From Sulfolobales archaeon Acd1 (GTDB lineage: Archaea; Thermoproteota; Thermoprotei_A; Sulfolobales; Sulfolobaceae), in NCBI GenBank assembly GCA_000389735.1, contig APJY01000001.1, positions 62,001 through 126,000 of the forward strand: DNA of 64,000 nt. The letters run 5' to 3'. How positions within the stretch are numbered: position 1 is the first letter of the stretch; each line of letters begins with the position of its first letter. Shown here one piece after another: positions 1-64,000 of this stretch. Under the pieces are notes generated by a model that saw nothing but the letters and a program-made list of their open reading frames with translations, did not search any database and had not been told where the DNA came from. The position numbers were made by a program, and so were the translations under genes.

Positions 1-1262
1 TGAAGGCGGGAACCCTGAGCGGGGTGGTTGCTACCCCAACTCTCGAGCTGGGCATAGACATAGGGGACTTGGACGCGGCGATAATGGTTACCAACCCGCC
101 GTCCTTCGCCAAGTACCTTCAGAGGGCTGGAAGGGTAGGGAGAAGGGACAGGGTAGGCTACGTCTTCACCCTCCTTGGGGAAGACCCCATAGACAGCTAC
201 TTCCTCAGGAACCCCCAGGCCTTCTTCAAAAGGGAGCTCCTCCCGCCCAGGGTCGAGACCTCCAACGAAGAGGTCCTAAGGGCTCACGCCGCAGCTTACT
301 TGGCCGAAAAGCTCAGGGTCTCGCTGAGTTCGATCCCACCCGAGTGGGCCTCCGCTATTAGGAAATTGGGGGACGAAGGATTGGCCAGAATCACGGACGA
401 CACCGCCTTCCCCACGCCAGCCGCGTTCGGTTACGTGAGGACGCTGAAGCTAAGGGGGACCGGCCCACTAGTCTCGCTCTATCACGGCGACAGGAAGATA
501 GGCGAGAGGGAGCTCCCGGTTGCCCTTTACGACGTGTATCCGAGGGCGATTTACTACTCCAACAAGAGGACTTTCGTCGTCAAGTCGTTAGACCTGGACA
601 AGCTCAGGGCGGATCTCGAGTTCGCGGGTGAGGTGGGGTACTACACCAGGCCGATGTACTCCCTTCACTTGGAGGAAGTCCACCCCATAATGGAAAGAAA
701 GACGACGGAAGGGCTTAGGATAACCTACGCCAAGGTCAAGGTTAGGGAGGAGGTCAACGGGTTCTTCAAGTACTCGATAGGCGGGAAGGATGAGAGACCC
801 GTGGAGGAAGAGCTTTACGACGAACCCATAGTCTTCTCGTATTGGACCAAGGGGATAGTCACGGTCTTCCCTTACCTGGAGGGGTTTACCGAGGTCGACG
901 CCCTCGAGGCGTATCACGCGACGGAGCACGTCCTGATTTCCGCCGCGAGGGTCGCCGCCGGGGCGGGACAGACGGACCTCATGGGGATTAGCTACCCCTC
1001 CGGGCACGTGGCCATAATGGACTCAGCCATAGGCGGTTCTGGGGTCGCCAAGTTGCTTTACGAGAGGTTCGAGGTCGCCAGGAGGGTGGCCATAGACATA
1101 CTTTCCAAATGCACTTGCGAAGACGGCTGTCCCAACTGCGTCTATTCGCCCTATTGTGGAAGCGGTAACAAATACCTTTCTAGGAAGAAGTCATTAAAGC
1201 TCTTAACCTCTATAAACGCAAGTAACCACGACGAGGAGATCTGGGGCAATCCGGTGGTTTGA
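1..1262 (+). CDS. MrfA/YprA-like DEAD/DEAH helicase with DUF1998 zinc domain, C-terminal part
   Basis: Partial gene; the reading frame is already open at base 3, so the true start lies upstream of the window. The visible part begins at helicase motif V (VATPTLELGIDIGDLD) and continues into motif VI (QRAGRVGRR), so it is the second RecA domain of a superfamily 2 helicase. The C-terminal third has the DUF1998/MrfA signature: a cysteine cluster near the end (CTCEDGCPNCVYSPYCG, pattern C-x-C-x4-C-x2-C-x5-C) that binds a metal in MrfA-type helicases. Family members unwind DNA and are linked to repair of mitomycin-type damage in bacteria; that role here is inference. The stop codon directly abuts the ATG of the next gene, so the two are probably cotranscribed. 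Confidence 0.85.
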   Translation, partial: KAGTLSGVVATPTLELGIDIGDLDAAIMVTNPPSFAKYLQRAGRVGRRDRVGYVFTLLGEDPIDSYFLRNPQAFFKRELLPPRVETSNEEVLRAHAAAYLAEKLRVSLSSIPPEWASAIRKLGDEGLARITDDTAFPTPAAFGYVRTLKLRGTGPLVSLYHGDRKIGERELPVALYDVYPRAIYYSNKRTFVVKSLDLDKLRADLEFAGEVGYYTRPMYSLHLEEVHPIMERKTTEGLRITYAKVKVREEVNGFFKYSIGGKDERPVEEELYDEPIVFSYWTKGIVTVFPYLEGFTEVDALEAYHATEHVLISAARVAAGAGQTDLMGISYPSGHVAIMDSAIGGSGVAKLLYERFEVARRVAIDILSKCTCEDGCPNCVYSPYCGSGNKYLSRKKSLKLLTSINASNHDEEIWGNPVV

Positions 1263-3200
1263 ATGCCCGCTAACGATAATAGCCTGGAGCTGGCGTTCTA
1301 CGGCCTCCTTAACAAGACGAGGTTTGGGCCGTTCCCGAAAAAGGTCGTCAAGGTCTCCAGCGAGAGCGACTTCAAGGAGGAAGGCGTTCCCAGATTCGAG
1401 AACTTCAGGGGCGCCCCCGGGGAGGTCGTTTACGACCTCAGGGACTTCAAGGGGATAGTGTCTTGGGACGATACTACCGTCACCGTGAGGGCTGGGACTA
1501 CCTGGGAGGAAGTGATCTCCCAATTCCCTGACGTGGCCTCTTACTCTGTCGCCGAGTTCTCGGTGGGGGGTTCCCTTTATTTCGGAGACCCCATTTTCGG
1601 GCTCAACGAGTTCAGGTCGCTTAAGTCCGCGCTCGCGGAGGTGACTTACTTCAAGGACGGCTCGGTGAAGACGGGACAGTACGAGGACGGCGGTATCCCC
1701 CTATTTATTCGGATTAAGAGGGAGAAAACTAAACTGATTTGGAAGGAGCTGATAACAAGAAACTTCAAGGACATCATCTCGCTCAGTGACGCTATTCTAA
1801 CCGCGCACGTGGCGCCCTTCAGGAGTCTAGAGGTATGGAAGACCGGTGATACCTTTCGTGTGATTGCCGTCTACACGCCCATCAGGGAGAGCCTCGTTGG
1901 TGCCGTTCTGTCCGCGCTCACGGGATGGACCGAGACGAGGCCGACCGGCCCCGAGTCCTTGAAGGGATTGGGATGGCCCCTTTACTGGTATTTCGGGATT
2001 ACACAACTGAACGAGTTTCCGTCGCTTGAAAGAATTCTTGCGGACCCCGACGTCGCCGCTGTCCTAAGACTCGAAAGAACGAGAATGTGGGTCTCCTTAT
2101 TCTCGTTCAAGCCCCTTAAGTTACCTCCTAGCTTGGCGCTAACGCCTTACAGCGACGCCCCGGAAACGGAGGCCTTCACGACTGGTTGTGTTTTGTGCGG
2201 GAAGTGCGTAAGCGTGTGTCCCCATGCGGAGTTGAAACGGAGCTTCGCGTATTCGCCCATGGGGTTCTTCGCGCTCTACTCGGCTTCGGGCCTTGACGTA
2301 AGTGACGTGGCGACTTGTGAGTTCTGCGGTATCTGCGAGAACGTGTGCCCAGTTAAACTGCCTATTCTGAGCTATTACTCCACGAAAGCCAAGTTCAGGG
2401 AACCGCAAGGACCTCTACAGGAAGAGGGGATGATTAAGGACGTCGTCCTGGTCGTCACCGCAGATACCAAGGACCTCCTGAAGGACGAGATAGAGGGCAC
2501 CTTAGTGTACCTCGGGGTGAAGGGAGAGGGCGCATCCCTTTATGTGATACCCAGCACGCTAGCGTCCCTCGTCAAATCCGGATCCTTGCCTCCGGATGTG
2601 AAGACGAAATTAGATGCGGCCAAAAGAATTTACACTTTAACTCCCGAGCTCGATAAGGTTCTCAGGAAGTCGTTCGATGAGTCGAAAGTAGCCCTCGTCC
2701 ACCAGCTCATTCTCGGTGAGCTGATCGCGAATAAACCCAGCCTGAAAGTTCACTACCCGTGCTATTTGAGGAGCGATAAAGGTGCGTGCTCTTACGCCTT
2801 CTACGACCTAGCCACCGGGTCCAAAACGGAAGCCAAGCTGGACTATGAGGTCACGCTCTGCTCCCTGGCTTCGGTTAAGACCGGAGTGCCCTCAGCCCTT
2901 ACCTTATATATGAAGGAGCGCCTGCTTAAGGACGCCTTGGTGAAGTTGAAATCGGAAGTGGAGAACCTATACACCGAATTACTGACTGAGACGTACGTGG
3001 AAGACCTGGATTGGTACGCTGGAATCTCCGAGGAGGCCAGGGAATGGGTTAAAGTCGGAGCGATGCTACAGGCGATAAAAGACAAGAGCAATGACGAATT
3101 AGAGAAAGTGGAGGAGTACTTCGAATTGGTCGAAAAGCAGGGCGAAACAACGAAGATTCTCCACAAAGCCATGGATACTAAATTGAAAAGGACAAGATGA
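1263..3200 (+). CDS. FAD-binding oxidoreductase fused to a two-cluster ferredoxin domain
   Basis: 645 residues. The N-terminal part (about 40-290) resembles a shortened GlcD/FAD_binding_4 domain (VRAGTTWEEVISQFP, then SVGGSLYFGDP). Residues about 305-370 carry two ferredoxin motifs (CVLCGKCVSVCP and CEFCGICENVCP), each C-x2-C-x2-C-x3-CP. The C-terminal 250 residues have only weak remnants of a CCG-type domain (HYPCYLRSDKGAC, then TLCSL). The architecture is that of D-lactate/glycolate-type dehydrogenases passing electrons from FAD to Fe-S clusters, but the FAD domain is degenerate and the substrate unknown. ATG follows the helicase stop with no gap. A separate three-gene glcE/glcD/glcF set lies at 12.3-15.9 kb, so this is a paralogous single-chain version. 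Confidence 0.7.
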   Translation: MPANDNSLELAFYGLLNKTRFGPFPKKVVKVSSESDFKEEGVPRFENFRGAPGEVVYDLRDFKGIVSWDDTTVTVRAGTTWEEVISQFPDVASYSVAEFSVGGSLYFGDPIFGLNEFRSLKSALAEVTYFKDGSVKTGQYEDGGIPLFIRIKREKTKLIWKELITRNFKDIISLSDAILTAHVAPFRSLEVWKTGDTFRVIAVYTPIRESLVGAVLSALTGWTETRPTGPESLKGLGWPLYWYFGITQLNEFPSLERILADPDVAAVLRLERTRMWVSLFSFKPLKLPPSLALTPYSDAPETEAFTTGCVLCGKCVSVCPHAELKRSFAYSPMGFFALYSASGLDVSDVATCEFCGICENVCPVKLPILSYYSTKAKFREPQGPLQEEGMIKDVVLVVTADTKDLLKDEIEGTLVYLGVKGEGASLYVIPSTLASLVKSGSLPPDVKTKLDAAKRIYTLTPELDKVLRKSFDESKVALVHQLILGELIANKPSLKVHYPCYLRSDKGACSYAFYDLATGSKTEAKLDYEVTLCSLASVKTGVPSALTLYMKERLLKDALVKLKSEVENLYTELLTETYVEDLDWYAGISEEAREWVKVGAMLQAIKDKSNDELEKVEEYFELVEKQGETTKILHKAMDTKLKRTR

Positions 3201-3202
3201 TC

Positions 3203-3736
3203 CTATTTTGACGATCTTATCAAGTAAATCAGGTGTCCCGCCTCTGGCAGTATGAGTTTCTCCACTGCCAACCTCACCGCGTCGGGGGATCCGGGAAGCA
3301 GGTAGACCAGCTTATTCTTGATTATCCCCGCTGAGGCCTTGGTGAGGTAAGCGGCGCTTCCTATTTCCCTCTCGCTGTAAAGCCTGAACAAGTCTGAGAA
3401 GCCCTCAATCACCCTGTCAAAGAGGGGCCTTATGGTCTCGACCGTCACGTCGGTTGGGCTGTAGCCGGTACCTCCCGTACTCACTACGACGTCGACTTCG
3501 TCCGTATCTAAGGCCTTCGCGAACGCCTTAAGTATCTTCACCTTATCGTCGGGAACTAGGTCGTAGCCAATCACCTTTTGTCCGGCCTTTATAAGGATCT
3601 CCTTAATCAGGTCGCCGCTCTCGTCAACCACGGGTTCCTTCCTTTGGAGTTTCTCGTACCTGGACGTGCTTATCGATATCACGTAATAGTTCAGAACCGT
3701 CGGGGCCTGCTCCTTATGTTTTTTGTGCGCACTCAA
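3203..3736 (-). CDS. moaB: Molybdenum cofactor biosynthesis protein, MoaB/Mog family
   Basis: 177 residues, the usual length for the archaeal MoaB family, which adenylylates molybdopterin before metal insertion. Visible motifs are [15 protein letters not shown] (the TGGTG nucleotide/MPT-binding loop followed by D) and [19 protein letters not shown] near the C-terminus. Its start lies inside the end of the upstream gene on the same strand (23 bp overlap), so the two are probably translationally coupled. It converges with the FAD/Fe-S gene with only 2 bp between stop codons. Confidence 0.9.
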
Positions 3737-4532
3737 CTCGCTCCGCCGTATCTAAGTTGACCTCAATAAATCCGTTTTCCCTCATGAAGGCCCTCGCCTT
3801 CACCCTTAACTCGAGGCCTTCTGGCAGCTCCGTGAACCTAATCCTGTAGCTCTTCAGGAAGCCTTTCAGAGGTCCTTCCGCCGCGTAAATCACCGGCAAA
3901 CTGTAGGGCTTCACTAGCCCCGTTATTCTGAAAGTCCCTTCGACCACAGAAGTCCTCAAAACCGGGGCCTCATCGACGCACTTGACTATCTTGAAAGTGT
4001 AGGGCGTTCCCCGGAAGGTTCCCTCCAGTACCCTGATAGCCTTGAGCTTCTTGAAGCAGTCCACCGATAGGGCCTCGGCCTCCTCCTCCCGCGCCTCAGT
4101 CAATGGACCGGTTATTCCGCTCTCCCTCAATTCCCTTAACGCCAGGTAATGCGATTCATCGAAGCTGAGGAAGTCCATGTCGTTGTGGCGGGAGTCGTAG
4201 AGCAGACTGCCCGTCACGCCCACCTTGCCCTTAAGTAGCCCCATGAACTCCCTGGCCAAAGGGTCATTCACCTCGGCCTCGAAAGGGTCCAGAACTTCCG
4301 CGTCCCTCAGGGGCACCATCGGCACCTCGTAGCCTATTATCGGATCGTAACGTATTAACTCGGGGAACTTGAGCCTCACCAACGCGATTGAGTCGGACAA
4401 CTTCTTTACCTTCACCTCCCCACATTTCCGTGGCACCGCGACTGCGAAGCCCTCGGGGTGTCTGCACCCCTTGACGGCCCAGACGCACCCTCTGTACTTG
4501 ACGAAGTAGCCTTCCGTTAAGGGGTGTCCCAA
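3714..4532 (-). CDS. Predicted nucleotidyltransferase-like protein (COG1665-like)
   Basis: 272 residues with TTG start. The N-terminus ([30 protein letters not shown]) resembles archaeal COG1665 proteins, which supports this start. The middle contains [20 protein letters not shown], a G-S-x9-D-x-D arrangement like the metal-binding signature of the nucleotidyltransferase (pol beta) superfamily. Substrate unknown. The gene precedes moaB with 23 bp overlap. Its start codon is separated by a single base from the divergent start at 4534, so each promoter must lie inside the neighbouring coding sequence. Confidence 0.6.
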
Positions 4533-4533
4533 C

Positions 4534-5517
4534 TTGAGGGTCGTAATTGTAGGGGGCGGGATATTAGGGTCATCCCTGTATCTTCTCCTGAAGGAGAAAG
4601 GTCATGATGTTTTAGTCCTAGATAGCGGTGAAAGGAAGTTCTATCCCACGCTGATCCATTCCACCCTGCTCAAGGGGAAGGACGTCGAGCTGGCCAAGGA
4701 GTCCTTGAAGCTCTACCGGAGGTGGAGGGTTCCGACCTTCGGCTTCCCTTCATACACCTTGGGGCTCAAGGATCGCTCCATCGTTAATCAGTGGTCCTCC
4801 GAAGGCTTAGACGTCAGGGAGGTTGAGTTCCTCGGGAGTTCGGCTATCCTAGGGGTCGACACCGATAGGCTGGTCAGCGTGACCAGCTTGAGGAAGGTCG
4901 TGCCGAAGGTTTCGGTGAAAGCGTTCGTGGAGGTCATGGGCGATCTGGCTAAAGTCAGAACGGACTCGAGGGAAATCGTACCGGACTTGGTATTCCTTAC
5001 CGCGGGTGCCTGGAACCCCTATTCGACTAACGTGAAGCTCCCCTCGAGGAGCTACTACTGTTGGGCTTATGCGGTAACCACGCCCTCGGAGGTCTTCGAC
5101 AGGGTCTTCGTCTACGACTACGAGTTGGGATTCTACTCGAGGCCCCTATTCGGTCTAGGGATGAGGACGGCAATCGTAGGGGACGGGGAGTACGTAGTGA
5201 GCGATCCCTTCGGGAAGCCCTCCCACAGCGACAGACCCCTGAGGAACGTCGAGAAGAGGTTGGGGAAGGTCAGGCCGTTCTTCAAGGGCGACGGGTTCTG
5301 CGAGGGGACCAAGGACCTGAGGCCTGCGATAGGCAGGTTAGCTGATAACGCCTACTGGGTAGGCGGGCTCGACGGTTACGGGGCGGAAATAGGCCCCGCC
5401 TTGGCGGAGATGGCCCTCAACTTCGCCCTAAAGGGCGAGATAGACAAGGAGTACAGCGCGGAAAGGTTGACGAGCCTGAAAGACTTCGAGTGGAATAAGG
5501 AACCGCACGAGCTCTAG
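4534..5517 (+). CDS. FAD-dependent oxidoreductase, DAO/GlpA-type fold
   Basis: 327 residues, TTG start fixed by the dinucleotide-binding motif at the very N-terminus (VVIVGGGILGSSLYLLLKEKGHDV; GxGxxG, acidic residue at the end of strand 2 in LVLDSG). A C-terminal FAD signature is visible (DLRPAIGRL, then YWVGGLDGYGAEIGPALAEMAL). This is the D-amino-acid oxidase/glycine oxidase superfamily, on the short side (usual 360-400). Substrate not identifiable. It stands alone between divergent and convergent neighbours; its stop overlaps the next minus-strand gene by 4 bp. Confidence 0.8.
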   Translation: MRVVIVGGGILGSSLYLLLKEKGHDVLVLDSGERKFYPTLIHSTLLKGKDVELAKESLKLYRRWRVPTFGFPSYTLGLKDRSIVNQWSSEGLDVREVEFLGSSAILGVDTDRLVSVTSLRKVVPKVSVKAFVEVMGDLAKVRTDSREIVPDLVFLTAGAWNPYSTNVKLPSRSYYCWAYAVTTPSEVFDRVFVYDYELGFYSRPLFGLGMRTAIVGDGEYVVSDPFGKPSHSDRPLRNVEKRLGKVRPFFKGDGFCEGTKDLRPAIGRLADNAYWVGGLDGYGAEIGPALAEMALNFALKGEIDKEYSAERLTSLKDFEWNKEPHEL

Positions 5518-5957
5518 CCCTCTGCTATCCTCAGATGCCGTTTAAAGACTTCGTCTGGAGGCGTCGAGGACTCCGCCGAGAACACCTCGAAGTGCGCCCT
5601 TTGTTTCTCCTCGCATTTCTCGCATTCGTATATCGCGAAACCTCCCCCGAAGTCCGGCTCATAGCTGGCGACGCCTCTCATTCTTCCCTTCCTCACTAAG
5701 GCCACGTACACCTCCTCGATCGAGGTCGGTATTGCGACGTAATGTTCCATCTTAACGAACTTCGGGGTCAACTTAGGTCTTTTCCCCCACTCCAGGATGA
5801 CCGTCCCGACGCCCCAGTACTCCCCGATGTCGCTCACCCTTATCACTTTAACAACGTCGTTCTCATCGACGTAAACTGAGGCGTTCGGATAGTCCTCGAA
5901 CACGTCCCTGTAAAAGGCCCAATCCCTAGCCTTTTCCCCTATTAGCCAAGAAAGCAT
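5514..5957 (-). CDS. Conserved hypothetical protein
   Basis: 147 residues from ATG at 5957; a TTG at 6074 would give 186 residues but overlaps the upstream gene and starts with a low-complexity serine-rich stretch that looks non-coding. Two signals support ATG 5957: an AT-rich box (GCTTATTACG, minus strand, about 5979-5989) about 27 bp upstream, as for a leaderless transcript, and GGAGGT at 5971-5976. The protein has no recognised domain; it is soluble, with a late pair of cysteines (YECEKCEE) that could bind a metal. Not recognised. Confidence 0.65.
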   Translation of the reverse strand: MLSWLIGEKARDWAFYRDVFEDYPNASVYVDENDVVKVIRVSDIGEYWGVGTVILEWGKRPKLTPKFVKMEHYVAIPTSIEEVYVALVRKGRMRGVASYEPDFGGGFAIYECEKCEEKQRAHFEVFSAESSTPPDEVFKRHLRIAEG

Positions 5958-6039
5958 ATTAGTGTCGAAGACCTCCTTGCGTAATAAGCGTGATGAGGTG
6001 ACGGTTTTCCGAGCGATGACGAACGCTTCCCTGACTGAG

Positions 6040-6684
6040 CTAAAGGTACTTGACCGCGAGGAGGAGGTAGGCAAAGGTTCCGAAAGTGACGGCCACGTTG
6101 TCGTCTATCACGTTCGAGAGTTCAAGAGCAGTCGCGAGTATCCCCGCGATCATCCCTATCAGGCCGAAGTAGTAGTAGCCTATGGGAACGCAAACGGCTA
6201 GCATTCCTAAGCTCCCCCAGAGCCCCTTTACCCTCCGCTTGTACACGTAGTTCCTGATGATCCCCGTGACGCCGTCCCCGAAAGACATGAAATATATTGG
6301 GATCAGCGGTATGTAGACGTCTTTCGTGGTCCAATAATTCGGTTCTAATGCCCACATCAGGGCGAGGACGGTGCCGTAGGAGAAGGTGAAGTAGACCTCG
6401 CCTAAATTGCCCTTCTCCATGAACCACCCCATCTCTTTTTTCCTAAGCCTTTGGGCGATAAGATAGACCGTAAGGATGTAAGACATGACTATTACGATCA
6501 GCGGGGAGGAGAAGACGAAGGGCGCCAAGACGGCCACCACTCCTCCTCCTAGTATATGGATGACCTTCCTGGCCACGTAGATCGAGGTCTTTTCCGCGAC
6601 CCAATTGCTCAGCTTGAGCGTCACGAACGCGACCCAAGCCGTAAGAGCTGCGCCCCACGCCAGGTCGCTCGTCGTAACCGTCAT
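6040..6684 (-). CDS. SEC59/DGK1/VTE5-like CTP-dependent lipid kinase, integral membrane
   Basis: 214 residues from ATG 6684. The frame is open further up, but a TATA-like box (GATATTAATCC on the minus strand, about 6704-6714) lies 26 bp upstream of this ATG, fitting a leaderless mRNA. About six or seven hydrophobic segments. The family's signature pieces are visible: ARKVIHILGGGVVAVLAP near the N-terminus and FMSFGDGVTGIIRNYVYKRRVKGLWGS, the phosphatidate-cytidylyltransferase/dolichol-kinase-type motif (S-x-G-D-x-x-x-x, then K-G-x-W-G-S). Known members phosphorylate dolichol, phytol or diacylglycerol using CTP; here a polyprenol or archaeal lipid substrate is likely. Confidence 0.8.
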   Translation of the reverse strand: MTVTTSDLAWGAALTAWVAFVTLKLSNWVAEKTSIYVARKVIHILGGGVVAVLAPFVFSSPLIVIVMSYILTVYLIAQRLRKKEMGWFMEKGNLGEVYFTFSYGTVLALMWALEPNYWTTKDVYIPLIPIYFMSFGDGVTGIIRNYVYKRRVKGLWGSLGMLAVCVPIGYYYFGLIGMIAGILATALELSNVIDDNVAVTFGTFAYLLLAVKYL

Positions 6685-6747
6685 GTGGAAGACTTGACCA
6701 GTTGGATTAATATCGTCTAACAAAAACTCTTCCTTTAAGGTATTACC

Positions 6748-7299
6748 TTGAAGGCGGTAAAACTGAAGGGTAAGAGGAGGGAGGCCTTCGCGATCAAACA
6801 CGGTCACCTTTTCTTCAGCGACGAGGAGGTAGACCTCAAGTCGTTAGCCAGGGGAGCCCTCTGGGAGAGGGCTAAGAGGCTACTCGAGCACACGAGAGTC
6901 GAGGTAGATCCTAGACCGTTCCTCGTGGACGGCGATATGGGGATAAGGAGGCTCATGGGATACGTCTTTGAGGAGTACGTCTACGGGTTGCTCAAGGGTG
7001 TCTTCGGCGAGGGAAACGTGGAGAGGCACAAGGAGGCGTATTACCCAATAGGGAGGATAGCGGGCAGGAGGGTTCACGCCTACCCGGACTTCGTGATTTC
7101 GGGCAAGGTCGCGGTGGAAGCCAAGGTGGGGGAGTGTGACGAGTCCCAGATCTCGGAGTACTCTAGGGTCTACCCTCTAGGGGCAGTGGTCTTCCCCTAC
7201 TCCGGCTCGTGCAGGACCCCGAAGGGCTGGAGGCCCTTCCCTTGGGTGGTCAAGGACCCCAAGCCTTTCCTGGACTGGATCCTATATTTACTTAAATAA
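6748..7299 (+). CDS. Putative PD-(D/E)XK nuclease-fold protein
   Basis: 183 residues, TTG start. Not recognised as a named family, but it shows the layout of the restriction-endonuclease-like fold: an acidic residue in an early helix (GYVFEEYVYGLL, E75/E76), then YPDFVISGKVAVEAKVG with D114 and E124-x-K126, the PD...ExK core, followed by a helix and a strand (AVVFPYSG). Archaeal Hjc and Cas4-type nucleases share this order. Catalytic DNA cleavage is an inference from motifs only. The gene is divergent from the lipid kinase gene (63 bp apart) and upstream of purT; no obvious operon partner. Confidence 0.55.
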   Translation: MKAVKLKGKRREAFAIKHGHLFFSDEEVDLKSLARGALWERAKRLLEHTRVEVDPRPFLVDGDMGIRRLMGYVFEEYVYGLLKGVFGEGNVERHKEAYYPIGRIAGRRVHAYPDFVISGKVAVEAKVGECDESQISEYSRVYPLGAVVFPYSGSCRTPKGWRPFPWVVKDPKPFLDWILYLLK

Positions 7300-7353
7300 G
7301 TAAATTCAATTAGCCTTTTAACGGGATCTTTTTTAACTTAGTCACGGCAAAAC

Positions 7354-8550
7354 ATGTACCTCACTACGCCCTTGCTTGAGGGTTCAAGGAAGCTCCTCTG
7401 GCTGGGGGCCGGGGAGCTCGGGAAGGAGATGATAATAGAGGCCCAGAGGTTGGGCGTCGAGACCATAGCGGTCGACAGGTACGATAACGCCCCAGGGATG
7501 CACGTGGCCCACAGGAAGTACGTCATAGACATGCAGGACAAGGACGCGGTCATCTCCATCGTGAGGAGGGAGCAGCCCGACGCTATAATAGCAGAGATAG
7601 AGGCCATCAGCACCTCAGCCCTGGAGGAACTGGAGTCCAACGGGTTCAGGGTAGTCCCTAACGCCAAGGCGGTCAAAATCGCGATGAACAGGGTAGAGCT
7701 CAGGAGGTACGCGGCAGAGGACGTCAAGCTGCCTACCACTGCCTACTTCTTCGCCGAGAGCCCTGACGAGGTGAGGAAGGCGTGCAAGGAACTCGGCTAC
7801 CCTTGCCTCATAAAGCCGGAGATGAGCTCCAGCGGTCACGGACACACCCTGGTCAGAAACGAGGGGGAGGTTGAGGAGAGGTTCAAGGAAGCCTTGGCCC
7901 ATGCCAGGGGGAAGAGCAGGAGGGTCGTGGTGGAGGAATACGTGAAGATAGACACGGAGTTGACGGTCCTAACGTATAGGTACCCGGGGGAATCGGGAGT
8001 TCCCGTGACCAACGTCATTGAGCCAGTGGAGCATCAGAGGCCCGCGGGCATTTACCACTACATAGAGTCTTGGCACCCTTCTACGGTCAGCGAGGACGTT
8101 AAACTAAGGGCCATGGAGTACGCGAAGAGGATCGTCGACGCCCTGGGAGGCTTCGGCGTCTTCGGGGTCGAGATACTGGTCAGTGGCAACAGGGTTCTCT
8201 TCAACGAGCTCGCCCCTAGACCCCATGACACTGGGCTAGTCACGCTCGCGAGCACCGACATCAGCGAGTTCGAGATCCACGTGAGAAGCGCGTTGGGTTT
8301 GCCGACCCCAGAGGTAAAGGTCCTCACCCCCGCCGCGACCCACGTGATTCTGGCGCCTTCGACCAAGTGGGCCCCGAGGTTCGAGAACGTCGACAAGGCG
8401 TTGGCTATTCCTGGGGTGAAGTTGAGGATCTTCGGCAAGCCTTATGCGTACCCCGAGAGGAGGCTCGGGGTAGTCATAGCCACTGGTTCGACCGTCGCCG
8501 AGGCCAGGGAGAAGGCCAGGAAGGCCGCCTCCCTCATACTCGTGAGCTAA
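7354..8550 (+). CDS. purT: Formate-dependent phosphoribosylglycinamide formyltransferase (GAR transformylase 2)
   Basis: 398 residues, the usual PurT length. ATP-grasp enzyme converting GAR, formate and ATP to formyl-GAR, step 3 of purine synthesis. Visible: [21 protein letters not shown] at the N-terminus, [17 protein letters not shown], the ATP-grasp strand [17 protein letters not shown], and the metal site [12 protein letters not shown]. An AT-rich stretch (TTTTTTAACTTA, 7329-7340) about 20 bp upstream is a candidate TATA element. The 3' end overlaps the convergent hydrolase gene by 4 bp. Confidence 0.95.
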
Positions 8551-9617
8551 AGGCCGTGTATGTTTTTCAGCTCCTCGATTACCTTAAGCACCTTCTCCTT
8601 GGCAAGGGGGCTAGAGGCCATCATACAGCAGTCGTGAACGTCCTCGAACTCGACGGGATCGAGTTGAGCTATCTCCGCTATGACGGCTGCCCAAGACCTG
8701 GCGGTCGCGTCGTAGTTGTACCCGCCGGCCCCGGTCATTAGTAGTTTCCCTCCAGCGAACTCGTGGGCTAGGGAGTGAACCCTCTTAGCTATTTCGAGGT
8801 AACCTAAGGTCGTCAACCTCAGCTCCACTAGGGGATCGTCGAAGTGGGAGTCGCCGCCCACAACGAACATTATGAGGTTGGGCTTGAACTGCCTGACCTT
8901 TGGGACTACTACCTCGTCGAAGGCCTTCAAGTATAGGTCGTCTCCCGTCCCGGGAGGTAGAGGCACGTTCAGGGTGTAGCCCTCACCTTCACCAACGCCT
9001 ATTTCGTCGTAGTTCCCCGTTCCTGGAAAGAAGTTCGTGTGATACATGTGCAAGGAGACCTTGAGCACGTTCGGGTCATCGTACAGGAGGAACTGAGTCC
9101 CGTCCCCGTGATGGCCGTCCACGTCTATCACGGCCACCCTCCCGTATTCCTTCTCCGCGAGCTTGGCTGCGAGGGCGACGTCGTTGAAAACGCAAAACCC
9201 TGAAGCGGCGTCCCTTTTGGCGTGATGGAAGCCCCCGCCTATGTTCACGGCGTGGTCGTACTGCTTCAGTAGCTTCAGGGCGGTCACAGTGCCGCTAACC
9301 CTAATGAGGGCCGCCTCGAAGATTCCGGGAAATGCGGGAGTGTCGAAATCGTCCAAATACCCCTCGCCCCTAATACTCATCCTCTTCACGAACTCTATGT
9401 AACCCCTGGAGTGAACAGTCTCCAGTACGCTCTCGTCTACGACTTCCGGCTCCCTCATGTCAATCTCGTGGAAGGCCCCCTTCGTCTCAAGGATCTTCCT
9501 CAACATGCTCTCCCTGAGCGACTTGAAGGGGTGGTCACCGGGGAAGCTGTACTTGAGGTACTCGTCGCTCCACACGAACACCGTCCTGTGACTGAAGGAG
9601 CTTGAACGCGCTGACAT
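8547..9617 (-). CDS. Histone deacetylase/AcuC/acetylpolyamine amidohydrolase family protein
   Basis: 356 residues from ATG 9617; the frame is open upstream, with ATG 9626 as an alternative, but the AT box AATATTA at 9642-9648 is 28 bp from ATG 9617. Zinc hydrolase of the arginase-deacetylase fold. All catalytic elements are present: GGGFHHA (the two histidines), [11 protein letters not shown] (metal Asp and His), [10 protein letters not shown] (second metal Asp) and GAGGYNY (catalytic Tyr). The protein should therefore be an active deacylase; in archaea likely substrates are acetyl-lysine proteins or acetylated polyamines, which the sequence cannot decide. It overlaps purT by 4 bp and is divergent from the CBS gene. 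Confidence 0.9.
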
Positions 9618-9679
9618 CTTCGCCATTCTGATCAACCAGACAATATTAACAACCACCTCAATATTGTCATCCGCACATC

Positions 9680-10795
9680 TTGCCGTCCGACCTGAGTTCA
9701 CGAGGGCTGACGTCTGAGCCGATTGGGTTAATCGGTGAAAGGGAGAGGCTAGGCCGTGCTGTGTTAGTGGCAGAGGGGCTCAACTTGTCGAAGCTGATCG
9801 TGATCAGGGAGGGTCGGTTTTACGGCCTCCTCGATATGGAAGCCCTCGCCGGGAGGTTCGTGAGCCCTTCAGCGAGGGTCAAGGAGTTCGCGATGAGAGC
9901 GGTTGGTTTGGCCGTTCTCCCAGACTCGGACCCCCTCGAGGCCCTCCTGCTGGCTTTCAGGCATAACCTCCCTATTGTGCCCGTCGTTTCCAGGGAGAGG
10001 AAGGTGATCGGTGTGGTCAAGCGGAACGATCTCATCAGGGAGTTAGTAAGATATCGCCAGGAGGGGATCGACAACACTAGGATCGGAGACGTCGCTACCA
10101 AAGGACTAGTTTCGCTTAGTCCCAACGACTCCGTTATGAGGGCCAGGTACTTAATGGCTGTGAACGCGATATCCTCCTTGCCCGTGATCGGCGATCGCTT
10201 ACGAGGGGCGGTGAGGTTAACGAGGTTGTTAGCACGTCTCTACGAAGGGTCCGAACGCTCCGGACTCCTCGGCCCAAGCGGGGTCGAAAAGCTTTCAGCG
10301 ACTGAGCTGACTGAGGAGGTCTTCGTAGTGGAAGATAAGGAGAGCCTCGGCGAGCTCATCGCCTCAGAGGACTTCCTCAAGTTCGGCAGGGCTTACCTTG
10401 TGAGCGGAAACGGTAACGTGACGGGCGTAATAACTGCAGGTGACGTGCTGAAGCTACTGGCCAAAAGACTGGGATTGGCCGAATTGCCCATTATCTTGAG
10501 CCTCCCGGACCTGCCCCCTGAGGTTTCATCGGCAGCCAGGGAGCTCTTGATAAGCCACCTGGAGAGACTGAGGCGGCTATCGCGTCCGATGAGCGTCACG
10601 GTCTCAGTCGGAGAAGACGAGAGCTACATGGTTAGGATCAACGTGGACGGATCCGCTATAGAGGAGAGCGTGAAGGCGGAGGAGTTCGTCTCAGACCCTC
10701 TCAGGGCGTTGAGATCGGCTCTAGAGCGTCTTGAAAAGAGGCTGAAGAAATTGAAGGAATTAAAAACTGAGGAGATGAGAGAGGCGAAGGATTGA
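9680..10795 (+). CDS. Multi-CBS-domain protein with helical C-terminal extension
   Basis: 371 residues, TTG start. Four weak CBS units in two pairs: around residues 25-60 (LIVIREGRFYGLLDMEALAGRF), 65-130 (LPIVPVVSRERKVIGVVKRNDLIREL), 140-195 (RIGDVATKGLVSLSPNDSVMRARYLM) and 205-265 (AYLVSGNGNVTGVITAGDVLKLL). The last 100 residues form a charged domain resembling a ribosome-associated or hibernation-type sigma54-modulation fold (SVTVSVGEDESYMVRINVDGS) ending in a lysine/glutamate-rich helix; that resemblance is tentative. CBS domains bind adenosine nucleotides, so an energy-sensing role is plausible. Overlaps the next gene by 4 bp. Confidence 0.75.
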   Translation: MPSDLSSRGLTSEPIGLIGERERLGRAVLVAEGLNLSKLIVIREGRFYGLLDMEALAGRFVSPSARVKEFAMRAVGLAVLPDSDPLEALLLAFRHNLPIVPVVSRERKVIGVVKRNDLIRELVRYRQEGIDNTRIGDVATKGLVSLSPNDSVMRARYLMAVNAISSLPVIGDRLRGAVRLTRLLARLYEGSERSGLLGPSGVEKLSATELTEEVFVVEDKESLGELIASEDFLKFGRAYLVSGNGNVTGVITAGDVLKLLAKRLGLAELPIILSLPDLPPEVSSAARELLISHLERLRRLSRPMSVTVSVGEDESYMVRINVDGSAIEESVKAEEFVSDPLRALRSALERLEKRLKKLKELKTEEMREAKD

Positions 10796-11502
10796 AGCTA
10801 GGGATAGTACAGGCGAGCTCGGTTGAGAGCGCCCTGAACCTGACCGATAAGGCGCTGAGGCAGGGAGCGAGGGTAGTCCTTTTACCCAAGGACTGGACGG
10901 TCTCGCTAGATTTAGTTCCAGTTTCCGAATTCCAGAAAATCGCCAAGCTCTTTACTGCCCACATAGTCCTAGGAGGGCTTTACGACGGCTTCTCCGTGGT
11001 CTCCCCCATAATCACCCCGGACGGGAGGGTCCTGGGGCTCTCTAAGATGATATACCCAGACGTTAAGGACGCGGTTCCAGGAACGGAGCTAGTGGCTTTT
11101 AAGTCCTCAGGGAACAAGTTCGGAGTCCTGATAGGGCACGACCTCTTACACTCGGAGCTCGTTTTGGCCCTGTTGAGGCAAAACATCGACGTGGTTCTGG
11201 TCCCCTCGGCGGTGCCGGTAGAGTCTCTCCAGTGGTGGTCCGACGTGGTGAAACTGAGGGCAGCGGAAACGGGAATGGTCTTCGTCAACGCGAACCTCTT
11301 CGTTCCCCCAAGGAGCGGGGGGCACTCGCTCATAGCGGTACCCTCGTTGGAGGAGGATCGAATCGTGGGCGTAGTAAAAGAGGTGCTAGGCGAGACCGAG
11401 GGCTTCGCGGTGGTAGATGTAGACACCACGAGCCTGATAGGCTTGAGGGCGAGGAAGCTGAGTGAAATCGGCAAGGAGATAAAGGTGAACCTTCTGGGTT
11501 GA
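10792..11502 (+). CDS. Nitrilase-superfamily protein, catalytic Glu and Cys replaced (pseudoenzyme)
   Basis: 236 residues, TTG start, overlapping the CBS gene by 4 bp. The carbon-nitrogen hydrolase fold is recognisable (KLGIVQASS, GARVVLLPKDW, GRVLGLSKMIYPD, FGVLIGHDLLHSELVLALLRQNIDVVLVPSA). The family's Glu-Lys-Cys triad is not intact: the position of Glu in LPE is K33, Lys is kept (K85), and the nucleophile Cys in LICYD is G115 (LIGHD). It should not hydrolyse amides or nitriles. It may be a regulatory partner of the CBS protein; that is inference from the operon. Confidence 0.75.
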   Translation: MKLGIVQASSVESALNLTDKALRQGARVVLLPKDWTVSLDLVPVSEFQKIAKLFTAHIVLGGLYDGFSVVSPIITPDGRVLGLSKMIYPDVKDAVPGTELVAFKSSGNKFGVLIGHDLLHSELVLALLRQNIDVVLVPSAVPVESLQWWSDVVKLRAAETGMVFVNANLFVPPRSGGHSLIAVPSLEEDRIVGVVKEVLGETEGFAVVDVDTTSLIGLRARKLSEIGKEIKVNLLG

Positions 11503-11506
11503 ACGA

Positions 11507-11559
11507 ACTCAGTCCCGGTAGATCCGTTCACCCTTCACCTAAGGGCGTGCTCATCACTC
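11507..11559 (-). ncRNA. Candidate C/D box guide sRNA
   Basis: Read on the minus strand: C box GUGAUGA (11551-11557), 12-nt guide, D' box GUGA, 4-nt spacer, weak C' box UGAACG, 12-nt guide GAUCUACCGGGA, D box CUGA (11509-11512). The 12/4/12 spacing is that of archaeal box C/D sRNAs, which direct 2'-O-methylation of rRNA or tRNA with L7Ae, Nop5 and fibrillarin. C and D are exact, D' has one mismatch and C' is poor. It lies in the gap after the nitrilase-like gene, antisense to it. The ends are approximate; the target is not known. Confidence 0.55.
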
Positions 11560-11618
11560 TCAGAGACCTTGGACGCCCGAGGTAAAGCGTTATTGCTTTC
11601 AAAGGCTTATCGCCTTTC

Positions 11619-12284
11619 GTGGGCGATCCTTTCGAGGAGGCACTCAGGTGGGCGGAATCCAACGGGCTCTATCCACTTATCTCCCTCTACCTCAACAAGG
11701 ATCTCGCGAAGAGGATAGCTAAGAGTGTTAGCCCTTCGGAGAACGTGAAGTTCGCGGAGTTCGCCTATTACGCTTATCCGGAGGAGGAAGTAGTCCTGAC
11801 CTTCGTCCAAGGGAACTGGGTACCGCCGAAGGCTTTCCTCAGGGAAGGGAGGCTGAGGCTGGCGTTCTTCGTGAGGCCCTACGAGGAGCTGATAAAGGCA
11901 ATAGAGGCGAAGGAGGAGGACGACGTGGTGGTTAGAGCCGTGAACGACAGGTTGAGCTTAGAGAAGAAGAGGGTCTTCTACATGGATTTCAGAGCCGTGA
12001 ACGAAATATCCCAAGGAAGCGCGTTCAAGATCCTGGGCCACACGTTGCTCTCCTCGCTGAAGATAGTGATAATCGCGAACAACGTTGTGCCAGGCAAGAA
12101 CAGGGTAAGGTTGAGCGTGAAGGGGGATGAGGTGAAGTTCGAGATTCTAGAGGGAAGACTTAAGAGGGAAGAGGTCGAGGCCGGGCTATTCCTCACCAAG
12201 TCCCAGGCGGAAACGCTGAAAAAAGACGTAAAGATCATAGACCCTAACGACGTGAGGGAGGCCATAATAACCAAATTGAGCTAG
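11619..12284 (+). CDS. Hypothetical protein
   Basis: 221 residues, GTG start. An AT-rich element (CGTTATTGCTTTC, 11588-11600) centred 27 bp upstream fits a leaderless promoter for this start. Mixed alpha/beta, soluble, no cysteine cluster and no membrane segment. The N-terminus (DPFEEALRWAESNGLYPLISLYL) is helical; a strand-rich middle contains LKIVIIANNVVPGKNRVRLSV, and the C-terminal third is charged. No family recognised. It converges with the glcE-like gene (2 bp between stops). Confidence 0.6.
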   Translation: MGDPFEEALRWAESNGLYPLISLYLNKDLAKRIAKSVSPSENVKFAEFAYYAYPEEEVVLTFVQGNWVPPKAFLREGRLRLAFFVRPYEELIKAIEAKEEDDVVVRAVNDRLSLEKKRVFYMDFRAVNEISQGSAFKILGHTLLSSLKIVIIANNVVPGKNRVRLSVKGDEVKFEILEGRLKREEVEAGLFLTKSQAETLKKDVKIIDPNDVREAIITKLS

Positions 12285-12286
12285 CG

Positions 12287-13261
12287 TCACCAGGGCGGCG
12301 GTCTTATGGTGATGAACTTCCCTTTAGGGTCCAAGGCGGAGCTCAGCTTCCTCAACGTGGGGCTCCTGAAGCCGAAGCAGTCCTCTCCTTTCGAACAGTT
12401 CTTGGTTATTACGGCGATGAACCCCTTGTCCCTCAAGGCCCTAACGTCAGGATCGCACAGGAACAGAGCCCCTGAGCCCAGGAACGCGTAACCCCTCCCG
12501 AGCTTGGCCAGGTACTCCTCCTCCAAGCCCCTAGGGACGCTGACCATAACGACCCTATTGCAGGACTCCGCCTCCTCCAGGCCGGGCCTCTCCTCGCTTG
12601 AGCTTAGGGCGTTCAGTGCTTCCTCAGCCTTATCCACCTTCTCCCTCCAGCCCCCTACCGTCACGAAGGTCTCCAGCTCGCCGAAGTTCCTCACTATCCC
12701 TCCCCACGGCCTCACGGGGGACTCTAAGGCCCTTCGCCCGTTCCTGACCTTGAGGTAAGCTATAACCTCGGGCCTCGGGAAGACCCTAAGCGTCACCTCA
12801 AGGTAGGCCCCTAGCAAGCCCAAGGCTCCCGCCAAGGCCTTGTAGACCTTGTAGCCGCTGGAGAACTTGGGGGTCTTCGCTCCGGTCCGCACGACTTCGC
12901 CTAAACCTGTCAGGGTCTTGGCCTCGAGCACCAAATCGGAAGGGTAGCCGAACCAGAAGGAGAACTCGGAAGGCAGGTTGAGCCCCAGGAGGCCCCCTAT
13001 CGAGCCGTCGTGATGAACGGGGAGGAAGAGGTTCCTAGTCCTCAAAACTTCTTTGACCTCGTTTACGGGGGCTCCTGGCTCAACGGTTACGTAAAGGTCT
13101 GAGTTGGAGACCTCCAGTACCGTGTTGAACTCGGAGAGGCTAACGCATTGCCCCTCGTGCTCGGTTATTAAGTGCCTCCCGAATCCCACGAAGTGAACGC
13201 TCTCGTGGGACAAAACGGTCGCTACCAACTCCTTCAGGTTCCTGGGCCTCTCGCACTCCAC
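12287..13261 (-). CDS. glcE: Glycolate/D-lactate oxidase FAD-binding subunit, GlcE-like
   Basis: 324 residues, GTG start; a TATA-like box (GCTTTAGAAC on the minus strand, about 13284-13294) lies 28 bp upstream. Vanillyl-alcohol-oxidase-type FAD domain: LEVSNSDLYVTVEPGAPVNEVKEVL, LFLPVHHDGSIGGLLGLNLPSEFSFWFG, and the C-terminal RKLSSALDPKGKFI. Bacterial glycolate oxidase has GlcD (catalytic FAD), GlcE (FAD-like) and GlcF (Fe-S); this gene is divergent from glcD and glcF, with 118 bp between starts. Substrate (glycolate, D-lactate or another 2-hydroxyacid) cannot be read from the sequence. Confidence 0.8.
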   Translation of the reverse strand: MECERPRNLKELVATVLSHESVHFVGFGRHLITEHEGQCVSLSEFNTVLEVSNSDLYVTVEPGAPVNEVKEVLRTRNLFLPVHHDGSIGGLLGLNLPSEFSFWFGYPSDLVLEAKTLTGLGEVVRTGAKTPKFSSGYKVYKALAGALGLLGAYLEVTLRVFPRPEVIAYLKVRNGRRALESPVRPWGGIVRNFGELETFVTVGGWREKVDKAEEALNALSSSEERPGLEEAESCNRVVMVSVPRGLEEEYLAKLGRGYAFLGSGALFLCDPDVRALRDKGFIAVITKNCSKGEDCFGFRSPTLRKLSSALDPKGKFITIRPPPW

Positions 13262-13379
13262 CTGGTCAAAGTCGACTTTAGGAGTTCTAAAGCGTTATTA
13301 GACCGTTTCCCAGGATTGACGGCTTCTTCCAGTTTGAAAGCTTAGAGGTGAGAAGCACCAACAGGTTATTATTCCGGAT

Positions 13380-14792
13380 GTGAAACGTGAGGGAGGCTTG
13401 TCTCTACTCAGGGAGTTACAGGAGATAGTCGGGAAGGAGTGGGTGGTCTCGGGGGAGGCAGCCACTCTCTACTCGCACGACGCCTTCCTGCTTCATAAGG
13501 GCTCCCCCTCCCTAGTGGTCCTGCCGGGCTCCGAGGAGGAGGCCGTAAGGGTTGTGAGGCTACTTTTGAAGCGAAAGGAGAGGTTCATAGTTAGGGGGAG
13601 CGGCACGAGCCTGAGCGGTGCCTCGACCCCGTTGGACGACGAGGTAGTGGTGTCCCTTGCCAGGCTCAACAGGGTTCACTCCGTTGAGGGCTTCGAAGTG
13701 GAGGTGGGCCCAGGGATAGCCAACTTCTCGGTGAGCAAGAGCTTACCGACCCACCTGTTCTACGCCCCCGACCCCTCGAGTTACCAGGTCTCGAGCATCG
13801 GAGGGAACATCTCCCACGACTCCGGAGGGATAAGGGTAGTGAAGTACGGTCCCACTTACAACAGCGTTCTTGGCCTTAGGGTTCTGCTCTCGGACGGTAG
13901 CGTCGAGGAAATAAGGACTTCTCCCCTGCTGAATCACAAGTCCATATTCGTGGGGGCCGAGGGCACCCTGGGAGTGATACTTAGGGCCAGGCTCAGGACC
14001 TTCAGGAGGCCCGAAAACACGAAGACCCTGGCAGCCCTTTTTGAAAGCTTGGAGAAGGCGAGTAGGGCGATAGTGGAGATCTTCAACAGGGGGGTCAACC
14101 CGAGCGGGCTCGAGCTTATGGACAGGTACTCCATTAGGGCTGTGGAGAGGAGCAGGTTCAGGGCGGGGATCCCAGAGACCGAGGCTTTGCTCCTAATAGA
14201 GCTCGAGGGGATCCCGGAGGAGATAAGGAGGGACGAAGGAGTCGTCCTTCAGGTGCTCGAGGAGCTTGAAGCGGAAGTGATAGTGCCTAAGGACAAGGAA
14301 GAGGAGTCTAGACTCTGGGCAGCCAGAAGGGGAGCCTTCCCTGCCATGGCTTACATCTTCCCGGCTTACATAACCCTGGACTGTAACGTTCTCAGAAGGG
14401 ATTTATCCAAGGCCCTGCTGAAGATTAGGGAGATAGCTAGGAAGCACGGCGTTTACATAGCTAACGTCTTCCACGCGGGGGACGGCAACCTCCACCCGCT
14501 TATCCCCTTCGACCCGAATAACAGGGAGAGTATGGAGAGGGCCGTAGCAGCCGGGGTTGAGGTCGAGAAGGTCGTGATAGAGCTAGGTGGAGTCCCCTCA
14601 GGTGAGCACGGGATCGGGATAGAGAAGGTGGGCTTCATGAGACGCTACTACACTGAGGACGAGCTGAAGGTCTTCAGGAGGATAAAGGAGGCGTTCGACC
14701 CGGACTACCTGATGAACCCGTGCAAGTTGGTGCAGAGGGAAGACTGTAGACCGGCGAGCGAGGTCTTAACGAAGCTTTGGGAGGCTGACTAA
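13380..14792 (+). CDS. glcD: FAD-linked oxidase, glycolate/D-lactate dehydrogenase subunit GlcD
   Basis: 470 residues, the normal GlcD length. The GTG start overlaps an out-of-frame ATG (ATGTGA). PCMH FAD domain: FIVRGSGTSLSGASTPLDDEVVVSLARLNRV, APDPSSYQVSSIGGNISHDSGGIRVVKYG and VGAEGTLGVI. The C-terminal catalytic part has NVFHAGDGNLHPLIPFDP (conserved H-x-G-D-G-N-x-H) and VPSGEHGIGIEK, ending in FDPDYLMNPCKL. It oxidises a 2-hydroxyacid and passes electrons to the Fe-S subunit downstream. A perfect palindrome GAGTCTAGACTC sits within the gene at 14304-14315 (see the segAB cluster). Confidence 0.9.
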   Translation: MKREGGLSLLRELQEIVGKEWVVSGEAATLYSHDAFLLHKGSPSLVVLPGSEEEAVRVVRLLLKRKERFIVRGSGTSLSGASTPLDDEVVVSLARLNRVHSVEGFEVEVGPGIANFSVSKSLPTHLFYAPDPSSYQVSSIGGNISHDSGGIRVVKYGPTYNSVLGLRVLLSDGSVEEIRTSPLLNHKSIFVGAEGTLGVILRARLRTFRRPENTKTLAALFESLEKASRAIVEIFNRGVNPSGLELMDRYSIRAVERSRFRAGIPETEALLLIELEGIPEEIRRDEGVVLQVLEELEAEVIVPKDKEEESRLWAARRGAFPAMAYIFPAYITLDCNVLRRDLSKALLKIREIARKHGVYIANVFHAGDGNLHPLIPFDPNNRESMERAVAAGVEVEKVVIELGGVPSGEHGIGIEKVGFMRRYYTEDELKVFRRIKEAFDPDYLMNPCKLVQREDCRPASEVLTKLWEAD

Positions 14793-14867
14793 AGGGAGCG
14801 GACGGAACGATATCCGTATAAGCACCCCAACCTTATTATCGTTAGCCTCATAACGTGGGTAACGGCC

Positions 14868-15860
14868 TTGACGCTTGAGGAAGCTGAGAAGGAGGCGCTC
14901 AAGTGCGTCCATTGCGGCTTCTGCCTTGAGTCATGCCCCACTTACAACGTTACGAGGAACGAGCTCTTCTCGCCTAGGGGAAGAGTACTCGCGTTCAGGG
15001 AGGGGAAGAGTCTAGAGGTATTCGCCTCATGCCTCTTCTGCAGGAGGTGCGAACTCGCCTGTCCTAGCGGCGTGAACTACTCGAAGATCTACGTGGAGGC
15101 CATAAGGAGGGTAAGGAAACTCGACGTCTCAAGCGTGGTGGAGTCGCCCAAGCTTCTCTCCCTGACCCTCAGGGCTCTGAGGAGGTCTAGACCCTACCTT
15201 CCTGAGCCTAGAGAGCCCTTGACCCATAAGGATGAGAGGGCAGAGGTAGTGATATTCCCTGGTTGCGTTACCTCAGTCCTATTTAGGGGCCTGGTGGAGA
15301 AGGCCGTAAAGTACTTCAGGGCGGTCGGGATCAAGACCGAAGTAGTTAACGGCTGTTGCGGGCTCGCTCACCTCCATTCGGGGAACGAGGAGGGAGCGAG
15401 GAGGGCGGTCGAGAGACTCAGGGAGAGAGCCAAGGGCAGGCCCATAGTGGGTCTTTCCAGCAACTGCGTGGCCAGGCTAAAGGAAGAGGGGTTGGAGGCG
15501 TACGACTTCGCCGAGTTCGTCGTGAAGAGGGGCCTCCCTGTGAAGGGGAGGGCGGAGCTCGTCACGGTTCACGACTCCTGTCATGCCAGCCACTTCGGCT
15601 TGGGGAAGTACACCAGGGAGGCGCTCAGGATGCTCGGCGCCAAGGTGGTCGAGATGGAGGAGCCCAACTACGAGTGCGGGGCCGGAGGGTACTCGTTCAT
15701 CCTCAACGATGACGTCTCGGAGGCCGTTTCGGAGGTGAAGAAGAACATGATAGCCAAGACCGGGGCCGAGGCCGTGATATCGACGAACCCGGTGTGTACC
15801 CTGAACTTCCTGAGGAAAGGACTGAGGGCTTTGCACGTCCTGGATTTGATGGAGGCTTAG
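14868..15860 (+). CDS. glcF: Glycolate/D-lactate oxidase iron-sulfur subunit, GlcF-like
   Basis: 330 residues, TTG start. Two ferredoxin motifs (CVHCGFCLESCP and CLFCRRCELACP, residues about 12-70) followed by two CCG domains (PGCVTSVLFRG with NGCCGLAHLHSG, then VHDSCHASHFG with CGAGGYSF). Electron-transfer partner of GlcD, probably delivering electrons to the quinone pool. It follows glcD by 75 bp with its own AT-rich element (CCTTATTATCG, 14831-14841). The coding sequence contains TCTAGA palindromes at 15011 and 15186. Confidence 0.88.
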   Translation: MTLEEAEKEALKCVHCGFCLESCPTYNVTRNELFSPRGRVLAFREGKSLEVFASCLFCRRCELACPSGVNYSKIYVEAIRRVRKLDVSSVVESPKLLSLTLRALRRSRPYLPEPREPLTHKDERAEVVIFPGCVTSVLFRGLVEKAVKYFRAVGIKTEVVNGCCGLAHLHSGNEEGARRAVERLRERAKGRPIVGLSSNCVARLKEEGLEAYDFAEFVVKRGLPVKGRAELVTVHDSCHASHFGLGKYTREALRMLGAKVVEMEEPNYECGAGGYSFILNDDVSEAVSEVKKNMIAKTGAEAVISTNPVCTLNFLRKGLRALHVLDLMEA

Positions 15861-15871
15861 TATTACCGGGG

Positions 15872-15912
15872 AAGAGTCTTAATTTGAGGTTCTCGAGGCA
15901 AGACTCTAGACC
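15872..15912 (+). promoter_or_regulatory. segAB promoter with probable SegB operator
   Basis: An AT box CTTAATTT (15878-15885) precedes the segA GTG (15913) by about 31 bp. Between them, ending 2 bp before the start codon, is ACTCTAGACC with core TCTAGA at 15905-15910; a partial copy AGAGTCTT lies at 15874-15881, touching the AT box. From memory of the Sulfolobus segAB work, SegB binds TCTAGA-containing imperfect palindromes upstream of its own operon, so this is a likely autoregulatory and segregation site. Confidence 0.65.
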
Positions 15913-16572
15913 GTGATTATAACGGTAGTTAACCAGAAGGGAGGGGTAGGTAAGACCACGACCTCGGTCAACCTGGCCTATTTACTAGCTCAAAGGTCGA
16001 ACGTGGCGTTGATAGACCTGGATCCCGAGGGCGGGAGCACGGTTTCTTTCGGCATCAGGAGGGACAAGAAGGAGCTCAAGCTCGGTGAGAAGAGCGTCAA
16101 CATATTCAACGTCGAGTTCTTCCCCGCCCACGTGGGCTTACTGAACCTGGAGCTGAGCGGCGAGGTTGAGGCGGTTGCCCAAGGCCTAAAGGAGATCGCT
16201 AAGGGGTTCGATATCACGGTGATCGACACGCCTCCTAATTTGGGCACATTGGCCGTCGCCGCAATGATCGCCGGCGACAGGATCCTGACGCCTATTACGC
16301 CCCACCCTCTGGCGATCCAGGTTACAAAGAACTTGGGGGAGAGGTTGGCTTCCCTCGGAAAGGTCGCTCATGCGGTCACTAACATGTCCAACAAGCCCGT
16401 GAACGTGAACGTCGAAGGCATAAAGTCCCTAGAGATCGCCGTACCGCAGAGTAAGCTATTCATTGAAGCCTCTAGACTCGGGGTTCCAGCCCTCAGACTC
16501 GAGGAGTTCAAGACCAAGAGGCCAAGGCTTCAGGCAGTCTTCGAGAACATAGCCAAGGTGATTACCGGTTGA
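15913..16572 (+). CDS. segA: SegA, ParA-type chromosome segregation ATPase
   Basis: 219 residues, GTG start. ParA/MinD deviant Walker A at the N-terminus (NQKGGVGKTTTSVNLAYLLA), DLDPEGGSTVSFG as the A' region, and Walker B-like FDITVIDTPPNLGTLAVAAM. The opening and the segment LGEKSVNIFNVEFFPAHVGLLNLEL match Sulfolobus SegA as I remember it. SegA is an ATP-dependent dimer or polymer-forming motor acting with SegB. It overlaps segB by 4 bp (TTGA), as in other Sulfolobales. Confidence 0.88.
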   Translation: MIITVVNQKGGVGKTTTSVNLAYLLAQRSNVALIDLDPEGGSTVSFGIRRDKKELKLGEKSVNIFNVEFFPAHVGLLNLELSGEVEAVAQGLKEIAKGFDITVIDTPPNLGTLAVAAMIAGDRILTPITPHPLAIQVTKNLGERLASLGKVAHAVTNMSNKPVNVNVEGIKSLEIAVPQSKLFIEASRLGVPALRLEEFKTKRPRLQAVFENIAKVITG

Positions 16573-17045
16573 GCGACCTCGAGCTGCTTCTGAAGAGAAG
16601 GAAAAGGGAAGAGGCTTCGGTCAAGGCGGAAGAAGGAAGGCCGAACAAAGATGAGGGAAGGGTCCAGACCCTAGAGCACCCAACCGAGTCTAGAGTACTC
16701 GCTGAAGCCCCTAGACCGGAGAGGGTAGAGCCCAGGGAGAAGGTTCAGGAGCCTTCCAACTACGCCTCAGAGCCTAGAGTCCAGGCGGAAGACGGGGACA
16801 AGGTAATGTCGATAATGGAGAGGTTCGGCGACAGGGACCCCAAGATAGGGGTCTGGAGCTACCCAGCTTTCCTCCTGCTTCAGTACCTCTACTCGACGGT
16901 GCCCGGCTTCAGGATGAGCAGGGTGGCGAAGGAGGCGTTGGAGAGGGGGCTTAAAGAAATGTACCCTGAACTTTACTCAATAGCCGAAGAGGTCGCAAAG
17001 AAAATCTATGCGAAAAAGGGTATTATCCTATCTGAAGGTAGATGA
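16569..17045 (+). CDS. segB: SegB, DNA-binding chromosome segregation protein
   Basis: 158 residues, TTG start overlapping the segA stop. The first 90 residues are charged and proline-rich, probably disordered, as needed to contact SegA. The C-terminal part (IGVWSYPAFLLLQYLYSTVPGFRMSRVAKEALERGL) resembles the ribbon-helix-helix DNA-binding domain of SegB. It is longer than the about 109 residues I recall for S. solfataricus SegB; the extra length is in the N-terminal tail. The tail is encoded by DNA containing TCTAGA (16689) and four near-sites (CCTAGAG/CCTAGAC at 16669-16782), so sequence constraint on the DNA may shape it. Confidence 0.8.
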   Translation: MSDLELLLKRRKREEASVKAEEGRPNKDEGRVQTLEHPTESRVLAEAPRPERVEPREKVQEPSNYASEPRVQAEDGDKVMSIMERFGDRDPKIGVWSYPAFLLLQYLYSTVPGFRMSRVAKEALERGLKEMYPELYSIAEEVAKKIYAKKGIILSEGR

Positions 17046-17157
17046 CGATGATAAGCGGAGGAATCCAAGCCTGATCATCAGGTTCCTACACTCGTCTAGA
17101 TTCGCTTGACCTTTTGCTTATAGCTAAAATTTCGAGTTATCCGAAGTTCTATGAAAA

Positions 17158-18216
17158 TCAACCCTTAACTCTGATTCTGGTGCCCCTCCAGACCACCTGA
17201 TCCTCCCTCAGGGTCAGTAGCCCTACTACGAAAGCGGTAGTTGCACCCAGAGGCGAGAAGAGGGCCGGAATCACTGGCCCTTTGGCCCTCCTCGCCCTCA
17301 CGAGGTTCTTCGCTATCCAGGCTAGAACGGGTAGGGCCGTGATAGGGTAGAGAGGTGAGATCGCGAGGAGCGTTAGGATAATGCCCCAGAGGGCCATGAA
17401 GTACCTGAAGCCCCTAGGACTGTACGTCCTGACCGTGACCACCTGCCTCTCGACGAACGAAGTCAAGTCCTTCTCGTCGAACCAATTCTGGGGGATGATA
17501 GAGCAGAACTCTATGCTCATCCCCCTGGCCTTAGCGAGGGCCGTCAAGGTACAGTCGTCACACCAGGCTTTCGCGAGCGCGGACTTGACGTTGTCGGTAA
17601 AGAAGGACTTTAGGAAGGCCATCGAGCCTCCCCAAAGGAAGCGGGAGGGCCTCGAGAAGACGGACTCGAAGCCTAGAGTCCAGAACCCAGAGCGCAGGGC
17701 GTTTCCGAGCGTGAGGCTTACAGGGAACGGCCAGGGAAACGTCGTGACGACCTTGTCCTCGCTCACCAGGGACGCCAAACAAGAGAGCCAACCCTGAGGA
17801 TAAACCGTGTCGGAGTCCGCGAACACCAAGATATCTCCCTTAGCCTCCTCAACGGCGGTGAGGATGGCGGCGACTTTCCCGCTGCACTCCGAGCACGGTC
17901 TCCTGTTCATTAGAACTCTTACGGGGAACTCCCTCACTATTGGAAAGGCGGGATCCTCCGTAGAGTCTAGAACTACGATTAGCTCTTTGTTTTGGTAGTC
18001 CTGATCTATGAGGGACTTCAAGGTCTCCCTGAGCATAGGGTCCAGACCCTTTATCGGGAGTATCACGCTGACCTTCGCCACATCTTTAACCCTGCAGGGA
18101 GGCCTCGCCGTCCCCCTGGCTTCCAAGACGGTCTGCCCAGCTATAGCTAGCGAGAGTAGTACGGAGAGGGCGATCGAGAAAAGAGCTGGAAGGTCAGCGC
18201 CGGTGGTGATCATCAC
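17158..18216 (-). CDS. Membrane glycosyltransferase family 2 (HpnI/ceramide glucosyltransferase-like)
   Basis: 352 residues. N-terminal membrane anchor (LPALFSIALSVLLSLAIAGQTVL), a GT-A domain (VSVILPIKGLDPMLRETLKSLIDQDYQNKELIVVLD; metal motif FADSD, residues about 130-135), an acceptor loop with CDDCTLTALAKARG and ERQVVTVRTYSPRG in place of the usual Q-x-x-R-W, and C-terminal membrane helices. GT21-type enzymes attach a sugar to a lipid at the membrane. ATG 18216 starts within a C/D box sRNA candidate, 21 bp after the upstream nucleotidyltransferase gene, suggesting a two-gene operon for glycolipid or glycan synthesis. Confidence 0.85.
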   Translation of the reverse strand: MMITTGADLPALFSIALSVLLSLAIAGQTVLEARGTARPPCRVKDVAKVSVILPIKGLDPMLRETLKSLIDQDYQNKELIVVLDSTEDPAFPIVREFPVRVLMNRRPCSECSGKVAAILTAVEEAKGDILVFADSDTVYPQGWLSCLASLVSEDKVVTTFPWPFPVSLTLGNALRSGFWTLGFESVFSRPSRFLWGGSMAFLKSFFTDNVKSALAKAWCDDCTLTALAKARGMSIEFCSIIPQNWFDEKDLTSFVERQVVTVRTYSPRGFRYFMALWGIILTLLAISPLYPITALPVLAWIAKNLVRARRAKGPVIPALFSPLGATTAFVVGLLTLREDQVVWRGTRIRVKG

Positions 18217-18243
18217 TGGCTCAGGGGACGAACCTCATCACAA
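18192..18243 (-). ncRNA. C/D box guide sRNA, all four boxes exact
   Basis: Minus strand: C box GUGAUGA (18235-18241), 10-nt guide GGUUCGUCCC, D' box CUGA (18221-18224), 5-nt spacer, C' box UGAUGA (18210-18215), 12-nt guide UCACCACCGGCG, D box CUGA (18194-18197). All four boxes match the archaeal consensus. The RNA spans the junction between two same-strand genes: the C box includes the stop codon of the nucleotidyltransferase gene and the C' box overlaps the ATG of the glycosyltransferase gene. It could be processed from the mRNA. Targets not identified. Confidence 0.7.
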
Positions 18244-19311
18244 AATTATCTTATGCCTATCGTATACCGACTCGCTTATCTCTTTGTTGGGCAACACTAT
18301 CGTGCCCTCGTTCAGTAGGACGTTGTCGTAGACCTCGACCTCGTCACCCAATATGGAGGACTCTAGTCTCGCTCTCTTTCCCACGGTCACGTTGTCTCCC
18401 AGGATCGAGAAGTTGATCAGCGAGTACTTCCCCACTTTGACCCCGTTCATTAGAAGGGAGTCCTGGACTCTAGACCCTTCTCCAAGGTAACAACCGGCCC
18501 CAACCACGGAGTTGAAGACTTCAGAGTCTTCCCTTACTTCAGTCCGCTCGCCGATGAAGTAGGGGGGCGTCAGGCTCGCCCTCTCGCTTACCCTCGAGTT
18601 CTCGCTCACGAAACCCTTGGGGTGTTTCTCGACGAGGAGCCTGAAGTTGAGCTCCAGGTAATCCTCAGGCTTCCCTATGTCGGCCCATATCCCGCTGTAG
18701 CGGTAAACGCATATCCTCCTGTTCGTCTTTAGCAAGTGAGGGAGGAAGTTACGCGCGATGGACTGACCGTTCACCTCCTTGAGGAGCGCGGACTTGAAAA
18801 CGTAAATCCCCGTGTTTACGAGGTTCCCCGGCGGGATCTTCGGTTTCTCGAATACGTCTTTAAGGTAAATCCCGTCGGTGACTAAAACACCGAACCTTCT
18901 GGGATCCTCGACCTCCTTTCCAACTACGGTCGCATCACAACCCTCAGACTCGTGAAACTTCACGACCTCCCTAAGGTCAGTCTCGAAGTAAACGTCGCCG
19001 TTCAGGACGAGAGTGACGTCGTTGAGCTTGTAGTTCTCGAATATCAGCTTCAGGGGCCCTGCGTCCCCTAGCCTCTCCTTTTCTATGACCGTAACTACGT
19101 TCCTCCTCTCCATAGTCACGTGCGAGACTATCTTGTTGGCCATAACCCTCAGCGAGAGGAACACCCCTTTAGGCTCCAACCTTTCGACCTCGTCGAGAAT
19201 GTAGTCAAGAAGGGGTCTTCCGAGGATAGGTAGGAGAACCTTGGGCTTGGTGAGGCTCAGCGGTCTGAGCCTAGTAGCGTATCCCCCCGCGAGTATGATG
19301 ACGGAAACCAT
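18238..19311 (-). CDS. Sugar-1-phosphate nucleotidyltransferase with left-handed beta-helix tail
   Basis: 357 residues. N-terminal nucleotidyltransferase signature IILAGGYATRLRPLSLTKPKVLLPILGRPLLDYILDEV (G-G-x-x-T-R-L-x-P-L, then PK). LVLNGDVYFE carries the metal Asp. Residues about 240-357 are hexapeptide-type repeats (GAGCYLGEGSRVQDSLLMNGVKVGKYSLINFSILGDNVTVGKRARLESSILGDEVEVYDNV). Makes GDP-mannose, UDP-glucose or dTDP-sugar from NTP and sugar-1-phosphate; the specific sugar is undecided. It precedes the glycosyltransferase on the same strand, so it probably supplies an activated sugar for surface glycans. Confidence 0.88.
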   Translation of the reverse strand: MVSVIILAGGYATRLRPLSLTKPKVLLPILGRPLLDYILDEVERLEPKGVFLSLRVMANKIVSHVTMERRNVVTVIEKERLGDAGPLKLIFENYKLNDVTLVLNGDVYFETDLREVVKFHESEGCDATVVGKEVEDPRRFGVLVTDGIYLKDVFEKPKIPPGNLVNTGIYVFKSALLKEVNGQSIARNFLPHLLKTNRRICVYRYSGIWADIGKPEDYLELNFRLLVEKHPKGFVSENSRVSERASLTPPYFIGERTEVREDSEVFNSVVGAGCYLGEGSRVQDSLLMNGVKVGKYSLINFSILGDNVTVGKRARLESSILGDEVEVYDNVLLNEGTIVLPNKEISESVYDRHKIIL

Positions 19312-19365
19312 TGACAGCTCTGTGATAGGCGAAAAAAGAAACTTTGCTCCTTCCTCTCAGGCAGT

Positions 19366-19986
19366 TCACTTGTTGTAGTACTTCCTCAGCCTGTTCTCGG
19401 CATCGTCCCAGTTAACTACGTTCCACCAGGCGTTTATGTAATCCGCCCTCTTGTTCTTGTACTGGAGGTAGTAGGCGTGCTCGAACTCGTCAACTATTAC
19501 CAGTACGGGGAGCTCGATGATCTGGTTCATGAAGTGGTTCTCGACGGTCATGATCTGTAGGTTCCCGGTTTCGGTGTCGTAGTAAAGGACGGTCCATCCG
19601 GTTCCGGGCAACGAGTTGGCGGTCTCGGTGAAGACCTGCTTGAACCTCTCGAATGAGCCGAACTGCTTATCGATCAGGTCGGCGAGCAACCCGCCGGGCT
19701 TCCCCCCTCCTTTTCCTGCCGGGGCCATGTTCTGCCAGTAAATGGCGTGGAGCTTGTGGCCGTTGATGTTGAACACCAGCCCCCTCATCAGTCCCTGGAC
19801 GTCGTACTGGCCGGGCTGAAGCTCTCCCTTTATGACCTTCTCCATCCTCTCTAAGAACTGGTTAGCACCGTTCACGTAACCCTTGTGGTGGCCGTTGTAA
19901 TGCACGTCTACGATGTCTTTACTGATGTGAGGCTCAAGGGCGTCGACCTTGTAGGGGAGTGGAGGAAGTTCGTACCTCTTGAACAT
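19366..19986 (-). CDS. sod: Iron superoxide dismutase
   Basis: 206 residues, nearly identical in pattern to the well-studied Sulfolobus Fe-SOD. Metal ligands visible: [15 protein letters not shown] (first His), [11 protein letters not shown] (second His), and [28 protein letters not shown] with the last Asp and His. [21 protein letters not shown] is the typical loop. Cytoplasmic detoxification of superoxide. The upstream region has an AT-rich box (19999-20024). No transcription partner on this strand. Confidence 0.97.
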
Positions 19987-20308
19987 GGTAAGTCAATTGC
20001 GTTGTTATGTAGAAGTTAATATTATCTCGTATATGTGCTTATCTGTTCAAGTCTTTCAGACTTTCTTTCGTCCTGAATCGTGTCGAAGCGAACGTATGAC
20101 GACCCACGTCATGATCGACGCGGCACTCACTATTCAGTTAGGACTCTTAAATGAGCCCAGCGGATGTTGCATAATGGGATACTTTAAGTGCAATCAGTAA
20201 ATAGCACGAACACAAAGAAGATTATCGTACGTGGAGGCAAATCGTTCTAGACTGGGCGAATAGAGTTAATAACTTGATATATTTGGTAAGGAGGAAAGGG
20301 AATAGAGA
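19987..20308. other. Intergenic region between sod and the membrane-protein gene
   Basis: 322 bp without a supportable gene. It holds the sod promoter at one end (AT-rich 19999-20024) and, at the other, a TATA box TGATATATTT (20275-20284) centred about 28 bp before ATG 20309, which fits a leaderless transcript. A TCTAGA site (GTTCTAGACTGG) is at 20246. The short plus-strand open frame 19979-20200 shows no protein-like features. Confidence 0.6.
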
Positions 20309-22363
20309 ATGAGCATGCTGAAATCACGGGATCTTTACAATATAGTAGGAGAGTACGTATGGAGAGCCGTTGTGGGCGCGCTAGTGGGATTCGTATCGTA
20401 TTACATTACGTTCACGTACTCGCTTAACTTTGACCTGGCTCTTTTGAGCATGGGCTTGGTGTTCGTCTTAGGATTACTTTTGCCAGGGGCAGTAACTGTA
20501 GGTCTGGTAACGCTCTATTTGGCGTCCTTTTTGGCGATCGTCTCGGACGCCGTATACAGGGTCGGGCTGGATAACCTCGTGAACGTGATAATATCCCTAG
20601 CAATTATTACTGTGCTATCCTTTGTACTGCCCATTTACGTGTACGTGAGGACGAGAGCTGTGGGTGTCCTGGCCTGGGGAATGACGCCTCTCATCATATC
20701 TGTCTTTGTCCTCTACGAAAGGCTCCTCTACATATCTCAGCCATCTTCAGGAGTTTCGTTCCTCCTCGGCCTGTTCACTATAAACCCGAACGTGTTCGGC
20801 GAATTAGAGGGGAGCCTGTATGTGCTGTCCATGCTAGGACTGCTCTCGCCCTCCCTGAACCTCAGGCAAAGGTGGAAGCATGTGGTCCTTGCACCCCTAA
20901 GCCCGCTCTCTTACTTTATCGTGATACTTTCGTCCAACGGACTCCAAAGCGTAGGGGCCATAACTACTCCATTAGTCCTGACGATGCTCTTAGTCGCTTT
21001 TTCTTCTGCGAGTCTCGTGGTCTTAAATTACGTTGAAAGAGACCTGCTCAAACTCTTGGCGACAATACTCGTTGCAATAACAGGATTCGTACTCTCAAGG
21101 CTTATGACCGAGCCCGGCTTTCTCCCCGTGGGATTAAGTCCGGTTTACACGTACTTAGGCATCGGATTACCTCCGGCGACGATAGGAGTATTAGGAGCCT
21201 CACTCTACCTCGGGAAGTCAACACAGGCCAAACAAACGTTTTACTCAAAACGTATAAAACTTCTCGAGGAAATTAACGACTTGCAGAACATTGTCAATAA
21301 GCTAATTAAGGGCGTCTCAACTTTAGAAAAAACAATAGGCTTAGAAGATCTCTACTCTAAGTCGATTTCCAATATAAGGGCGTCTATTACCGATCTGCCC
21401 AACAAAGTTTTATCATGTGAAGCACCTGACCTGAAGTGTTTAGAAAGTGTAGAAGAAAAGCTAGTAGAAATAAAAAAAGGAATAGTTAGGAACATCAGCG
21501 ACTTAGCGTTTGACGTCGTGACGAGGAACAATAACTTCGTAACGAAGTTCAAAAGGCTGGGCATCGTTTCGAGAACAATTCAAGCCCCTAAGGACACAGA
21601 TCTCAATTTCGAAACTTTGACCGATTTCATTGAGAAGTTAAACGAGCAAGTCAATGAATCCTTACTTTCCATAAGAAATTCAGTCATAAGCGTCGATCAG
21701 GCCTTAGAAGAGCTCATAGGACGCAAAATAGTTGCTAACAACGAATATTATGATGATGTGTTAAGCCTAGCTAATGTGGTTGACACCCTGAACCATGAGG
21801 TCTTCGATCAGGAGATCAGGATGTGCACTAACAATATGAGGGCTTTGTTGGAAACCGTTTCTGACAACCAAGTGAGGTACGAGTTGCTTAGTAGCATAAG
21901 CCGCGCGGCGCTACTTCCATTCTCATATGATAAGGTTGTTACGGTTCAAAAGTCGGCAAAAAAGCTACTCAAAGCCCTAAGCGATGAGTATACGAAAGAG
22001 TACAAAGAACTGGAAGAGCTAAACGAGGGGATAAGGGCCGATGAGGTCACACAACGCGCCAACGTCCTTAAGGACGCTATCGCTCTTCTGAACGGTAATG
22101 ATCCCATCTGTAAGAGGTTCTCTGCGGTTAACGGCTTGCTTTATGAAATCAAAAAGGCGCTTCAGCTAGTGGACATGAAAGAGGAGATCAAGGCACTCGA
22201 CAACCTAGCGCTAACTTTGGGGCCAGCACTGCAAGCCAAGAGATTTATCCCAGTAAGCGAGCTCGGCATTAAGGAGGAGTTCATTCCCCTTTTCATATCT
22301 CTTCTCAGAACTAAGGGATACAACGTCAAAGTAGAGAACGGCGAATTAAAGATAGAGAAGTAA
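20309..22363 (+). CDS. Large polytopic membrane protein with long helical cytoplasmic domain, function unknown
   Basis: 684 residues. The first 300 residues contain about nine or ten hydrophobic segments (for example GALVGFVSYYITFTYS, LALLSMGLVFVLGLLLPG, VIISLAIITVLSFVLPIYVY, ILVAITGFVLSRLM, PPATIGVLGASLYLG). Residues 310-640 are almost entirely amphipathic helix and coiled coil (KRIKLLEEINDLQNIVNKLIKGVSTLEKTI and later KKLLKALSDEYTKEYKELEELNEGI). A small C-terminal strand-helix unit ends in YNVKVENGELKIEK. Codon use is more AT-rich than in the neighbours, with many ATA, AAA and TTA codons, suggesting later acquisition. No family recognised; the architecture resembles a membrane-anchored tether or signalling scaffold. 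Confidence 0.75.
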   Translation: MSMLKSRDLYNIVGEYVWRAVVGALVGFVSYYITFTYSLNFDLALLSMGLVFVLGLLLPGAVTVGLVTLYLASFLAIVSDAVYRVGLDNLVNVIISLAIITVLSFVLPIYVYVRTRAVGVLAWGMTPLIISVFVLYERLLYISQPSSGVSFLLGLFTINPNVFGELEGSLYVLSMLGLLSPSLNLRQRWKHVVLAPLSPLSYFIVILSSNGLQSVGAITTPLVLTMLLVAFSSASLVVLNYVERDLLKLLATILVAITGFVLSRLMTEPGFLPVGLSPVYTYLGIGLPPATIGVLGASLYLGKSTQAKQTFYSKRIKLLEEINDLQNIVNKLIKGVSTLEKTIGLEDLYSKSISNIRASITDLPNKVLSCEAPDLKCLESVEEKLVEIKKGIVRNISDLAFDVVTRNNNFVTKFKRLGIVSRTIQAPKDTDLNFETLTDFIEKLNEQVNESLLSIRNSVISVDQALEELIGRKIVANNEYYDDVLSLANVVDTLNHEVFDQEIRMCTNNMRALLETVSDNQVRYELLSSISRAALLPFSYDKVVTVQKSAKKLLKALSDEYTKEYKELEELNEGIRADEVTQRANVLKDAIALLNGNDPICKRFSAVNGLLYEIKKALQLVDMKEEIKALDNLALTLGPALQAKRFIPVSELGIKEEFIPLFISLLRTKGYNVKVENGELKIEK

Positions 22364-22369
22364 ATGCAG

Positions 22370-23158
22370 TCAGACCTCGATCTCCCTCCTTACCTTCCAC
22401 TCCTTCGCCTCTATCTCTCTCTGCTCCTTTATGACCTTCTCCCACAGGGCGTCGTAGTTCTCCATGAGGTAATCGTAGACTTCCTTGACCCTTTCGAGAA
22501 CGTCGGTTTCAGTGAGCCTATGGATCCTTAGGCCGACTCTGCCGACCGCCCCTCCCCTGACCTGAACCCAATGGTAGAAGACCTCCAAGGGGTAAAGGGA
22601 TTTAGCTTTCTCTATAAGTACCTTATCCCCGTAGAGCCAGTAGAGCTCCCTCACGAAGTTCGTCGCGATCACTCTCTTCATCCTGTCCTTCCACTTCTCG
22701 AACAACTCGTCCTTAGTCTTGAGCGTGTAATTCCTGAGATAATTGTATAGGTCTTCAGCGTTGGGCGATAGAGCCAGCCCCGTGACGGCATAAACGAAGT
22801 CCCTCTGCGATAGGATGGCCTCGAAGTCCTTATTCACGTATAAATATGCCGTGGCCGCGAAGGAGTTCACTATGCCCTCCATGAATTTGGCGACCAATTC
22901 GTCCTTCGATACCTCTAGGACGACGTTCTCTCCCTTGAAGAGCCTTTCCAGCTCGTCGTAGTCGACCACGCCGGCGAAGAGTAGTTTGCCGTCAACGAAC
23001 ACTGAAGGTGTGGATATCACACCCCTCTCGAAGGCTAAGAACGGATAGAGTTCGGTGTCTATGAGCTTCACCTTATGAAGGTAGCCCTTCTCCTCGAGCC
23101 ACTCTATCAGCATGTTACACTCAACGCAGTTCCTGTGAGTGAAAATCTCCACCCTCAC
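22370..23158 (-). CDS. Glutaredoxin/thioredoxin-domain protein with alpha-helical C-terminal domain
   Basis: 262 residues. N-terminal thioredoxin fold of about 75 residues with redox pair C11-x-x-C14 (THRNCVECNMLIEWLEEKG), the cis-proline loop VISTPSVFVDG, and LLFAGVVDYDELERLF. The remaining 180 residues are helical and unrecognised (VNSFAATAYLYVNKDFEAILSQRDFVYAVTGLAL). It overlaps the upstream xpd gene by 4 bp (ATGA), so the two are cotranslated. A role in protecting the XPD iron-sulfur cluster thiols would be speculation. Confidence 0.75.
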   Translation of the reverse strand: MRVEIFTHRNCVECNMLIEWLEEKGYLHKVKLIDTELYPFLAFERGVISTPSVFVDGKLLFAGVVDYDELERLFKGENVVLEVSKDELVAKFMEGIVNSFAATAYLYVNKDFEAILSQRDFVYAVTGLALSPNAEDLYNYLRNYTLKTKDELFEKWKDRMKRVIATNFVRELYWLYGDKVLIEKAKSLYPLEVFYHWVQVRGGAVGRVGLRIHRLTETDVLERVKEVYDYLMENYDALWEKVIKEQREIEAKEWKVRREIEV

Positions 23159-24774
23159 AGCCTAACCCTGCGAGGGTTGAGGCAATTAAGGCTTTTCCTC
23201 CACCATATTTCCTCAAACCTCCTGTCAAGAAGCCAGAGGTTCGCCCTGTCTTCGGGTCCCCTGATGGCCCTCCCCACTGCCTGCCTTACCGCAATCCAGG
23301 CGTTGATCCTCAGGAAGTCGTGAAGGGGAATTCCTGCCCTGTTCGAGAAGTCTTCAGTCAGATCGTCCACTGGGGGGTAGGGAATGCCGACTACGGCTAC
23401 GTCGCTTATCCTGCTCCTCCCCTCCTCATCGACTAGCTCGATCCCCTCGGTGAGTTTCCCTCTGGAGACCGCGCATATGAGTGTCCTCTCGTTCAGCTTC
23501 GCTAGACTCTCCACCGGAGACTCTTCCGACTCCACGTACGTCGGGATCTTTAGCTTAGACGTTATTGCGTTCATGTATTCGTAGCTTGGGAAAACCGCCA
23601 ACACGTGGGACTTCGCCGAGTAGTAGATCTTGAGCAAGTAGCTCGCGTACTTGCTCGCCATTGTCTCCCTTAGCTCGTATTTGGAAGTGACGTCGATCGC
23701 TAGGTAGCAATCGAAGGCCTCATAGCTCCTGAGCCTAACGTGCTTCTCGGCGTTGAGCTCGACCACGTCCTTACCCCCGAAATCCAGGACTTTCGTTAGG
23801 TAGTTCTTAGGCGGTAACGTTCCGGACATGAGCAGCAGTCCTCCAGCCTTCTCAACTATCTCCCTGAACTCGGACAGGGGAGCGAAGGACCTGGCTATCA
23901 GCTTGCCCTCGGCGGAGTAAATCACGTAGTCCGGCGACCTTGTGGCCACCAGGAATTTAACTACGGAGCCTAAGTGTAACCTTCTGATTCTCCTCTCCTT
24001 GATCATTTTCTCCCTAAGATCCTCCAGCTCGTCGGCCAGTACCTGGAGTTCGTCCTGCGATACGAGCGGAACGTTCATCACCCTGACGTACTTCTCCCCC
24101 TGGTTGATCAGCCCCTGCGAGCTCTTCCTTATCGACTCTAGGATACTCCTTGCCTCCTGCGATGATACCTCCCTCAGGGCACCCTCCAGGCTCCTTTGGG
24201 ACAGGACCCTCTCCGTAAGGTCGGCCGCCCGATCAAGGTTGTGAGCCTCATCTATAACCACCAGGCTTTCCTCTAGCGGGACGTCAATCGACGCCCTGTA
24301 CCACGGGACGAGGAGGTAAGGGTAGGTTATCGACACGACCTCGGCCTTGCTAAGGCTGTCCTGCAGGGTATAGTAAGGACAGAAACCTTCGTTTCCTCCC
24401 CTCTCCTTGAGCTGAGCCAAGAACTCGGCCGGAGGTAACTGAGCTTCTATCTCTACGCTTCTCCTGAAGGGGCAGAGGCCGCACTTTATGTCCTCCGAGT
24501 CCACGTCCTTGGAGGCGAAAAGACAGGCGTTAGGCTTACCAACGAGGAAGGAGAACCTCTTTCCCAACCTCTTCGCTTCCCTGTAGTAAGGGAAGAACTC
24601 GTTGTGGGTTTTCACCGCCGCTATTACCCTATCGAAGAGTTCGAATCCGACCAAAAGGGAAAAGAGCGTCTTACCGCTTCCTGTGGGTGCGTTAAGCAAT
24701 ACGACCTTTTTTGACCCGAGGGCCTCTACGACCTTACCCTTCAGTTTCTCCTGCCAATCCCTGAGCTTAAGCAA
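23155..24774 (-). CDS. xpd: XPD/Rad3-type DNA helicase with iron-sulfur cluster
   Basis: 539 residues, close to the crenarchaeal XPD length. Superfamily 2B, 5'-3' helicase. Walker A NAPTGSGKT (28-36), DEAH box VVIDEAHNLD (173-181), and the four cluster cysteines C84, C98, C101 and C132 (PNACLF, IKCGLCPF, GFCPYY) all present. C-terminal helicase motifs GTLPPKNYLT, AVFPSYEYMN and WIAVRQAVGRAIRGPED (motif VI). Opening MLKLRDWQEKLK matches Sulfolobus XPD. Probable role in repair or transcription-coupled processes. First base follows the small upstream gene by 2 bp. Confidence 0.95.
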   Translation of the reverse strand: MLKLRDWQEKLKGKVVEALGSKKVVLLNAPTGSGKTLFSLLVGFELFDRVIAAVKTHNEFFPYYREAKRLGKRFSFLVGKPNACLFASKDVDSEDIKCGLCPFRRSVEIEAQLPPAEFLAQLKERGGNEGFCPYYTLQDSLSKAEVVSITYPYLLVPWYRASIDVPLEESLVVIDEAHNLDRAADLTERVLSQRSLEGALREVSSQEARSILESIRKSSQGLINQGEKYVRVMNVPLVSQDELQVLADELEDLREKMIKERRIRRLHLGSVVKFLVATRSPDYVIYSAEGKLIARSFAPLSEFREIVEKAGGLLLMSGTLPPKNYLTKVLDFGGKDVVELNAEKHVRLRSYEAFDCYLAIDVTSKYELRETMASKYASYLLKIYYSAKSHVLAVFPSYEYMNAITSKLKIPTYVESEESPVESLAKLNERTLICAVSRGKLTEGIELVDEEGRSRISDVAVVGIPYPPVDDLTEDFSNRAGIPLHDFLRINAWIAVRQAVGRAIRGPEDRANLWLLDRRFEEIWWRKSLNCLNPRRVRL

Positions 24775-24776
24775 CC

Positions 24777-25058
24777 TCAGGAGGTTATGACTTCGTCAAG
24801 CATAATATATGACACGAACTGTTCCTCGGCGAGCCTGACTATGTCCTTAGCCCTTCCCCTTACTTTGATCACGTTCATGAAACTGAAAACCTTAGTTACG
24901 TTACCGTATTTGCTTACCTTGCTTATTACAGAGTCATCCGGAGTCACGTTAGTCATCACTATTGCGATTATTTCAACGTCATGTGGGTACGAAGCGTACG
25001 AAGTTATCCTATAATCGACCTTGTCAGAGAGGTCGGCTATCATTTGAAGTTCACTCAT
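24777..25058 (-). CDS. Small conserved protein upstream of xpd, ferredoxin-like fold suspected
   Basis: 93 residues. Secondary-structure pattern is beta-alpha-beta-beta-alpha-beta: YPHDVEIIAIVMTNV, DDSVISKVSKYG, VTKVFSFMNVIKVRGR, AKDIVRLAEEQFVSYIMLDEV. The final helix-strand resembles the inhibitor I9/subtilisin-propeptide pattern (helix, then V-x-x-I-x-x-D/E), which is a weak resemblance. It ends 2 bp before xpd, so it is the first gene of the xpd operon. An AT-rich element (CTTATTTAAG, 25087-25096) lies about 33 bp upstream. Confidence 0.65.
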   Translation of the reverse strand: MSELQMIADLSDKVDYRITSYASYPHDVEIIAIVMTNVTPDDSVISKVSKYGNVTKVFSFMNVIKVRGRAKDIVRLAEEQFVSYIMLDEVITS

Positions 25059-25222
25059 GATTTGTCAATACGGATTCACGCCGTCTCTTATTTAAGTCTG
25101 TCATATGTAATTTCCATCGACTAACTTGCGCAGTCTGCGCGAGCTAAGCACGTGGTAGTACGATAACACGGTTTATACCTTAGAGCTGAAGCGTTGGTGC
25201 AAGGCCTATCAGGCGTGGGACA
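25059..25222. promoter_or_regulatory. Divergent promoter region xpd operon / Rieske gene
   Basis: 164 bp. Contains a TATA-like CTTATTTAAG (25087-25096) for the minus-strand operon, a perfect inverted repeat GCGCAG-T-CTGCGC (25128-25140), and GTTTATACC (about 25171-25179) as candidate TATA for the plus-strand Rieske gene, leaving a leader of roughly 20 nt. The inverted repeat could be an operator; no matching regulator is in the window. Confidence 0.4.
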
Positions 25223-25546
25223 ATGACTGAACCTCGCGAATCGGCCCCGAAGGAGATACCCAAAGACTTCAGGCCAGGGGAGATCCGCAAGGTAGACTTT
25301 CACGGACAGGAGGTCATCGTTATATACTTGGGGGCGAACAGGTACTACGCCCTATCGGCCAGGTGCACCCACCTTAAGTGCGACCTCTCGAAGGTAGGTG
25401 CAGTAATTAGGGAGGAGCTAGTATGCCAGTGTCACTTCTCCAGGTTCTCCCTGGCTGATGGGAGGGTCCTTAAGGGACCTGCCAGGTCCCCCCTGAAGGT
25501 GTATAAGGTGGAGGTTAGGGACGACAAGATCGTAATAGGCGAATAG
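25223..25546 (+). CDS. Rieske-type [2Fe-2S] ferredoxin
   Basis: 107 residues, ATG start. Ligands: C48-x-H50 (ARCTHLKCDL) and C68-x-x-H71 (VCQCHFSRFSL), followed by the conserved G-P-A-x-x-P-L-K-V-Y pattern (LKGPARSPLKVYKV). There is no membrane anchor, so it is a soluble Rieske ferredoxin such as those serving oxygenases or assimilatory reductases, rather than a bc1-type subunit. C70 is an additional cysteine between the ligands. It stands alone between divergent and convergent genes; the partner enzyme is not evident. Confidence 0.9.
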   Translation: MTEPRESAPKEIPKDFRPGEIRKVDFHGQEVIVIYLGANRYYALSARCTHLKCDLSKVGAVIREELVCQCHFSRFSLADGRVLKGPARSPLKVYKVEVRDDKIVIGE

Positions 25547-25552
25547 CTGAGA

Positions 25553-26179
25553 TCAGCGTAGCCCTAGACAGGACAAGATCTCCCTGGCCCTCTTGTAGCT
25601 CATCTGCCCTGGAGCTGTCTCTAAGCCCTCATCGAGGCTCGCGTAAATCAGCTCCGAGCCCAGTACGGCGAAGGCTATCCTTTCAATCGGGTCCGATCCC
25701 ATGGGCATGACGGCGAAACCCTTCCTGGCGAAGCGGGCCAGAAGCTCCTTGTAGCCTTCCCTCGCGGTCACCGCCAGTTTCCTGACCCAGGCTCCCTCGA
25801 AGCCCTTGAAGATCTCATCCACTTCCTTTACGCTAGGAACTCTGTCGAAGAAGTGGGCAGACACTATTTTCCCTTCAAACGGGACGTCTTTTCTCCTCCT
25901 CAAGAACTTGGCCTCTACGTCATAAAGCACCCCTCTGTCGTGAAGCTTCTTGTAAAGTGAGGCCTTCCACTCTTCATCTACCCCCTTGACTCCTCCCTCG
26001 CTGGGATCTCTTACGGTTACGATAACTCTGTCCTTGACCCCCTCGATCAGGGATGGGTCGAAGTCCTCCGGCCTCTCCAGGTAGTCCAGCCTGAGCTCCA
26101 CCAGGTCAGAGTCTAGAGTGGGGACTAACTTGATGTCTTCCAGACTCCTCACCGGCAGGGCAACGACCAGCTTCACCAA
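25553..26179 (-). CDS. aroD: 3-dehydroquinate dehydratase, type I
   Basis: 208 residues, TTG (26179) or GTG (26176) start. Type I Schiff-base enzyme converting 3-dehydroquinate to 3-dehydroshikimate. Visible: DLVELRLDYLERPEDFDP (substrate-binding E-x-R-x-D), VIVTVRDPSEGG, KIVSAHFFDRVPSVKE (catalytic His region is modified), VRKLAVTA with the Schiff-base Lys, and PMGSDPIERIA. Last gene of the aromatic cluster, 57 bp after aroA, with an AT-rich stretch (CCTATTATTC, minus strand) in the gap that could be a secondary promoter. Confidence 0.92.
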   Translation of the reverse strand: MVKLVVALPVRSLEDIKLVPTLDSDLVELRLDYLERPEDFDPSLIEGVKDRVIVTVRDPSEGGVKGVDEEWKASLYKKLHDRGVLYDVEAKFLRRRKDVPFEGKIVSAHFFDRVPSVKEVDEIFKGFEGAWVRKLAVTAREGYKELLARFARKGFAVMPMGSDPIERIAFAVLGSELIYASLDEGLETAPGQMSYKRAREILSCLGLR

Positions 26180-26236
26180 AGCGAGATTAAGGTCGTGGAC
26201 GCGAATAATAGGTTTGCTAAAGTCGAGAAGGGAGCG

Positions 26237-27466
26237 TCACGAAATCGTTATCCTGCCCCCGAGGCCCCTCAAGTCGTCCCAGAACCTGGGATTACTCTTA
26301 TTCACGCACTCCGCCTTCAGCACTTTGCCCCCAGCCGTCAGCGCGAGCACGGCAGCGAGCATAGCTATCCTATGGTCGTTAGGGCATTCTATCACTCCTT
26401 CCCTCAGCTTGCTCGGCTCTATCACCAGCCTGCCGTCGTATCTCGCCCTGCCCCCGAAGGCCTTCAGGGTACTTATTATGGTGGTTATACGGTCGCTCTC
26501 CTTTATCCTGAGCCTCTCTACACCCTCGATTACGGTCTCCGTTCGGGCGAATGGAGCCAGGGCGGCAATGGAAACGGCCAAATCGGGGGCGTCATCGACG
26601 TTAACCCTCAAGCCCCTCTCAGGTTCCCCTTCCGCTATCCAGGTCCCGTTTCGAACAGCGCTCTTGACCCCGGCCTCCGCCATCAGGTTAACCACGCTGT
26701 GATCTCCGAAGTAACTCGGCGGGTCGTAAAGCCCCGAGATCTCGATCCTCCCTCCCGTGACCGAGCTAGCTATGGCGTAGAAGGACGCCAGAGCGAAGTC
26801 ACCCCTAACTTTGCCTTCGTAAGGCCTCGGGTTACCCCTTGCAACTGTTATCTCCCATACGTCGTCCCGCTCGATCTCGACCCTTACGCCCTGTGAGGTC
26901 AACAGCTCGGCCGTCATCATTATGTAACTCTTCGAGGATACGGGCGACAGCACCCTGATCCTTCCGTGACCCCTAACCGCGAACGCGAACATGAAGCCCG
27001 AAACGTACTGACTGGACTCGGCCCCAGATATCTCGACCTCCTCCTCCTTCAACTTGCCCTTAACCTTCAGGGGCAACCTTTCTGAGGTGACTTCCAAGCC
27101 GTGCCTCCTCGCTAAATTAACTATCTCGTTCAGGGGCCTCCTCCTTAAGCTCTCGTCCCCGTCCACCTCCAGCTCCACTCCCAGAACCATGGCAACGGGC
27201 AACAGCATCCTCAGAGTGGTTGCGGAGCCCCCGACGAAGGCGTACCCCCTGCTCGAAGGCTCCTCGAATTTGAAGCTGCCGTCCTCTACCTTGACTCCCA
27301 GAGCTCTGACCGCGTTTATCGCTGCCGCGATGTCGTCGGAGTCAGGAACCTCGCTCAACGTTACCCTGTTGATCAAGGAATAAAAGATCGTCCTGATGCC
27401 CCAGCTCTTCGAGGGAGGCGCCTCTACCCTTCCCTCAACCCTTGAAGGTCCTACCGAGACCTCCAT
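26237..27466 (-). CDS. aroA: 3-phosphoshikimate 1-carboxyvinyltransferase (EPSP synthase)
   Basis: 409 residues. Transfers enolpyruvyl from PEP to shikimate-3-phosphate. Motifs: RVEAPPSKSWGIRTIFYSLI (substrate Lys), GSATTLRMLLPVAMVLG (PEP loop), RRRPLNEIVNLAR, GAESSQYVSGFMFA, PDLAVSIAALAPFA, LRIKESDRI and CPNDHRIAMLAAVLAL. Its start overlaps the end of aroK by 32 bp. Confidence 0.95.
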   Translation of the reverse strand: MEVSVGPSRVEGRVEAPPSKSWGIRTIFYSLINRVTLSEVPDSDDIAAAINAVRALGVKVEDGSFKFEEPSSRGYAFVGGSATTLRMLLPVAMVLGVELEVDGDESLRRRPLNEIVNLARRHGLEVTSERLPLKVKGKLKEEEVEISGAESSQYVSGFMFAFAVRGHGRIRVLSPVSSKSYIMMTAELLTSQGVRVEIERDDVWEITVARGNPRPYEGKVRGDFALASFYAIASSVTGGRIEISGLYDPPSYFGDHSVVNLMAEAGVKSAVRNGTWIAEGEPERGLRVNVDDAPDLAVSIAALAPFARTETVIEGVERLRIKESDRITTIISTLKAFGGRARYDGRLVIEPSKLREGVIECPNDHRIAMLAAVLALTAGGKVLKAECVNKSNPRFWDDLRGLGGRITIS

Positions 27467-28235
27467 GGCTCACCAGCTCCACGATCCTCACTTCGCCGTG
27501 CTTCGAGAACTCCTCAACTATCGGTCCCTCGTCTCCTTCCTTCGTTATCGCGAAGAGTGAGGGGCCGTTCCCCGAAACCCCGGATGCCATAGCTCCTAAC
27601 CTCTCCGCCCTTTCTAGGATCTCCTCCTCGTAGCCCATTATCCTAGCTACGAGCCTGCCGTTCAGCCTTATGGCCTCGTAGACCTTACCTGAATAGGCCA
27701 GCTCGAAGGCCCTCCTGAACTCCGCCTCATATTTCCTGAATTCGCTGAGCCTGGGTTGTTTGGGTCTGAAGCCCCTCATGAGGATCACCGCCTTGCCCTC
27801 GGGCGGGTTCGAGACCTTCAGTATCTTGAGCTCCTTATTGTACGTGAACGACTGCCCGCCGTAATAGCTTGCGGTAGCGTCGTCTAAAGCCCCGGTCAGG
27901 CTCACGCCGGCCTTTATGGACAGTATCGCCGAAAGCGCCGGGACGTTGACCTCTAACCCGTACCTCTCGGCTATCTCCCCGATAAGGGCAGTCGATACCG
28001 CGGAGCTGCTCTTCAGCCCGCTCTTAGGGGGTATTTCTGAGCTTATTTCAACCCTCTGGTTGGGAATCCCGTAATTCTTGCGGAAGTAGTTTATTACCTC
28101 TTTGATCAGGGGATCGCCGTGCTCGCATCCGTCGCATTCGCTGATTTTCACACTGACCTTAAGGTTGACCGCTATGGAGGAGCCGTACCAGGAGCCCAAA
28201 GCGTTCACTGCTGAGATTCCGCCGAGGGCGAGCAT
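27435..28235 (-). CDS. aroK: Archaeal GHMP-type shikimate kinase
   Basis: 266 residues from ATG 28235. Archaeal shikimate kinase is a GHMP kinase unrelated to bacterial AroK. N-terminal [24 protein letters not shown] corresponds to the archaeal start, P-loop [22 protein letters not shown], and the C-terminal [12 protein letters not shown]. Alternative starts at 28250 and 28271 exist; ATG 28250 comes from a 15-bp tandem duplication that copies the start codon and the next four codons. Overlaps aroC by 31 bp with the chosen start and aroA by 32 bp. Confidence 0.9.
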
Positions 28236-29392
28236 GCCGAGGGCGAGCATGCCGACCTGTACCTCTTCCACTCCTCCTCTATCCGGCCAACTTGATCCTT
28301 CTCGAGCCTAACGCTGGGTATCACCCCTGCCCTGATCGCGTGATCAGCGAGAACTAGGGCAGTCATGCTCTCCGCCACCGCTACCCCCCTGATGGCCACG
28401 GAAGGGTCGTGCCTCCCAACGACTGATAGCTCCGCTGGCTGTAAAGTCCTCAAGTCCACAGTCCTCTGGGGCTTACGTATGGAACTCGTGGGCTTGAAGG
28501 CAACCCTTAAGACTATGTCCTCCCCGTTCGAAAGCCCCCCCAATATTCCGCCCGCCGTGTTCTTCCTCCACCTGAACCTCCCACCCTCGTAAACTATCTC
28601 ATCGTTAGCCTCGCTACCCCTCATCCTCGCGGCCCGGAACCCCAGACCGTACTCGAAACCGACAACGGCGGGAATGGAAAGCAATGCCTTGGCGAGGTCC
28701 GCTTTTAGTTTGTCGAAGACCGGCTCCCCCAGGCCTATCGGGGGGTTCCTCACGATTATCTCAGCTATCCCGCCCACGCTGTCCCCTTCCTTGAACGCTG
28801 TGGAGACCTCCTCCTCATAGAGCCCTTCGGCCTCCTTATTGGGCGCCCTCACTGGGGAGTACTTGGAGCACAAGGCCTCCTCGAAGGACGCCGCCTCAGC
28901 GTCGACCTTACCTATTGCCGTAAGGTAACCCGCTATCCAAGTCCCCGTCATCATAAGCAGCTTCTTTGCGACCGCCCCGGCCGCCACCCTAGCGACTGTC
29001 TCCCTGGCGCTTGCCCTACCCCCGCCCCTGTAGTCCCAGTTATCGAACCCGTACTTCAAAACATAAGGCAGGTCCGCGTGCCCCGGCCTAGGCTTATAGT
29101 GAATTTCCTCGTAGAACGAGGATATTACGTCGGTGTTCTTAAAAATTACAGTAACGGGGGCGCCGGTGGTTCTGCCTTCATATATCCCGCTGATTATCTC
29201 CGGCTCGTCCTTCTCCCTCCTCCCAGTAACGTATTGCCTTCCCGGTCTCCTGAATTGAAGTTCGAACTCCAAGTCCTCCTTGCTTAGGGGCAAGCCCGCT
29301 GGGAGGCCGTCTATCACCACGCCAACGTAAGGGCCGTGGCTTTCGCCGAACGTCGTTATTCTCAGCCTCTCACCGAACGAGTTGCCTGGCAC
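28205..29392 (-). CDS. aroC: Chorismate synthase
   Basis: 395 residues. Converts EPSP to chorismate with reduced FMN. Motifs: [85 protein letters not shown] and [18 protein letters not shown]. The C-terminus carries a repeat-derived [10 protein letters not shown] tail produced by the tandem duplication. Overlaps aroE by 23 bp. Confidence 0.97.
28222..28251. repeat. 15-bp tandem duplication at the aroC/aroK junction
   Basis: Plus strand GCCGAGGGCGAGCAT occurs twice in direct tandem. Being a multiple of three it keeps both overlapping frames open: it repeats MLALG at the N-terminus of AroK and ACSPS at the C-terminus of AroC. It supplies two consecutive ATG codons for aroK. Confidence 0.85.
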
Positions 29393-30161
29393 TGAGGTAC
29401 TCCAAGACTTCCTCGTCTGATAAGCTTTTGCCGAACCATATCCTGTCCGCTTCCAGGGCCTGCCTAACTAGGACTTGTAGGCCGTTTATCACCCTCATTC
29501 CCTTACTTTCAGCTCTTACAGTTAGGCTCGTCCTCAAGGGCTTGTACACCATATCCAAAGCCAACCTTCCCTTAACGCAGTGATCCGGGATAACGTCGGG
29601 GTTGGGGGTAGAGTTGACTACCACGTCCTGATCCTCGGGGCACGACTCGGAGACCTTAGCCCTGCCTCCCAGCTCGACGATCCTGGTGGCAAGCTCTAAC
29701 GCCTTTTCCCTCGTCCTGTTAATAATCAGCACCTCACAGCCCAGGTCCGCTAAGGCAACGGCTACAGCCTTACCCGCACCCCCGGCTCCGAATACGGTGC
29801 AAACCCTCGGGCCTTCTACAGCAGCGCTCACTAGTTGCTTCACGGCGAGGTAGTCCGTGTTGTGACCGAATCCCTCCTTCACGGTGTTGACCGCTCCCAC
29901 CCTCCTCGCCTCTTCCGACAGACCGCTCAAGTAGGGGATCACGTCCTCTTTATAGGGGATAGTCACGTTGAAGCCGTAGGCCAAGTTCAGTAGTCCCCTT
30001 ATCGTCTCGCTGAACTTCTCCCTCTTCAAGTCGAACGCCAAATAAACGGCGTCTATGGAAAGCCTCTCAAACGCGTAGTTGTGAATAGCTGGGGAAAGGG
30101 TGTAGCTTATGTTCTCCCCTAGAACTCCCAGGAGCTTGGTGGTGTAGCCTATCTGAGGCAT
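29370..30161 (-). CDS. aroE: Shikimate dehydrogenase
   Basis: 263 residues. NADP-dependent reduction of 3-dehydroshikimate. Motifs: [17 protein letters not shown] (S-x-S-P-x-x-H-N with the first Ser replaced by Thr), [17 protein letters not shown] (catalytic Lys), [36 protein letters not shown] and INRTREKA for NADP, and NSTPNPD. Overlaps aroB by 13 bp. Confidence 0.95.
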
Positions 30162-31204
30162 TGCTCAGTTAGTCCCTTGAAGGTCTCCACGGGTATTTCA
30201 GCCTTAGTCCAGGCCCCTATCCTCCTGGGAACCGGGACGAGGAGAACGTCGCTCCTCCTTTTCTTGTCCTTCTCTAAGGCCTTTAACGCCTTGTAGGGGT
30301 CGGGCCTCGGGTCGAGCTGGTCAGGGTTTACCGGAAGTTCGTAAAGGGTCAGGAGGCTTAAGGTGTCCTCTACCAAGCCTTCCTCCGCGTAACCCAACTC
30401 CTCGGCGAACTTCGACTCACAGGTCATACCGACGGAGATCGCGAGGCCGTGGTGAACCTTGAAGTCCGTGGCGGACTCTATGGCGTGGCCAACAGTATGG
30501 CCGAAGTTCAGGACTATCCTGATCCCCTTGGTCTCCCTCTCGTCCTGAGCGACCACGTCGAGCTTGTTGCTCGCGGACCTGATGATGACCTCCTCCAGGG
30601 CCTCGTCGTCCTTCCTCATTATCTCGTCCTTGCTGCCCATCAGTATGTTGTAGAGGGCTGAGTCCAGGACTATGGAGTACTTGATGACCTCGCTTAAGCC
30701 GTTCCTTAGCTCCTGCTGAGGGAGGGTGTCCAAGAACGATAACTCCGCAATTATTATGTTCGGCTGGTAGAAAGTGCCCAGGACGTTCTTGATCCCTGCG
30801 AAGTTAACCCCTGTCTTGCCCCCTATTGCCGCGTCTACCATGCCGAGTAGGGTGGTAGGGACGTTGACCAGCCTTATCCCCCTCAAGTAAATCGACGCGA
30901 GGAAGCCAACAGTATCCGTCACGCTCCCTCCGCCGACGGCTATTATCGTATCACCCCTGTCGTAACCCCTCTCGAAGAGCTCCTTCGCCAGAACCAGGAC
31001 GTTGTTCGCGTCCTTTAACCTCTCGCCGTCCTCGACGGGGAAATACTCCGCCTCGGGCAAGACCTTCCTTATGGGGGTAGGGTCGAGCCAAAGAGGGTGA
31101 AAGACCGCTATTTTCCCCGTCAGCTCCCTGAGCACTTCGAGGGCGTTCCTTCCCACAACGAACCTAACGTCGTTACAGCAGACGGTCTGCGTGATCTCCC
31201 TCAT
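30149..31204 (-). CDS. aroB: 3-dehydroquinate synthase
   Basis: 351 residues. NAD- and metal-dependent conversion of DAHP to 3-dehydroquinate. Motifs: IIAVGGGSVTDTVGFLASIYLRGIRLVNVPTTLLGMVDAAIGGKTGVNF, NGLSEVIKYSIV, RIVLNFGHTVGHAIES and KKRRSDVLLVPVP. Overlaps the DAHP synthase gene by 4 bp. Confidence 0.97.
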   Translation of the reverse strand: MREITQTVCCNDVRFVVGRNALEVLRELTGKIAVFHPLWLDPTPIRKVLPEAEYFPVEDGERLKDANNVLVLAKELFERGYDRGDTIIAVGGGSVTDTVGFLASIYLRGIRLVNVPTTLLGMVDAAIGGKTGVNFAGIKNVLGTFYQPNIIIAELSFLDTLPQQELRNGLSEVIKYSIVLDSALYNILMGSKDEIMRKDDEALEEVIIRSASNKLDVVAQDERETKGIRIVLNFGHTVGHAIESATDFKVHHGLAISVGMTCESKFAEELGYAEEGLVEDTLSLLTLYELPVNPDQLDPRPDPYKALKALEKDKKRRSDVLLVPVPRRIGAWTKAEIPVETFKGLTEQCLR

Positions 31205-32193
31205 GCCGTCCTACCTAATGCCTCCGCTAGAGCCTTGATCCTCTGCATTAGTAGTGAGAACTGTTCGGGAGTCAGCTGTTGCTCCGAGTCGCTCAACGCC
31301 TTTTCTGGCCTCGGGTGAACTTCCACTATCAGCATGTCGGCCCCCGCGGCTACCGCCGCTAAGGCCAGGGAATGAACCAGCTCCCTCTTTCCTGCGGGGT
31401 GGCTTGGGTCTGCACAGATCGGGAGGTGGGTCTGTAGCTTCGCGCTCACCATTCCGCCTATGTCGATCGTGAACCTGGTCGACTTCTCGAACGTCCTTAT
31501 CCCCCTCTCACAGAGCACAACTGAGCCGTTGTTCTCTGATAGGATATACTCGGCCGTCAATATCCACTCCTCCACCGTGTTGCCCATGCCCCTCTTAAGC
31601 AGAACCGGCATACCGGACCTCCCCGCTTCCTTCAGCAGGTCGAAGTTCTGGGCGTTCCTGGCCCCGATCTGGAGCATGTCAGCGTACCTCTTGAAGTACT
31701 CCATATGTCTCGGGTCCATTATTTCCGTGACAACCGGGAGCCCTGTTTCGTCCGAGGCCCTCCTGAGCAGCTCCAACCCCTTAACGCCCAAACCCTGGAA
31801 GCTGTAGGGGCTCGTTCTCGGCTTGAAGGCTCCTCCCCTGAGCAAGGAGGCGCCGGCCCTCTTGACCTCCTTCGCCGTAGTCATCAACTGCTCCTCGTCC
31901 TCCACGGCACAGGGGCCGGCAGCTACGACTACCTTTCTGTCACCTATCTTGACACCCTTAACGTCTACTATAGTCGGGTCGCTCTTCCACTCGTTGCTCG
32001 CTAGCTGGAACGGCCTTTTGGGCTTCACTTTCATCTCGACCGAAGGATCTACTATCGTCTCGACTAGGTTATCCGGCCAGGCAACTACGAGCTCTTTGCC
32101 GTAAAGGTTGAGGTACCTATATGAAGCCCCACTACTGCTTATCTTCTCTTTTAGGGTCGACCAGTCTGCTCCCTTCTTGAGGATGAAGAGCAT
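31201..32193 (-). CDS. aroF: 3-deoxy-7-phosphoheptulonate (DAHP) synthase, class I beta with N-terminal regulatory-type domain
   Basis: 330 residues. First committed step: PEP plus erythrose-4-phosphate. An N-terminal ferredoxin-like domain ([22 protein letters not shown]...LYGKELVVAWPD, residues 1-60) is followed by the TIM barrel (VVVAAGPCAVEDEEQLMTTAKEVKRAGASLLRGGAFKPRTSPYSFQGLG, PVLLKRGMGNTVEEWILTAEYI, GIRTFE, PICADPSHPAGKRE, ADMLIVEVHPRPEKALSDSEQQLT). The N-terminal domain suggests feedback control. Overlaps the upstream gene by 62 bp, unusually long. Confidence 0.95.
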   Translation of the reverse strand: MLFILKKGADWSTLKEKISSSGASYRYLNLYGKELVVAWPDNLVETIVDPSVEMKVKPKRPFQLASNEWKSDPTIVDVKGVKIGDRKVVVAAGPCAVEDEEQLMTTAKEVKRAGASLLRGGAFKPRTSPYSFQGLGVKGLELLRRASDETGLPVVTEIMDPRHMEYFKRYADMLQIGARNAQNFDLLKEAGRSGMPVLLKRGMGNTVEEWILTAEYILSENNGSVVLCERGIRTFEKSTRFTIDIGGMVSAKLQTHLPICADPSHPAGKRELVHSLALAAVAAGADMLIVEVHPRPEKALSDSEQQLTPEQFSLLMQRIKALAEALGRTA

Positions 32194-33220
32194 TCTCTCC
32201 TAACCTCGCAAAGAGCTCTGAAATCGTTTCTATCCCAACCCTTCTCGCTATAAAAGCGTAGGGGTTACCGTTTTGGATCTCCATTACGACGTCCTCCTGA
32301 GAGATCACCCTATTTATGACCCTCATCAGGTCCTTGAAGGTCACAGTCCTCATGACCTCCACCTCCTTCTCGACACCCAATACCCTCGCTAACTTATCGT
32401 AGCCCTCCTTCAAGGCCAGCAAATAGAAGTGCGAAAGTACCTGAACTACCGCCATAGCCTTATCGTGCTTCTCGGGGTCGCTGACGACGACGCTCAATCC
32501 CGCCGACCTCCAGAAGGCGATAACGTCGCTTATGTCCCCGCTAGTCTTAGAGGGTATAACTACTATCTCCTCCCCTATTGGGCTCGATTGGGGACCGAAG
32601 AGAGGATGAGTGGAGACGAACCTGAAGGATTCCTCAACACTGACCCTCTCGAGGAAGTCGAAGTTGTCTCCCTTAACGGAGAGGACGTCCATCACGGTCT
32701 TCCCCCTCAATGCGGTCTTCAGGCTGGAGAAGTAGTCTCCCTTGATGGCCTCAGGCGGCAGGGCCAAAATCACGTAGTCCCCCCACTCCAGGGCTTCACT
32801 CTGGGGCATGTAGACGCCACCAGATTCCCTCGCAGCCTCCTCGGCCTTGGCAGAGTTCCTGCCCGTTATCACCACCTTGTGTTCGGCCAAGGTGAGGAGC
32901 TTGGCCAAAGCCTTGCCCATGCCTCCGTATCCCACTATAGTCACCCTCTTGGGGGAGGAGTTGGTGAGCTGAACCCTCTTAGAGTAATACAGGATGGAAT
33001 TCACGAGCTCCCTCGCTAATTCCTCGGGGACACCCAGCCTTCTGGAGCTCTCGACCCAGTTCCTGAGTACTTCCGCTTCCCTCGCCTCGTCCTTAATAGA
33101 TAAACCTAACCTATTCTTAATCTCAGCTATCTTTCTCGAAATCAAAAACCTTTGAGAAATTAAATAAAGGATCTGATAATCTATCTCGTCTATTTTAGCC
33201 CTCAGTTCCTCCAGGCTCAT
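32132..33220 (-). CDS. tyrA: Bifunctional chorismate mutase / prephenate dehydrogenase
   Basis: 362 residues. N-terminal AroQ chorismate mutase (residues 1-88: [38 protein letters not shown]...DEAREAEVL), then a Rossmann dehydrogenase ([31 protein letters not shown], residues about 93-125; [23 protein letters not shown] for prephenate binding). Makes 4-hydroxyphenylpyruvate precursor of tyrosine from chorismate. GYGGMG and an R at the end of strand 2 suggest NADP preference. Overlaps transketolase C by 4 bp. Confidence 0.92.
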
Positions 33221-34158
33221 TTCATTAACTCCATGGCCTGGTTTACGACGCTCTTCCAGGTTATGCCGTAGTAGTCCAGGAGCTCCCTCTGGCTCCTGGC
33301 CGACCTTCCGAACGTTGTGGCCCCTACGAACCTCATCGGCACCGGATATCTCTTGACAACGACCTCGGCGACGGCGGAACCGATCCCGCCGTAAATGCTG
33401 TGCTCCTCAATCGTCACTATCCTTCCGGTCTTCCTCGCGTAGTACTCGATGAGCTGTTCGTCTATAGGCTTGATGGAAAGAAGGTTTATCACGGCGGCGC
33501 TTATGCCCATCTTATTCAGCTCCTCCGCCGCCTTGAGAGCGTCCCAGAGCACTACTCCCGCCCCCATTATTGCGACGTCGTCGCCGTCCCTCAGTACGAA
33601 GCCCTTCCCCAACTTGAACTGATAGTCTAGTCCCTCCGTGATGCTCGGCGAGTATTCTCTACCGATCCTGAAGTAAGTCGGTCCCTTAAGTTCCTCGAGC
33701 ACTACTGGCAAGGCCCTCCTGATGTCGGCCGGGTCCGCGGGTACTATCACCTTCATATTCGGTAATACCCTCATCAGGGCTATGTCTTCGAGGGCCTGAT
33801 GACTGGAACCGTCGGCGTGGTCGCTGTAACCGGAGTGAGTAACTATGAACTTCACGTCTAGGTTCATCCTGGCAATGCTGTTCCTTATCTGCTCCCAGGC
33901 CCTCATCAGGAACATCGCGAACTCGACTACCACTGGCTTGTAGCCGGCTATCGAGAGGCCTCCGGCGAAGTTCACCATGTCCTGTTCCGATATTCCGACG
34001 TTGAAGTATCGGTCGGGGTACTTCTCCTTGAAATAGATCGCCCTGGTCGAATCGCCCACGTCGGCAGTGATCACTAATAAGTCTTTGTCTCTCTCGCCTA
34101 GCTCGACCAGCAACCTACCCAGGGTATCACGCATTGATAAGATGCTTCCTTGCGTCAT
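33217..34158 (-). CDS. Transketolase, C-terminal (pyrimidine/dehydrogenase-like) subunit
   Basis: 313 residues: PYR domain plus C-terminal domain of transketolase. Visible: [46 protein letters not shown] (catalytic E in ISEQDM), [40 protein letters not shown], and the C-terminal [23 protein letters not shown]. In archaea transketolase is split; with the N-terminal subunit it makes erythrose-4-phosphate for DAHP synthase, which explains its place in this operon. Overlaps the N subunit by 32 bp. Confidence 0.95.
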
Positions 34159-34957
34159 CGGGGCTCGACCTCTGTTTCCTGGTGTTCTCTATCGGGGGAA
34201 AGCCTTTCCCCCTAACAGTCCTAGCGAATATCGCGCTCGGCCTCTTTGCTTTTAGGGCCTCCTCTAGGGCTTCGGACAGGCTGACGAAGTCGTGACCGTC
34301 AGCCTCGAAAACGGCCCAACCGACGGCCTCGTAAACCTTAGGCAGGTAACCCTTGGGCTTGACGCTGTCAACGCTGTCGTCTAGCTGGAAGTTATTGACT
34401 TCCACGATCGCTATCAGGTTGTCGAGCTTCCTCGTCACTGCGTGGGTTATCGCCTCCCAAACCTCGCCCTCGTCGTGCTCGCCGTCTCCCATGTCCACGA
34501 AGACCCTTCCCGTTCCTCCCCTCATCTTGATGCCTGTGGCTATCCCTATTCCGAAGCTCAGCCCTTGGCCCAGGCTTCCAGTGGCCATGTCCACTCCCGG
34601 AATGAAGATCTCAGGGTGTCCCTGAAGTATGCTGGATATGTCTTGGATTTTCCATAGTTCGTCCTCCGGTATGAATCCCTTTTCGGCCATGACTGCGTAT
34701 AGGGCTGGGGCCGCATGACCTTTACTTAAGATGAAGTAATCCCTGTTTAATGGATCCCTTCCGAACCTTAGGTACTTGAACATCAGTAGAGTTACGATTT
34801 CGATACTGCTCAATGACGACCCTACGTGAAGCGTTTGGTCATAGAATAGCATCTTTATTACGTTCTTCCTCGCGTTCTCGGCTATCTCCCGTAACCTGTT
34901 CAACTCCTCGAGTGTTAATATTGGCGTTGCATCATTCCTCCCTCCTTCGTTCCCCAT
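34127..34957 (-). CDS. Transketolase, N-terminal (thiamine diphosphate-binding) subunit
   Basis: 276 residues. ThDP motif [37 protein letters not shown] (GDG...N-N) and [52 protein letters not shown]. First gene of the aromatic operon. Upstream is an AT-rich element shared with the divergent E1-like gene (ATTTAATTATAAG, 34992-35004). Confidence 0.96.
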
Positions 34958-34990
34958 TGGAACAATACCAAACCCCCGTGTAGAATCAGA

Positions 34991-35005
34991 GATTTAATTA
35001 TAAGC
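34991..35005. promoter_or_regulatory. Shared divergent TATA region for the aro operon and the E1-like gene
   Basis: GATTTAATTATAAGC lies in the 62-bp gap between the transketolase start (34957, minus) and GTG 35020 (plus). It is about 22 bp before the GTG, fitting a leaderless plus-strand mRNA, and 35-48 bp from the minus-strand ATG, leaving a short leader there. Confidence 0.55.
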
Positions 35006-35019
35006 TTTGTGCAGATCAC

Positions 35020-35877
35020 GTGGAACGGTATTTAAGGGAAGTACTGACCATCGGCAAGACGGTATTTGACAAGGTAAGAGCCACCACAGCCCTGGTGGTG
35101 GGCTGCGGAGCCTTGGGATCCTCCATAGCCGAGGCTCTGGCCAGGCTGGGGATCGGTAAGCTTGTCGTAATCGACGCGGACGTGGTAGAGGAGGCCAACC
35201 TCTCGACCGCTCACATGTTCGGCGTTGAGGACTTGGGGAGGCCAAAGGTCGACGCTTGCAAAGAACGCCTGAGGAGCGTGAACCCAGACGTGGAGGTCGT
35301 CGCGTACCACGACGTAATCGACCCCTCCAACGTGGAGAAGTACGTTGGTTTCGCTGACGTGGTATTCGACGGGTTGGACAGCCTTTATGCCAGGCTCCTC
35401 CTAAACGACGCCTGCGTCAAGCTGGGAAAACCGCTTTTCTACGCGGGGGTGTCGGGCGAGTACATCACGGTTAAGGCAGTAGTTCCGGGTGCGATGTCGT
35501 GCTTATCGTGTTTCCTGAACTATGACGGGGACGATAGGAACGCGTGCGACGTAGTAGGGACCACCGTCTTAGCGCCCACCGTCGCGGCGAGCCTGCAGGT
35601 TCAACTGTTCTTGAATTACCTGCGAGGCAGAGTGAAAGACGAACTGATCCTAGTAGAGCTAGACGACCTCAGGTTAACGAGAGTGGAGCTGAGCAGGAAC
35701 CCGAAGTGCAGGAGTTGTGGGCTCCGTGAGTTCCCCTACTTAAGGGGGGAGATAAGGCCAGGGTCATGCGAGATCAGGAGGATTGAGGGGAGGACTGAAG
35801 CCCTCCAGATAACTACGGGAACCTCTTACGTTAAAATTTGTTACCCTGAAGGATGTTTCGAAAGGAGAAGGTACTGA
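35020..35877 (+). CDS. E1-like ThiF/MoeB/HesA-family adenylyltransferase
   Basis: 285 residues, GTG start. Adenylating core: ALVVGCGALGSSIAEALARLGIGKLVVIDADVVEEANLSTAHMFG (GxGxxG and the D-x-D-x-V-E-x-x-N-L motif), GRPKVDACKERL, and DVVFDGLDSLYARLLLND. Two C-x2-C pairs for zinc (MSCLSCFL, residues about 164-168, and PKCRSCG near 228). The last 45 residues extend beyond MoeB. It activates a ubiquitin-like or sulfur-carrier protein (SAMP/Urm1, MoaD or ThiS). It begins a plus-strand run that leads into the information-processing block. Confidence 0.9.
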   Translation: MERYLREVLTIGKTVFDKVRATTALVVGCGALGSSIAEALARLGIGKLVVIDADVVEEANLSTAHMFGVEDLGRPKVDACKERLRSVNPDVEVVAYHDVIDPSNVEKYVGFADVVFDGLDSLYARLLLNDACVKLGKPLFYAGVSGEYITVKAVVPGAMSCLSCFLNYDGDDRNACDVVGTTVLAPTVAASLQVQLFLNYLRGRVKDELILVELDDLRLTRVELSRNPKCRSCGLREFPYLRGEIRPGSCEIRRIEGRTEALQITTGTSYVKICYPEGCFERRRY

Positions 35878-35880
35878 ATC

Positions 35881-36828
35881 ATGACGGATAAAAAGCTCGT
35901 AGTCGGCGCGGTCCTACCGCCCTTAATCGTCATAGCTTACTCGTTGCTTTTCAAGGTCGATCCGATTACTACCCTCTTACACCTCTCGCCTTACTTTACA
36001 TTGTCGTTCTTCTTGGCTTACCTGGCATCCAACGCCGTTGCCTCAGTGAGGGACGCTCTCCTGGCTAAGGTTCCGTACTCCGTGGCTTTCAAGGCGAGGC
36101 TCCTCGGAAACGCCGTCGGGTTGGTGATCCCTGGAGCTTTAGGCGGCGATTTGACGAGAGCGGTAGTTTACAGCAAATCCGTAAAACTGAAGCTGGATGA
36201 AGCGTTCGCTATCAGTACTGTTTCGGCCTTTTACGACGTAGTGATCGGCTCCCTTATGTACCTGCTCCTATTAATCGTGCAACCCAAACCTCTCGACGTT
36301 ATCTTCACGTTAGTAGCCCTCGCCAACATCCTGTTCTGGCTTACGGTAATCGGCTATTTCGCCGGAACCGCGGGGGGCAAGAAGAACAGATTAGAGAGAC
36401 TAATATTCGAAAAACTTCAGAATTATCCTGAAATAGAACGCGCCTACTTTAGAGCTAAGGAGATAATAAAAACTAAAAACTCTCCATTAAGAGCTATACT
36501 TTTTTCCTTACTGACTGTAGCGGAGTTCGCAATTCAAGCGACGCCGTTAGTTTACCTTTTCGAGTACGACTATTTGGTCGCCTTGTTGGTCAACCAGCTG
36601 TACTTCGTCTCGCTTTTAGTCCTGATCCCCGCGGGTTCTGTGAGTAGCGAGTTCGCGCTCTCAACGGTGCTTCCCCCTAACTTAGCCATCAGCCTGAGGA
36701 CGCTTGAATTGGCCGCATTCGCCCTCGGCTTCGTGTTTATTAAAGAAATCAACTTGAAGCACCTTCAGGAGGAGCTCAGGAGATATGGAGAAGTATTTAA
36801 ACGAGCTCAGCCCAGAACAGGCGGATGA
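35881..36828 (+). CDS. LPG_synthase_TM/UPF0104 family membrane protein (flippase-like)
   Basis: 315 residues, about seven or eight membrane segments. The family signature around residues 70-95 is clear (FKARLLGNAVGLVIPGALGGDLTRAVVYSK), with later LLVLIPAGSVSSEFALSTVL in place of the usual P-G-G-x-G motif. Bacterial relatives are lysylphosphatidylglycerol synthase/flippase domains; archaeal members likely move or modify lipids or lipid-linked sugars. Starts 3 bp after the E1-like stop and overlaps the next gene by 44 bp. Confidence 0.8.
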   Translation: MTDKKLVVGAVLPPLIVIAYSLLFKVDPITTLLHLSPYFTLSFFLAYLASNAVASVRDALLAKVPYSVAFKARLLGNAVGLVIPGALGGDLTRAVVYSKSVKLKLDEAFAISTVSAFYDVVIGSLMYLLLLIVQPKPLDVIFTLVALANILFWLTVIGYFAGTAGGKKNRLERLIFEKLQNYPEIERAYFRAKEIIKTKNSPLRAILFSLLTVAEFAIQATPLVYLFEYDYLVALLVNQLYFVSLLVLIPAGSVSSEFALSTVLPPNLAISLRTLELAAFALGFVFIKEINLKHLQEELRRYGEVFKRAQPRTGG

Positions 36829-37801
36829 GTTATTCCGACAGGCCATTAATTCCGTTAGTTGTGTAAGGGCCGTATACGACGTGGACGCCCTCCTTTTCTC
36901 CTTCGTCCTGGCGATAGAGGCTAAAAGGCAAACTGTCATTTCATTCGGTGAGGGGGAGGGCTGCGAGCTCATACTTACCGAGAATAGGGAAGGGAGAAAG
37001 CTGACGCTCAACAAGCAGGACTACTTCTTGGGGAAATCGGCGTTTTCATCGCTCGTTCGCCCTGACGAGAGGACTCACTTAGCCGCACTGTTGGGGGTTC
37101 ACGCGGCCTCCTTATTCGATAGGAGGCAGTTCACCCACCTGGAGGAGGCCAGGTTAAACGGTGTAGCCTCTACGTGGGGGGCGATCGTCGAAGAAGGTCC
37201 TAAACTACCGAACTATAAGAACCTACCGCTCTTCACTTCCTTGACCTTCTCCTTCGACCCCTACTTCCCTGGAATCTCTGGGAACAGATCTGGAGCCGAG
37301 GCCGTCCTGAAGGAGCTGAAGATCGACCTGACCGCCGCTTTGGAAAATCTGACGGAAGGCCAGAAGAACTCCCTTTTCTACAGGCTCGTCCTGACCGCAC
37401 AGAAGCACAACCCCAATTTCTCCAACCTGGACCTTTTCGGCAAGAGGGTTTTCGTCAAAGACGTGGACCTCCTAGAACTGGCCTTCGCGTCAATGTACGT
37501 TCTCGACGTCTCAGGGTCCGGTTACCTCTACCAGCTCGTCGAGGACGGCTCGTTCGCCGAAGTCATAACCTCCGTGTTTAGGGAGGAAATGGCCAAGGGG
37601 TTCAAGATCGAAGAGATCACGGAGAGGAGCGACGCGATAGTGGTGAAGACCAACCTGAGGTCGCCCCTGCTGGTGAGACAGATATTGGCGCAGGCAGGAA
37701 AGGTTAAAATGGATAAGACCGTAGCGGTCAGCCTGGAAGGGGTCACTTACACCAGTAGAGCTTTCGTTAACTCGCCCTCGGAAGGGCTGATTAAAATATG
37801 A
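36785..37801 (+). CDS. RecJ-like DHH-fold protein, probable archaeal Cdc45 (RecJdbh)
   Basis: 338 residues. The N-terminal YDVDALLFSFVLAIEA looks like the first DHH motif (D-x-D) of RecJ-type phosphoesterases, but the D-H-H triad is absent, so catalysis is unlikely. The middle has LAALLGVHAASLFDRRQF and FDPYFPGISGNRSGAEAVLKELKI. From memory, the S. solfataricus Cdc45 homologue (RecJdbh, SSO0295) sits between the transketolase/E1 genes and the Pcc1/L10e genes, exactly the context here. Cdc45 joins GINS and MCM in the replicative helicase complex. Synteny carries much of this call. Confidence 0.6.
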   Translation: MEKYLNELSPEQADELFRQAINSVSCVRAVYDVDALLFSFVLAIEAKRQTVISFGEGEGCELILTENREGRKLTLNKQDYFLGKSAFSSLVRPDERTHLAALLGVHAASLFDRRQFTHLEEARLNGVASTWGAIVEEGPKLPNYKNLPLFTSLTFSFDPYFPGISGNRSGAEAVLKELKIDLTAALENLTEGQKNSLFYRLVLTAQKHNPNFSNLDLFGKRVFVKDVDLLELAFASMYVLDVSGSGYLYQLVEDGSFAEVITSVFREEMAKGFKIEEITERSDAIVVKTNLRSPLLVRQILAQAGKVKMDKTVAVSLEGVTYTSRAFVNSPSEGLIKI

Positions 37802-38061
37802 ACGAAGAACCCCTGAAGGTCAGGGTTGAGGTGGAAATAAGGACACCCCACGCTGCGGAACTGGAGAAGGCAATAAGCGTAGATAACGTGGACGTGCCTC
37901 AGGGTATAACAATTAGTCTCTACCACAACGAGGAGAACCTATACATTATCGGCGAATGCGAGTGCGTTGATCCAAAGCGGCTACTCACGCTGAGGAACAC
38001 TTTGGACGACATCCTGGTTGACATAAACGCCGCCATCAAGGTGTTAGAAACCGTTAAATAA
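37798..38061 (+). CDS. pcc1: KEOPS complex Pcc1-like subunit
   Basis: 87 residues, the Pcc1/CTAG family size. Pattern: VRVEVEIRTPHAAELEKAISVDNVDVPQGITISLYHNEENLYIIGECECVDPKRLLTLRNTLDDILVDINAAIKVLETV. Small dimerisation subunit of the KEOPS complex, which makes the t6A modification of ANN-decoding tRNAs with Kae1, Bud32 and Cgi121. ATG overlaps the preceding stop by 4 bp (ATGA). Confidence 0.85.
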   Translation: MNEEPLKVRVEVEIRTPHAAELEKAISVDNVDVPQGITISLYHNEENLYIIGECECVDPKRLLTLRNTLDDILVDINAAIKVLETVK

Positions 38062-38091
38062 GGCAGGAACCTTTTACCTTACGGAATAGCG

Positions 38092-38622
38092 ATGCCCCTA
38101 AGGCCAGGTAGGTGCTACAGGCACTTCTCGGGTCCACCTTACACGAGGAAGGAATACATTCCTGGAGTCCCTGGGCCCAAGATAACTAAGTTCACAGTCG
38201 GCAATCCTAAGGGTGCCTACGAATACGAGCTGAGACTAGTGGCGATAGAGACAGGTCAGATCAGACATAATGCCTTAGAGGCGGCGCGTGTAAACGCCCT
38301 GAAGTACCTCAGCAAGAAGACGGGAGGGGAGAACGAGTTCTGGCTCTGGGTGCTCAAGTACCCGCACCACGTGCTCAGGGAGAACAAAATGATGGCCTTC
38401 GCCGGTGCGGACAGGCTTCAGGACGGGATGAGGCTCTCCTTCGGTAAGCCGATCGGCACCGCGGCCAGGGTCAGTAGGCAGGGAGATATCGTTATGATCC
38501 TGAGGGTTCCCGCGAAGCACTTAGAGGTGGGCAAGCAGGCCCTCGAGATAGCAAAGTCTAAGCTTCCCCTTAAAATGAGAATTGATGTCGTCCCGTTAGC
38601 CAAGGAGGCACCGGCTCAGTGA
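38092..38622 (+). CDS. rpl10e: Large ribosomal subunit protein L10e (uL16)
   Basis: 176 residues. Universal ribosomal protein: [96 protein letters not shown]. It sits in the plus-strand information-processing run. Stop overlaps the dph2 GTG by 4 bp. Confidence 0.97.
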
Positions 38623-39617
38623 GTTATGACTTCGACGAAGGGAGGCTTTTTCGTGAAATAGAGATTAAGAAGCCGAGGAGGGTTTTACTACAGTTCCCAG
38701 AAGGACTCAGGCGATACTCCGTTGAGATAGTAGATAAGTTAAGGGACAGGTTTAGGGACGTGGAGTTCGTAATAAGCGCCGAGCCGTCCTGGGGAGCCTG
38801 CGACGTCGCGGACGACGAGGCACAGCTGGTTGGGGCCGACCTTATAGTGCACTTCGGCCACACGCCCTACCCTTGGTACTCTCCTAAGACGCCCACGGTA
38901 TACGTCCCTGTTCCGAGCAAGCTAGAGCTTAGCCAAGAAGTGATGACCGACCTAGCGGAGAGGCTTAGGACCGTGGGCGCCAGGAGGGTTAACGTTAGCG
39001 CAGTCCTTCAACACGTTCACTTAATCCCGAAGCTGAGGAAGTTCCTGGAAGCGCAGGGTTTCCAGACGTCCTCAGGCATGGCTAGACCCCCTTATATGCT
39101 CGAGGGGCAGGTGCTCGGCTGCGATTATTACGCTGTTAGGGAGGACTCGGACGCTTTCGTCAACGTCTCGGGTGGGAGGTTCCACAGCCTGGGGGTGGCC
39201 TTAGCGACCCAAAGGCCTACCTTCAAGCTCGACCCCTACGAGAATAGGGTTGAGGACGTAAGCAAGGAGGCCTTCAGGGTTCTGAAAGTGAGGCTAGCCA
39301 AAGTATTCGAGGCCAAGGATAGGGAAGTTTGGGGGATCATCAGGGGATTGAAGTTAGGGCAGAACAGGCCGACGCTGGTGAACTTCCTAAAGAGGGGTTT
39401 AGAAGGTATAGGCAAGAAAGTGTACGTCTTCACCAACAGGATCGTTACGGTTGACGCGTTAAGGAACCTCCCTAATGAGGTGGAGGTCTTCGTCGTTGCC
39501 TCATGCCCTAGGGTTCCTATAGACGACGTCTATAGCTTCGAGAAGCCCGTCCTAACCCCAGGTGAGGCTAAAATGATTATATCGGGAGAACTCGACAAAT
39601 ACATATTCCCATGGTGA
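38619..39617 (+). CDS. dph2: Diphthamide biosynthesis enzyme Dph2
   Basis: 332 residues, GTG start (GTGA overlap with L10e). Non-classical radical-SAM enzyme that transfers the 3-amino-3-carboxypropyl group of SAM to a histidine of elongation factor 2, the first step of diphthamide formation. Three cluster cysteines appear at C61 ([28 protein letters not shown]), in GCDYYA (about 170), and in [12 protein letters not shown] near 297. Archaea use a homodimer. Confidence 0.92.
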
Positions 39618-39621
39618 GAGC

Positions 39622-40185
39622 TTGAGGGGCCAGTCCGAGTTCGTCTTCCCAGGGGATGAGATAGGGATAATCGAGGAACTCCTGAGCGGCGAAGGGACGT
39701 ACGAAGAGGACGGTGTTGTCAGGGCTGCCGTGGTTGGGACTACTTTTGTGGACATGATCTACAGAAAGGGGAACGTCATAACTAACAGGAGACCGGGTTT
39801 CACCGCGTTGAAAAAGGCTAAATTCGTTTATTTCCAGGTGGAGCAAGTTAAGGAGGACTCCGCTGTAGGAACCATTATAGGCATTGAAGACAGACCCGTC
39901 AGCTCGCACTTGTCCGCCTACATTCATATCTCGCAAATAGTGAACAGGAGAGTAGAGAGAATCACGGATTACCTTAAGCCAGGCGACGTAGTTAAGGCGA
40001 AGCCCCTGGGCTTCACCCTCCCGGTTCCCCTCACGATTAAGCAACCCGACTTGGGAGTGGTTTTAGCCAAGTGCTCCATCTGCGGAGGTGACATGGTTCA
40101 AATCGACGAAGAGCATTTAAGGTGCACGGTTTGTAAGAACGTCGAGACGAGAAAGCTACCCGAGGCGAGAAGGCGTGGAAGTTGA
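39622..40185 (+). CDS. csl4: Exosome subunit Csl4
   Basis: 187 residues, TTG start. N-terminal domain (FVFPGDEIGIIEELLSGEGTYEEDGVVRAAVVG), S1 domain (AVGTIIGIEDRPVSSHLSAYIHISQIVNRRVERITDYLKPGDVVKAKPLG) and a C-terminal zinc ribbon (CSICGGDMVQIDEEHLRCTVC). RNA-binding cap of the archaeal exosome that works with Rrp4, Rrp41 and Rrp42 in 3'-5' RNA decay and tailing. Overlaps rpoL by 11 bp. Confidence 0.93.
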   Translation: MRGQSEFVFPGDEIGIIEELLSGEGTYEEDGVVRAAVVGTTFVDMIYRKGNVITNRRPGFTALKKAKFVYFQVEQVKEDSAVGTIIGIEDRPVSSHLSAYIHISQIVNRRVERITDYLKPGDVVKAKPLGFTLPVPLTIKQPDLGVVLAKCSICGGDMVQIDEEHLRCTVCKNVETRKLPEARRRGS

Positions 40186-40447
40186 AGTGACGAGGGCCGG
40201 GGAGAACTACGCCGAGATTAAGGTCAAAGGAGAGGAACACACCCTAGGCAACCTAATAGCGAACTACCTCATGAGGCTACCTGGCGTGAAGTTCGCTTCC
40301 TATTCCATGCCTCACCCTCTGATTAACGAAATTCTAATCAGGGTCATGACGGACGGCTCCATCTCGCCCTACGAGGCCTTCAGGAAGGCCGCGGAGGAGG
40401 CCTTAAAGGACCTGGACCGCTTCGAAGAAGAGTTGGAGAAGGTTTGA
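40175..40447 (+). CDS. rpoL: DNA-directed RNA polymerase subunit L (Rpo11)
   Basis: 90 residues, GTG start. EIKVKGEEHTLGNLIANYLMRLPGVKFASYSMPHPLINEILIRVMTDGSISPYEAFRKAAEEA is the Rpo11/RpoL pattern; it dimerises with Rpo3 to form the assembly platform of RNA polymerase. Overlaps csl4 upstream and the small gene downstream (4 bp). Confidence 0.95.
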   Translation: MEVEVTRAGENYAEIKVKGEEHTLGNLIANYLMRLPGVKFASYSMPHPLINEILIRVMTDGSISPYEAFRKAAEEALKDLDRFEEELEKV

Positions 40448-40692
40448 AGAGGGAGTCAAGGAGGGCAGTCCTTTACGTCGGGTTCATAGCGGTAATCTGC
40501 GTGTTCAGAGGCGAGGTTTTAGAACACGTCTTTTTCGGGAGGACGAAGGAGGAGGTCTTTCAGGCGTTTGAGAGTTCCTCCGTGAAGGGGGAGTCCCCTT
40601 CTTTTAGCGAAGATCCTGAATTAATCGAGCAGTGCAAGGTCGTAGCCATGGGGGTGGAAGATAAAGCTAAAAGGATTAAGAGGGCTAGGTAG
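40444..40692 (+). CDS. Small hypothetical protein between rpoL and tfs
   Basis: 82 residues, TTG start overlapping the rpoL stop (TTGA). Basic ends with a short hydrophobic strand (AVLYVGFIAVICVF) and a polar middle. No family recognised. Its tight placement between rpoL and tfs supports that it is translated and conserved with them. Confidence 0.55.
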   Translation: MKRESRRAVLYVGFIAVICVFRGEVLEHVFFGRTKEEVFQAFESSSVKGESPSFSEDPELIEQCKVVAMGVEDKAKRIKRAR

Positions 40693-40696
40693 GGCA

Positions 40697-41035
40697 TTGA
40701 GTTCCATGAAGTTCTGCCCTAGATGCCAGTCCCTTATGGTCCCCCGAAAGGTCGGAGGCAAAACGGTTTACAAGTGCCCAAATTGCGGTTACGAGGAAGA
40801 GGTCACGAGCTCGTCGAAGCTGACTCAAGCCATAAGGCACAGTGAGAAGGAGAAGACCCTCCTCATAGACCAGGAGGTACCCACGGGGGCGCAGAAGATT
40901 AAGGGCGTGCTCTGCCCGAACTGCGGTAACGATGAGGCGTACTTCTGGATATTACAAACGAGGAGAGCTGACGAGCCTCCGACGAGGTTCTATAAGTGCA
41001 CTAAGTGCGGTAAGGTCTGGAGAGAGTACGAGTGA
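40697..41035 (+). CDS. tfs: Transcription factor S (TFS), TFIIS-like cleavage factor
   Basis: 112 residues. Two zinc ribbons: N-terminal FCPRCQSLMVPRK...YKCPNCGYE and C-terminal LCPNCGNDEAYFWILQTRRADEPPTRFYKCTKCGKVWREYE. The acidic DE pair at the ribbon tip (RRADEP) that reaches the polymerase active site is present, so it should stimulate transcript cleavage in backtracked complexes rather than act as an inhibitory TFS4-like paralogue. Confidence 0.95.
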   Translation: MSSMKFCPRCQSLMVPRKVGGKTVYKCPNCGYEEEVTSSSKLTQAIRHSEKEKTLLIDQEVPTGAQKIKGVLCPNCGNDEAYFWILQTRRADEPPTRFYKCTKCGKVWREYE

Positions 41036-41042
41036 GCTGTAG

Positions 41043-41131
41043 CGGACCCGGGGGGATTCGAACCCCCGACCACCGGCTTTCCACCGGCCCGTTAGAAGGC
41101 CGGCGCTCTGTCCTGGCTGAGCTACGGGTCC
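41043..41131 (-). tRNA. tRNA-Arg (anticodon TCT) with 14-nt intron
   Basis: Minus strand GGACCCG...CGGGTCC acceptor pair with discriminator G, D arm GCTC...GAGC, anticodon stem CCGGC/GCCGG, anticodon loop CTTCTA|A, T arm GGGGG-TTCGAAT-CCCCC. A surplus of 14 nt (ACGGGCCGGTGGAA) after position 37 is a canonical-site intron; it can pair CCGGCC/GGCCGG as the bulge-helix-bulge element cut by the splicing endonuclease. Mature length 75 nt; CCA is not encoded. TATA-like TTATAAG is at about 41153-41159 (minus strand), 24-28 bp upstream. Confidence 0.92.
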
Positions 41132-41172
41132 ATGTGAGAGATTTCCCGATCTCTTATAACATTAATTCCTCA

Positions 41173-41889
41173 TTATGCCGGGAGCCCCACTACGAGGCTA
41201 ATCACATACGCTATTAGGAAGAACGGAATTACCGGAACGCCCCAGGTTACCCAAATCTCCGTGGACTCATTAACAACCCCCCTCTCGAGGAGTTCCGCGT
41301 ATTTTTTCCTCCAATAAGCGTCGTCCTCATCTGTCCTGAAAGTAGTCCTCAGCCTCATCCTCCCAGACTCGTCTATTTCCGTCAGAGGAAAGTAGAACCT
41401 AGAGTTCAGGAACTGGCTCACCGTCATCCTCTTCCCAGAAAAAGCCAAAAGAAACCTGTTCGCTCCGGTGACGTCCTTCGTGTACTTCCAGTTCCTAATC
41501 GTGTTGTACAGGCCGACCAGCGTTATTATCAGGGAAGTGTACAACACGACCGTTATCGCCTCCCCTCCCAGCAGGGATAACCTGGGAAAGAAGATTGGCA
41601 TGACGACAGGGTTGCCTAAGCCTAAGAGGAGTATCAGAACCACGTCCGCACCTCCCATGAGGCCCACATACGTCATAACCGTTAGGAGCGCGACCGATAC
41701 CACTACGCTGTAGACGAAGAGTAGGAGGTTGACGTAGTGTAGCTCAAGGTATGTGAACACAGCCAACGGCGCGAAGGGGATCCACAGCTTTTCGGGAACT
41801 TCCCTGGACTTAATGTCGAATATCGACGTTATGATCAACATTAACAGAGTGTAAGACACCTGAATTGGGTAAAGAGAAGCTAAATTCAC
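41173..41889 (-). CDS. pibD: Prepilin/preflagellin-type signal peptidase PibD (A24 family)
   Basis: 238 residues, GTG start. Polytopic aspartic protease that removes class III signal peptides from archaellins, pilins and sugar-binding proteins. Catalytic D25 (TSIFDIKSREVPEKLWIPF) and D81 in the G-x-hydrophobic-D type motif (VGLMGGADVVLILLLGL). The large cytoplasmic loop and the final membrane helix (WVTWGVPVIPFFLIAYVISLVVG) match Sulfolobus PibD in layout. Confidence 0.9.
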   Translation of the reverse strand: MNLASLYPIQVSYTLLMLIITSIFDIKSREVPEKLWIPFAPLAVFTYLELHYVNLLLFVYSVVVSVALLTVMTYVGLMGGADVVLILLLGLGNPVVMPIFFPRLSLLGGEAITVVLYTSLIITLVGLYNTIRNWKYTKDVTGANRFLLAFSGKRMTVSQFLNSRFYFPLTEIDESGRMRLRTTFRTDEDDAYWRKKYAELLERGVVNESTEIWVTWGVPVIPFFLIAYVISLVVGLPA

Positions 41890-42017
41890 GGCAGGAAGCC
41901 TCCCTCATCCCGCCCGCTGTGGGGCCGTTGGAAGGCCAGATACCCCCTTGGGTTAAAAGTTCTCAATCGGGAAATATTAAGCGTTGAAGCTCCCAGCCTA
42001 ACGGGATGGGACGGCTA

Positions 42018-42036
42018 TGTTTAAAATGCTTATACG
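42018..42036 (+). promoter_or_regulatory. TATA box for the acyl-CoA dehydrogenase gene
   Basis: TGTTTAAAATGCTTATACG; the TTTAAAA part (42020-42026) is centred about 28 bp before ATG 42052, as expected for a leaderless mRNA. Confidence 0.55.
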
Positions 42037-42051
42037 TCATTAAATCGTGCC

Positions 42052-43191
42052 ATGAGCTTCGCCCTGACTAAGGAGCTGGAGGAGTACCAAGCTAAGATCA
42101 GGGAGTACGCTCAGAAGACCGTTAGGGAATACGCCAAGTACATGGACGAGGCCAACGACGGCGGCGACAAGATAGTGAAGGACCTCGCCAACATGGGCCT
42201 TCTGGGGATGAAGCAGCCCAGGAAATTCGGGGGTTTGGAGCTAGGAGAAAGGGCCTTCGCCATAGCCACCGAGGAGCTGGGCGCTGAAAGCGGAGGGGCG
42301 TCCCACAGCCTCCACACTCAACAGAACGCCCTGCAGTTGCTCTACAGCGTGGGAGGGGACTCTGCGGCCGAGTGGATCGAGAGGGGCGTTAAGGGTCAAG
42401 AAATTTACGCCGTGGCGTTGACTGAACCCCAAGCGGGCTCCGATTTGGGAGCTTTACAGACCACCGCGAAGCCCGAAGGTAACGAGCTCGTCATCAACGG
42501 AGAGAAGATATTCACGAGCGGGGCGACCTACGCCACCAAGATGGTAGTCCTCGCGAGGACTAGCGGTAACCCAGGCGACAGGCAGGGGATATCGTTGCTT
42601 TTGGTGGACGCTAAGACTCCGGGGATAAAGGTTCAGAAGCTCGACCTGATGGGTATCAGGGGGGCCGGGATAGGCTACGTGAAGTTCGAGAACGTCAGGG
42701 TCCCCAAGGACAGCATAATCGGTAAGGAGGGAGACGCGTACAGGGGAGCCTTAAAGGGCCTCATGATCTCAAGGAACGGGTACGCCGGAATCGCCTTAGG
42801 GGTAGCCAGGGGAGCCCTCGAGGAGGCGATAGTGAGAGCCCAAACGAGGAAGCAGTTCGGCAAGCCCATAATCGAGCAGGAATGGATAGGGTTTAACCTG
42901 GCCGACGCCTACATAAAGGTCGAGGCGGCGAGGCTCCTGATACACAGGGCGGCTGACCTTCTGGACAGGGGCGTTGAGGCTACTGTGGAGGCGTCGATGG
43001 CGAAGTACTTCGCGGCCGTCACTGCTGTGGAAGTGACTAGGACTGCCTTGCACGTCTTCGGAGGACACGGGCTCAACAGGGGATCCAAGGTGGAGAGGCT
43101 CTACAGGGACGCCAAGATAATGGAGATCGCTGAGGGTACCAACGAGATGCAGCTCCTCGCCGTCACAAGGCTCTTCCAACCGAAGAAATGA
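42052..43191 (+). CDS. Acyl-CoA dehydrogenase
   Basis: 379 residues, the normal length. FAD enzyme of beta-oxidation or a related acyl-CoA oxidation. Signatures: AVALTEPQAGSDLGALQTTAK, INGEKIFTSGATYATKMVVLART, SRNGYAGIALGVARGALEEAIVRAQTRKQFGKPIIEQEWI and YRDAKIMEIAEGTNEMQLL with the catalytic Glu. Chain-length preference cannot be read. Converges with the permease gene with a 29-bp overlap. Confidence 0.95.
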   Translation: MSFALTKELEEYQAKIREYAQKTVREYAKYMDEANDGGDKIVKDLANMGLLGMKQPRKFGGLELGERAFAIATEELGAESGGASHSLHTQQNALQLLYSVGGDSAAEWIERGVKGQEIYAVALTEPQAGSDLGALQTTAKPEGNELVINGEKIFTSGATYATKMVVLARTSGNPGDRQGISLLLVDAKTPGIKVQKLDLMGIRGAGIGYVKFENVRVPKDSIIGKEGDAYRGALKGLMISRNGYAGIALGVARGALEEAIVRAQTRKQFGKPIIEQEWIGFNLADAYIKVEAARLLIHRAADLLDRGVEATVEASMAKYFAAVTAVEVTRTALHVFGGHGLNRGSKVERLYRDAKIMEIAEGTNEMQLLAVTRLFQPKK

Positions 43192-44398
43192 AGGCGTAGT
43201 AAGTGACGAAGTTGACTATGAGGACAGGCGTTGCGTACTTCATGAACTCGAAGTATTCCAGCTTTTTCCCACCCCTTATTTCGGACGCCCTAGAGACTAT
43301 CAGGTTGCTCGCTGCTCCTAACAGCGTGAAGTTCCCCGCTATAGTACTCCCGGCGGCCAACGCTACCAGCAGGTGCACGGAGTTGGGTTGATTGGAAACG
43401 TAAGGCAACAGAAGCGCGACGAGGGGAACGTTGCTTAAGACCTGACTCAGGACTATACTTACTACCATAACGCCGAACACCGTACTTAATCCCGGAAGGT
43501 ACTCAAGGATGAGCTGAACCACGCCACCTTCCTTTAAGCCCTCCACGAACATGAAAAGCCCCACGAAAAGGAGGAGGGTGGGATAGTCGACGCCAAGTAT
43601 GACGGCCTCCCTTTTCCTTGTAAGAGTAAGCAAGACGACCGCCCCTATTAGGAACACCAGAACCATGTCGTAGCCGGTCGCTGAAGCGTAAGCCCCTAAG
43701 GCTATCGTTAGCGCTAAAAGGGTCAAGGAGAGCTTTGCCAAGTACTCGTCCTTAAGGCCTGGATCGCTTAACGAGTCGAGATCCAATTCGCCCCGAACCT
43801 TGAGGAGCTCCCTGAACTCCCAGGACATGAGGTAAGGGGTCAAAACGAGATTGAGCGCGGTGGGCAAAGCCAAGTATACGAAGAACGTAAAGAACGGGTT
43901 CGGCACCCCGCTGAGCGCGATCAAAACGTTCTGGGGATTGCCTATCGGCGTCATCACGCTACCTATCGTGACCCCGAACGCTACGGCGTAAAGTGAGGGC
44001 CTCTCGTCGATCTTCATCAGCTTCGCCACGTTCAGGAGGATCGGCGTGAACGATGCCGCTATGGCGTCGTTGCTAGCCACCGAGCTGAGGAGGGCTGAGG
44101 CCAGGAAGCTCGCGAACATGATCCTCTTAGGATCCTTGTACTTCATTGATATCCTGTAGGCCACGTACTCGAAGAACCCGGAGACCTCGAGGGCGGAAGT
44201 GAAAATGAAGAGTGATAGCAGGAACAGTATTACGTTCAGGTCTACGCTGGCAAGGGCCTGGCTAGGGGTTATAACGCCTAAAGCAACCATTAAGGCCCCG
44301 CCTATGAGCATCGTGAGCCACGGCGGGACGTTCAACTTGCTTCTAAGCGCTAACAAAGCGATAACTAAGACGCCCACGGCGAGGGCGGCTGGGTTCAC
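43163..44398 (-). CDS. ArsB/NhaD-type ion permease (SLC13/IT superfamily)
   Basis: 411 residues from GTG 44398; a longer frame reaches ATG 44455, but the TATA-like CTTTATAACTTAG (minus strand, 44419-44431) sits 27 bp before the GTG and would lie inside the longer version. About eleven membrane helices. Motifs: FLASALLSSVASNDAIAASFTPILLNVAK, VGVTIGSVMTPIGNPQNVLIA-like (FGVTIGSVMTPIGNPQNVLI) and the second-half counterpart LVALAAGSTIAGNFTLLGAASNLIV. Substrate (arsenite, Na+/H+ or an organic anion) is undecided; no ars regulator is nearby. Confidence 0.82.
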   Translation of the reverse strand: MNPAALAVGVLVIALLALRSKLNVPPWLTMLIGGALMVALGVITPSQALASVDLNVILFLLSLFIFTSALEVSGFFEYVAYRISMKYKDPKRIMFASFLASALLSSVASNDAIAASFTPILLNVAKLMKIDERPSLYAVAFGVTIGSVMTPIGNPQNVLIALSGVPNPFFTFFVYLALPTALNLVLTPYLMSWEFRELLKVRGELDLDSLSDPGLKDEYLAKLSLTLLALTIALGAYASATGYDMVLVFLIGAVVLLTLTRKREAVILGVDYPTLLLFVGLFMFVEGLKEGGVVQLILEYLPGLSTVFGVMVVSIVLSQVLSNVPLVALLLPYVSNQPNSVHLLVALAAGSTIAGNFTLLGAASNLIVSRASEIRGGKKLEYFEFMKYATPVLIVNFVTYYAFISSVGRAL

Positions 44399-44494
44399 CT
44401 TTTGGCGGGTTCCAGGACCTAAGTTATAAAGTCGCCCACCAGTACCATAGGACACACCTCTAATAAGGAGTGCTCTAGTTCAGCTTCATTTATC

Positions 44495-45679
44495 GTGAAG
44501 TACTACATAGGACAACTGCTCGCCAGCACGGCGTTCACCATTGTGACTTTGTACTACCCTCTGAGGTATTACGAGCAAACGGGCTCCACCCTATACTTGA
44601 GCCTATTAGTGACGTATTACAACGTTATGAACGCTATAGGGTCTTACTTCTGGGGCTGGCTCATAGACAACTCCAGGCGAAGGAAGGAGTTGTTCTTACT
44701 TTATACGGCCTCCGGAATACCCATCCTCTTCGGCCTCGAAACAGAGGCCTATCCTTACGTGTACGGGTTAGTGGGGTTTATCTCGTCCCTTGGAGGGCCG
44801 CTATACTCCACCTTCATCCTCGAAAGGTTCGATGTGGATAGCCTCCCGAAGCAGAACTCTTTGTTGTCCATAGCGACCATAGGAGGAAACGTTCTAGGAA
44901 GCCTCATCGTTTCCGAAGTTTCGTTCAGAGAACCCGTCCTTCTCACCCTTTTCACTGCGGCATTTCTAGTGAGCGCAGTGGTCATGCCAATCTATGAGGG
45001 TGAACCGAGGGCAGACAAGGCCGAGAGAAGGAACGACGTAGTGACGACACTTAGGCCGATAACTATCATGTTCGTTTTCTCGTTCTCAGCCGAAATATTC
45101 TACATACTGTTCATACCGTTGCTTCAGAGCTATCGCTTGCCCCACAGCGTCTACTATACCAGCTACTTCTTGCTTTACGTTACGCAAATCGCCCTTTTCT
45201 ACGCGGCACCCAGGATCGTTAAGGGCATTGAAGGACTAACGGCCCTCACGAGCGTCATAGGGAGGATGATCGCGCTCTACTGGATCGTATCCAAAATGCC
45301 CATAACATCGGTTTCCGCCGCCGCGCTCTTCGTGGCCTTCGGCTCGATGTGGTCGTTCTTTAGCACGTCCTTTTACTCGCTGGTGTTGAAGAGGTTGAGG
45401 AGTAATAGGGGCCAGGTCATAGGTTTGTTGAACGCTTCAGGTGACATAGGCTCCAGCATCGGTTCCTTCGTGCCGTCGCTCCTCAATGAGTATCCCCTTT
45501 ACGTTAGCTACGAGGTTTCCTACGTGGGCTTCGCCCTTAGCGGCGCTATGTGGATTGCCTATGTAAAAGCCCTAAAGACTCCCTCCTCATCACGGCCGCC
45601 TCGTAGAGTTTCCTCTCAACCTCGTTTGAGGGAACGTATTCCGGCATTTCTGAAGGTCTTCCGCTCTCATCGACCTTAA
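44495..45679 (+). CDS. Major facilitator superfamily transporter
   Basis: 394 residues, GTG start. About ten to twelve membrane segments, with the MFS loop 2-3 motif region SYFWGWLIDNSRRRKELFLLYTASGIPILFG (G-x3-D-x-x-x-R-x-K pattern). Substrate unknown. The last 45 residues (TPSSSRPPRRVSSQPRLRERIPAFLK) are basic and overlap the antisense thioesterase gene by 134 bp, suggesting the frame has run past an ancestral stop. Confidence 0.8.
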   Translation: MKYYIGQLLASTAFTIVTLYYPLRYYEQTGSTLYLSLLVTYYNVMNAIGSYFWGWLIDNSRRRKELFLLYTASGIPILFGLETEAYPYVYGLVGFISSLGGPLYSTFILERFDVDSLPKQNSLLSIATIGGNVLGSLIVSEVSFREPVLLTLFTAAFLVSAVVMPIYEGEPRADKAERRNDVVTTLRPITIMFVFSFSAEIFYILFIPLLQSYRLPHSVYYTSYFLLYVTQIALFYAAPRIVKGIEGLTALTSVIGRMIALYWIVSKMPITSVSAAALFVAFGSMWSFFSTSFYSLVLKRLRSNRGQVIGLLNASGDIGSSIGSFVPSLLNEYPLYVSYEVSYVGFALSGAMWIAYVKALKTPSSSRPPRRVSSQPRLRERIPAFLKVFRSHRP

Positions 45680-46508
45680 CGTACGAGAAGACCGCCGTGG
45701 CCACGTGCTCTTTCACGCCCGCCCTTACGTCCTCCTTTATTACCTTAAGGAGTATGTCCGAGCTCTTCCTCCCGACGTAGACCAGACCGGCGTATATCGT
45801 CGCCAGGTCACCCACCTTGACGGGGGAATAGAAGCTGAAGCCGTTAACCCCGACAGTAACCACCGTGGGGCCCACCTTCGAACCCTCGTAACCCAGGAAG
45901 TTGAGGGCCACAGTCCCTCCCAAATCGTCCATAAGCTTGAGCAGGGCCCCGGCACTCATTATCTTCCCGTCGTAACTGAGTTCGGGGGTCACAATGAAGG
46001 TCGACTCGAGCCTGTATCTAAGGCCCTGTGTTGGGTCGCTTATATCGTACCTTTTCTCCCTTCTGTCTGAGATCTTCGAAAGCCTCCTCTCCCTCCTGAC
46101 CCTGGCCTCCTCGTATTTCTTCAGCTCCTCCTGAGCGGGCTTCAGCGAGCTGGTGATTGCCGAAGGCCTCCAGAACTCGTCGACGTGGACGTAAGCTCCT
46201 GTGGCCTCCACCACGACCTCTCCGTTCCTCATTGCCCTCATGGCCACCTCCATCGAGGAGTGAGCCACGTACTGTACCTCGGCTTCAAGCGTGATGACGT
46301 CGCCCAGGTTGACGGGCTTCCTGAAGGATACGTCGTCCAGGGAGGCGAGGAGGGCTATTCCCTTCGAGAACCTCGAGGCAGATATGTAGCCGATGTCGGT
46401 CAATAGCTTCAGCATGTCCCCGCCGTGAAGACGACCCATGAAGTTGGTCTGCTCGTAGTGGACTATCCGTACGGCCCTTACCAGCGTGTCAGAGATGCTG
46501 TAGTACAA
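45546..46508 (-). CDS. Acyl-CoA thioesterase with two hotdog domains
   Basis: 320 residues. Domain 1 residues 5-125 (TNFMGRLHGGDMLKLLTDIGYISASRFSKG, VSFRKPVNLGDVITLEAEV, GEVVVEATGAYVHVDEFWRPSA); domain 2 residues 170-300 (YDGKIMSAGALLKLMDDLGGTVALNFLG, VNGFSFYSPVKVGDLATIYAGLVYVGRKS, VATAVFSYVKVDESGRPSEMP). BFIT/ACOT type hydrolase of acyl-CoA. It overlaps the 143-residue gene upstream by 20 bp and may share a transcript with herA and nurA. Confidence 0.88.
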   Translation of the reverse strand: MYYSISDTLVRAVRIVHYEQTNFMGRLHGGDMLKLLTDIGYISASRFSKGIALLASLDDVSFRKPVNLGDVITLEAEVQYVAHSSMEVAMRAMRNGEVVVEATGAYVHVDEFWRPSAITSSLKPAQEELKKYEEARVRRERRLSKISDRREKRYDISDPTQGLRYRLESTFIVTPELSYDGKIMSAGALLKLMDDLGGTVALNFLGYEGSKVGPTVVTVGVNGFSFYSPVKVGDLATIYAGLVYVGRKSSDILLKVIKEDVRAGVKEHVATAVFSYVKVDESGRPSEMPEYVPSNEVERKLYEAAVMRRESLGLLHRQST

Positions 46509-46920
46509 CCTCGCTCACCGCGTCAGCGACCCTGTAATACTCCTTGTGTCTCTTGCTGTACTCCATTATTGAGTCCATGAGCTCTCTGAGGATCCTCTTG
46601 AAGTCCTGTCTCGCCTGCTTGAGGACGTCTTCCGGGAGCTTATCTATCGTGAGCCTGACCTCCTTCGATGATAAGTAGGGCAAGTACTCGTCCTCGGATA
46701 GCATGACCACAGATACGCCCTTGAAGTCCACGTAATAGACCTGCTTCCCCCTCCTCCCTATCTCGATGCCGAAGTCCGTAGAGGGGGGCATAAGGGAAGA
46801 AACCACCGACAGGAAGTCCCTAACCGCGTCGATCCTGCCCTGAAGCATTCGGGCAACAGAGACCCTAAGCCCCTCAACTTTCGAGGATAAATCATTCCCT
46901 TGAGAGGTCATAGTGACCAA
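46489..46920 (-). CDS. Hypothetical protein linked to the HerA-NurA pair
   Basis: 143 residues. Helical ends with a strand-rich middle (FGIEIGRRGKQVYYVDFKGVSVVMLSEDEYLPYLS). No recognised domain. It overlaps herA upstream by 29 bp and the thioesterase downstream by 20 bp. Because it directly follows herA on the same strand, it may be a third component of that module; this is inference. Confidence 0.6.
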   Translation of the reverse strand: MVTMTSQGNDLSSKVEGLRVSVARMLQGRIDAVRDFLSVVSSLMPPSTDFGIEIGRRGKQVYYVDFKGVSVVMLSEDEYLPYLSSKEVRLTIDKLPEDVLKQARQDFKRILRELMDSIMEYSKRHKEYYRVADAVSEVVLQHL

Positions 46921-48709
46921 TTGGTGGCGGTATAGGAACCCTTATCTTTATCTTTGATTCCCTCAGCCACGGGGACAAGTAATAGGCTACCCCGTTGGCC
47001 TCCCTAGAAAGGGTCAGGGCCTCCGCCTTGCTCAGCCCGAAGGACTCCGCTATCTCTGCCTTTATCCTGAACAGGAACTTGTTGTTGGCCAACTGGATGA
47101 TTATGTCGCTCAGATCGTTGGGGTTATGGGTCGCGAAGACGAAGCCTAGCCTCCTCCTCCTGCCTAACCTCATCATATAGGCTATCTTCCCGGCCACCCT
47201 CCTTACGTAGTTTGTGTCCTCCTCCGAGCCTTTCGAGGAAGGAAAGAACTTGTGTGCCTCATCTACGATAATTATAGCCCTATCGCTGAGCGACCCTGCC
47301 TTAAGCAGAGCCTCCCTGAAGGCGAAGATCTTGTCCAGGACGTAGTATATGAGGATCTTCTGAGCGAAATCGTCCAGGTTGGAGTTGTAGAGGTCGAATA
47401 TCACTATCCTGCGATTGGTCCTCAGGATCTCGCTCAGCGGGATCCTAGCGGCCCTGACGTTAAAGAGCCCGGTGTTGGCCAGCAGGTAGAGCCCCCTTAT
47501 GATGTTTTCCTTCGTGCTTTTGTGGATCTTCAGCTGTTCAGCCACGTCGCTTTCGAGTATATCAATGATGTCCTGGAACGACCTTATCTCGTCCCTCCTC
47601 TTCCTCACCAGGATCTTGAGGAAGTGGGATGCCTGCTCGCTGAAGTACGGGTTGAGCTTGTGGATAACGCCCTTTATCGCTCCGAACTTGAAGTGAAACG
47701 GTAGTATTCTGGCCTCGGCGGTCCACTCAGAGCTCGAGACCCTGATGGTGTTCATTTCGACGGAGGCGTATAGCTTAACGCCTCTCTTGTCTAGGTAGTC
47801 TATTATAGGCTTCACGAAGTTGTTAAAGTAGGCCGTAGTTATCGAAATCACGTCGCCCTTACCGTCGGCGTAGTTCCTCAACCACGCCCTTGTTACGGGG
47901 AGGACTATGTCGACCTTGAAGCCGTTTATCCTGCCAACTAGGCTAGTGAAGGTCTTAAGGCTCTCCTTAACTGCTGGGCTTGAGAAGTCAGGCGGAAGGA
48001 AGATGTGGTAATAGTCACCAGTAGTGTCTAGAACGGTTATCTTCGACTTATCGTCAAGGAGAAAAGCGGTAGCTATAAGGTTCTTTATGAACGACGTCTT
48101 GCCAGTTCCCGTAGTCCCCACTATTAGAGTGTGATAGTTAAGGTCCTCGAATGAGGCCGAGACTCTGACGTCGTTGGTAGAGTCCAGGTAGCCCAGCCTC
48201 CAGAGGCCCCTGTTCAGATCCAAGGCCTTCTCGATTACTTCGCCCCTCGGGAGTATGGCGGGGCTCTGTGGCTCTATGACTACGTCAGCCGCCTCAGCGG
48301 GCCCCCCGCTGAACACGTCGTACTTCGTCAGCATCTCACATTTCACCAGCACGTTAGTCATCAGGCCTCCTGGCTCGTCCTCATAGGTCTCTGCAGTGTT
48401 CACCAGGGAGGTGTCCGAGTATAGGACGGAGGCCGCGTCGGCCCTCTCGTATCCCACGGCCCTCAGGAGAATGAAGTTCAGGGTCTTGATGTCCACGACG
48501 CCCAGAAGGGTGCCTACCCTTCCCAGCGACTTGTGTTTATAATAAACGTCAGGAGGTATGAGCACGAAAACGCTCATCTCGTCCGAGGATACTCTTGACG
48601 GGATTCCCCTCACTACTTTCCCGACTATTTCCCCTAAAGTCACGGCTAGGGCTCTCGCCCTCTCCACGTTGTTCTTTATGGAAGAGTATAGGTCCTCACC
48701 GGCGCTCAA
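46892..48709 (-). CDS. HerA-like FtsK/VirB4-type DNA translocase ATPase
   Basis: 605 residues, longer than the canonical archaeal HerA (about 500). An N-terminal HAS-barrel-like region (GRVGTLLGVVDIKTLNFI) is followed by Walker A VGTTGTGKTSF (198-208), Walker B RAIIIVDEAHKFFP (about residue 480), an insertion of about 200 residues between them, and the C-terminal region FVFATHNPNDLSDIIIQLANNKFLFRI. HerA hexamers pump DNA and work with the NurA nuclease. Overlaps nurA by 4 bp. Confidence 0.88.
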   Translation of the reverse strand: MSAGEDLYSSIKNNVERARALAVTLGEIVGKVVRGIPSRVSSDEMSVFVLIPPDVYYKHKSLGRVGTLLGVVDIKTLNFILLRAVGYERADAASVLYSDTSLVNTAETYEDEPGGLMTNVLVKCEMLTKYDVFSGGPAEAADVVIEPQSPAILPRGEVIEKALDLNRGLWRLGYLDSTNDVRVSASFEDLNYHTLIVGTTGTGKTSFIKNLIATAFLLDDKSKITVLDTTGDYYHIFLPPDFSSPAVKESLKTFTSLVGRINGFKVDIVLPVTRAWLRNYADGKGDVISITTAYFNNFVKPIIDYLDKRGVKLYASVEMNTIRVSSSEWTAEARILPFHFKFGAIKGVIHKLNPYFSEQASHFLKILVRKRRDEIRSFQDIIDILESDVAEQLKIHKSTKENIIRGLYLLANTGLFNVRAARIPLSEILRTNRRIVIFDLYNSNLDDFAQKILIYYVLDKIFAFREALLKAGSLSDRAIIIVDEAHKFFPSSKGSEEDTNYVRRVAGKIAYMMRLGRRRRLGFVFATHNPNDLSDIIIQLANNKFLFRIKAEIAESFGLSKAEALTLSREANGVAYYLSPWLRESKIKIRVPIPPPIGHYDLSRE

Positions 48710-49791
48710 CTCATCATCACCGCCATGTTGCCCGCGTAACTAACGCCTATCCCGAACGACTCTAGGGAGAGCTTGAGGGCCTTTACTAGCCCTCCCCTTA
48801 CTTCTCTCGCTACTTTATCGGCGTAAGCGATGGGGTAGGGCACGCCGTTGGTCCCCAAAGGCAGTGAGGCAACCTCGTCTACTATTCCTTCTCGTAAAGT
48901 GAGCGACTCTACCCTTATTATGGAGAACTTACGGACGTGGGGGTGTAACGGTAAGGCTAGGTAATACGCGTAAACCCTTACCCCGTGTGGCTCGTAAATC
49001 ACCGGTCCAAAGGCCATGGGCTTAAAAGGAGGTACTGCGAGCCTCCTGACCAGGTTGCTGACTAAGGCTTCGTCGCTCAGGAACGACACGTTACTTAAGC
49101 CGAACCTGGCCTCCAGCTCCTTGGCGTAGGGGTTTAGGGCCTCAACCAACAGCTTGGACCGGTCTATCCTCTTCACTATCCCAACCGCGCCCTTCGGTAG
49201 CCTTCGGTACCTCCTCCTCACGAGCTCTCTCCGGACCTCGCTCGGCAGGGAGGAATAGCTAGGAAGGAGTGGACCGTCAAGCAGTGGCGTCCTTTCAGCG
49301 TGGGAAATCGCCTCCGTTTCGAGGTTGGACCTCAGCTCAGTCTCTACCCTGGAAACCCCGAGAGAGGCGTCTAAAGGCGTGCCGTCGATAGACCGGAGCA
49401 TGATGTAATCGAGCGAAGCCAATAACACGTTATTCCTCCCCTTTGTCGAGGGAGCGAGAGCTAGGAAGGGAGCCTTCACTTCGAGTCCCCTGAGGCCAGT
49501 GAAATGAGGGTATATCCCTCTCAGCGGGACGCTGATGCCTGTGACTGCAACCGCGGCCACGCTCAATATGCCTCCAGATGATATCAGACTCCTACTGCTA
49601 CCGTCAACGGCCGAGAAGTTGGCCCTTTTAGGAGAGACGTAATACACTAAATCTGAGGGCTTAACCCCCAGAACTGGAAAGGGCTCGTGATAGGAAACCT
49701 CCTCTTCCACCTCAACTAGGAGGTCAGAACCCTCCATAAAGGATGAAATAAGCTTAGCAATGGTTACAAACGTTTCCCGAAATTTATCCAT
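48706..49791 (-). CDS. NurA-domain 5'-3' nuclease
   Basis: 361 residues. RNase-H-like NurA fold: FSAVDGSSRSLISSGG with metal Asp D63, TPLLDGPLLPSYSSLP (second conserved D-G-P), and near the C-terminus GVPYPIAYADKVAREV. With HerA it forms a processive end-resection machine; the usual mre11 and rad50 neighbours are absent here. Promoter: TATATTTAAAA at 49817-49827, about 30 bp upstream of the ATG. Confidence 0.85.
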   Translation of the reverse strand: MDKFRETFVTIAKLISSFMEGSDLLVEVEEEVSYHEPFPVLGVKPSDLVYYVSPKRANFSAVDGSSRSLISSGGILSVAAVAVTGISVPLRGIYPHFTGLRGLEVKAPFLALAPSTKGRNNVLLASLDYIMLRSIDGTPLDASLGVSRVETELRSNLETEAISHAERTPLLDGPLLPSYSSLPSEVRRELVRRRYRRLPKGAVGIVKRIDRSKLLVEALNPYAKELEARFGLSNVSFLSDEALVSNLVRRLAVPPFKPMAFGPVIYEPHGVRVYAYYLALPLHPHVRKFSIIRVESLTLREGIVDEVASLPLGTNGVPYPIAYADKVAREVRGGLVKALKLSLESFGIGVSYAGNMAVMMS

Positions 49792-49860
49792 CCTTGATAC
49801 TTATGCTAGTCGTTGATATATTTAAAATCTTACGTATTACCGAAACTATTTTCCATATCT

Positions 49861-51180
49861 CTACTCGGCCTTCAGCAATTGCCTTATCGCCACTATGAGC
49901 GGATCCCAGACCCTGGAGATGGCCGGGAGATAGCCCATTTCGACGAAGAATGCCTCCTCAGCAGTCATGCCCTTCTGGATCATAGCGGCGATCGCGTCGA
50001 TCCTCCCCAGCACCTCTTCCTCCCCGATTATCTGCCCCCCTAGGATCCTCCCAGTCGCCTCGTCCATGACCAGCCTCACGTGGATGTCTTTCGCCCCTGG
50101 GTAGTACCTGGCCCTGGTCTTACTGGAGATGGTGGTCGCGAAAGGCCTGAAGCCGTAGGCCCTCGCCTCCTTCTCGGTTAAGCCCGTCTTCGCTATGAAG
50201 TAGTTCTCGAACTTCGTTATCATCGTGCCGACCACCCCGGGGAACCTCATCTCGTGACCGGCTATGTTGGAGCCCGCAACGAAGCCCATCTTGTTGGCTA
50301 CGGGAGCGAAGGGTTGCCAGTCCGGCCTGCCCGTCACGAGGTTTATTGACTCGGCCACATCTCCAGCTGCGTAAACCTCCCTCAGGTTGGTCCTCATGTA
50401 GTGGTTTGTTTCTATCGCTCCAGTAAGGCCCAGCTTCACATAATCCTCAAAGAGCTCGACGTTCGGCTTTATCCCGACCGCGACGATCGTGCCGTCCACC
50501 TCGTACTTACCCTTGTCAGTCAAGACCACCCTCCCTTCACTCTCAGTTCTCTCGAAGCTCTCGTTGGGCCTGAACTCGACCGACCTGGAGACCCTCTCCG
50601 CCAGGATCTTCCCCATGTCCTCGTCTAAGTACTTGTTCAGCGGATAAGGTCCCCTATGAATCAAGTAGACCTTCTTCCCTTTAGCTGCTAGGGCCTCTGC
50701 CGTCTCGAGCCCGGTTATGCCCGCCCCTATGATGGCTATCCTGTTAAGGGACCACAGCTTCTCCCTGAGCTCCTTAGCCTCCGCAGGATGGTGAACGTAA
50801 AAGACCCTATCCCCCTTTGCCGTGTCCAAGACCTTAGGCGAGGCTCCAGTGGCTATGATTAGATAGTCGTACTCGGCCACTACTATTCCGTGACGACCCT
50901 CAGCCCTCACAACCCTAGATTTCAGATCCACTTCGGTCACTCTGGTCTCAGTAAGCACGTTGATCCTCCTTTTGGTCCTGAAGAAGTCGGGATCGTAAGT
51001 CATGAAGAGTCTCACATCGTCGAAGAGGCCCTCGATGTAGTAAGGGATGCCACAGGGAGCGTGGCTCACCATGTCAGTAGCCTCGAAGACCGTTATTTCG
51101 GCCGTTTCGTCCAACCTCCTTACCCTAGACGAGGCGCTCATCCCAGCGGCTCCGCCGCCTATAACGACGACCCTCTTCAT
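49861..51180 (-). CDS. Pyridine nucleotide-disulfide oxidoreductase, CoA-disulfide reductase/NADH oxidase type
   Basis: 439 residues. FAD site VVVIGGGAAGMSASSRVRRLD; redox-active single cysteine in SHAPCGIPYYIEG (C43), as in CoA-disulfide reductase, NADH oxidase and NAD(P)H:sulfur oxidoreductase; NAD(P) site RIAIIGAGITGLETAEALAAKG; second FAD motif VYAAGDVAES. Reduces CoA disulfide, polysulfide or oxygen with NAD(P)H. Divergent from the 51240 gene, with a TATA box inside a 7-bp inverted repeat in the shared promoter. Confidence 0.92.
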   Translation of the reverse strand: MKRVVVIGGGAAGMSASSRVRRLDETAEITVFEATDMVSHAPCGIPYYIEGLFDDVRLFMTYDPDFFRTKRRINVLTETRVTEVDLKSRVVRAEGRHGIVVAEYDYLIIATGASPKVLDTAKGDRVFYVHHPAEAKELREKLWSLNRIAIIGAGITGLETAEALAAKGKKVYLIHRGPYPLNKYLDEDMGKILAERVSRSVEFRPNESFERTESEGRVVLTDKGKYEVDGTIVAVGIKPNVELFEDYVKLGLTGAIETNHYMRTNLREVYAAGDVAESINLVTGRPDWQPFAPVANKMGFVAGSNIAGHEMRFPGVVGTMITKFENYFIAKTGLTEKEARAYGFRPFATTISSKTRARYYPGAKDIHVRLVMDEATGRILGGQIIGEEEVLGRIDAIAAMIQKGMTAEEAFFVEMGYLPAISRVWDPLIVAIRQLLKAE

Positions 51181-51200
51181 CCGTGAGGTTCTGAAAGGGC

Positions 51201-51223
51201 TAAGTAAATATAATCGTTACTTA
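51201..51223. promoter_or_regulatory. Divergent promoter with inverted repeat around the TATA box
   Basis: TAAGTAA (51201-51207), 9-bp spacer, TTACTTA (51217-51223): perfect 7-bp arms enclosing the AT-rich TATA region AAATATAAT. It is centred about 31 bp from both ATG 51180 (minus) and ATG 51240 (plus), so one operator could control both directions. Confidence 0.5.
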
Positions 51224-51239
51224 CACCGAAGAGATCGAC

Positions 51240-51671
51240 ATGCAATCATACGAAACGCTTACACAAGTCAAGGAGGAATTAGGGAAGATTAACGAGGCAG
51301 GGCTCAGTTACAACGAGACCGAAGCCTTGAGGTTCCTCAAACAGGAATCGGAGTCCTTAGTAAGAGTGGCCGAGGAGGTCTCCAAGTCCTTCTCGAACAA
51401 CGACCTCAAGGGGGCTTTGGCCTCGCTTATGAGGTTCGTGGCCAGAGTGAACCTCTTCGGAAGCTTACTGCTTCAACCTGTCGTGATTTCCTCGCTGAAC
51501 AACGTCACGATCAGGAGGGAGCTCGAGAACCTGATAGAGAGCTGCATCTCCTTAGTCCTAGAGTCGTACCTCGAGTTGGTTAAGAGGAAAAGTGAGCTTG
51601 GTCTCAAGACAATCAACTTAAACCTCGTCGCAAACCCTCCGGCCATCACAATGAGCCTGGGGGCTGAGTGA
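51240..51671 (+). CDS. Hypothetical all-helical protein
   Basis: 143 residues, ATG start. Predominantly helix (YETLTQVKEELGKINEAGLSYNETEALRFLKQE and RRELENLIESCISLVLESYLELVKRKSELG), no motif recognised. It overlaps the sugar isomerase gene by 4 bp and heads a run with that gene and cysS, so it is probably cotranslated with them. Confidence 0.6.
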   Translation: MQSYETLTQVKEELGKINEAGLSYNETEALRFLKQESESLVRVAEEVSKSFSNNDLKGALASLMRFVARVNLFGSLLLQPVVISSLNNVTIRRELENLIESCISLVLESYLELVKRKSELGLKTINLNLVANPPAITMSLGAE

Positions 51672-52588
51672 CCTTGAGCGAAGGGAACGTCTACGAGAGA
51701 TGGCCCGAATTTTATGAGAACGCCCTGTCCTTCGAGGTTCCTGACGTTAAGGCCGAGAAACTAGCGTACTTGGGCATCGGAGGTAGCGGAATTCCGGGAA
51801 GGCTCCTAGAAATGATGGATCTACCCTTCGAGTTCAGGCTTTTCAGGGGTTACAGGGCGACAGCAGACGAGAGAACGCTAGCGATAAGCGTCTCCTACAG
51901 CGGGACCACGGCCGAGACCCTAGTTGCTACGAAGAAGGTTCACGAGATGGGCGCCAAGGTTATTGTAATTGCCTCGGGAGGAGACCTGCTGAAGTGGGCC
52001 AAGGAGAGGGGGGTACCGTACGTTCAGATACCCTCCGGCCTTCAGACGAGGTTCTCCTTCCCTTACGTCTTCGTCCCGATAGTGAAAATCCTGAGGAACC
52101 TGGGGGTGAGTTATAACCCCATCGAGCTTTTGGAGGCCACCAGGGACTCAATGGAGACCGCCCGTAAAGAGGCCGAAAGGTTGGCGAACGAACTGGACGA
52201 AAGAGTTCCGGTCTTCTATGCCTCTAAGTATTTGGCCGTAGCGGAGAGGTTCAAACAGGAGTTTAACGAGAACGCGAAGTACCCGGCGTTTTACGGCGAG
52301 ATTCCGGAGGTAAACCACAACGAGATCGAGCTATATTCTCGATGGAGCGATTACTTCCCCGTCGTGATAAAGTCCGACGACCCGATAGACAACACTACGG
52401 CTGACGTGTTGAACGCTAAGGTGTTGGAGCCACCCTACAGAAGCCTTCTGAAGACGATCGCTTACTTCTTCCTGTTGGCCGGTTTGGCCAGCGTTTATTT
52501 CGGCAGCAAGATGGGAGTGAAGGCGGACGTGCTTTATAACATCCCGAAAGTCAGGCAACTAACTAGGAGGCTCTTGCTAAATGAGTGA
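51668..52588 (+). CDS. Bifunctional phosphoglucose/phosphomannose isomerase
   Basis: 306 residues, the crenarchaeal PGI/PMI length. SIS domains: [73 protein letters not shown], and the catalytic region [24 protein letters not shown] (Glu and His). Interconverts fructose-6-phosphate with glucose- and mannose-6-phosphate. Overlaps cysS by 8 bp. Confidence 0.92.
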
Positions 52589-53993
52589 GGAAATCAAGGT
52601 CTTCAACACCTACGGAAGAAAGCTCGAGCCGTTCAAGCCCCTGAAACCACACACGGTGACGATGTACGTTTGTGGTCCTACGGTTTACGATTACGTCCAC
52701 ATAGGTCACGGCAGGACTTTCGTCGCCTTCGACGCTGTAGTTAGGTACCTCAAACTGAGGGGATACAACGTCATCAGGGTTCAGAACATAACCGACATAG
52801 ACGACAAGATCATAAACAAGGCCAGGGAGACGGGAAAGGACTGGAGGGAAATCGTAGACTACTACACCAAGGACTACATGGACGGGATTAGGGCTCTAAA
52901 GGTCAAAATAGACGCCCACCCGAAGGTCACGGAGCACATTAAGGAAATAATTGAGTTCATTCAAGGCTTGATAGATAAGGGCCACGCATACGTAGCCCCC
53001 AGCGGAAGCGTCTATTTCGACGTGGACTCCTTCCCAAGCTATGGAGCCTTATCCAATACGAAGAAAGAGCAGTGGAACCAAGGGGAGGAGTTCGTAAAGG
53101 AGAAAAAGAACCCGTATGACTTCGCCCTTTGGAAGGCGTGGAAACCAGGCGAGCCCTACTGGGAGTCACCCTGGGGGAAAGGAAGGCCGGGATGGCATAT
53201 AGAGTGCTCAACGATGTCGACGCGGTTCCTGGGCGAGAGGTTTGACATACATGGCGGCGGCATAGACCTGGTGTTCCCGCATCATGAGAACGAGATAGCA
53301 CAGAGCGAGGCTTACTTCGGCCACAAGTGGGTCAACTACTGGCTTCACGTCGCCTACCTCACGATTAGGAAAGAGAAAATGAGCAAGTCTCTGAAGAACA
53401 TAATACCGCTCAACGAGGCCCTCAAGAAGTGGGGACCTAACGTCCTCAGGTATTGGTACCTCAGCGCGCACTACAGGTCCGAGCTGGATTACTCCGAGGA
53501 AGCCCTGGAGAGCGCCTCTAAGGGCCTTCAGAGGCTCAAGGACGCCGTGGCCCTCCTGAGGGGAGTGATCTCACAAGGTCCCAAGTTCAGGTCGAGCGAT
53601 GAGGCCGTACTGACCCAGAGGCAAATAGTTAACCTGATAGAGCAGTTCCACGAGGCCATGAACTTGGACTTCAACACGGCTGAGGCCCTGAACGTGGCTC
53701 ACAGGCTTGCCGACCTGGCTTTCTCGAAGGTCGTGCCATCCGAGGACTTCACTTCAGCAGTCCTTGCAATGGAAGGCTTCAGGATGTTTAACGAGGTCTT
53801 CGGCGTAATGGATGAAGAGTTCGGTGCGGGAATGGAGACGCTGTCGAGGGTGTTGGACGCGGTCCTCGAGATAAGGAACCAGCTGAGGGCGAAGAAAATG
53901 TACGACCTGAGCGACCAAATAAGGGCGATCCTGGAGAGTTCGGGAGTGAAGGTGTTAGACTCAAAGGACAAATCGACGTGGAGGCTGACGTAA
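52581..53993 (+). CDS. cysS: Cysteinyl-tRNA synthetase
   Basis: 470 residues. Class I synthetase: zinc Cys in [23 protein letters not shown] with the HIGH-type motif [48 protein letters not shown], and KMSKS in [15 protein letters not shown]-terminal DALR domain up to [15 protein letters not shown]. Third gene of a run with a helical unknown and the sugar isomerase. Confidence 0.97.
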
Positions 53994-54071
53994 AGGGAAG
54001 GAAGGTCTAGCGCTCCTTCTGACTTCTTCCGGTGCCTAAACCCCCACGCGTTTCACTAAATCGGTTGACCG

Positions 54072-54254
54072 CTAAGTAGCCACGTATCTTAATGGGACGT
54101 TCAACTGAAAATCTCGAAATCGCTGGGTTATAGCAGTCTTAGCTTCTCCTAACACTTCCTTGATCCCGTTTAAGCAATACACTAAACCATTGAAACAGTA
54201 TTCCTCGGCCTCCCTTGCGTATTCGTCAGCTCTTACGAGCCTTAGTATACCTCA
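54072..54254 (-). pseudogene. Short coding-like remnant, HEPN/PaREP1-like helix (weak)
   Basis: In the gap between cysS and the Nudix gene the minus strand has an open frame of about 60 codons, bounded by an in-frame TGA above and TAG at 54072, without an ATG/GTG/TTG near its beginning. The translation reads LVRADEYAREAEEYCFNGLV then LNGIKEVLGEAKTAI, a helix pattern like the R-A-x-x-Y-x-x-E-A-E stretch of HEPN/PaREP1 proteins. Probably a decayed gene fragment; low certainty. Confidence 0.25.
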
Positions 54255-54271
54255 GAAAGAGATCCTGAACG

Positions 54272-54703
54272 TTAATCTGCGGAAATAACGCTTAACGGTA
54301 GTTTCTCTCCGTCACGCCATCTCAGGAGCATCTCGTAAGTGGAGGGCGACATCTCTGACCTGTGTACCTCCAGTTCCGACAAATCCAGCCAAACGACCTC
54401 CAGCGCGTCGCTGGAAGCCCTTGGCTCTCCGTTTAGCCTCTCGCAGATATAGTCCAATATAACGTAGTGGAAGCCTTCCTTAATCACCTCGACCACTGCG
54501 AGAAGCGACTTGACGCTGACCGTCAGGTCCGTCTCCTCCTTCATTTCCCTTTTCACCGCCTTTTCCAGGGTCTCGCCGTACTCAACCTTCCCTCCAGGAA
54601 CGGCCAGCAGTCCCGCGTTGGGGGGTCTTTTCCTCCTAACCAATAGGACCTTTTTTCCCTCCTCAACTACGCAGCCTACAGCCACTATAGGCCTCGACGA
54701 CAC
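54272..54703 (-). CDS. Nudix hydrolase
   Basis: 143 residues, GTG start. Nudix box GGKVEYGETLEKAVKREMKEETDL (G-x5-E-x7-R-E-x-x-E-E, last Gly replaced by Thr). Hydrolyses nucleoside diphosphate derivatives; QLAVPGGK-type loop (GLLAVPGGK) suggests a MutT/ADP-ribose-like house-cleaning role, substrate undecided. Its TATA element (AT-rich 54718-54730) is shared with the divergent surface-protein gene. Confidence 0.88.
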   Translation of the reverse strand: MSSRPIVAVGCVVEEGKKVLLVRRKRPPNAGLLAVPGGKVEYGETLEKAVKREMKEETDLTVSVKSLLAVVEVIKEGFHYVILDYICERLNGEPRASSDALEVVWLDLSELEVHRSEMSPSTYEMLLRWRDGEKLPLSVISAD

Positions 54704-54747
54704 CGCCCTCCAATAACGTTTTTTAATAAATGCGTTTCTCCCCCACT

Positions 54748-56097
54748 GTGAACAGGACGTTAACGATCGCCCTTACGTTGCTTCTCTTGGCCTACGCCGT
54801 GCCCCTCGCCTCAGTTTCACACGTTGGAGCCCAACAGAGCGGCTTGGGCGCGCCTTTGAATAAGGTAATAGTCTACAAGGACCTAGTTTACGAGATAAAG
54901 TACGTCGCTCCCCTGAAAACGACGGGGCAGACAAACACGACTACCACGAACTCTTCTAAACCTAACGCGACGGCGAGCGAGACAACTTACGAGTCCACGC
55001 TGACTTACAAGGTAGTTAGTGTTGAAGGCCCGCTGCTCAACGTCTCCATTGAAGGTAGAATACCACCTGGAGTCACGGTGTTGGCTAACGGAACTAGGAC
55101 GCTGGATATCATTCGGGAGCCCTTATCCCCCTATTACCCCTACATACCTCCGCAGTTCCTCTACCCCGTAAACATGACTAACATAACCGAGCTCTTCGTC
55201 ACCCAATTGGGGGGCGTGCTCATCAGTACCAGCGACAACTACTCTATACTTCTGGTGTCGCCTTCTTTCGTCAACGGAACACTGGTATCGACGTTATCGA
55301 GCAACGCGTGGAACGGGTCCGCTCAGGTTAAGATAGGGCCTAATGGCCTACTCGAGTCCCTGAGTATGTCGACGGCAAACGGAGGAACCATAGAGATGAC
55401 GCTTATGAATTACTCTAACCCAATGGCGTTGAGTTTCAACGCTGGCCCCCAGATACTGAACGCCGCCTCACAACCCTTACTTTACGCCGTCAAAACCTTC
55501 GTCCCGCTTTACAACTCGCTTCAGGTGACAGGGTACTTACAGTTCGTCATCCCCTACGTCATCACCAACGACTCTTACCTCGCTTACTATTACGCCATAA
55601 GGCCTCAGGGAGGCCAGTACGTCGATTCACCCCAAGGCGTGAGCGGGGTGCCGGTTTACCTGTTCATAAAGGTCGTTAACGCGACGCGAGACCCTTCGGT
55701 AATTCTGCCGCAGGCAGGACAGAAGGTCGTAAGGTGGGGCAACACGACCCTAACCTTATTAGGCACACAGAACATCACTGTGCTTTCCAACAGCTACTCC
55801 ACGTTCGTTTACACGGGGATTGAGAACAGGACCCAAAACGTCACGCTGTGGGTGACGCCTTCAGGCGTCGTAGTCAGGGAGCTAGTGACCTCGATTATAC
55901 AGAAAGCCCCGATAGTAGAGCTCGAATTAGTTAAACCCGTCCTGGTCCCTGCGACCCAGACGTACCCGTCACCTGTGAACTTCGGAGGTCAAACTACATT
56001 ACCCTATAAGGTAGTGAATCCGGAGACTTCTTACATGATCGCCGTGGTCTTCGCTATCGTAGTCGTCGTTATAGCTACGTTAGTTAGGTTGAGGTAA
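54748..56097 (+). CDS. Secreted/surface-anchored glycoprotein, function unknown
   Basis: 449 residues from GTG 54748; ATG 54730 is in frame 18 bp upstream, but the TATA-like TTTTTAATAAA (about 54719-54729) is 24 bp from the GTG and abuts the ATG. Signal peptide NRTLTIALTLLLLAYAVPLASVSHVGAQQ, then a Thr/Asn/Ser-rich ectodomain with many N-x-S/T sequons (for example TNTTTTNSSKPNATASET) and a C-terminal membrane anchor (YMIAVVFAIVVVVIATLVRLR). Typical archaeal cell-surface glycoprotein; no enzymatic motif recognised. Confidence 0.75.
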   Translation: MNRTLTIALTLLLLAYAVPLASVSHVGAQQSGLGAPLNKVIVYKDLVYEIKYVAPLKTTGQTNTTTTNSSKPNATASETTYESTLTYKVVSVEGPLLNVSIEGRIPPGVTVLANGTRTLDIIREPLSPYYPYIPPQFLYPVNMTNITELFVTQLGGVLISTSDNYSILLVSPSFVNGTLVSTLSSNAWNGSAQVKIGPNGLLESLSMSTANGGTIEMTLMNYSNPMALSFNAGPQILNAASQPLLYAVKTFVPLYNSLQVTGYLQFVIPYVITNDSYLAYYYAIRPQGGQYVDSPQGVSGVPVYLFIKVVNATRDPSVILPQAGQKVVRWGNTTLTLLGTQNITVLSNSYSTFVYTGIENRTQNVTLWVTPSGVVVRELVTSIIQKAPIVELELVKPVLVPATQTYPSPVNFGGQTTLPYKVVNPETSYMIAVVFAIVVVVIATLVRLR

Positions 56098-56162
56098 AGC
56101 TTCGTAAGAGTCGTCTCTGTAGGCAACACAAACCATTAATTTTACGAAACTGAACTAAGTCT

Positions 56163-57431
56163 ATGGCGACACCGTTCGAAGAAGTCGCTTCTTCCTCTCT
56201 TTTGAGCCAACAGATCAAGAGGCTGTACAACACGGGAAGGTTATTGGGTCTAGACGACGAGACCGTTGAAGCCCTAGCCACTCCAGAGAGGGTGTTGGAG
56301 GTTAAGATGACCATCAGGCTGAAGGACGGTAGGGTCAGGACCTTCGTTGGATGGAGGTCTCAGCACAACAGCGCCTTAGGTCCCTACAAAGGCGGCGTGA
56401 GGTACCATCCTTCCTCCACGAGGGATGAGGTCGTGGCTCTTTCGATGATGATGACCTGGAAGAACTCGCTTTTACTGTTGCCTTTTGGAGGAGGGAAGGG
56501 GGGTATTAGGGTAGACCCTAAGACGTTAGACAAAGAGGATCTAGAGAAGCTATCAAGAAAGTACATCCAGCAAATCTATATGTACATTGGCAGCGATAAG
56601 GATATTCCCGCACCCGACGTGAACACGGATTCCCAAGTAATGGCCTGGTTCCTCGACGAATACATCAAGGTAACCGGAAGACAAGACTTCGGAGCCTTCA
56701 CCGGGAAACCGGTCGAGATAGGGGGTATAGCCGTTAGGGAGTACAGCACGGGGCTAGGCGTCGCGACAATAGCGAAGATGGCGGCGGAGAAGTTCCTTAA
56801 CGGAATTGAAGGAAAAACCGTAATAGTTCAGGGGTTCGGGAATGTTGGAACCTATACCGTCAAGTTCCTTAGCGAGATGGGCGCGAAGGTGATCGGAGTC
56901 AGTGACTCTAAAGGTGGAGTAATAGACCCTGAGGGCCTGGATTATAACGAACTTCTGAATGTGAAGAAAGCTACCGGGTCGGTCATGAACTACCCTAAAG
57001 GCAAGAAGGTCACAAACGAGGAGCTCCTTACGAGCGAGTGCGACATACTGATCCCGGCCGCCTTGGAGAACGTCATCCACAGGGGGAACGCCGAGAAAGT
57101 GAAGGCTAAGCTGATCGTCGAGGCGGCTAATGGCCCGCTCACCGCGGACGCTGACCTCACGATGAAGAGGAGGGGAATCCCGGTCGTTCCGGACATCTTG
57201 GCTAACGCGGGCGGGGTAGTGGGGAGCTACGTGGAGTGGGCTAACAACAAGATGGGAGAAATCCTGGAGGAGGAGGAACAGAAGAAGCTCGTAATAAGCA
57301 GGATGGAAAAGGCTTTCAACGCGGTTTACACCGAATACCAGAAGTTAGGCGACGTCGACCTGAGGACGGCCGCCATGGCTCTTGCAGTTGAGAGGGTTTA
57401 TAAGGCTATGAAAGCCATGGGTCAACTCTGA
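56163..57431 (+). CDS. gdhA: Glutamate dehydrogenase
   Basis: 422 residues. Hexameric oxidative or biosynthetic enzyme. Motifs: [35 protein letters not shown] (catalytic Lys), [19 protein letters not shown], and the Rossmann loop [40 protein letters not shown] at about 56135-56146 lies about 23 bp before ATG, so the mRNA is likely leaderless. Confidence 0.97.
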
Positions 57432-57461
57432 ACTTTTCGGATGCGGTTTTTCCATTTATCG

Positions 57462-57728
57462 TCATAATCGCGATAATACAGCCATCGCCAAGATTAAGAT
57501 GATCGTCACAGCCAAGAGTATTAGTGAAATCTTTATCGCGTCCTTATTGTTGCCGAACACGATGGGGAACGGACCTATTAGGATCACGCCGCCCACGTTA
57601 GTCTGACCCTTACGTTCTTGAGGCTGATCTTTCAGGTTCTTGAAGATTTCGTAAATTAATGCGATGATAATCACGATTAGTCCCAGGAAAGCTAAGGTAA
57701 CCCCTAAGTCAAAAAGGGAAATGGTCAT
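57462..57728 (-). CDS. Small membrane protein, DUF131/TIGR00304 family
   Basis: 88 residues from ATG 57728, which overlaps the upstream ATPase stop (ATGA); the frame is open further upstream but that part is antisense-like low complexity. Two membrane helices (LGVTLAFLGLIVIIIALIYEIF and ISLILLAVTIILILAMAVL) flank a loop with GGVILIGPFPIVFGNNKD, the archaeal TIGR00304 signature. Function unknown; it is cotranslated with the ATPase. Confidence 0.8.
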   Translation of the reverse strand: MTISLFDLGVTLAFLGLIVIIIALIYEIFKNLKDQPQERKGQTNVGGVILIGPFPIVFGNNKDAIKISLILLAVTIILILAMAVLSRL

Positions 57729-59215
57729 GCGATTTCTTGAACCGTCTTCAGCTTGTTTGCTAAAATCTCTATCTCCTTGGGCATCTCTATCGTGTCGTTG
57801 TTGCTCATTATGTCCCCTAATGACGTCCTGATCCTCTCGTAGTCCACTCCTCTCCTTTTGGTCACTTGAATCAGCCAGGACGTTATATCGGACTTGTTCA
57901 ACTCCTTTAGCTCCTTGTCCTCCAAGTGTATTCCCAAGGTCTTCAAAACGGTCGGCAGAACGTCCCTGCTGAAGTAATCCTCCACGTTCTTGTAGAAGGG
58001 TATGCACAATTCCCTCTCGGGGCCTGTTAAGGATTCGCAGGCCCCCACGTAAATGACGGAGAGCTTGAGCCTCTCTATCACTCTTCTCCACACTCCCAAC
58101 TCATAATCGCTCGAGACCTTGAATGCCGTTATTCCCTCCTCGTCTACCGGTACCCCGATCCTCCTAAGCCAATTGAGGAGTACTACTGGCTCGACCTGCT
58201 GAGCGGTCAGAATCACCGTCCTGCTGAACAGCAGGTCGGTTAGCCTGACCCGTAATATACTAAGCATAAGATCAAGGGTACCGTCCAAACTAACCTGAAC
58301 CGCCGTGGAGCTGGAACCCTTTCTCTTCATCACTATTACGGACTCTATGACTTTAGTGGAAACGAAATAGGGCGAGTGAGACGTGATGAACACTTGGAAG
58401 TTCGATCTCGAAGACCATTCCTTGATGAGCTTTATGACCCTGGCCTGTAAGTTCGGATGCATGTTGACTTCTGGCTCCTCGATTAACATCACCTTGTTGC
58501 CGCTGGCCCAGATTATGAAGAGCATCATTATTACCCTCTGAAAGCCCGAGGCCGCCAGGTCAACGTAAACCGGGAGATTCTCGACGTTGAGCACGAGCCT
58601 GTTGCCTTCCCATATCTCGAGGCCCTTGACTTCTGGGATCGTGGAGCTGACCAGGTTGACGAAGTCGTACCAAAGCCTCTTCAAATGGAGGGGGGATTTG
58701 TACAGCTCTATCATCTTCTTGATCGCCTCGTCGAAGTACGTGGCGTCGTAGATCGGAACGTATTCCACTAAACCCGAGGCGTAGCTGAACAGGGCCTTGA
58801 CGTCCTTAAGGGTGTCGCTGTCCACAGGCGATGAGTTCACCAAGAGTTTCTCCACGCTCCAGGTGATGGTCTTCCTGTCGTACTGGACCTTATTGAGTAC
58901 CTCAATCCTGTAAGGTACTCTCTTCCCTACAACCTTAGCTACCTCATCCTCGCTGAAGTAAATCGTTCCGCCCAAGTAAATGGGCTTGGTGATGTCGTAA
59001 GTGTGCCACAGCAGTGAGTAGCTGCCCTCCGGATCGTCAACGGTCTTCCTTTCGATGCCGGAGTTCAGGTTCCTGATGAACGTGAATATGGAGGACAATA
59101 GGTTGGTCTTACCGCTCCCGTTGTACCCCACTACTAAGTTTACGCCACCTAAGTCAGAGAGCTTGACCTCCTTAATGCTCCTGAAGTTCGCTACGTAAAG
59201 CTCGGTAATCCTCAC
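57725..59215 (-). CDS. OLD-like AAA ATPase with degenerate TOPRIM-like C-terminus
   Basis: 496 residues, GTG start. ABC-type ATPase of the AAA_15/AAA_21/OLD group: N-terminal LYVANFRSIKEVKL, Walker A VVGYNGSGKTNLL, Walker B VMLIEEPEVNMHPNLQARVI and H-loop VFITSHSPYFVST. The C-terminal 170 residues follow the order of the OLD TOPRIM domain (VILTAQQVEPVVLLNWLRRIGVP...VSSDYELGVW...LSVIYVGACES), but the glycine before the Glu and the D-x-D are missing, so nuclease activity is doubtful. OLD proteins are often defence or repair enzymes. Confidence 0.78.
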   Translation of the reverse strand: MRITELYVANFRSIKEVKLSDLGGVNLVVGYNGSGKTNLLSSIFTFIRNLNSGIERKTVDDPEGSYSLLWHTYDITKPIYLGGTIYFSEDEVAKVVGKRVPYRIEVLNKVQYDRKTITWSVEKLLVNSSPVDSDTLKDVKALFSYASGLVEYVPIYDATYFDEAIKKMIELYKSPLHLKRLWYDFVNLVSSTIPEVKGLEIWEGNRLVLNVENLPVYVDLAASGFQRVIMMLFIIWASGNKVMLIEEPEVNMHPNLQARVIKLIKEWSSRSNFQVFITSHSPYFVSTKVIESVIVMKRKGSSSTAVQVSLDGTLDLMLSILRVRLTDLLFSRTVILTAQQVEPVVLLNWLRRIGVPVDEEGITAFKVSSDYELGVWRRVIERLKLSVIYVGACESLTGPERELCIPFYKNVEDYFSRDVLPTVLKTLGIHLEDKELKELNKSDITSWLIQVTKRRGVDYERIRTSLGDIMSNNDTIEMPKEIEILANKLKTVQEIA

Positions 59216-59344
59216 TACGTATCACTCGCAGGTAATACTTGTGTAAGGACTGTTTTTAACGGGGAGGGTTCCTAGGAGCCTGATGTATCAACGTGTGTTC
59301 GAACCTAGTACAGGAAAGAAATTACGCGTAGTATTACGTGAAGC

Positions 59345-60124
59345 TTAGAACGACGTCCTTATCAGACCCCCATCCACTGGAATGAGGGCCCCCGTGATGT
59401 AGGTTGCCATGTTAGAGGCCAGGAATATCACGACGTTCGCTATCTCTTCTGGGGTGGCGAACCTCTTCAGCGGTACGTCCTTAACGAACTCCTCCTCGAT
59501 CTCCTTCCAAGTCTTACCCGTCGACTTCACCCTAGTCTCTATCAGCTGCCTCATCCTGTCGGTCAGCGTGTAGCCCGGCATTATCCCGTTGACGAGTATT
59601 CCCTTCTCTGCCAACTGATTGCTCGCGGTCTTAATGAGCCCGACTAGCGAAGTCCTGATGATGTTCGATAGGTCTAGGTTGTCAATCGGCTGTTTCACGG
59701 TAGTCGATGTACTGATTATGATCCTCCCTCCTGGGCGCATGATCCTAGCCGCCTCCCTCACCATCAGAACTGGCGTTATCATTAGGGAGTTGGAAGCTGA
59801 AATCCAGTCCTCCTTCTCGAGGTTCATTATAGTCCCCGGCCTAGGGGGAGGCGGGACGTAGACTAGTACGTCCAATCCTCCTAAGAGTTGGGCCCCCTTC
59901 CTGACCAGCTCCACTCCATCGTCGGGATTGTACAGGTCAGCCTTAACCGCGTAAACCTTCCCCAGGACTTCCAGACTTCTCCTCGCCTCCTCGAGGTTAG
60001 TCTCGTTGTGAGAAGAAATTATTACCGACGCGCCCTCCTCTAGGAACCGCTTGGCAATTGCGAAGCCTATCCCTTTACTTGAGGACGTTACTATTACCCT
60101 CTTTCCCACGAGCCCTAGGTCCAT
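59345..60124 (-). CDS. Short-chain dehydrogenase/reductase
   Basis: 259 residues. Classical SDR fold: RVIVTSSSKGIGFAIAKRFLEEGASVIISS (cofactor loop, G-x3-G-x-G with the first Gly as Ser), DVLVYVPPPPRPG in place of the usual NNAG strand, and the C-terminal PLKRFATPEEIANVVIFLASNMATYITGALIPVDGGL. The usual Y-x3-K active site is replaced by a region around VKQPIDNLDLSNIIRTSLVGLIKTASNQLAEKG, in which the Tyr is not evident and Lys may be K of IKTAS, so the catalysis is uncertain. Its start overlaps the uracil-DNA glycosylase gene by 50 bp. Confidence 0.8.
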   Translation of the reverse strand: MDLGLVGKRVIVTSSSKGIGFAIAKRFLEEGASVIISSHNETNLEEARRSLEVLGKVYAVKADLYNPDDGVELVRKGAQLLGGLDVLVYVPPPPRPGTIMNLEKEDWISASNSLMITPVLMVREAARIMRPGGRIIISTSTTVKQPIDNLDLSNIIRTSLVGLIKTASNQLAEKGILVNGIMPGYTLTDRMRQLIETRVKSTGKTWKEIEEEFVKDVPLKRFATPEEIANVVIFLASNMATYITGALIPVDGGLIRTSF

Positions 60125-60749
60125 TTAAGAAATCGAATATCGAGGGCCTTTTATCTTTGTCCTTATCACGCCCTAAGAGTCCAGCTAACGTCCTGAAGTC
60201 CTCCTCGAAGTACTTCCTTAGGTTCGGGTTATACAGCCCTGCCGCAGGGTGAAGGGTGGGTAATATTACCACCTCCCCATAGCCCAAGTCCGCCTTGATC
60301 GGTTTACCGCGCTCCGCCAGAATCGACCTGAATTGTTTCCCTATCTTTTCCATAATATACCTAGTTGAGTGTCTCCCAAGGGTCACGATCACCTTCGGCT
60401 TGATGGTCTGGATTTGCCTGTCTAAATAGGACGAGCAAGCCAGGATCTCGTCGTCCTGTGGATCCCTGTTGTTCGGAGGTCTACATTTCACGACGTTGGT
60501 TATGAAGACGTCGCTCCTCTTCAGCCCTAGGAAGTTCTCGATCGCTTCCGTGAGGACCTTTCCAGCGGCCCCCACGAAAGGCCTTCCCTGCAGATCCTCA
60601 TTCTCGCCAGGAGCCTCGCCTATGAACATGACCTCAGCCTTAGGGTTCCCCTCTCCCGGAACCGCGTTAGTCCTGTTCATGTGAAGCCTGCACTTGGTGC
60701 ATGACCTGATTTCCCTGGCAATCTCGTCCAATTCAGATGCTTCTGACAT
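60075..60749 (-). CDS. Uracil-DNA glycosylase, family 4 with Fe-S cluster
   Basis: 224 residues. Removes uracil from DNA, important at high temperature. Motif A GEAPGENEDLQGRPFVGAAGKVL (44-66) and motif B LPTLHPAAGLYNPNLRKYF. Cluster cysteines C17, C20, C89 and C105 (SCTKCRLH, VVKCRPP, LACSSY) fit family 4. The ATG (60749) abuts the D box of a minus-strand C/D box sRNA candidate. Confidence 0.95.
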   Translation of the reverse strand: MSEASELDEIAREIRSCTKCRLHMNRTNAVPGEGNPKAEVMFIGEAPGENEDLQGRPFVGAAGKVLTEAIENFLGLKRSDVFITNVVKCRPPNNRDPQDDEILACSSYLDRQIQTIKPKVIVTLGRHSTRYIMEKIGKQFRSILAERGKPIKADLGYGEVVILPTLHPAAGLYNPNLRKYFEEDFRTLAGLLGRDKDKDKRPSIFDFLNGPRARGKEGNSNVLK

Positions 60750-60799
60750 CAGGAAATCGACCCCTCCTCACTGCTCAGCTTATGTGGCCGTCATCATTA
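60747..60799 (-). ncRNA. C/D box guide sRNA overlapping the udg start
   Basis: Minus strand: C box AUGAUGA (60791-60797), 12-nt guide CGGCCACAUAAG, D' box CUGA (60775-60778), 4-nt spacer, C' box UGAGGA (one mismatch), 12-nt guide GGGGUCGAUUUC, D box CUGA (60749-60752). Spacing 12/4/12 is exactly archaeal. The D guide is complementary to GAAAUCGACCCC, which resembles the GAAAUC-ACCGAG stretch in domain I of 23S rRNA (from memory). The D box abuts the glycosylase ATG. Confidence 0.65.
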
Positions 60800-60804
60800 A
60801 ATGT

Positions 60805-60869
60805 GCCCCACCCTGCTGAGGACCCTCATAGATCCCAATGGGCCCTCAGGTCCCGATGGGGGGTGGGGC
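60805..60869. other. GC-rich imperfect hairpin (structured element)
   Basis: GCCCCACCC (60805-60813) pairs with GGGTGGGGC (60861-60869), then an internal loop, then GGACC (60820-60824) with GGTCC (60849-60853), with a GGGCCC-containing loop. It lies directly upstream of the minus-strand sRNA and ahead of the plus-strand 60909 gene. Possibly a structured RNA or terminator. Confidence 0.4.
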
Positions 60870-60908
60870 TAGCCGTTTTATCTTAGTCGTAAGGCTATTA
60901 AAAATGGG

Positions 60909-61205
60909 TTGAGCAAGGACAAACTGTTCTACCAGCTTCAAGATTACACGCTCCTAAGGACGTCCCTGGAAAAGGTGAAACTGATGCTACAGTCCTCGCG
61001 CACGGTGCCTTGGGGCCTAATAGGTCAGGAACTCGAGGGGCTCTTCAAGAAGGGTTTGAACGACCCCTCGATCAGAGATGAGGTGCAAGAGCTAATGGCC
61101 GCTATAGAAGGAAAAGAGAAGGAGGCCGTTTTAATTCAAGTTTCTAAATTAATCTCGTTACTAGACGACAAAATAAGGTCTATTTATAGTGAACTTCAAA
61201 AGTAA
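60909..61205 (+). CDS. Small helical hypothetical protein
   Basis: 98 residues, TTG start; GTTTTATCTTA (60874-60884) lies about 29 bp upstream. All-helical pattern (LFYQLQDYTLLRTSLEKVKLMLQSSRTVPWGLIGQELEGLFKKGL, then EAVLIQVSKLISLLDDKIRSIYSELQK). No family recognised. It converges with the TauE gene (2 bp between stops). Confidence 0.6.
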   Translation: MSKDKLFYQLQDYTLLRTSLEKVKLMLQSSRTVPWGLIGQELEGLFKKGLNDPSIRDEVQELMAAIEGKEKEAVLIQVSKLISLLDDKIRSIYSELQK

Positions 61206-61207
61206 CG

Positions 61208-62050
61208 TCACAGAAGTTGGAAGAGAGCGTCGACGTTCTTCAACATAATGTATATAGCCACAATAATGATTATCACGGCGAAGACTTTCCTTAAAGTCCC
61301 CCTAGGGAGACTGGACGCAATTTTGGCTCCTATGTAGCCTCCCGCAACCCCCCCGGCTAGATAAAGTATACTTATCAGGGGATCGACCAACCCTTGGAGC
61401 ATGTAAGTGCCCGAAGCTACCACGCCGAATGTGCCCACGGAAATCAGCGAGGTTCCCACGGCCTTCAACATGCACACTTCTGTGCTGAATAGCAGGCCTG
61501 GAACTATGAGGAAACCGCCGCCGATACCGAAGAACCCTGAGGCAAAGCCGACCGCGAAACTCGTGGGGATCAGTTTGGGCCATATGATCCTTCCACAGTG
61601 TTGTGGGTTCGGATTTCCTCCTGTAACAGAAGCGGTCTTAGTTCTTGACCCTCCTTTCCAGACGTACGCCGCTACGACTATCATGAAAATGCCGAAGAGG
61701 AAGAGCAGGAGATCGCCGTGAGCCAGTAATCCGACCTTGGCTCCCACGAAGCTTCCTACAGCTCCAACTACTGCAAACGCCACGCCCTCTTTGACCCTAA
61801 CGTTCCCCTTCCTCCAGTGCATATAGGAGTTGATGTATGCGTTCAGACCGACGGCTAGAGCAGTTGTACCGATGACCAAGTGGTCTATATAGTTCGGCGG
61901 GTATTGAGTGTCGTAGGCGAGGCCTACGAAGTAAAGGAGTAACGGAATCGCTAGTATGGATCCTCCGCCGCCTATCAGTCCCAACGAGAACCCTACGAGG
62001 AACCCGCTCACTAAGGTCAACACGTATTGTAAAGGGGTTAGCTCAATCAC
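61208..62050 (-). CDS. TauE/SafE-family anion permease
   Basis: 280 residues from GTG 62050; ATG 62104 is in frame but a TATA-like CTTTTAACTT (minus, about 62072-62081) is 27 bp before the GTG. About eight membrane helices with the duplicated family motif: VGFSLGLIGGGGSILAIPLLLYFVG at the N-terminus and VGFASGFFGIGGGFLIVPGLLFSTEVCMLKAVGTSLISV in the second half. Members export sulfite, sulfonates or sulfoacetate; in a sulfur-oxidising archaeon a sulfur-anion role is plausible but not shown. Confidence 0.88.
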   Translation of the reverse strand: MIELTPLQYVLTLVSGFLVGFSLGLIGGGGSILAIPLLLYFVGLAYDTQYPPNYIDHLVIGTTALAVGLNAYINSYMHWRKGNVRVKEGVAFAVVGAVGSFVGAKVGLLAHGDLLLFLFGIFMIVVAAYVWKGGSRTKTASVTGGNPNPQHCGRIIWPKLIPTSFAVGFASGFFGIGGGFLIVPGLLFSTEVCMLKAVGTSLISVGTFGVVASGTYMLQGLVDPLISILYLAGGVAGGYIGAKIASSLPRGTLRKVFAVIIIIVAIYIMLKNVDALFQLL

Positions 62051-62401
62051 GACGGGTTTTTTACTATGGAAAGTTAAAAGTTTGTTTACTAACACATGAC
62101 CCATACATCATACAACATCCTCATGAGTTTAAAATGATGTATTTTATCTGCTATTTTATTTATTGAAATCGGCTTACGATATCTTAACCTAATTACACCT
62201 GATGAGCTTTCATATCAATAGGCCTCTAATGGAAATTTATCTAATCATAATGTATCTAAAAGAAAAAATTATCTTTTCCCTCTTTAGTTTAGGATTTATA
62301 GCAGGAGGATGTAATGTATTCCCAATCTGCCCTTTCTCTTCCGTATGTCTAGCTTGAAACTTAACGTTACACCTCGTAGAGTTCTTCAGTCTGAAAGGCG
62401 T
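62051..62401. other. AT-rich intergenic region between dtxR-like and tauE-like genes
   Basis: About 350 bp, clearly more AT-rich than the surroundings (many runs of A/T, 62105-62300). No convincing gene; the plus-strand frame 62345-62587 is antisense to the regulator gene and has no protein-like pattern. TTAACCTAA (62184-62192) equals a DtxR-type half-site (TTAGGTTAA on the minus strand) and could place the tauE gene under metal control. Confidence 0.5.
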
Positions 62402-62794
62402 TCAAGGGATTGGGTTTCCGTGCGGGCACTCTTTCGGCTTGCCGAGATACTCGTAAAGCGCCTCTATCACTTCGGCAGGAACAGTTACGTCGAACTTGGC
62501 AGAGAGCTCACAAGCCTTGGCCTTATCGACGCCGGACCTCACCAACAAGGTCTCTATGACCCTGTGGGCTTTCCTATAGTAATTTAGGGCCTTCCTTCCT
62601 TCTTCCGTGAGCTCCACGCTCTTACCCACTTTCTCAACATAACCTTTCTCCCTAAGGTGGAGTATTTCTTCAAATACTGACGGGACGCTGATCCTCAATC
62701 TCTCAGCTATTGCCGTCAGCGTGACTTTAGAGCCGTTACTCTCGAGGTGATCGATGACCTCCAAGTACTCGATTTCCCTCTTCGAAAGGCCCAT
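62402..62794 (-). CDS. DtxR/MntR-family metal-dependent transcriptional repressor
   Basis: 130 residues. Winged HTH at residues 1-62 (SKREIEYLEVIDHLESNGSKVTLTAIAERLRISVPSVFEEILHLREKGYVEKV, then VELTEEGRKALNYYRKAHRVIETLLV) followed by the dimerisation/metal region (KAKACELSAKFDVTVPAEVIEALYEYLGKPKECPHGNPIP, with the family ending P-x-x-C-P-H-G-x-P-I-P). Fe(II) or Mn(II) response likely; the SH3 domain of DtxR is absent. A perfect inverted-repeat operator sits in its own promoter. Confidence 0.92.
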   Translation of the reverse strand: MGLSKREIEYLEVIDHLESNGSKVTLTAIAERLRISVPSVFEEILHLREKGYVEKVGKSVELTEEGRKALNYYRKAHRVIETLLVRSGVDKAKACELSAKFDVTVPAEVIEALYEYLGKPKECPHGNPIP

Positions 62795-62804
62795 AACTTC
62801 GCTG

Positions 62805-62834
62805 TTTAGGTTTCACCTAAATTCTTTATTTAAT
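62805..62834 (-). promoter_or_regulatory. dtxR promoter with palindromic operator
   Basis: TTTAGGT-TTC-ACCTAAA (62805-62821) is a perfect 7-3-7 inverted repeat of the DtxR/IdeR half-site type (TTAGGT...ACCTAA). The AT-rich TATA region TTTATTTAA (about 62825-62833, plus-strand reading) adjoins it, so the operator lies between TATA and the start codon at 62794. Binding there would block initiation: autorepression. Confidence 0.7.
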
Positions 62835-62896
62835 GTTTGCTATCGATCGTAAGTTCAGGAGCGCACTGATTGGTCCCAACGAATACTTTATCTAAT

Positions 62897-63328
62897 TTAT
62901 TCACTTATCGAATCCTTAACGCAACCCGCTAGGCCTTCTACTATCCTATTCACCACGGGGCTTAGAACCCTAGAAGCCAGTGAGGCCAGCACGCCCGAAA
63001 TCTTAACGTCGGCTTCGTAGTGAAGCCTAGATCCAAGTACCTTGAGGTTAGCGTTCAGCTCGACCTGGCTGTTCAACCCTTTACCCTTCGCGTTGAAGGC
63101 TAACTCTTTGGAGGCGTGATCTACCTTCGTGAATACTACATCCGCCACGTAGTCGCCCTTTACCAGTCCCACCGCTATTTGTCCCATCACTCGGTAAGAG
63201 TTGTCTCCCACCTTTTCGATACTCTTAAGCCCGGGAAAGCACTTCGCCACTTTCTCTACATCGGAAATGAAGGACCAGACCTCATCGTCCTTCAGAGGTG
63301 AAAGATCGGCTACACCGTTGACTTTCAA
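62897..63328 (-). CDS. CoxG-like SRPBCC-domain protein
   Basis: 143 residues. START/SRPBCC fold of the carbon-monoxide-dehydrogenase subunit G family: VNGVADLSPLKDDEVWSFISDVEKVAKCFPGLKSIEKVGDNSYRV, VGLVKGDYVADVVFTKVDHASKELAFNAKGKG, and SRLHYEADVKISGVLASLASRVLSPVVNRIVEGL. Associated elsewhere with molybdenum hydroxylases; no coxLMS genes are in the window, so it is an orphan here. Upstream TATA-like TTAATATAG at about 63359-63367 (minus). Confidence 0.85.
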   Translation of the reverse strand: MKVNGVADLSPLKDDEVWSFISDVEKVAKCFPGLKSIEKVGDNSYRVMGQIAVGLVKGDYVADVVFTKVDHASKELAFNAKGKGLNSQVELNANLKVLGSRLHYEADVKISGVLASLASRVLSPVVNRIVEGLAGCVKDSISE

Positions 63329-63436
63329 CTTCTCTCTGGATACGTCGTCCTATCAAGACTATATTAAGCCGCCTCAACCCCCACGTCCTCAGAGCGTTTT
63401 TATTACACTCGACTCGAGACTCTAAACGACTGCGGG

Positions 63437-64000
63437 ATGAAGGGACTAATAGTCGCAACCGTGACTCCTTTCAACGATGACGGCTCCCTGAACCTCGGGA
63501 TGATACCAGATTACGTGTCCTACTTGAGACGAGAAGGTGCCGACGGCTTCTTCGTAAATGGAACGACCGGAGAGCTGAGCCTGCTTTCGTATGAGGAGAA
63601 ATTGGAGATAGCCAGGAAGTACCTTGAGGTTACCCCAAAGGAGACGATAGTGGGAATTCATGAGAACAGCGTCGAGAGGGCGGTTCAGCTCGCCAGGGAA
63701 GTGGTGAACCTAGGAGCTTACTATATCGCCAGCCTCCCTCCCGTTTACTTGAGGCCGTCCGATAAGGGGATAATCGAGTACTACGAGGCGCTCTCCAAGT
63801 TAGGCGTTCCGGTGATCGCTTACTACTATCCGGCAAGGCTGGGCTACACTATCAGGGTGGAGGTGTTCGAGAAAATGGCGGCTGACGGGATAATAACGGG
63901 AATGAAGTTCACGACGTCGAACGCCTCCGAGTTCGTCAAGTACATGACGGCCCTAAAGGGTGCGAATAAGGACTTCATTATGCTAAACGGAGACGACTGG
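63437..64000 (+). CDS. DapA/KDG-aldolase family protein, N-terminal part
   Basis: Runs off the end of the window (188 codons visible, ATG 63437). TIM-barrel class I aldolase: IVATVTPFNDDGSLNLGMIPDYVSYLRREGADGFFVNGTTGELSLLSYEEKLEIARKYLE with the GTTGE motif, AYYYPARLG (the catalytic Tyr and Arg), and GMKFTTSN with the Schiff-base Lys. Relatives include 2-keto-3-deoxygluconate aldolase of the branched Entner-Doudoroff pathway and dihydrodipicolinate synthase; the sequence differs from the main Sulfolobus KDG aldolase, so it may be a paralogue. CGTTTTTATTACAC (63395-63408) is the probable TATA region. Confidence 0.85.
   Translation, partial: MKGLIVATVTPFNDDGSLNLGMIPDYVSYLRREGADGFFVNGTTGELSLLSYEEKLEIARKYLEVTPKETIVGIHENSVERAVQLAREVVNLGAYYIASLPPVYLRPSDKGIIEYYEALSKLGVPVIAYYYPARLGYTIRVEVFEKMAADGIITGMKFTTSNASEFVKYMTALKGANKDFIMLNGDDW

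Follow-up and report, generated by a model that had tools for sequence, protein, structure and literature searches.

What does a crowd of TCTAGA palindromes around the genes segA and segB do, and are these palindromes the true unit of the site? We considered this in a 64-kb stretch of DNA (hereafter the window) from an archaeon that forms a lone genus within Sulfolobaceae. In Saccharolobus solfataricus and Sulfolobus acidocaldarius a SegB motif and an intragenic cluster at segAB have been published; ChIP-seq placed SegB on TCTAGA-S-TCTAGA, mostly inside genes (~83% of sites) and clustered around segAB (PMC12284271). A site cluster at segAB is, as such, already known in relatives. We favor, with moderate confidence, the reading that a SegAB chromosome-segregation system loads its SegB in this region, with SegB sitting on runs of 7-bp heptads.

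A TCTAGA cluster around segAB

The segA gene (15913-16572, forward strand; GTG start codon at 15913) encodes a 219-aa ParA-type Walker ATPase (Pfam AAA_31, 1.4e-27; CbiA, 1.2e-15) with a KGGVGKT motif. It overlaps by 4 bp (16569-16572) the adjacent segB gene (16569-17045, forward strand), whose 158-aa product is a ribbon-helix-helix (RHH) DNA-binding protein matching SegB of PDB 7duv over residues 52-147 (E = 4.8e-30) and, as a second match, SegB of 7dv2 (E = 6e-29). The ATPase, the RHH protein, the gene overlap and clustered TCTAGA-S-TCTAGA-type sites were all found, and together these sequence features point to membership in the SegAB system. Sites are also carried by a glcD-like FAD-linked oxidase gene (13380-14792; FAD-oxidase_C, 6e-62) and a glcF-like Fe-S protein gene (14868-15860; CCG, 3.5e-17), both on the forward strand, and, on the reverse strand, by genes for a family-2 glycosyltransferase (17158-18216; Glycos_transf_2, 1.9e-18) and a sugar nucleotidyltransferase (18238-19311; NTP_transferase, 8e-34). 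The three Cdc6 genes found lie at C1:224636 and on C2, none of them in the window, and thus lend no support to a replication origin inside it. A sigma-70-type promoter scan was set aside as uninformative, the host being an archaeon.

Nine of the window's 17 TCTAGA copies start between 14307 and 18474 (at 14307, 15011, 15186, 15905, 16471, 16689, 17095, 17966 and 18469) and eight lie elsewhere, just as the initial annotation had counted. The total is below the mean of 27 in dinucleotide shuffles and, therefore, the local cluster is not compositional. The genome-wide comparison that the annotation had proposed also went in its favor: thirteen 20-kb control stretches of the host genome (260 kb; 324 kb in all with the window) held at most four TCTAGA per 4.2 kb, making the clustering at segAB unique in this sample, and 11 of the 70 copies of the extended form GASTCTAG in the 1.5-Mb genome fall in the 4.2 kb of C1:76304-80473 (window 14304-18473). 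A free EM motif search of the region strayed into codon periodicity; k-mer enrichment, used in its place, put GTCTAGA first among the 7-mers of the cluster (11 observed, 0.29 expected). The published 13-mer TCTAGASTCTAGA, allowing up to two mismatches, occurs 20 times genome-wide, seven of them in 6.3 kb (C1:74139-80474); the matches here carry two mismatches each and there are no perfect copies.

Could codon choice produce such a pattern? When the codons of the six genes were shuffled synonymously, TCTAGA occurred on average 0.76 times (maximum 5 in 500 shuffles) versus 7 observed, GASTCTAG 0.83 versus 10 and GTCTAGA 0.53 versus 9. Coding constraint is excluded as the cause, as had been proposed, and the proposal's placement of sites within genes in different frames needs correction: coding copies use two of the three frames (0 and 2), and the copy at 17095 is intergenic. 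A SegB scan of genome contigs gave one relative, relatives then being taken from whole-genome searches; clustering of TCTAGA-type sites around segAB is present in 28 genomes, which bears out the expectation of a conserved neighborhood. That the cluster reflects chance, base composition or codon usage can be dismissed for practical purposes, as no point in its favor was found and the dinucleotide shuffles, own-genome controls, synonymous shuffles and conservation in relatives already refute it. The cluster is real and agrees with the published binding-site cluster in related species.

Seven-base phase of the sites

Across ten genera the sites belong to an array in which S-TCTAGA units recur in 7-bp phase, with lags of 7, 14 and 21. 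Lags 7 and 14 were raised in all ten, and around 186 non-redundant cores the phase can be followed out to +26 bp; it is absent around control cores from the own genome, and the alternative periods of 6 and 8-13 are near background. The basic unit is thus better described as 7-bp heptad runs (S-TCTAGA) than as isolated TCTAGA palindromes. This phasing, like the array in the segB linker described below, goes beyond the published descriptions of SegB consulted and looks new.

Heptad runs could be scored against the 260 kb of control sequence, where the best run reached 17.7. Six units (15870-15911; score 21.3) cover the segA promoter region, the last being TCTAGAC at 15905-15911, just ahead of the GTG; the site that the initial annotation had put at the segA start in fact ends two bases before it. 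A second run lies in the 3' part of segA (16457-16554, strongest units 16464-16505; score 17.9, synonymous-shuffle P=0.003), where relatives use identical codons for EASRLGVPALR. Upstream, glcD holds a run with GAGTCTAGACTC (14279-14320; 14.5), and glcF holds the SegB-type site AGAGTCTAGA (15007-15016) and four units starting GGTCTAGACC (15186-15213; 16.7). Downstream, the copy between segB and the glycosyltransferase gene (17095-17100) lacks an extended match, and the glycosyltransferase gene carries three heptads, CCTAGAG TCCAGAA CCCAGAG (17672-17692; 13.0, also a profile hit), and the SegB-type site TAGAGTCTAGA (17961-17971). Another such site, CCTGGACTCTAGAC, is in the nucleotidyltransferase gene (18462-18475; 10.7); these last two sites are 13-mers with two mismatches. 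An outlying run of five heptads (12139-12173; 18.8) in the ORF at 11619-12284, upstream of the interval first described, is the best profile hit with filters off. Tandem Repeats Finder reported no heptad arrays in the region, the units being too degenerate.

The published 13-bp palindromes may be all that matters, in which case the heptad echo would stem from 13-mers that overlap or have decayed, and the segB linker would be an ordinary fast-evolving, low-complexity segment, GA-rich by chance. The literature does describe discrete 13-bp sites and narrow peaks, and Glu, Arg and Ser codons in the linker yield AGA/GAG-rich DNA. We nevertheless consider this explanation distinctly unlikely in that the echo reaches twice the motif length and is confined to lags 7, 14 and 21, and that runs exceed synonymous shuffles in segA and in the linkers of several genera but not in the RHH-coding part.

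In the SegB-loading model that we favor, neighboring RHH dimers would bind adjacent palindromic 7-bp units, two of which make up the published 13-bp TCTAGA-S-TCTAGA. Exact TCTAGA units would nucleate SegB and weaker in-phase units would extend binding over ~20-100 bp. A published wider footprint with extra sites and a published lateral widening of AFM foci are consistent with arrays; published SegB peaks without long-range spreading (PMC12284271) argue against them. So does the fact that weak heptads agree at just 3-5 of 7 bases, and SegB may fail to bind them.

The run over the segA start would probably autoregulate the operon, and TCTAGA directly before this start recurs in most relatives. 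Both observations suit the notion that the sites mainly control segAB transcription rather than DNA segregation. We regard this as quite improbable given that runs also lie inside segA, segB, glcD, glcF and the downstream genes, that the authors describing the mostly intragenic published sites favor chromosome organisation, and that published segB and segAB deletions cause segregation defects. Under the loading model, the runs inside segA, segB and neighboring genes would jointly form a multi-site complex that is the target of SegA and may serve segregation in this organism. A multi-site complex rather than a single operator had been anticipated, and the extent of the region does show many sites. 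The further label of an archaeal centromere-like region holds as far as a SegB-type cluster goes; its centromere-like part is unproven, as published SegB peaks are narrow, chromosome-wide and linked to chromosome organisation and segregation (PMC12284271).

The linker-coding part of segB

Fifteen heptads in one phase occupy the linker-coding part of segB (16689-16793). This run, scoring 32.7, is the strongest in the 324 kb of host genome (synonymous-shuffle P=0.007, codon-order P=0.003). A second, weaker run (16579-16676; 16.4), out of phase with the first, ends in TCCAGACCCTAGAG and includes a 13-mer with two mismatches at 16663. The initial annotation had not singled out segB, where the densest run lies. 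A profile trained on the non-linker sites of other genera ranks the linker run first; since its E-values are individually weak (0.09-5), with some equally good hits outside the cluster, the argument rests on the location of the hits.

The linker array recurs in long-linker genera and not in short-linker genera; it is missing from genera g5, g7 and g8, which counts against the array model. Among the genera compared it never occurs in the DNA-binding-domain part of segB: genus-combined P values were 4e-4 (synonymous) and 3e-7 (codon order) for the linker versus 0.84 and 0.68 for the RHH-coding part. The linker was predicted to be unstructured in a single-sequence fold of SegB (mean pLDDT 66), used for linker disorder only.

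With the linker DNA as the longest run, segB would hold part of its own binding region, and in several genera such double duty has probably both extended the linker and molded its sequence. The full version of this idea, which we hold tentatively, is that the linker is dual-coding, its DNA a SegB-bound heptad array, and that array selection and tandem growth, not protein function, made the long repetitive linkers of several genera, so that a partition protein was shaped by its own binding site. It is also conceivable, though unlikely, that repeats and long linkers were selected as protein (a beta-helix or a SegA-stimulating tail), the 7-bp period being a slippage by-product of a short seed repeat. 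A beta-helix has been predicted with AlphaFold 2 for the 14-aa repeats, which were ascribed to duplication (PMC12284271), and identical 36- and 42-bp copies in segB genes indicate that slippage does happen. However, (i) a protein period cannot give rise to lags 7 and 14, which do not fall in codon phase; (ii) linkers free of tandem repeats (this window and genomes G072, G042 and G032) keep the phase above synonymous shuffles; and (iii) the linker unit agrees with the motif found outside the linker. In genus g3, apparently Metallosphaera, the 42-bp SegB repeats equal six 7-bp units with an internal 7-bp period off codon lags. The 36-bp repeats of G117 break the heptad phase (36 = 5x7+1), are not significant versus synonymous shuffles and support site multiplication, not continuous arrays.

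Comparison with known partition systems

What archaeal centromeres consist of has been named among the outstanding questions (PMC5120986). Footprinting later revealed sites that had escaped searches with the 13-bp motif (PMC12284271), and for this reason a heptad-array rule, if true, would better predict SegB sites. Heptad arrays would also account for the lateral growth of SegB complexes, connect archaeal SegB with a bacterial RHH partition protein that follows a heptad logic, and recast SegB repeats as DNA rather than protein elements; the gene for a DNA-binding protein may double as one of its docking sites.

The closest precedent is SegAB of S. solfataricus and S. acidocaldarius (PMC12284271), which shares the overlapping segA-segB operon, the SegB RHH domain, the TCTAGA-S-TCTAGA motif, the mostly intragenic sites at segAB and a site immediately ahead of the segA start. 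The present locus differs in its 7-bp-phased runs, known here from sequence, as opposed to 13-bp sites, in having its longest run inside segB and in its host genus, apparently absent from that paper's list. AspA-ParBA, encoded on an archaeal plasmid from Sulfolobus (PMC5120986), is likewise an archaeal partition system in which the DNA-binding protein first settles on a palindrome close to the gene encoding it and spreads from there, but it has three proteins and a 23-bp palindrome, and AspA is a different protein. There is precedent for contiguous 7-bp repeats bound by an RHH ParB in omega/parS of pSM19035, where repeats also overlap par gene promoters (PMC9499535). That system belongs to a bacterial plasmid, and its unit, WATCACW, is non-palindromic, near-perfect and intergenic (PMC9499535), whereas S-TCTAGA is palindromic and its units here are degenerate. 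In omega-type heptad parS, one RHH dimer occupies each 7-bp unit and at least four units are needed for ATPase activation; by analogy, the segAB arrays may work like omega heptad parS without being a member of that family.

SegB-type sites around segAB

Pfam and PDB comparisons identified segA at 15913-16572, segB at 16569-17045 (PDB SegB match, E 4.8e-30) and, as their flanks, glcD/glcF-like genes, a family-2 glycosyltransferase and a nucleotidyltransferase. SegB is present in 30 of the 31 genomes of the family, taken as the Sulfolobaceae on the strength of the SegB match and of the gene neighbourhood given in PMC12284271; among them the host genome is the sole member of its genus. The initial annotation had noticed nine TCTAGA in about 4.2 kb here and about eight in the remaining window, and had held that coding constraint was not the cause. 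We counted nine within 14307-18474 and eight elsewhere, and synonymous-codon shuffling within six genes left a mean of 0.76 TCTAGA against the seven observed. A total of 260 kb of control stretches from the same genome never held more than four TCTAGA per 4.2 kb, and 11 of the 70 GASTCTAG in the 1.5-Mb assembly fall within the cluster's 4.2 kb. The cluster is genuine and is unexplained by coding constraint. One 20-kb control (G000:C1:700001-720000) holds 12 TCTAGA against 0-5 in the others, at no more than four per 4.2 kb.

In S. solfataricus and S. acidocaldarius, SegB has been studied by ChIP-seq, EMSA, footprints and AFM; its motif is TCTAGA-S-TCTAGA, about 83% of its sites are intragenic with their strongest cluster at segAB, and its peaks are narrow (PMC12284271). 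Since such a cluster has been published for relatives, the initial annotation's idea of a SegB-type cluster at segAB was right in outline and, in those relatives, already known (PMC12284271). With up to two mismatches the published 13-mer has 20 matches in the host genome, and a 6.3-kb stretch surrounding segAB accounts for seven of these. Matching sites occur around segAB at all 28 loci examined.

A 7-bp unit

When 186 non-redundant TCTAGA cores from the surroundings of segAB, excluding the linkers, were aligned, agreement with the heptad S-TCTAGA extended well beyond the published motif, with z of 2-11 at most positions to +26 bp (somewhat generous, because both strands of each core were counted) and nothing consistent from +27 bp onward. 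The heptad echo recurs at lags 7, 14 and 21, and lags 7 and 14 exceed the other-lag mean in 10 of 10 genera; the 40 control cores taken from the host's own genome show none. When the spacer length was allowed to vary, period 7 was best in 22 of 26 segA genes, 19 of 26 upstream regions and 1 of 26 RHH-coding regions (RHH, the ribbon-helix-helix DNA-binding domain). The lag analysis is weight-free; the weights for heptad runs were set by hand, at 0.55 per matching base. Summaries are at genus level, because genomes within one genus are not independent.

Runs lie at 12139-12173, 14279-14320, 15186-15213, 15870-15911 (ending at the start of segA), 16457-16554 (segA end), 16689-16793 (segB linker) and 17672-17692. 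A TCTAGA directly 5' of the segA start is common to most relatives, and two segA runs recur at homologous codons in many genera (NLDSRLQSL and EASRLGVPALR; relatives' segA nt 412-453 and 523-588). Because the runs share these codons across genera, constraint at the DNA level may have helped to shape both parts of SegA as well. Two outlying runs, 23501-23535 and 26105-26125, lie one in the XPD-type helicase gene (23155-24774) and one in or near the 3-dehydroquinase gene; the density of SegB-type sites may fall away over about 10 kb downstream of segAB. Far from segAB, a low-grade 17-unit run (63309-63427, score 15.9) includes TCGAGACTCTAAA, the SegB 13-mer with two mismatches, and is a possible distant SegB site. 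Elsewhere in the window, ARAGORN called 41042-41131 (minus strand) as tRNA-Pyl (CTA); its loop CTTCTAA and the following insert better resemble a tRNA-Arg (TCT) with an intron, and Rfam confirmed a tRNA and nothing finer.

We did not find SegB sites described as heptads in the literature searched, although a 7-bp dimer spacing may stand in the SegB-DNA structure paper, which lay outside that search; the 'SegB' co-mentioned in PMC4498918 is a different one. Judged from sequence, the cluster is of a type already known, here in a genus new for it, and has a 7-bp array architecture for which that search gave no earlier description.

The segB linker

The top heptad run in 324 kb of the host genome lies in the part of segB that encodes the linker (15 units, score 32.7; best control run 17.7; P=0.007 against synonymous and P=0.003 against codon-order shuffles). 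A 34-position profile, trained on non-linker sites from other genera that were picked using the heptad model, gave a single match at E<10 in the 1.5-Mb genome, and it lies in this linker. Under default filters all four of its matches in the 324 kb lay there; with filters off, in the window only, other heptad runs and some outlying places also matched.

Compared by genus, linker runs score above synonymous shuffles in g1, g2, g3 (apparently Metallosphaera) and g4, and above codon-order shuffles additionally in g6, g58 and g60. Genera g5 and g7, whose linkers are short, have no such runs, nor does g8. Run strength correlates with linker length (rho 0.84). With genera combined, P is 4e-4 (synonymous) and 3e-7 (codon-order) for the linker, and 0.84 and 0.68 for the RHH-coding part. 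The linker is predicted, at low confidence, to be without secondary structure and is therefore likely free to vary; it probably serves a dual use.

Metallosphaera SegB carries 14-aa repeats interpreted as a beta-helix (PMC12284271), and such repeats are present in g3. Tandem repeats inflate g3 run scores, and the better evidence there is internal autocorrelation: the 42-bp units of four g3 genomes give 0.60-0.64 at lag 7, 0.57-0.69 at lag 14 and 0.26-0.29 at codon lag 3; in a fifth (G022) the lag-7 excess was not significant. In one further genus, the segB linker of genome G117 (locus L036) is a perfect minisatellite of 13 tandem 36-bp units, each holding the SegB-type site TCTAGAGTCCACA and encoding GLESTLKREEEK.

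Putative SegB loading and known parallels

A plausible scenario is that SegB RHH dimers would occupy adjacent heptads, with exact TCTAGA units anchoring the complex and weaker in-phase units extending it. This model fits the wide S. acidocaldarius footprint with its extra sites and the widening of SegB AFM foci (both PMC12284271). The promoter-overlapping run suggests segAB autoregulation, and the runs in coding regions, that of segB included, would turn segAB into the main SegB-loading region. The closest functional parallel is omega/parS of pSM19035, in which one RHH dimer binds each 7-bp repeat and activation of the ParA ATPase needs at least four contiguous repeats (PMC9499535); its repeat differs in sequence from the SegB heptad, and the parallel is drawn as an analogy.
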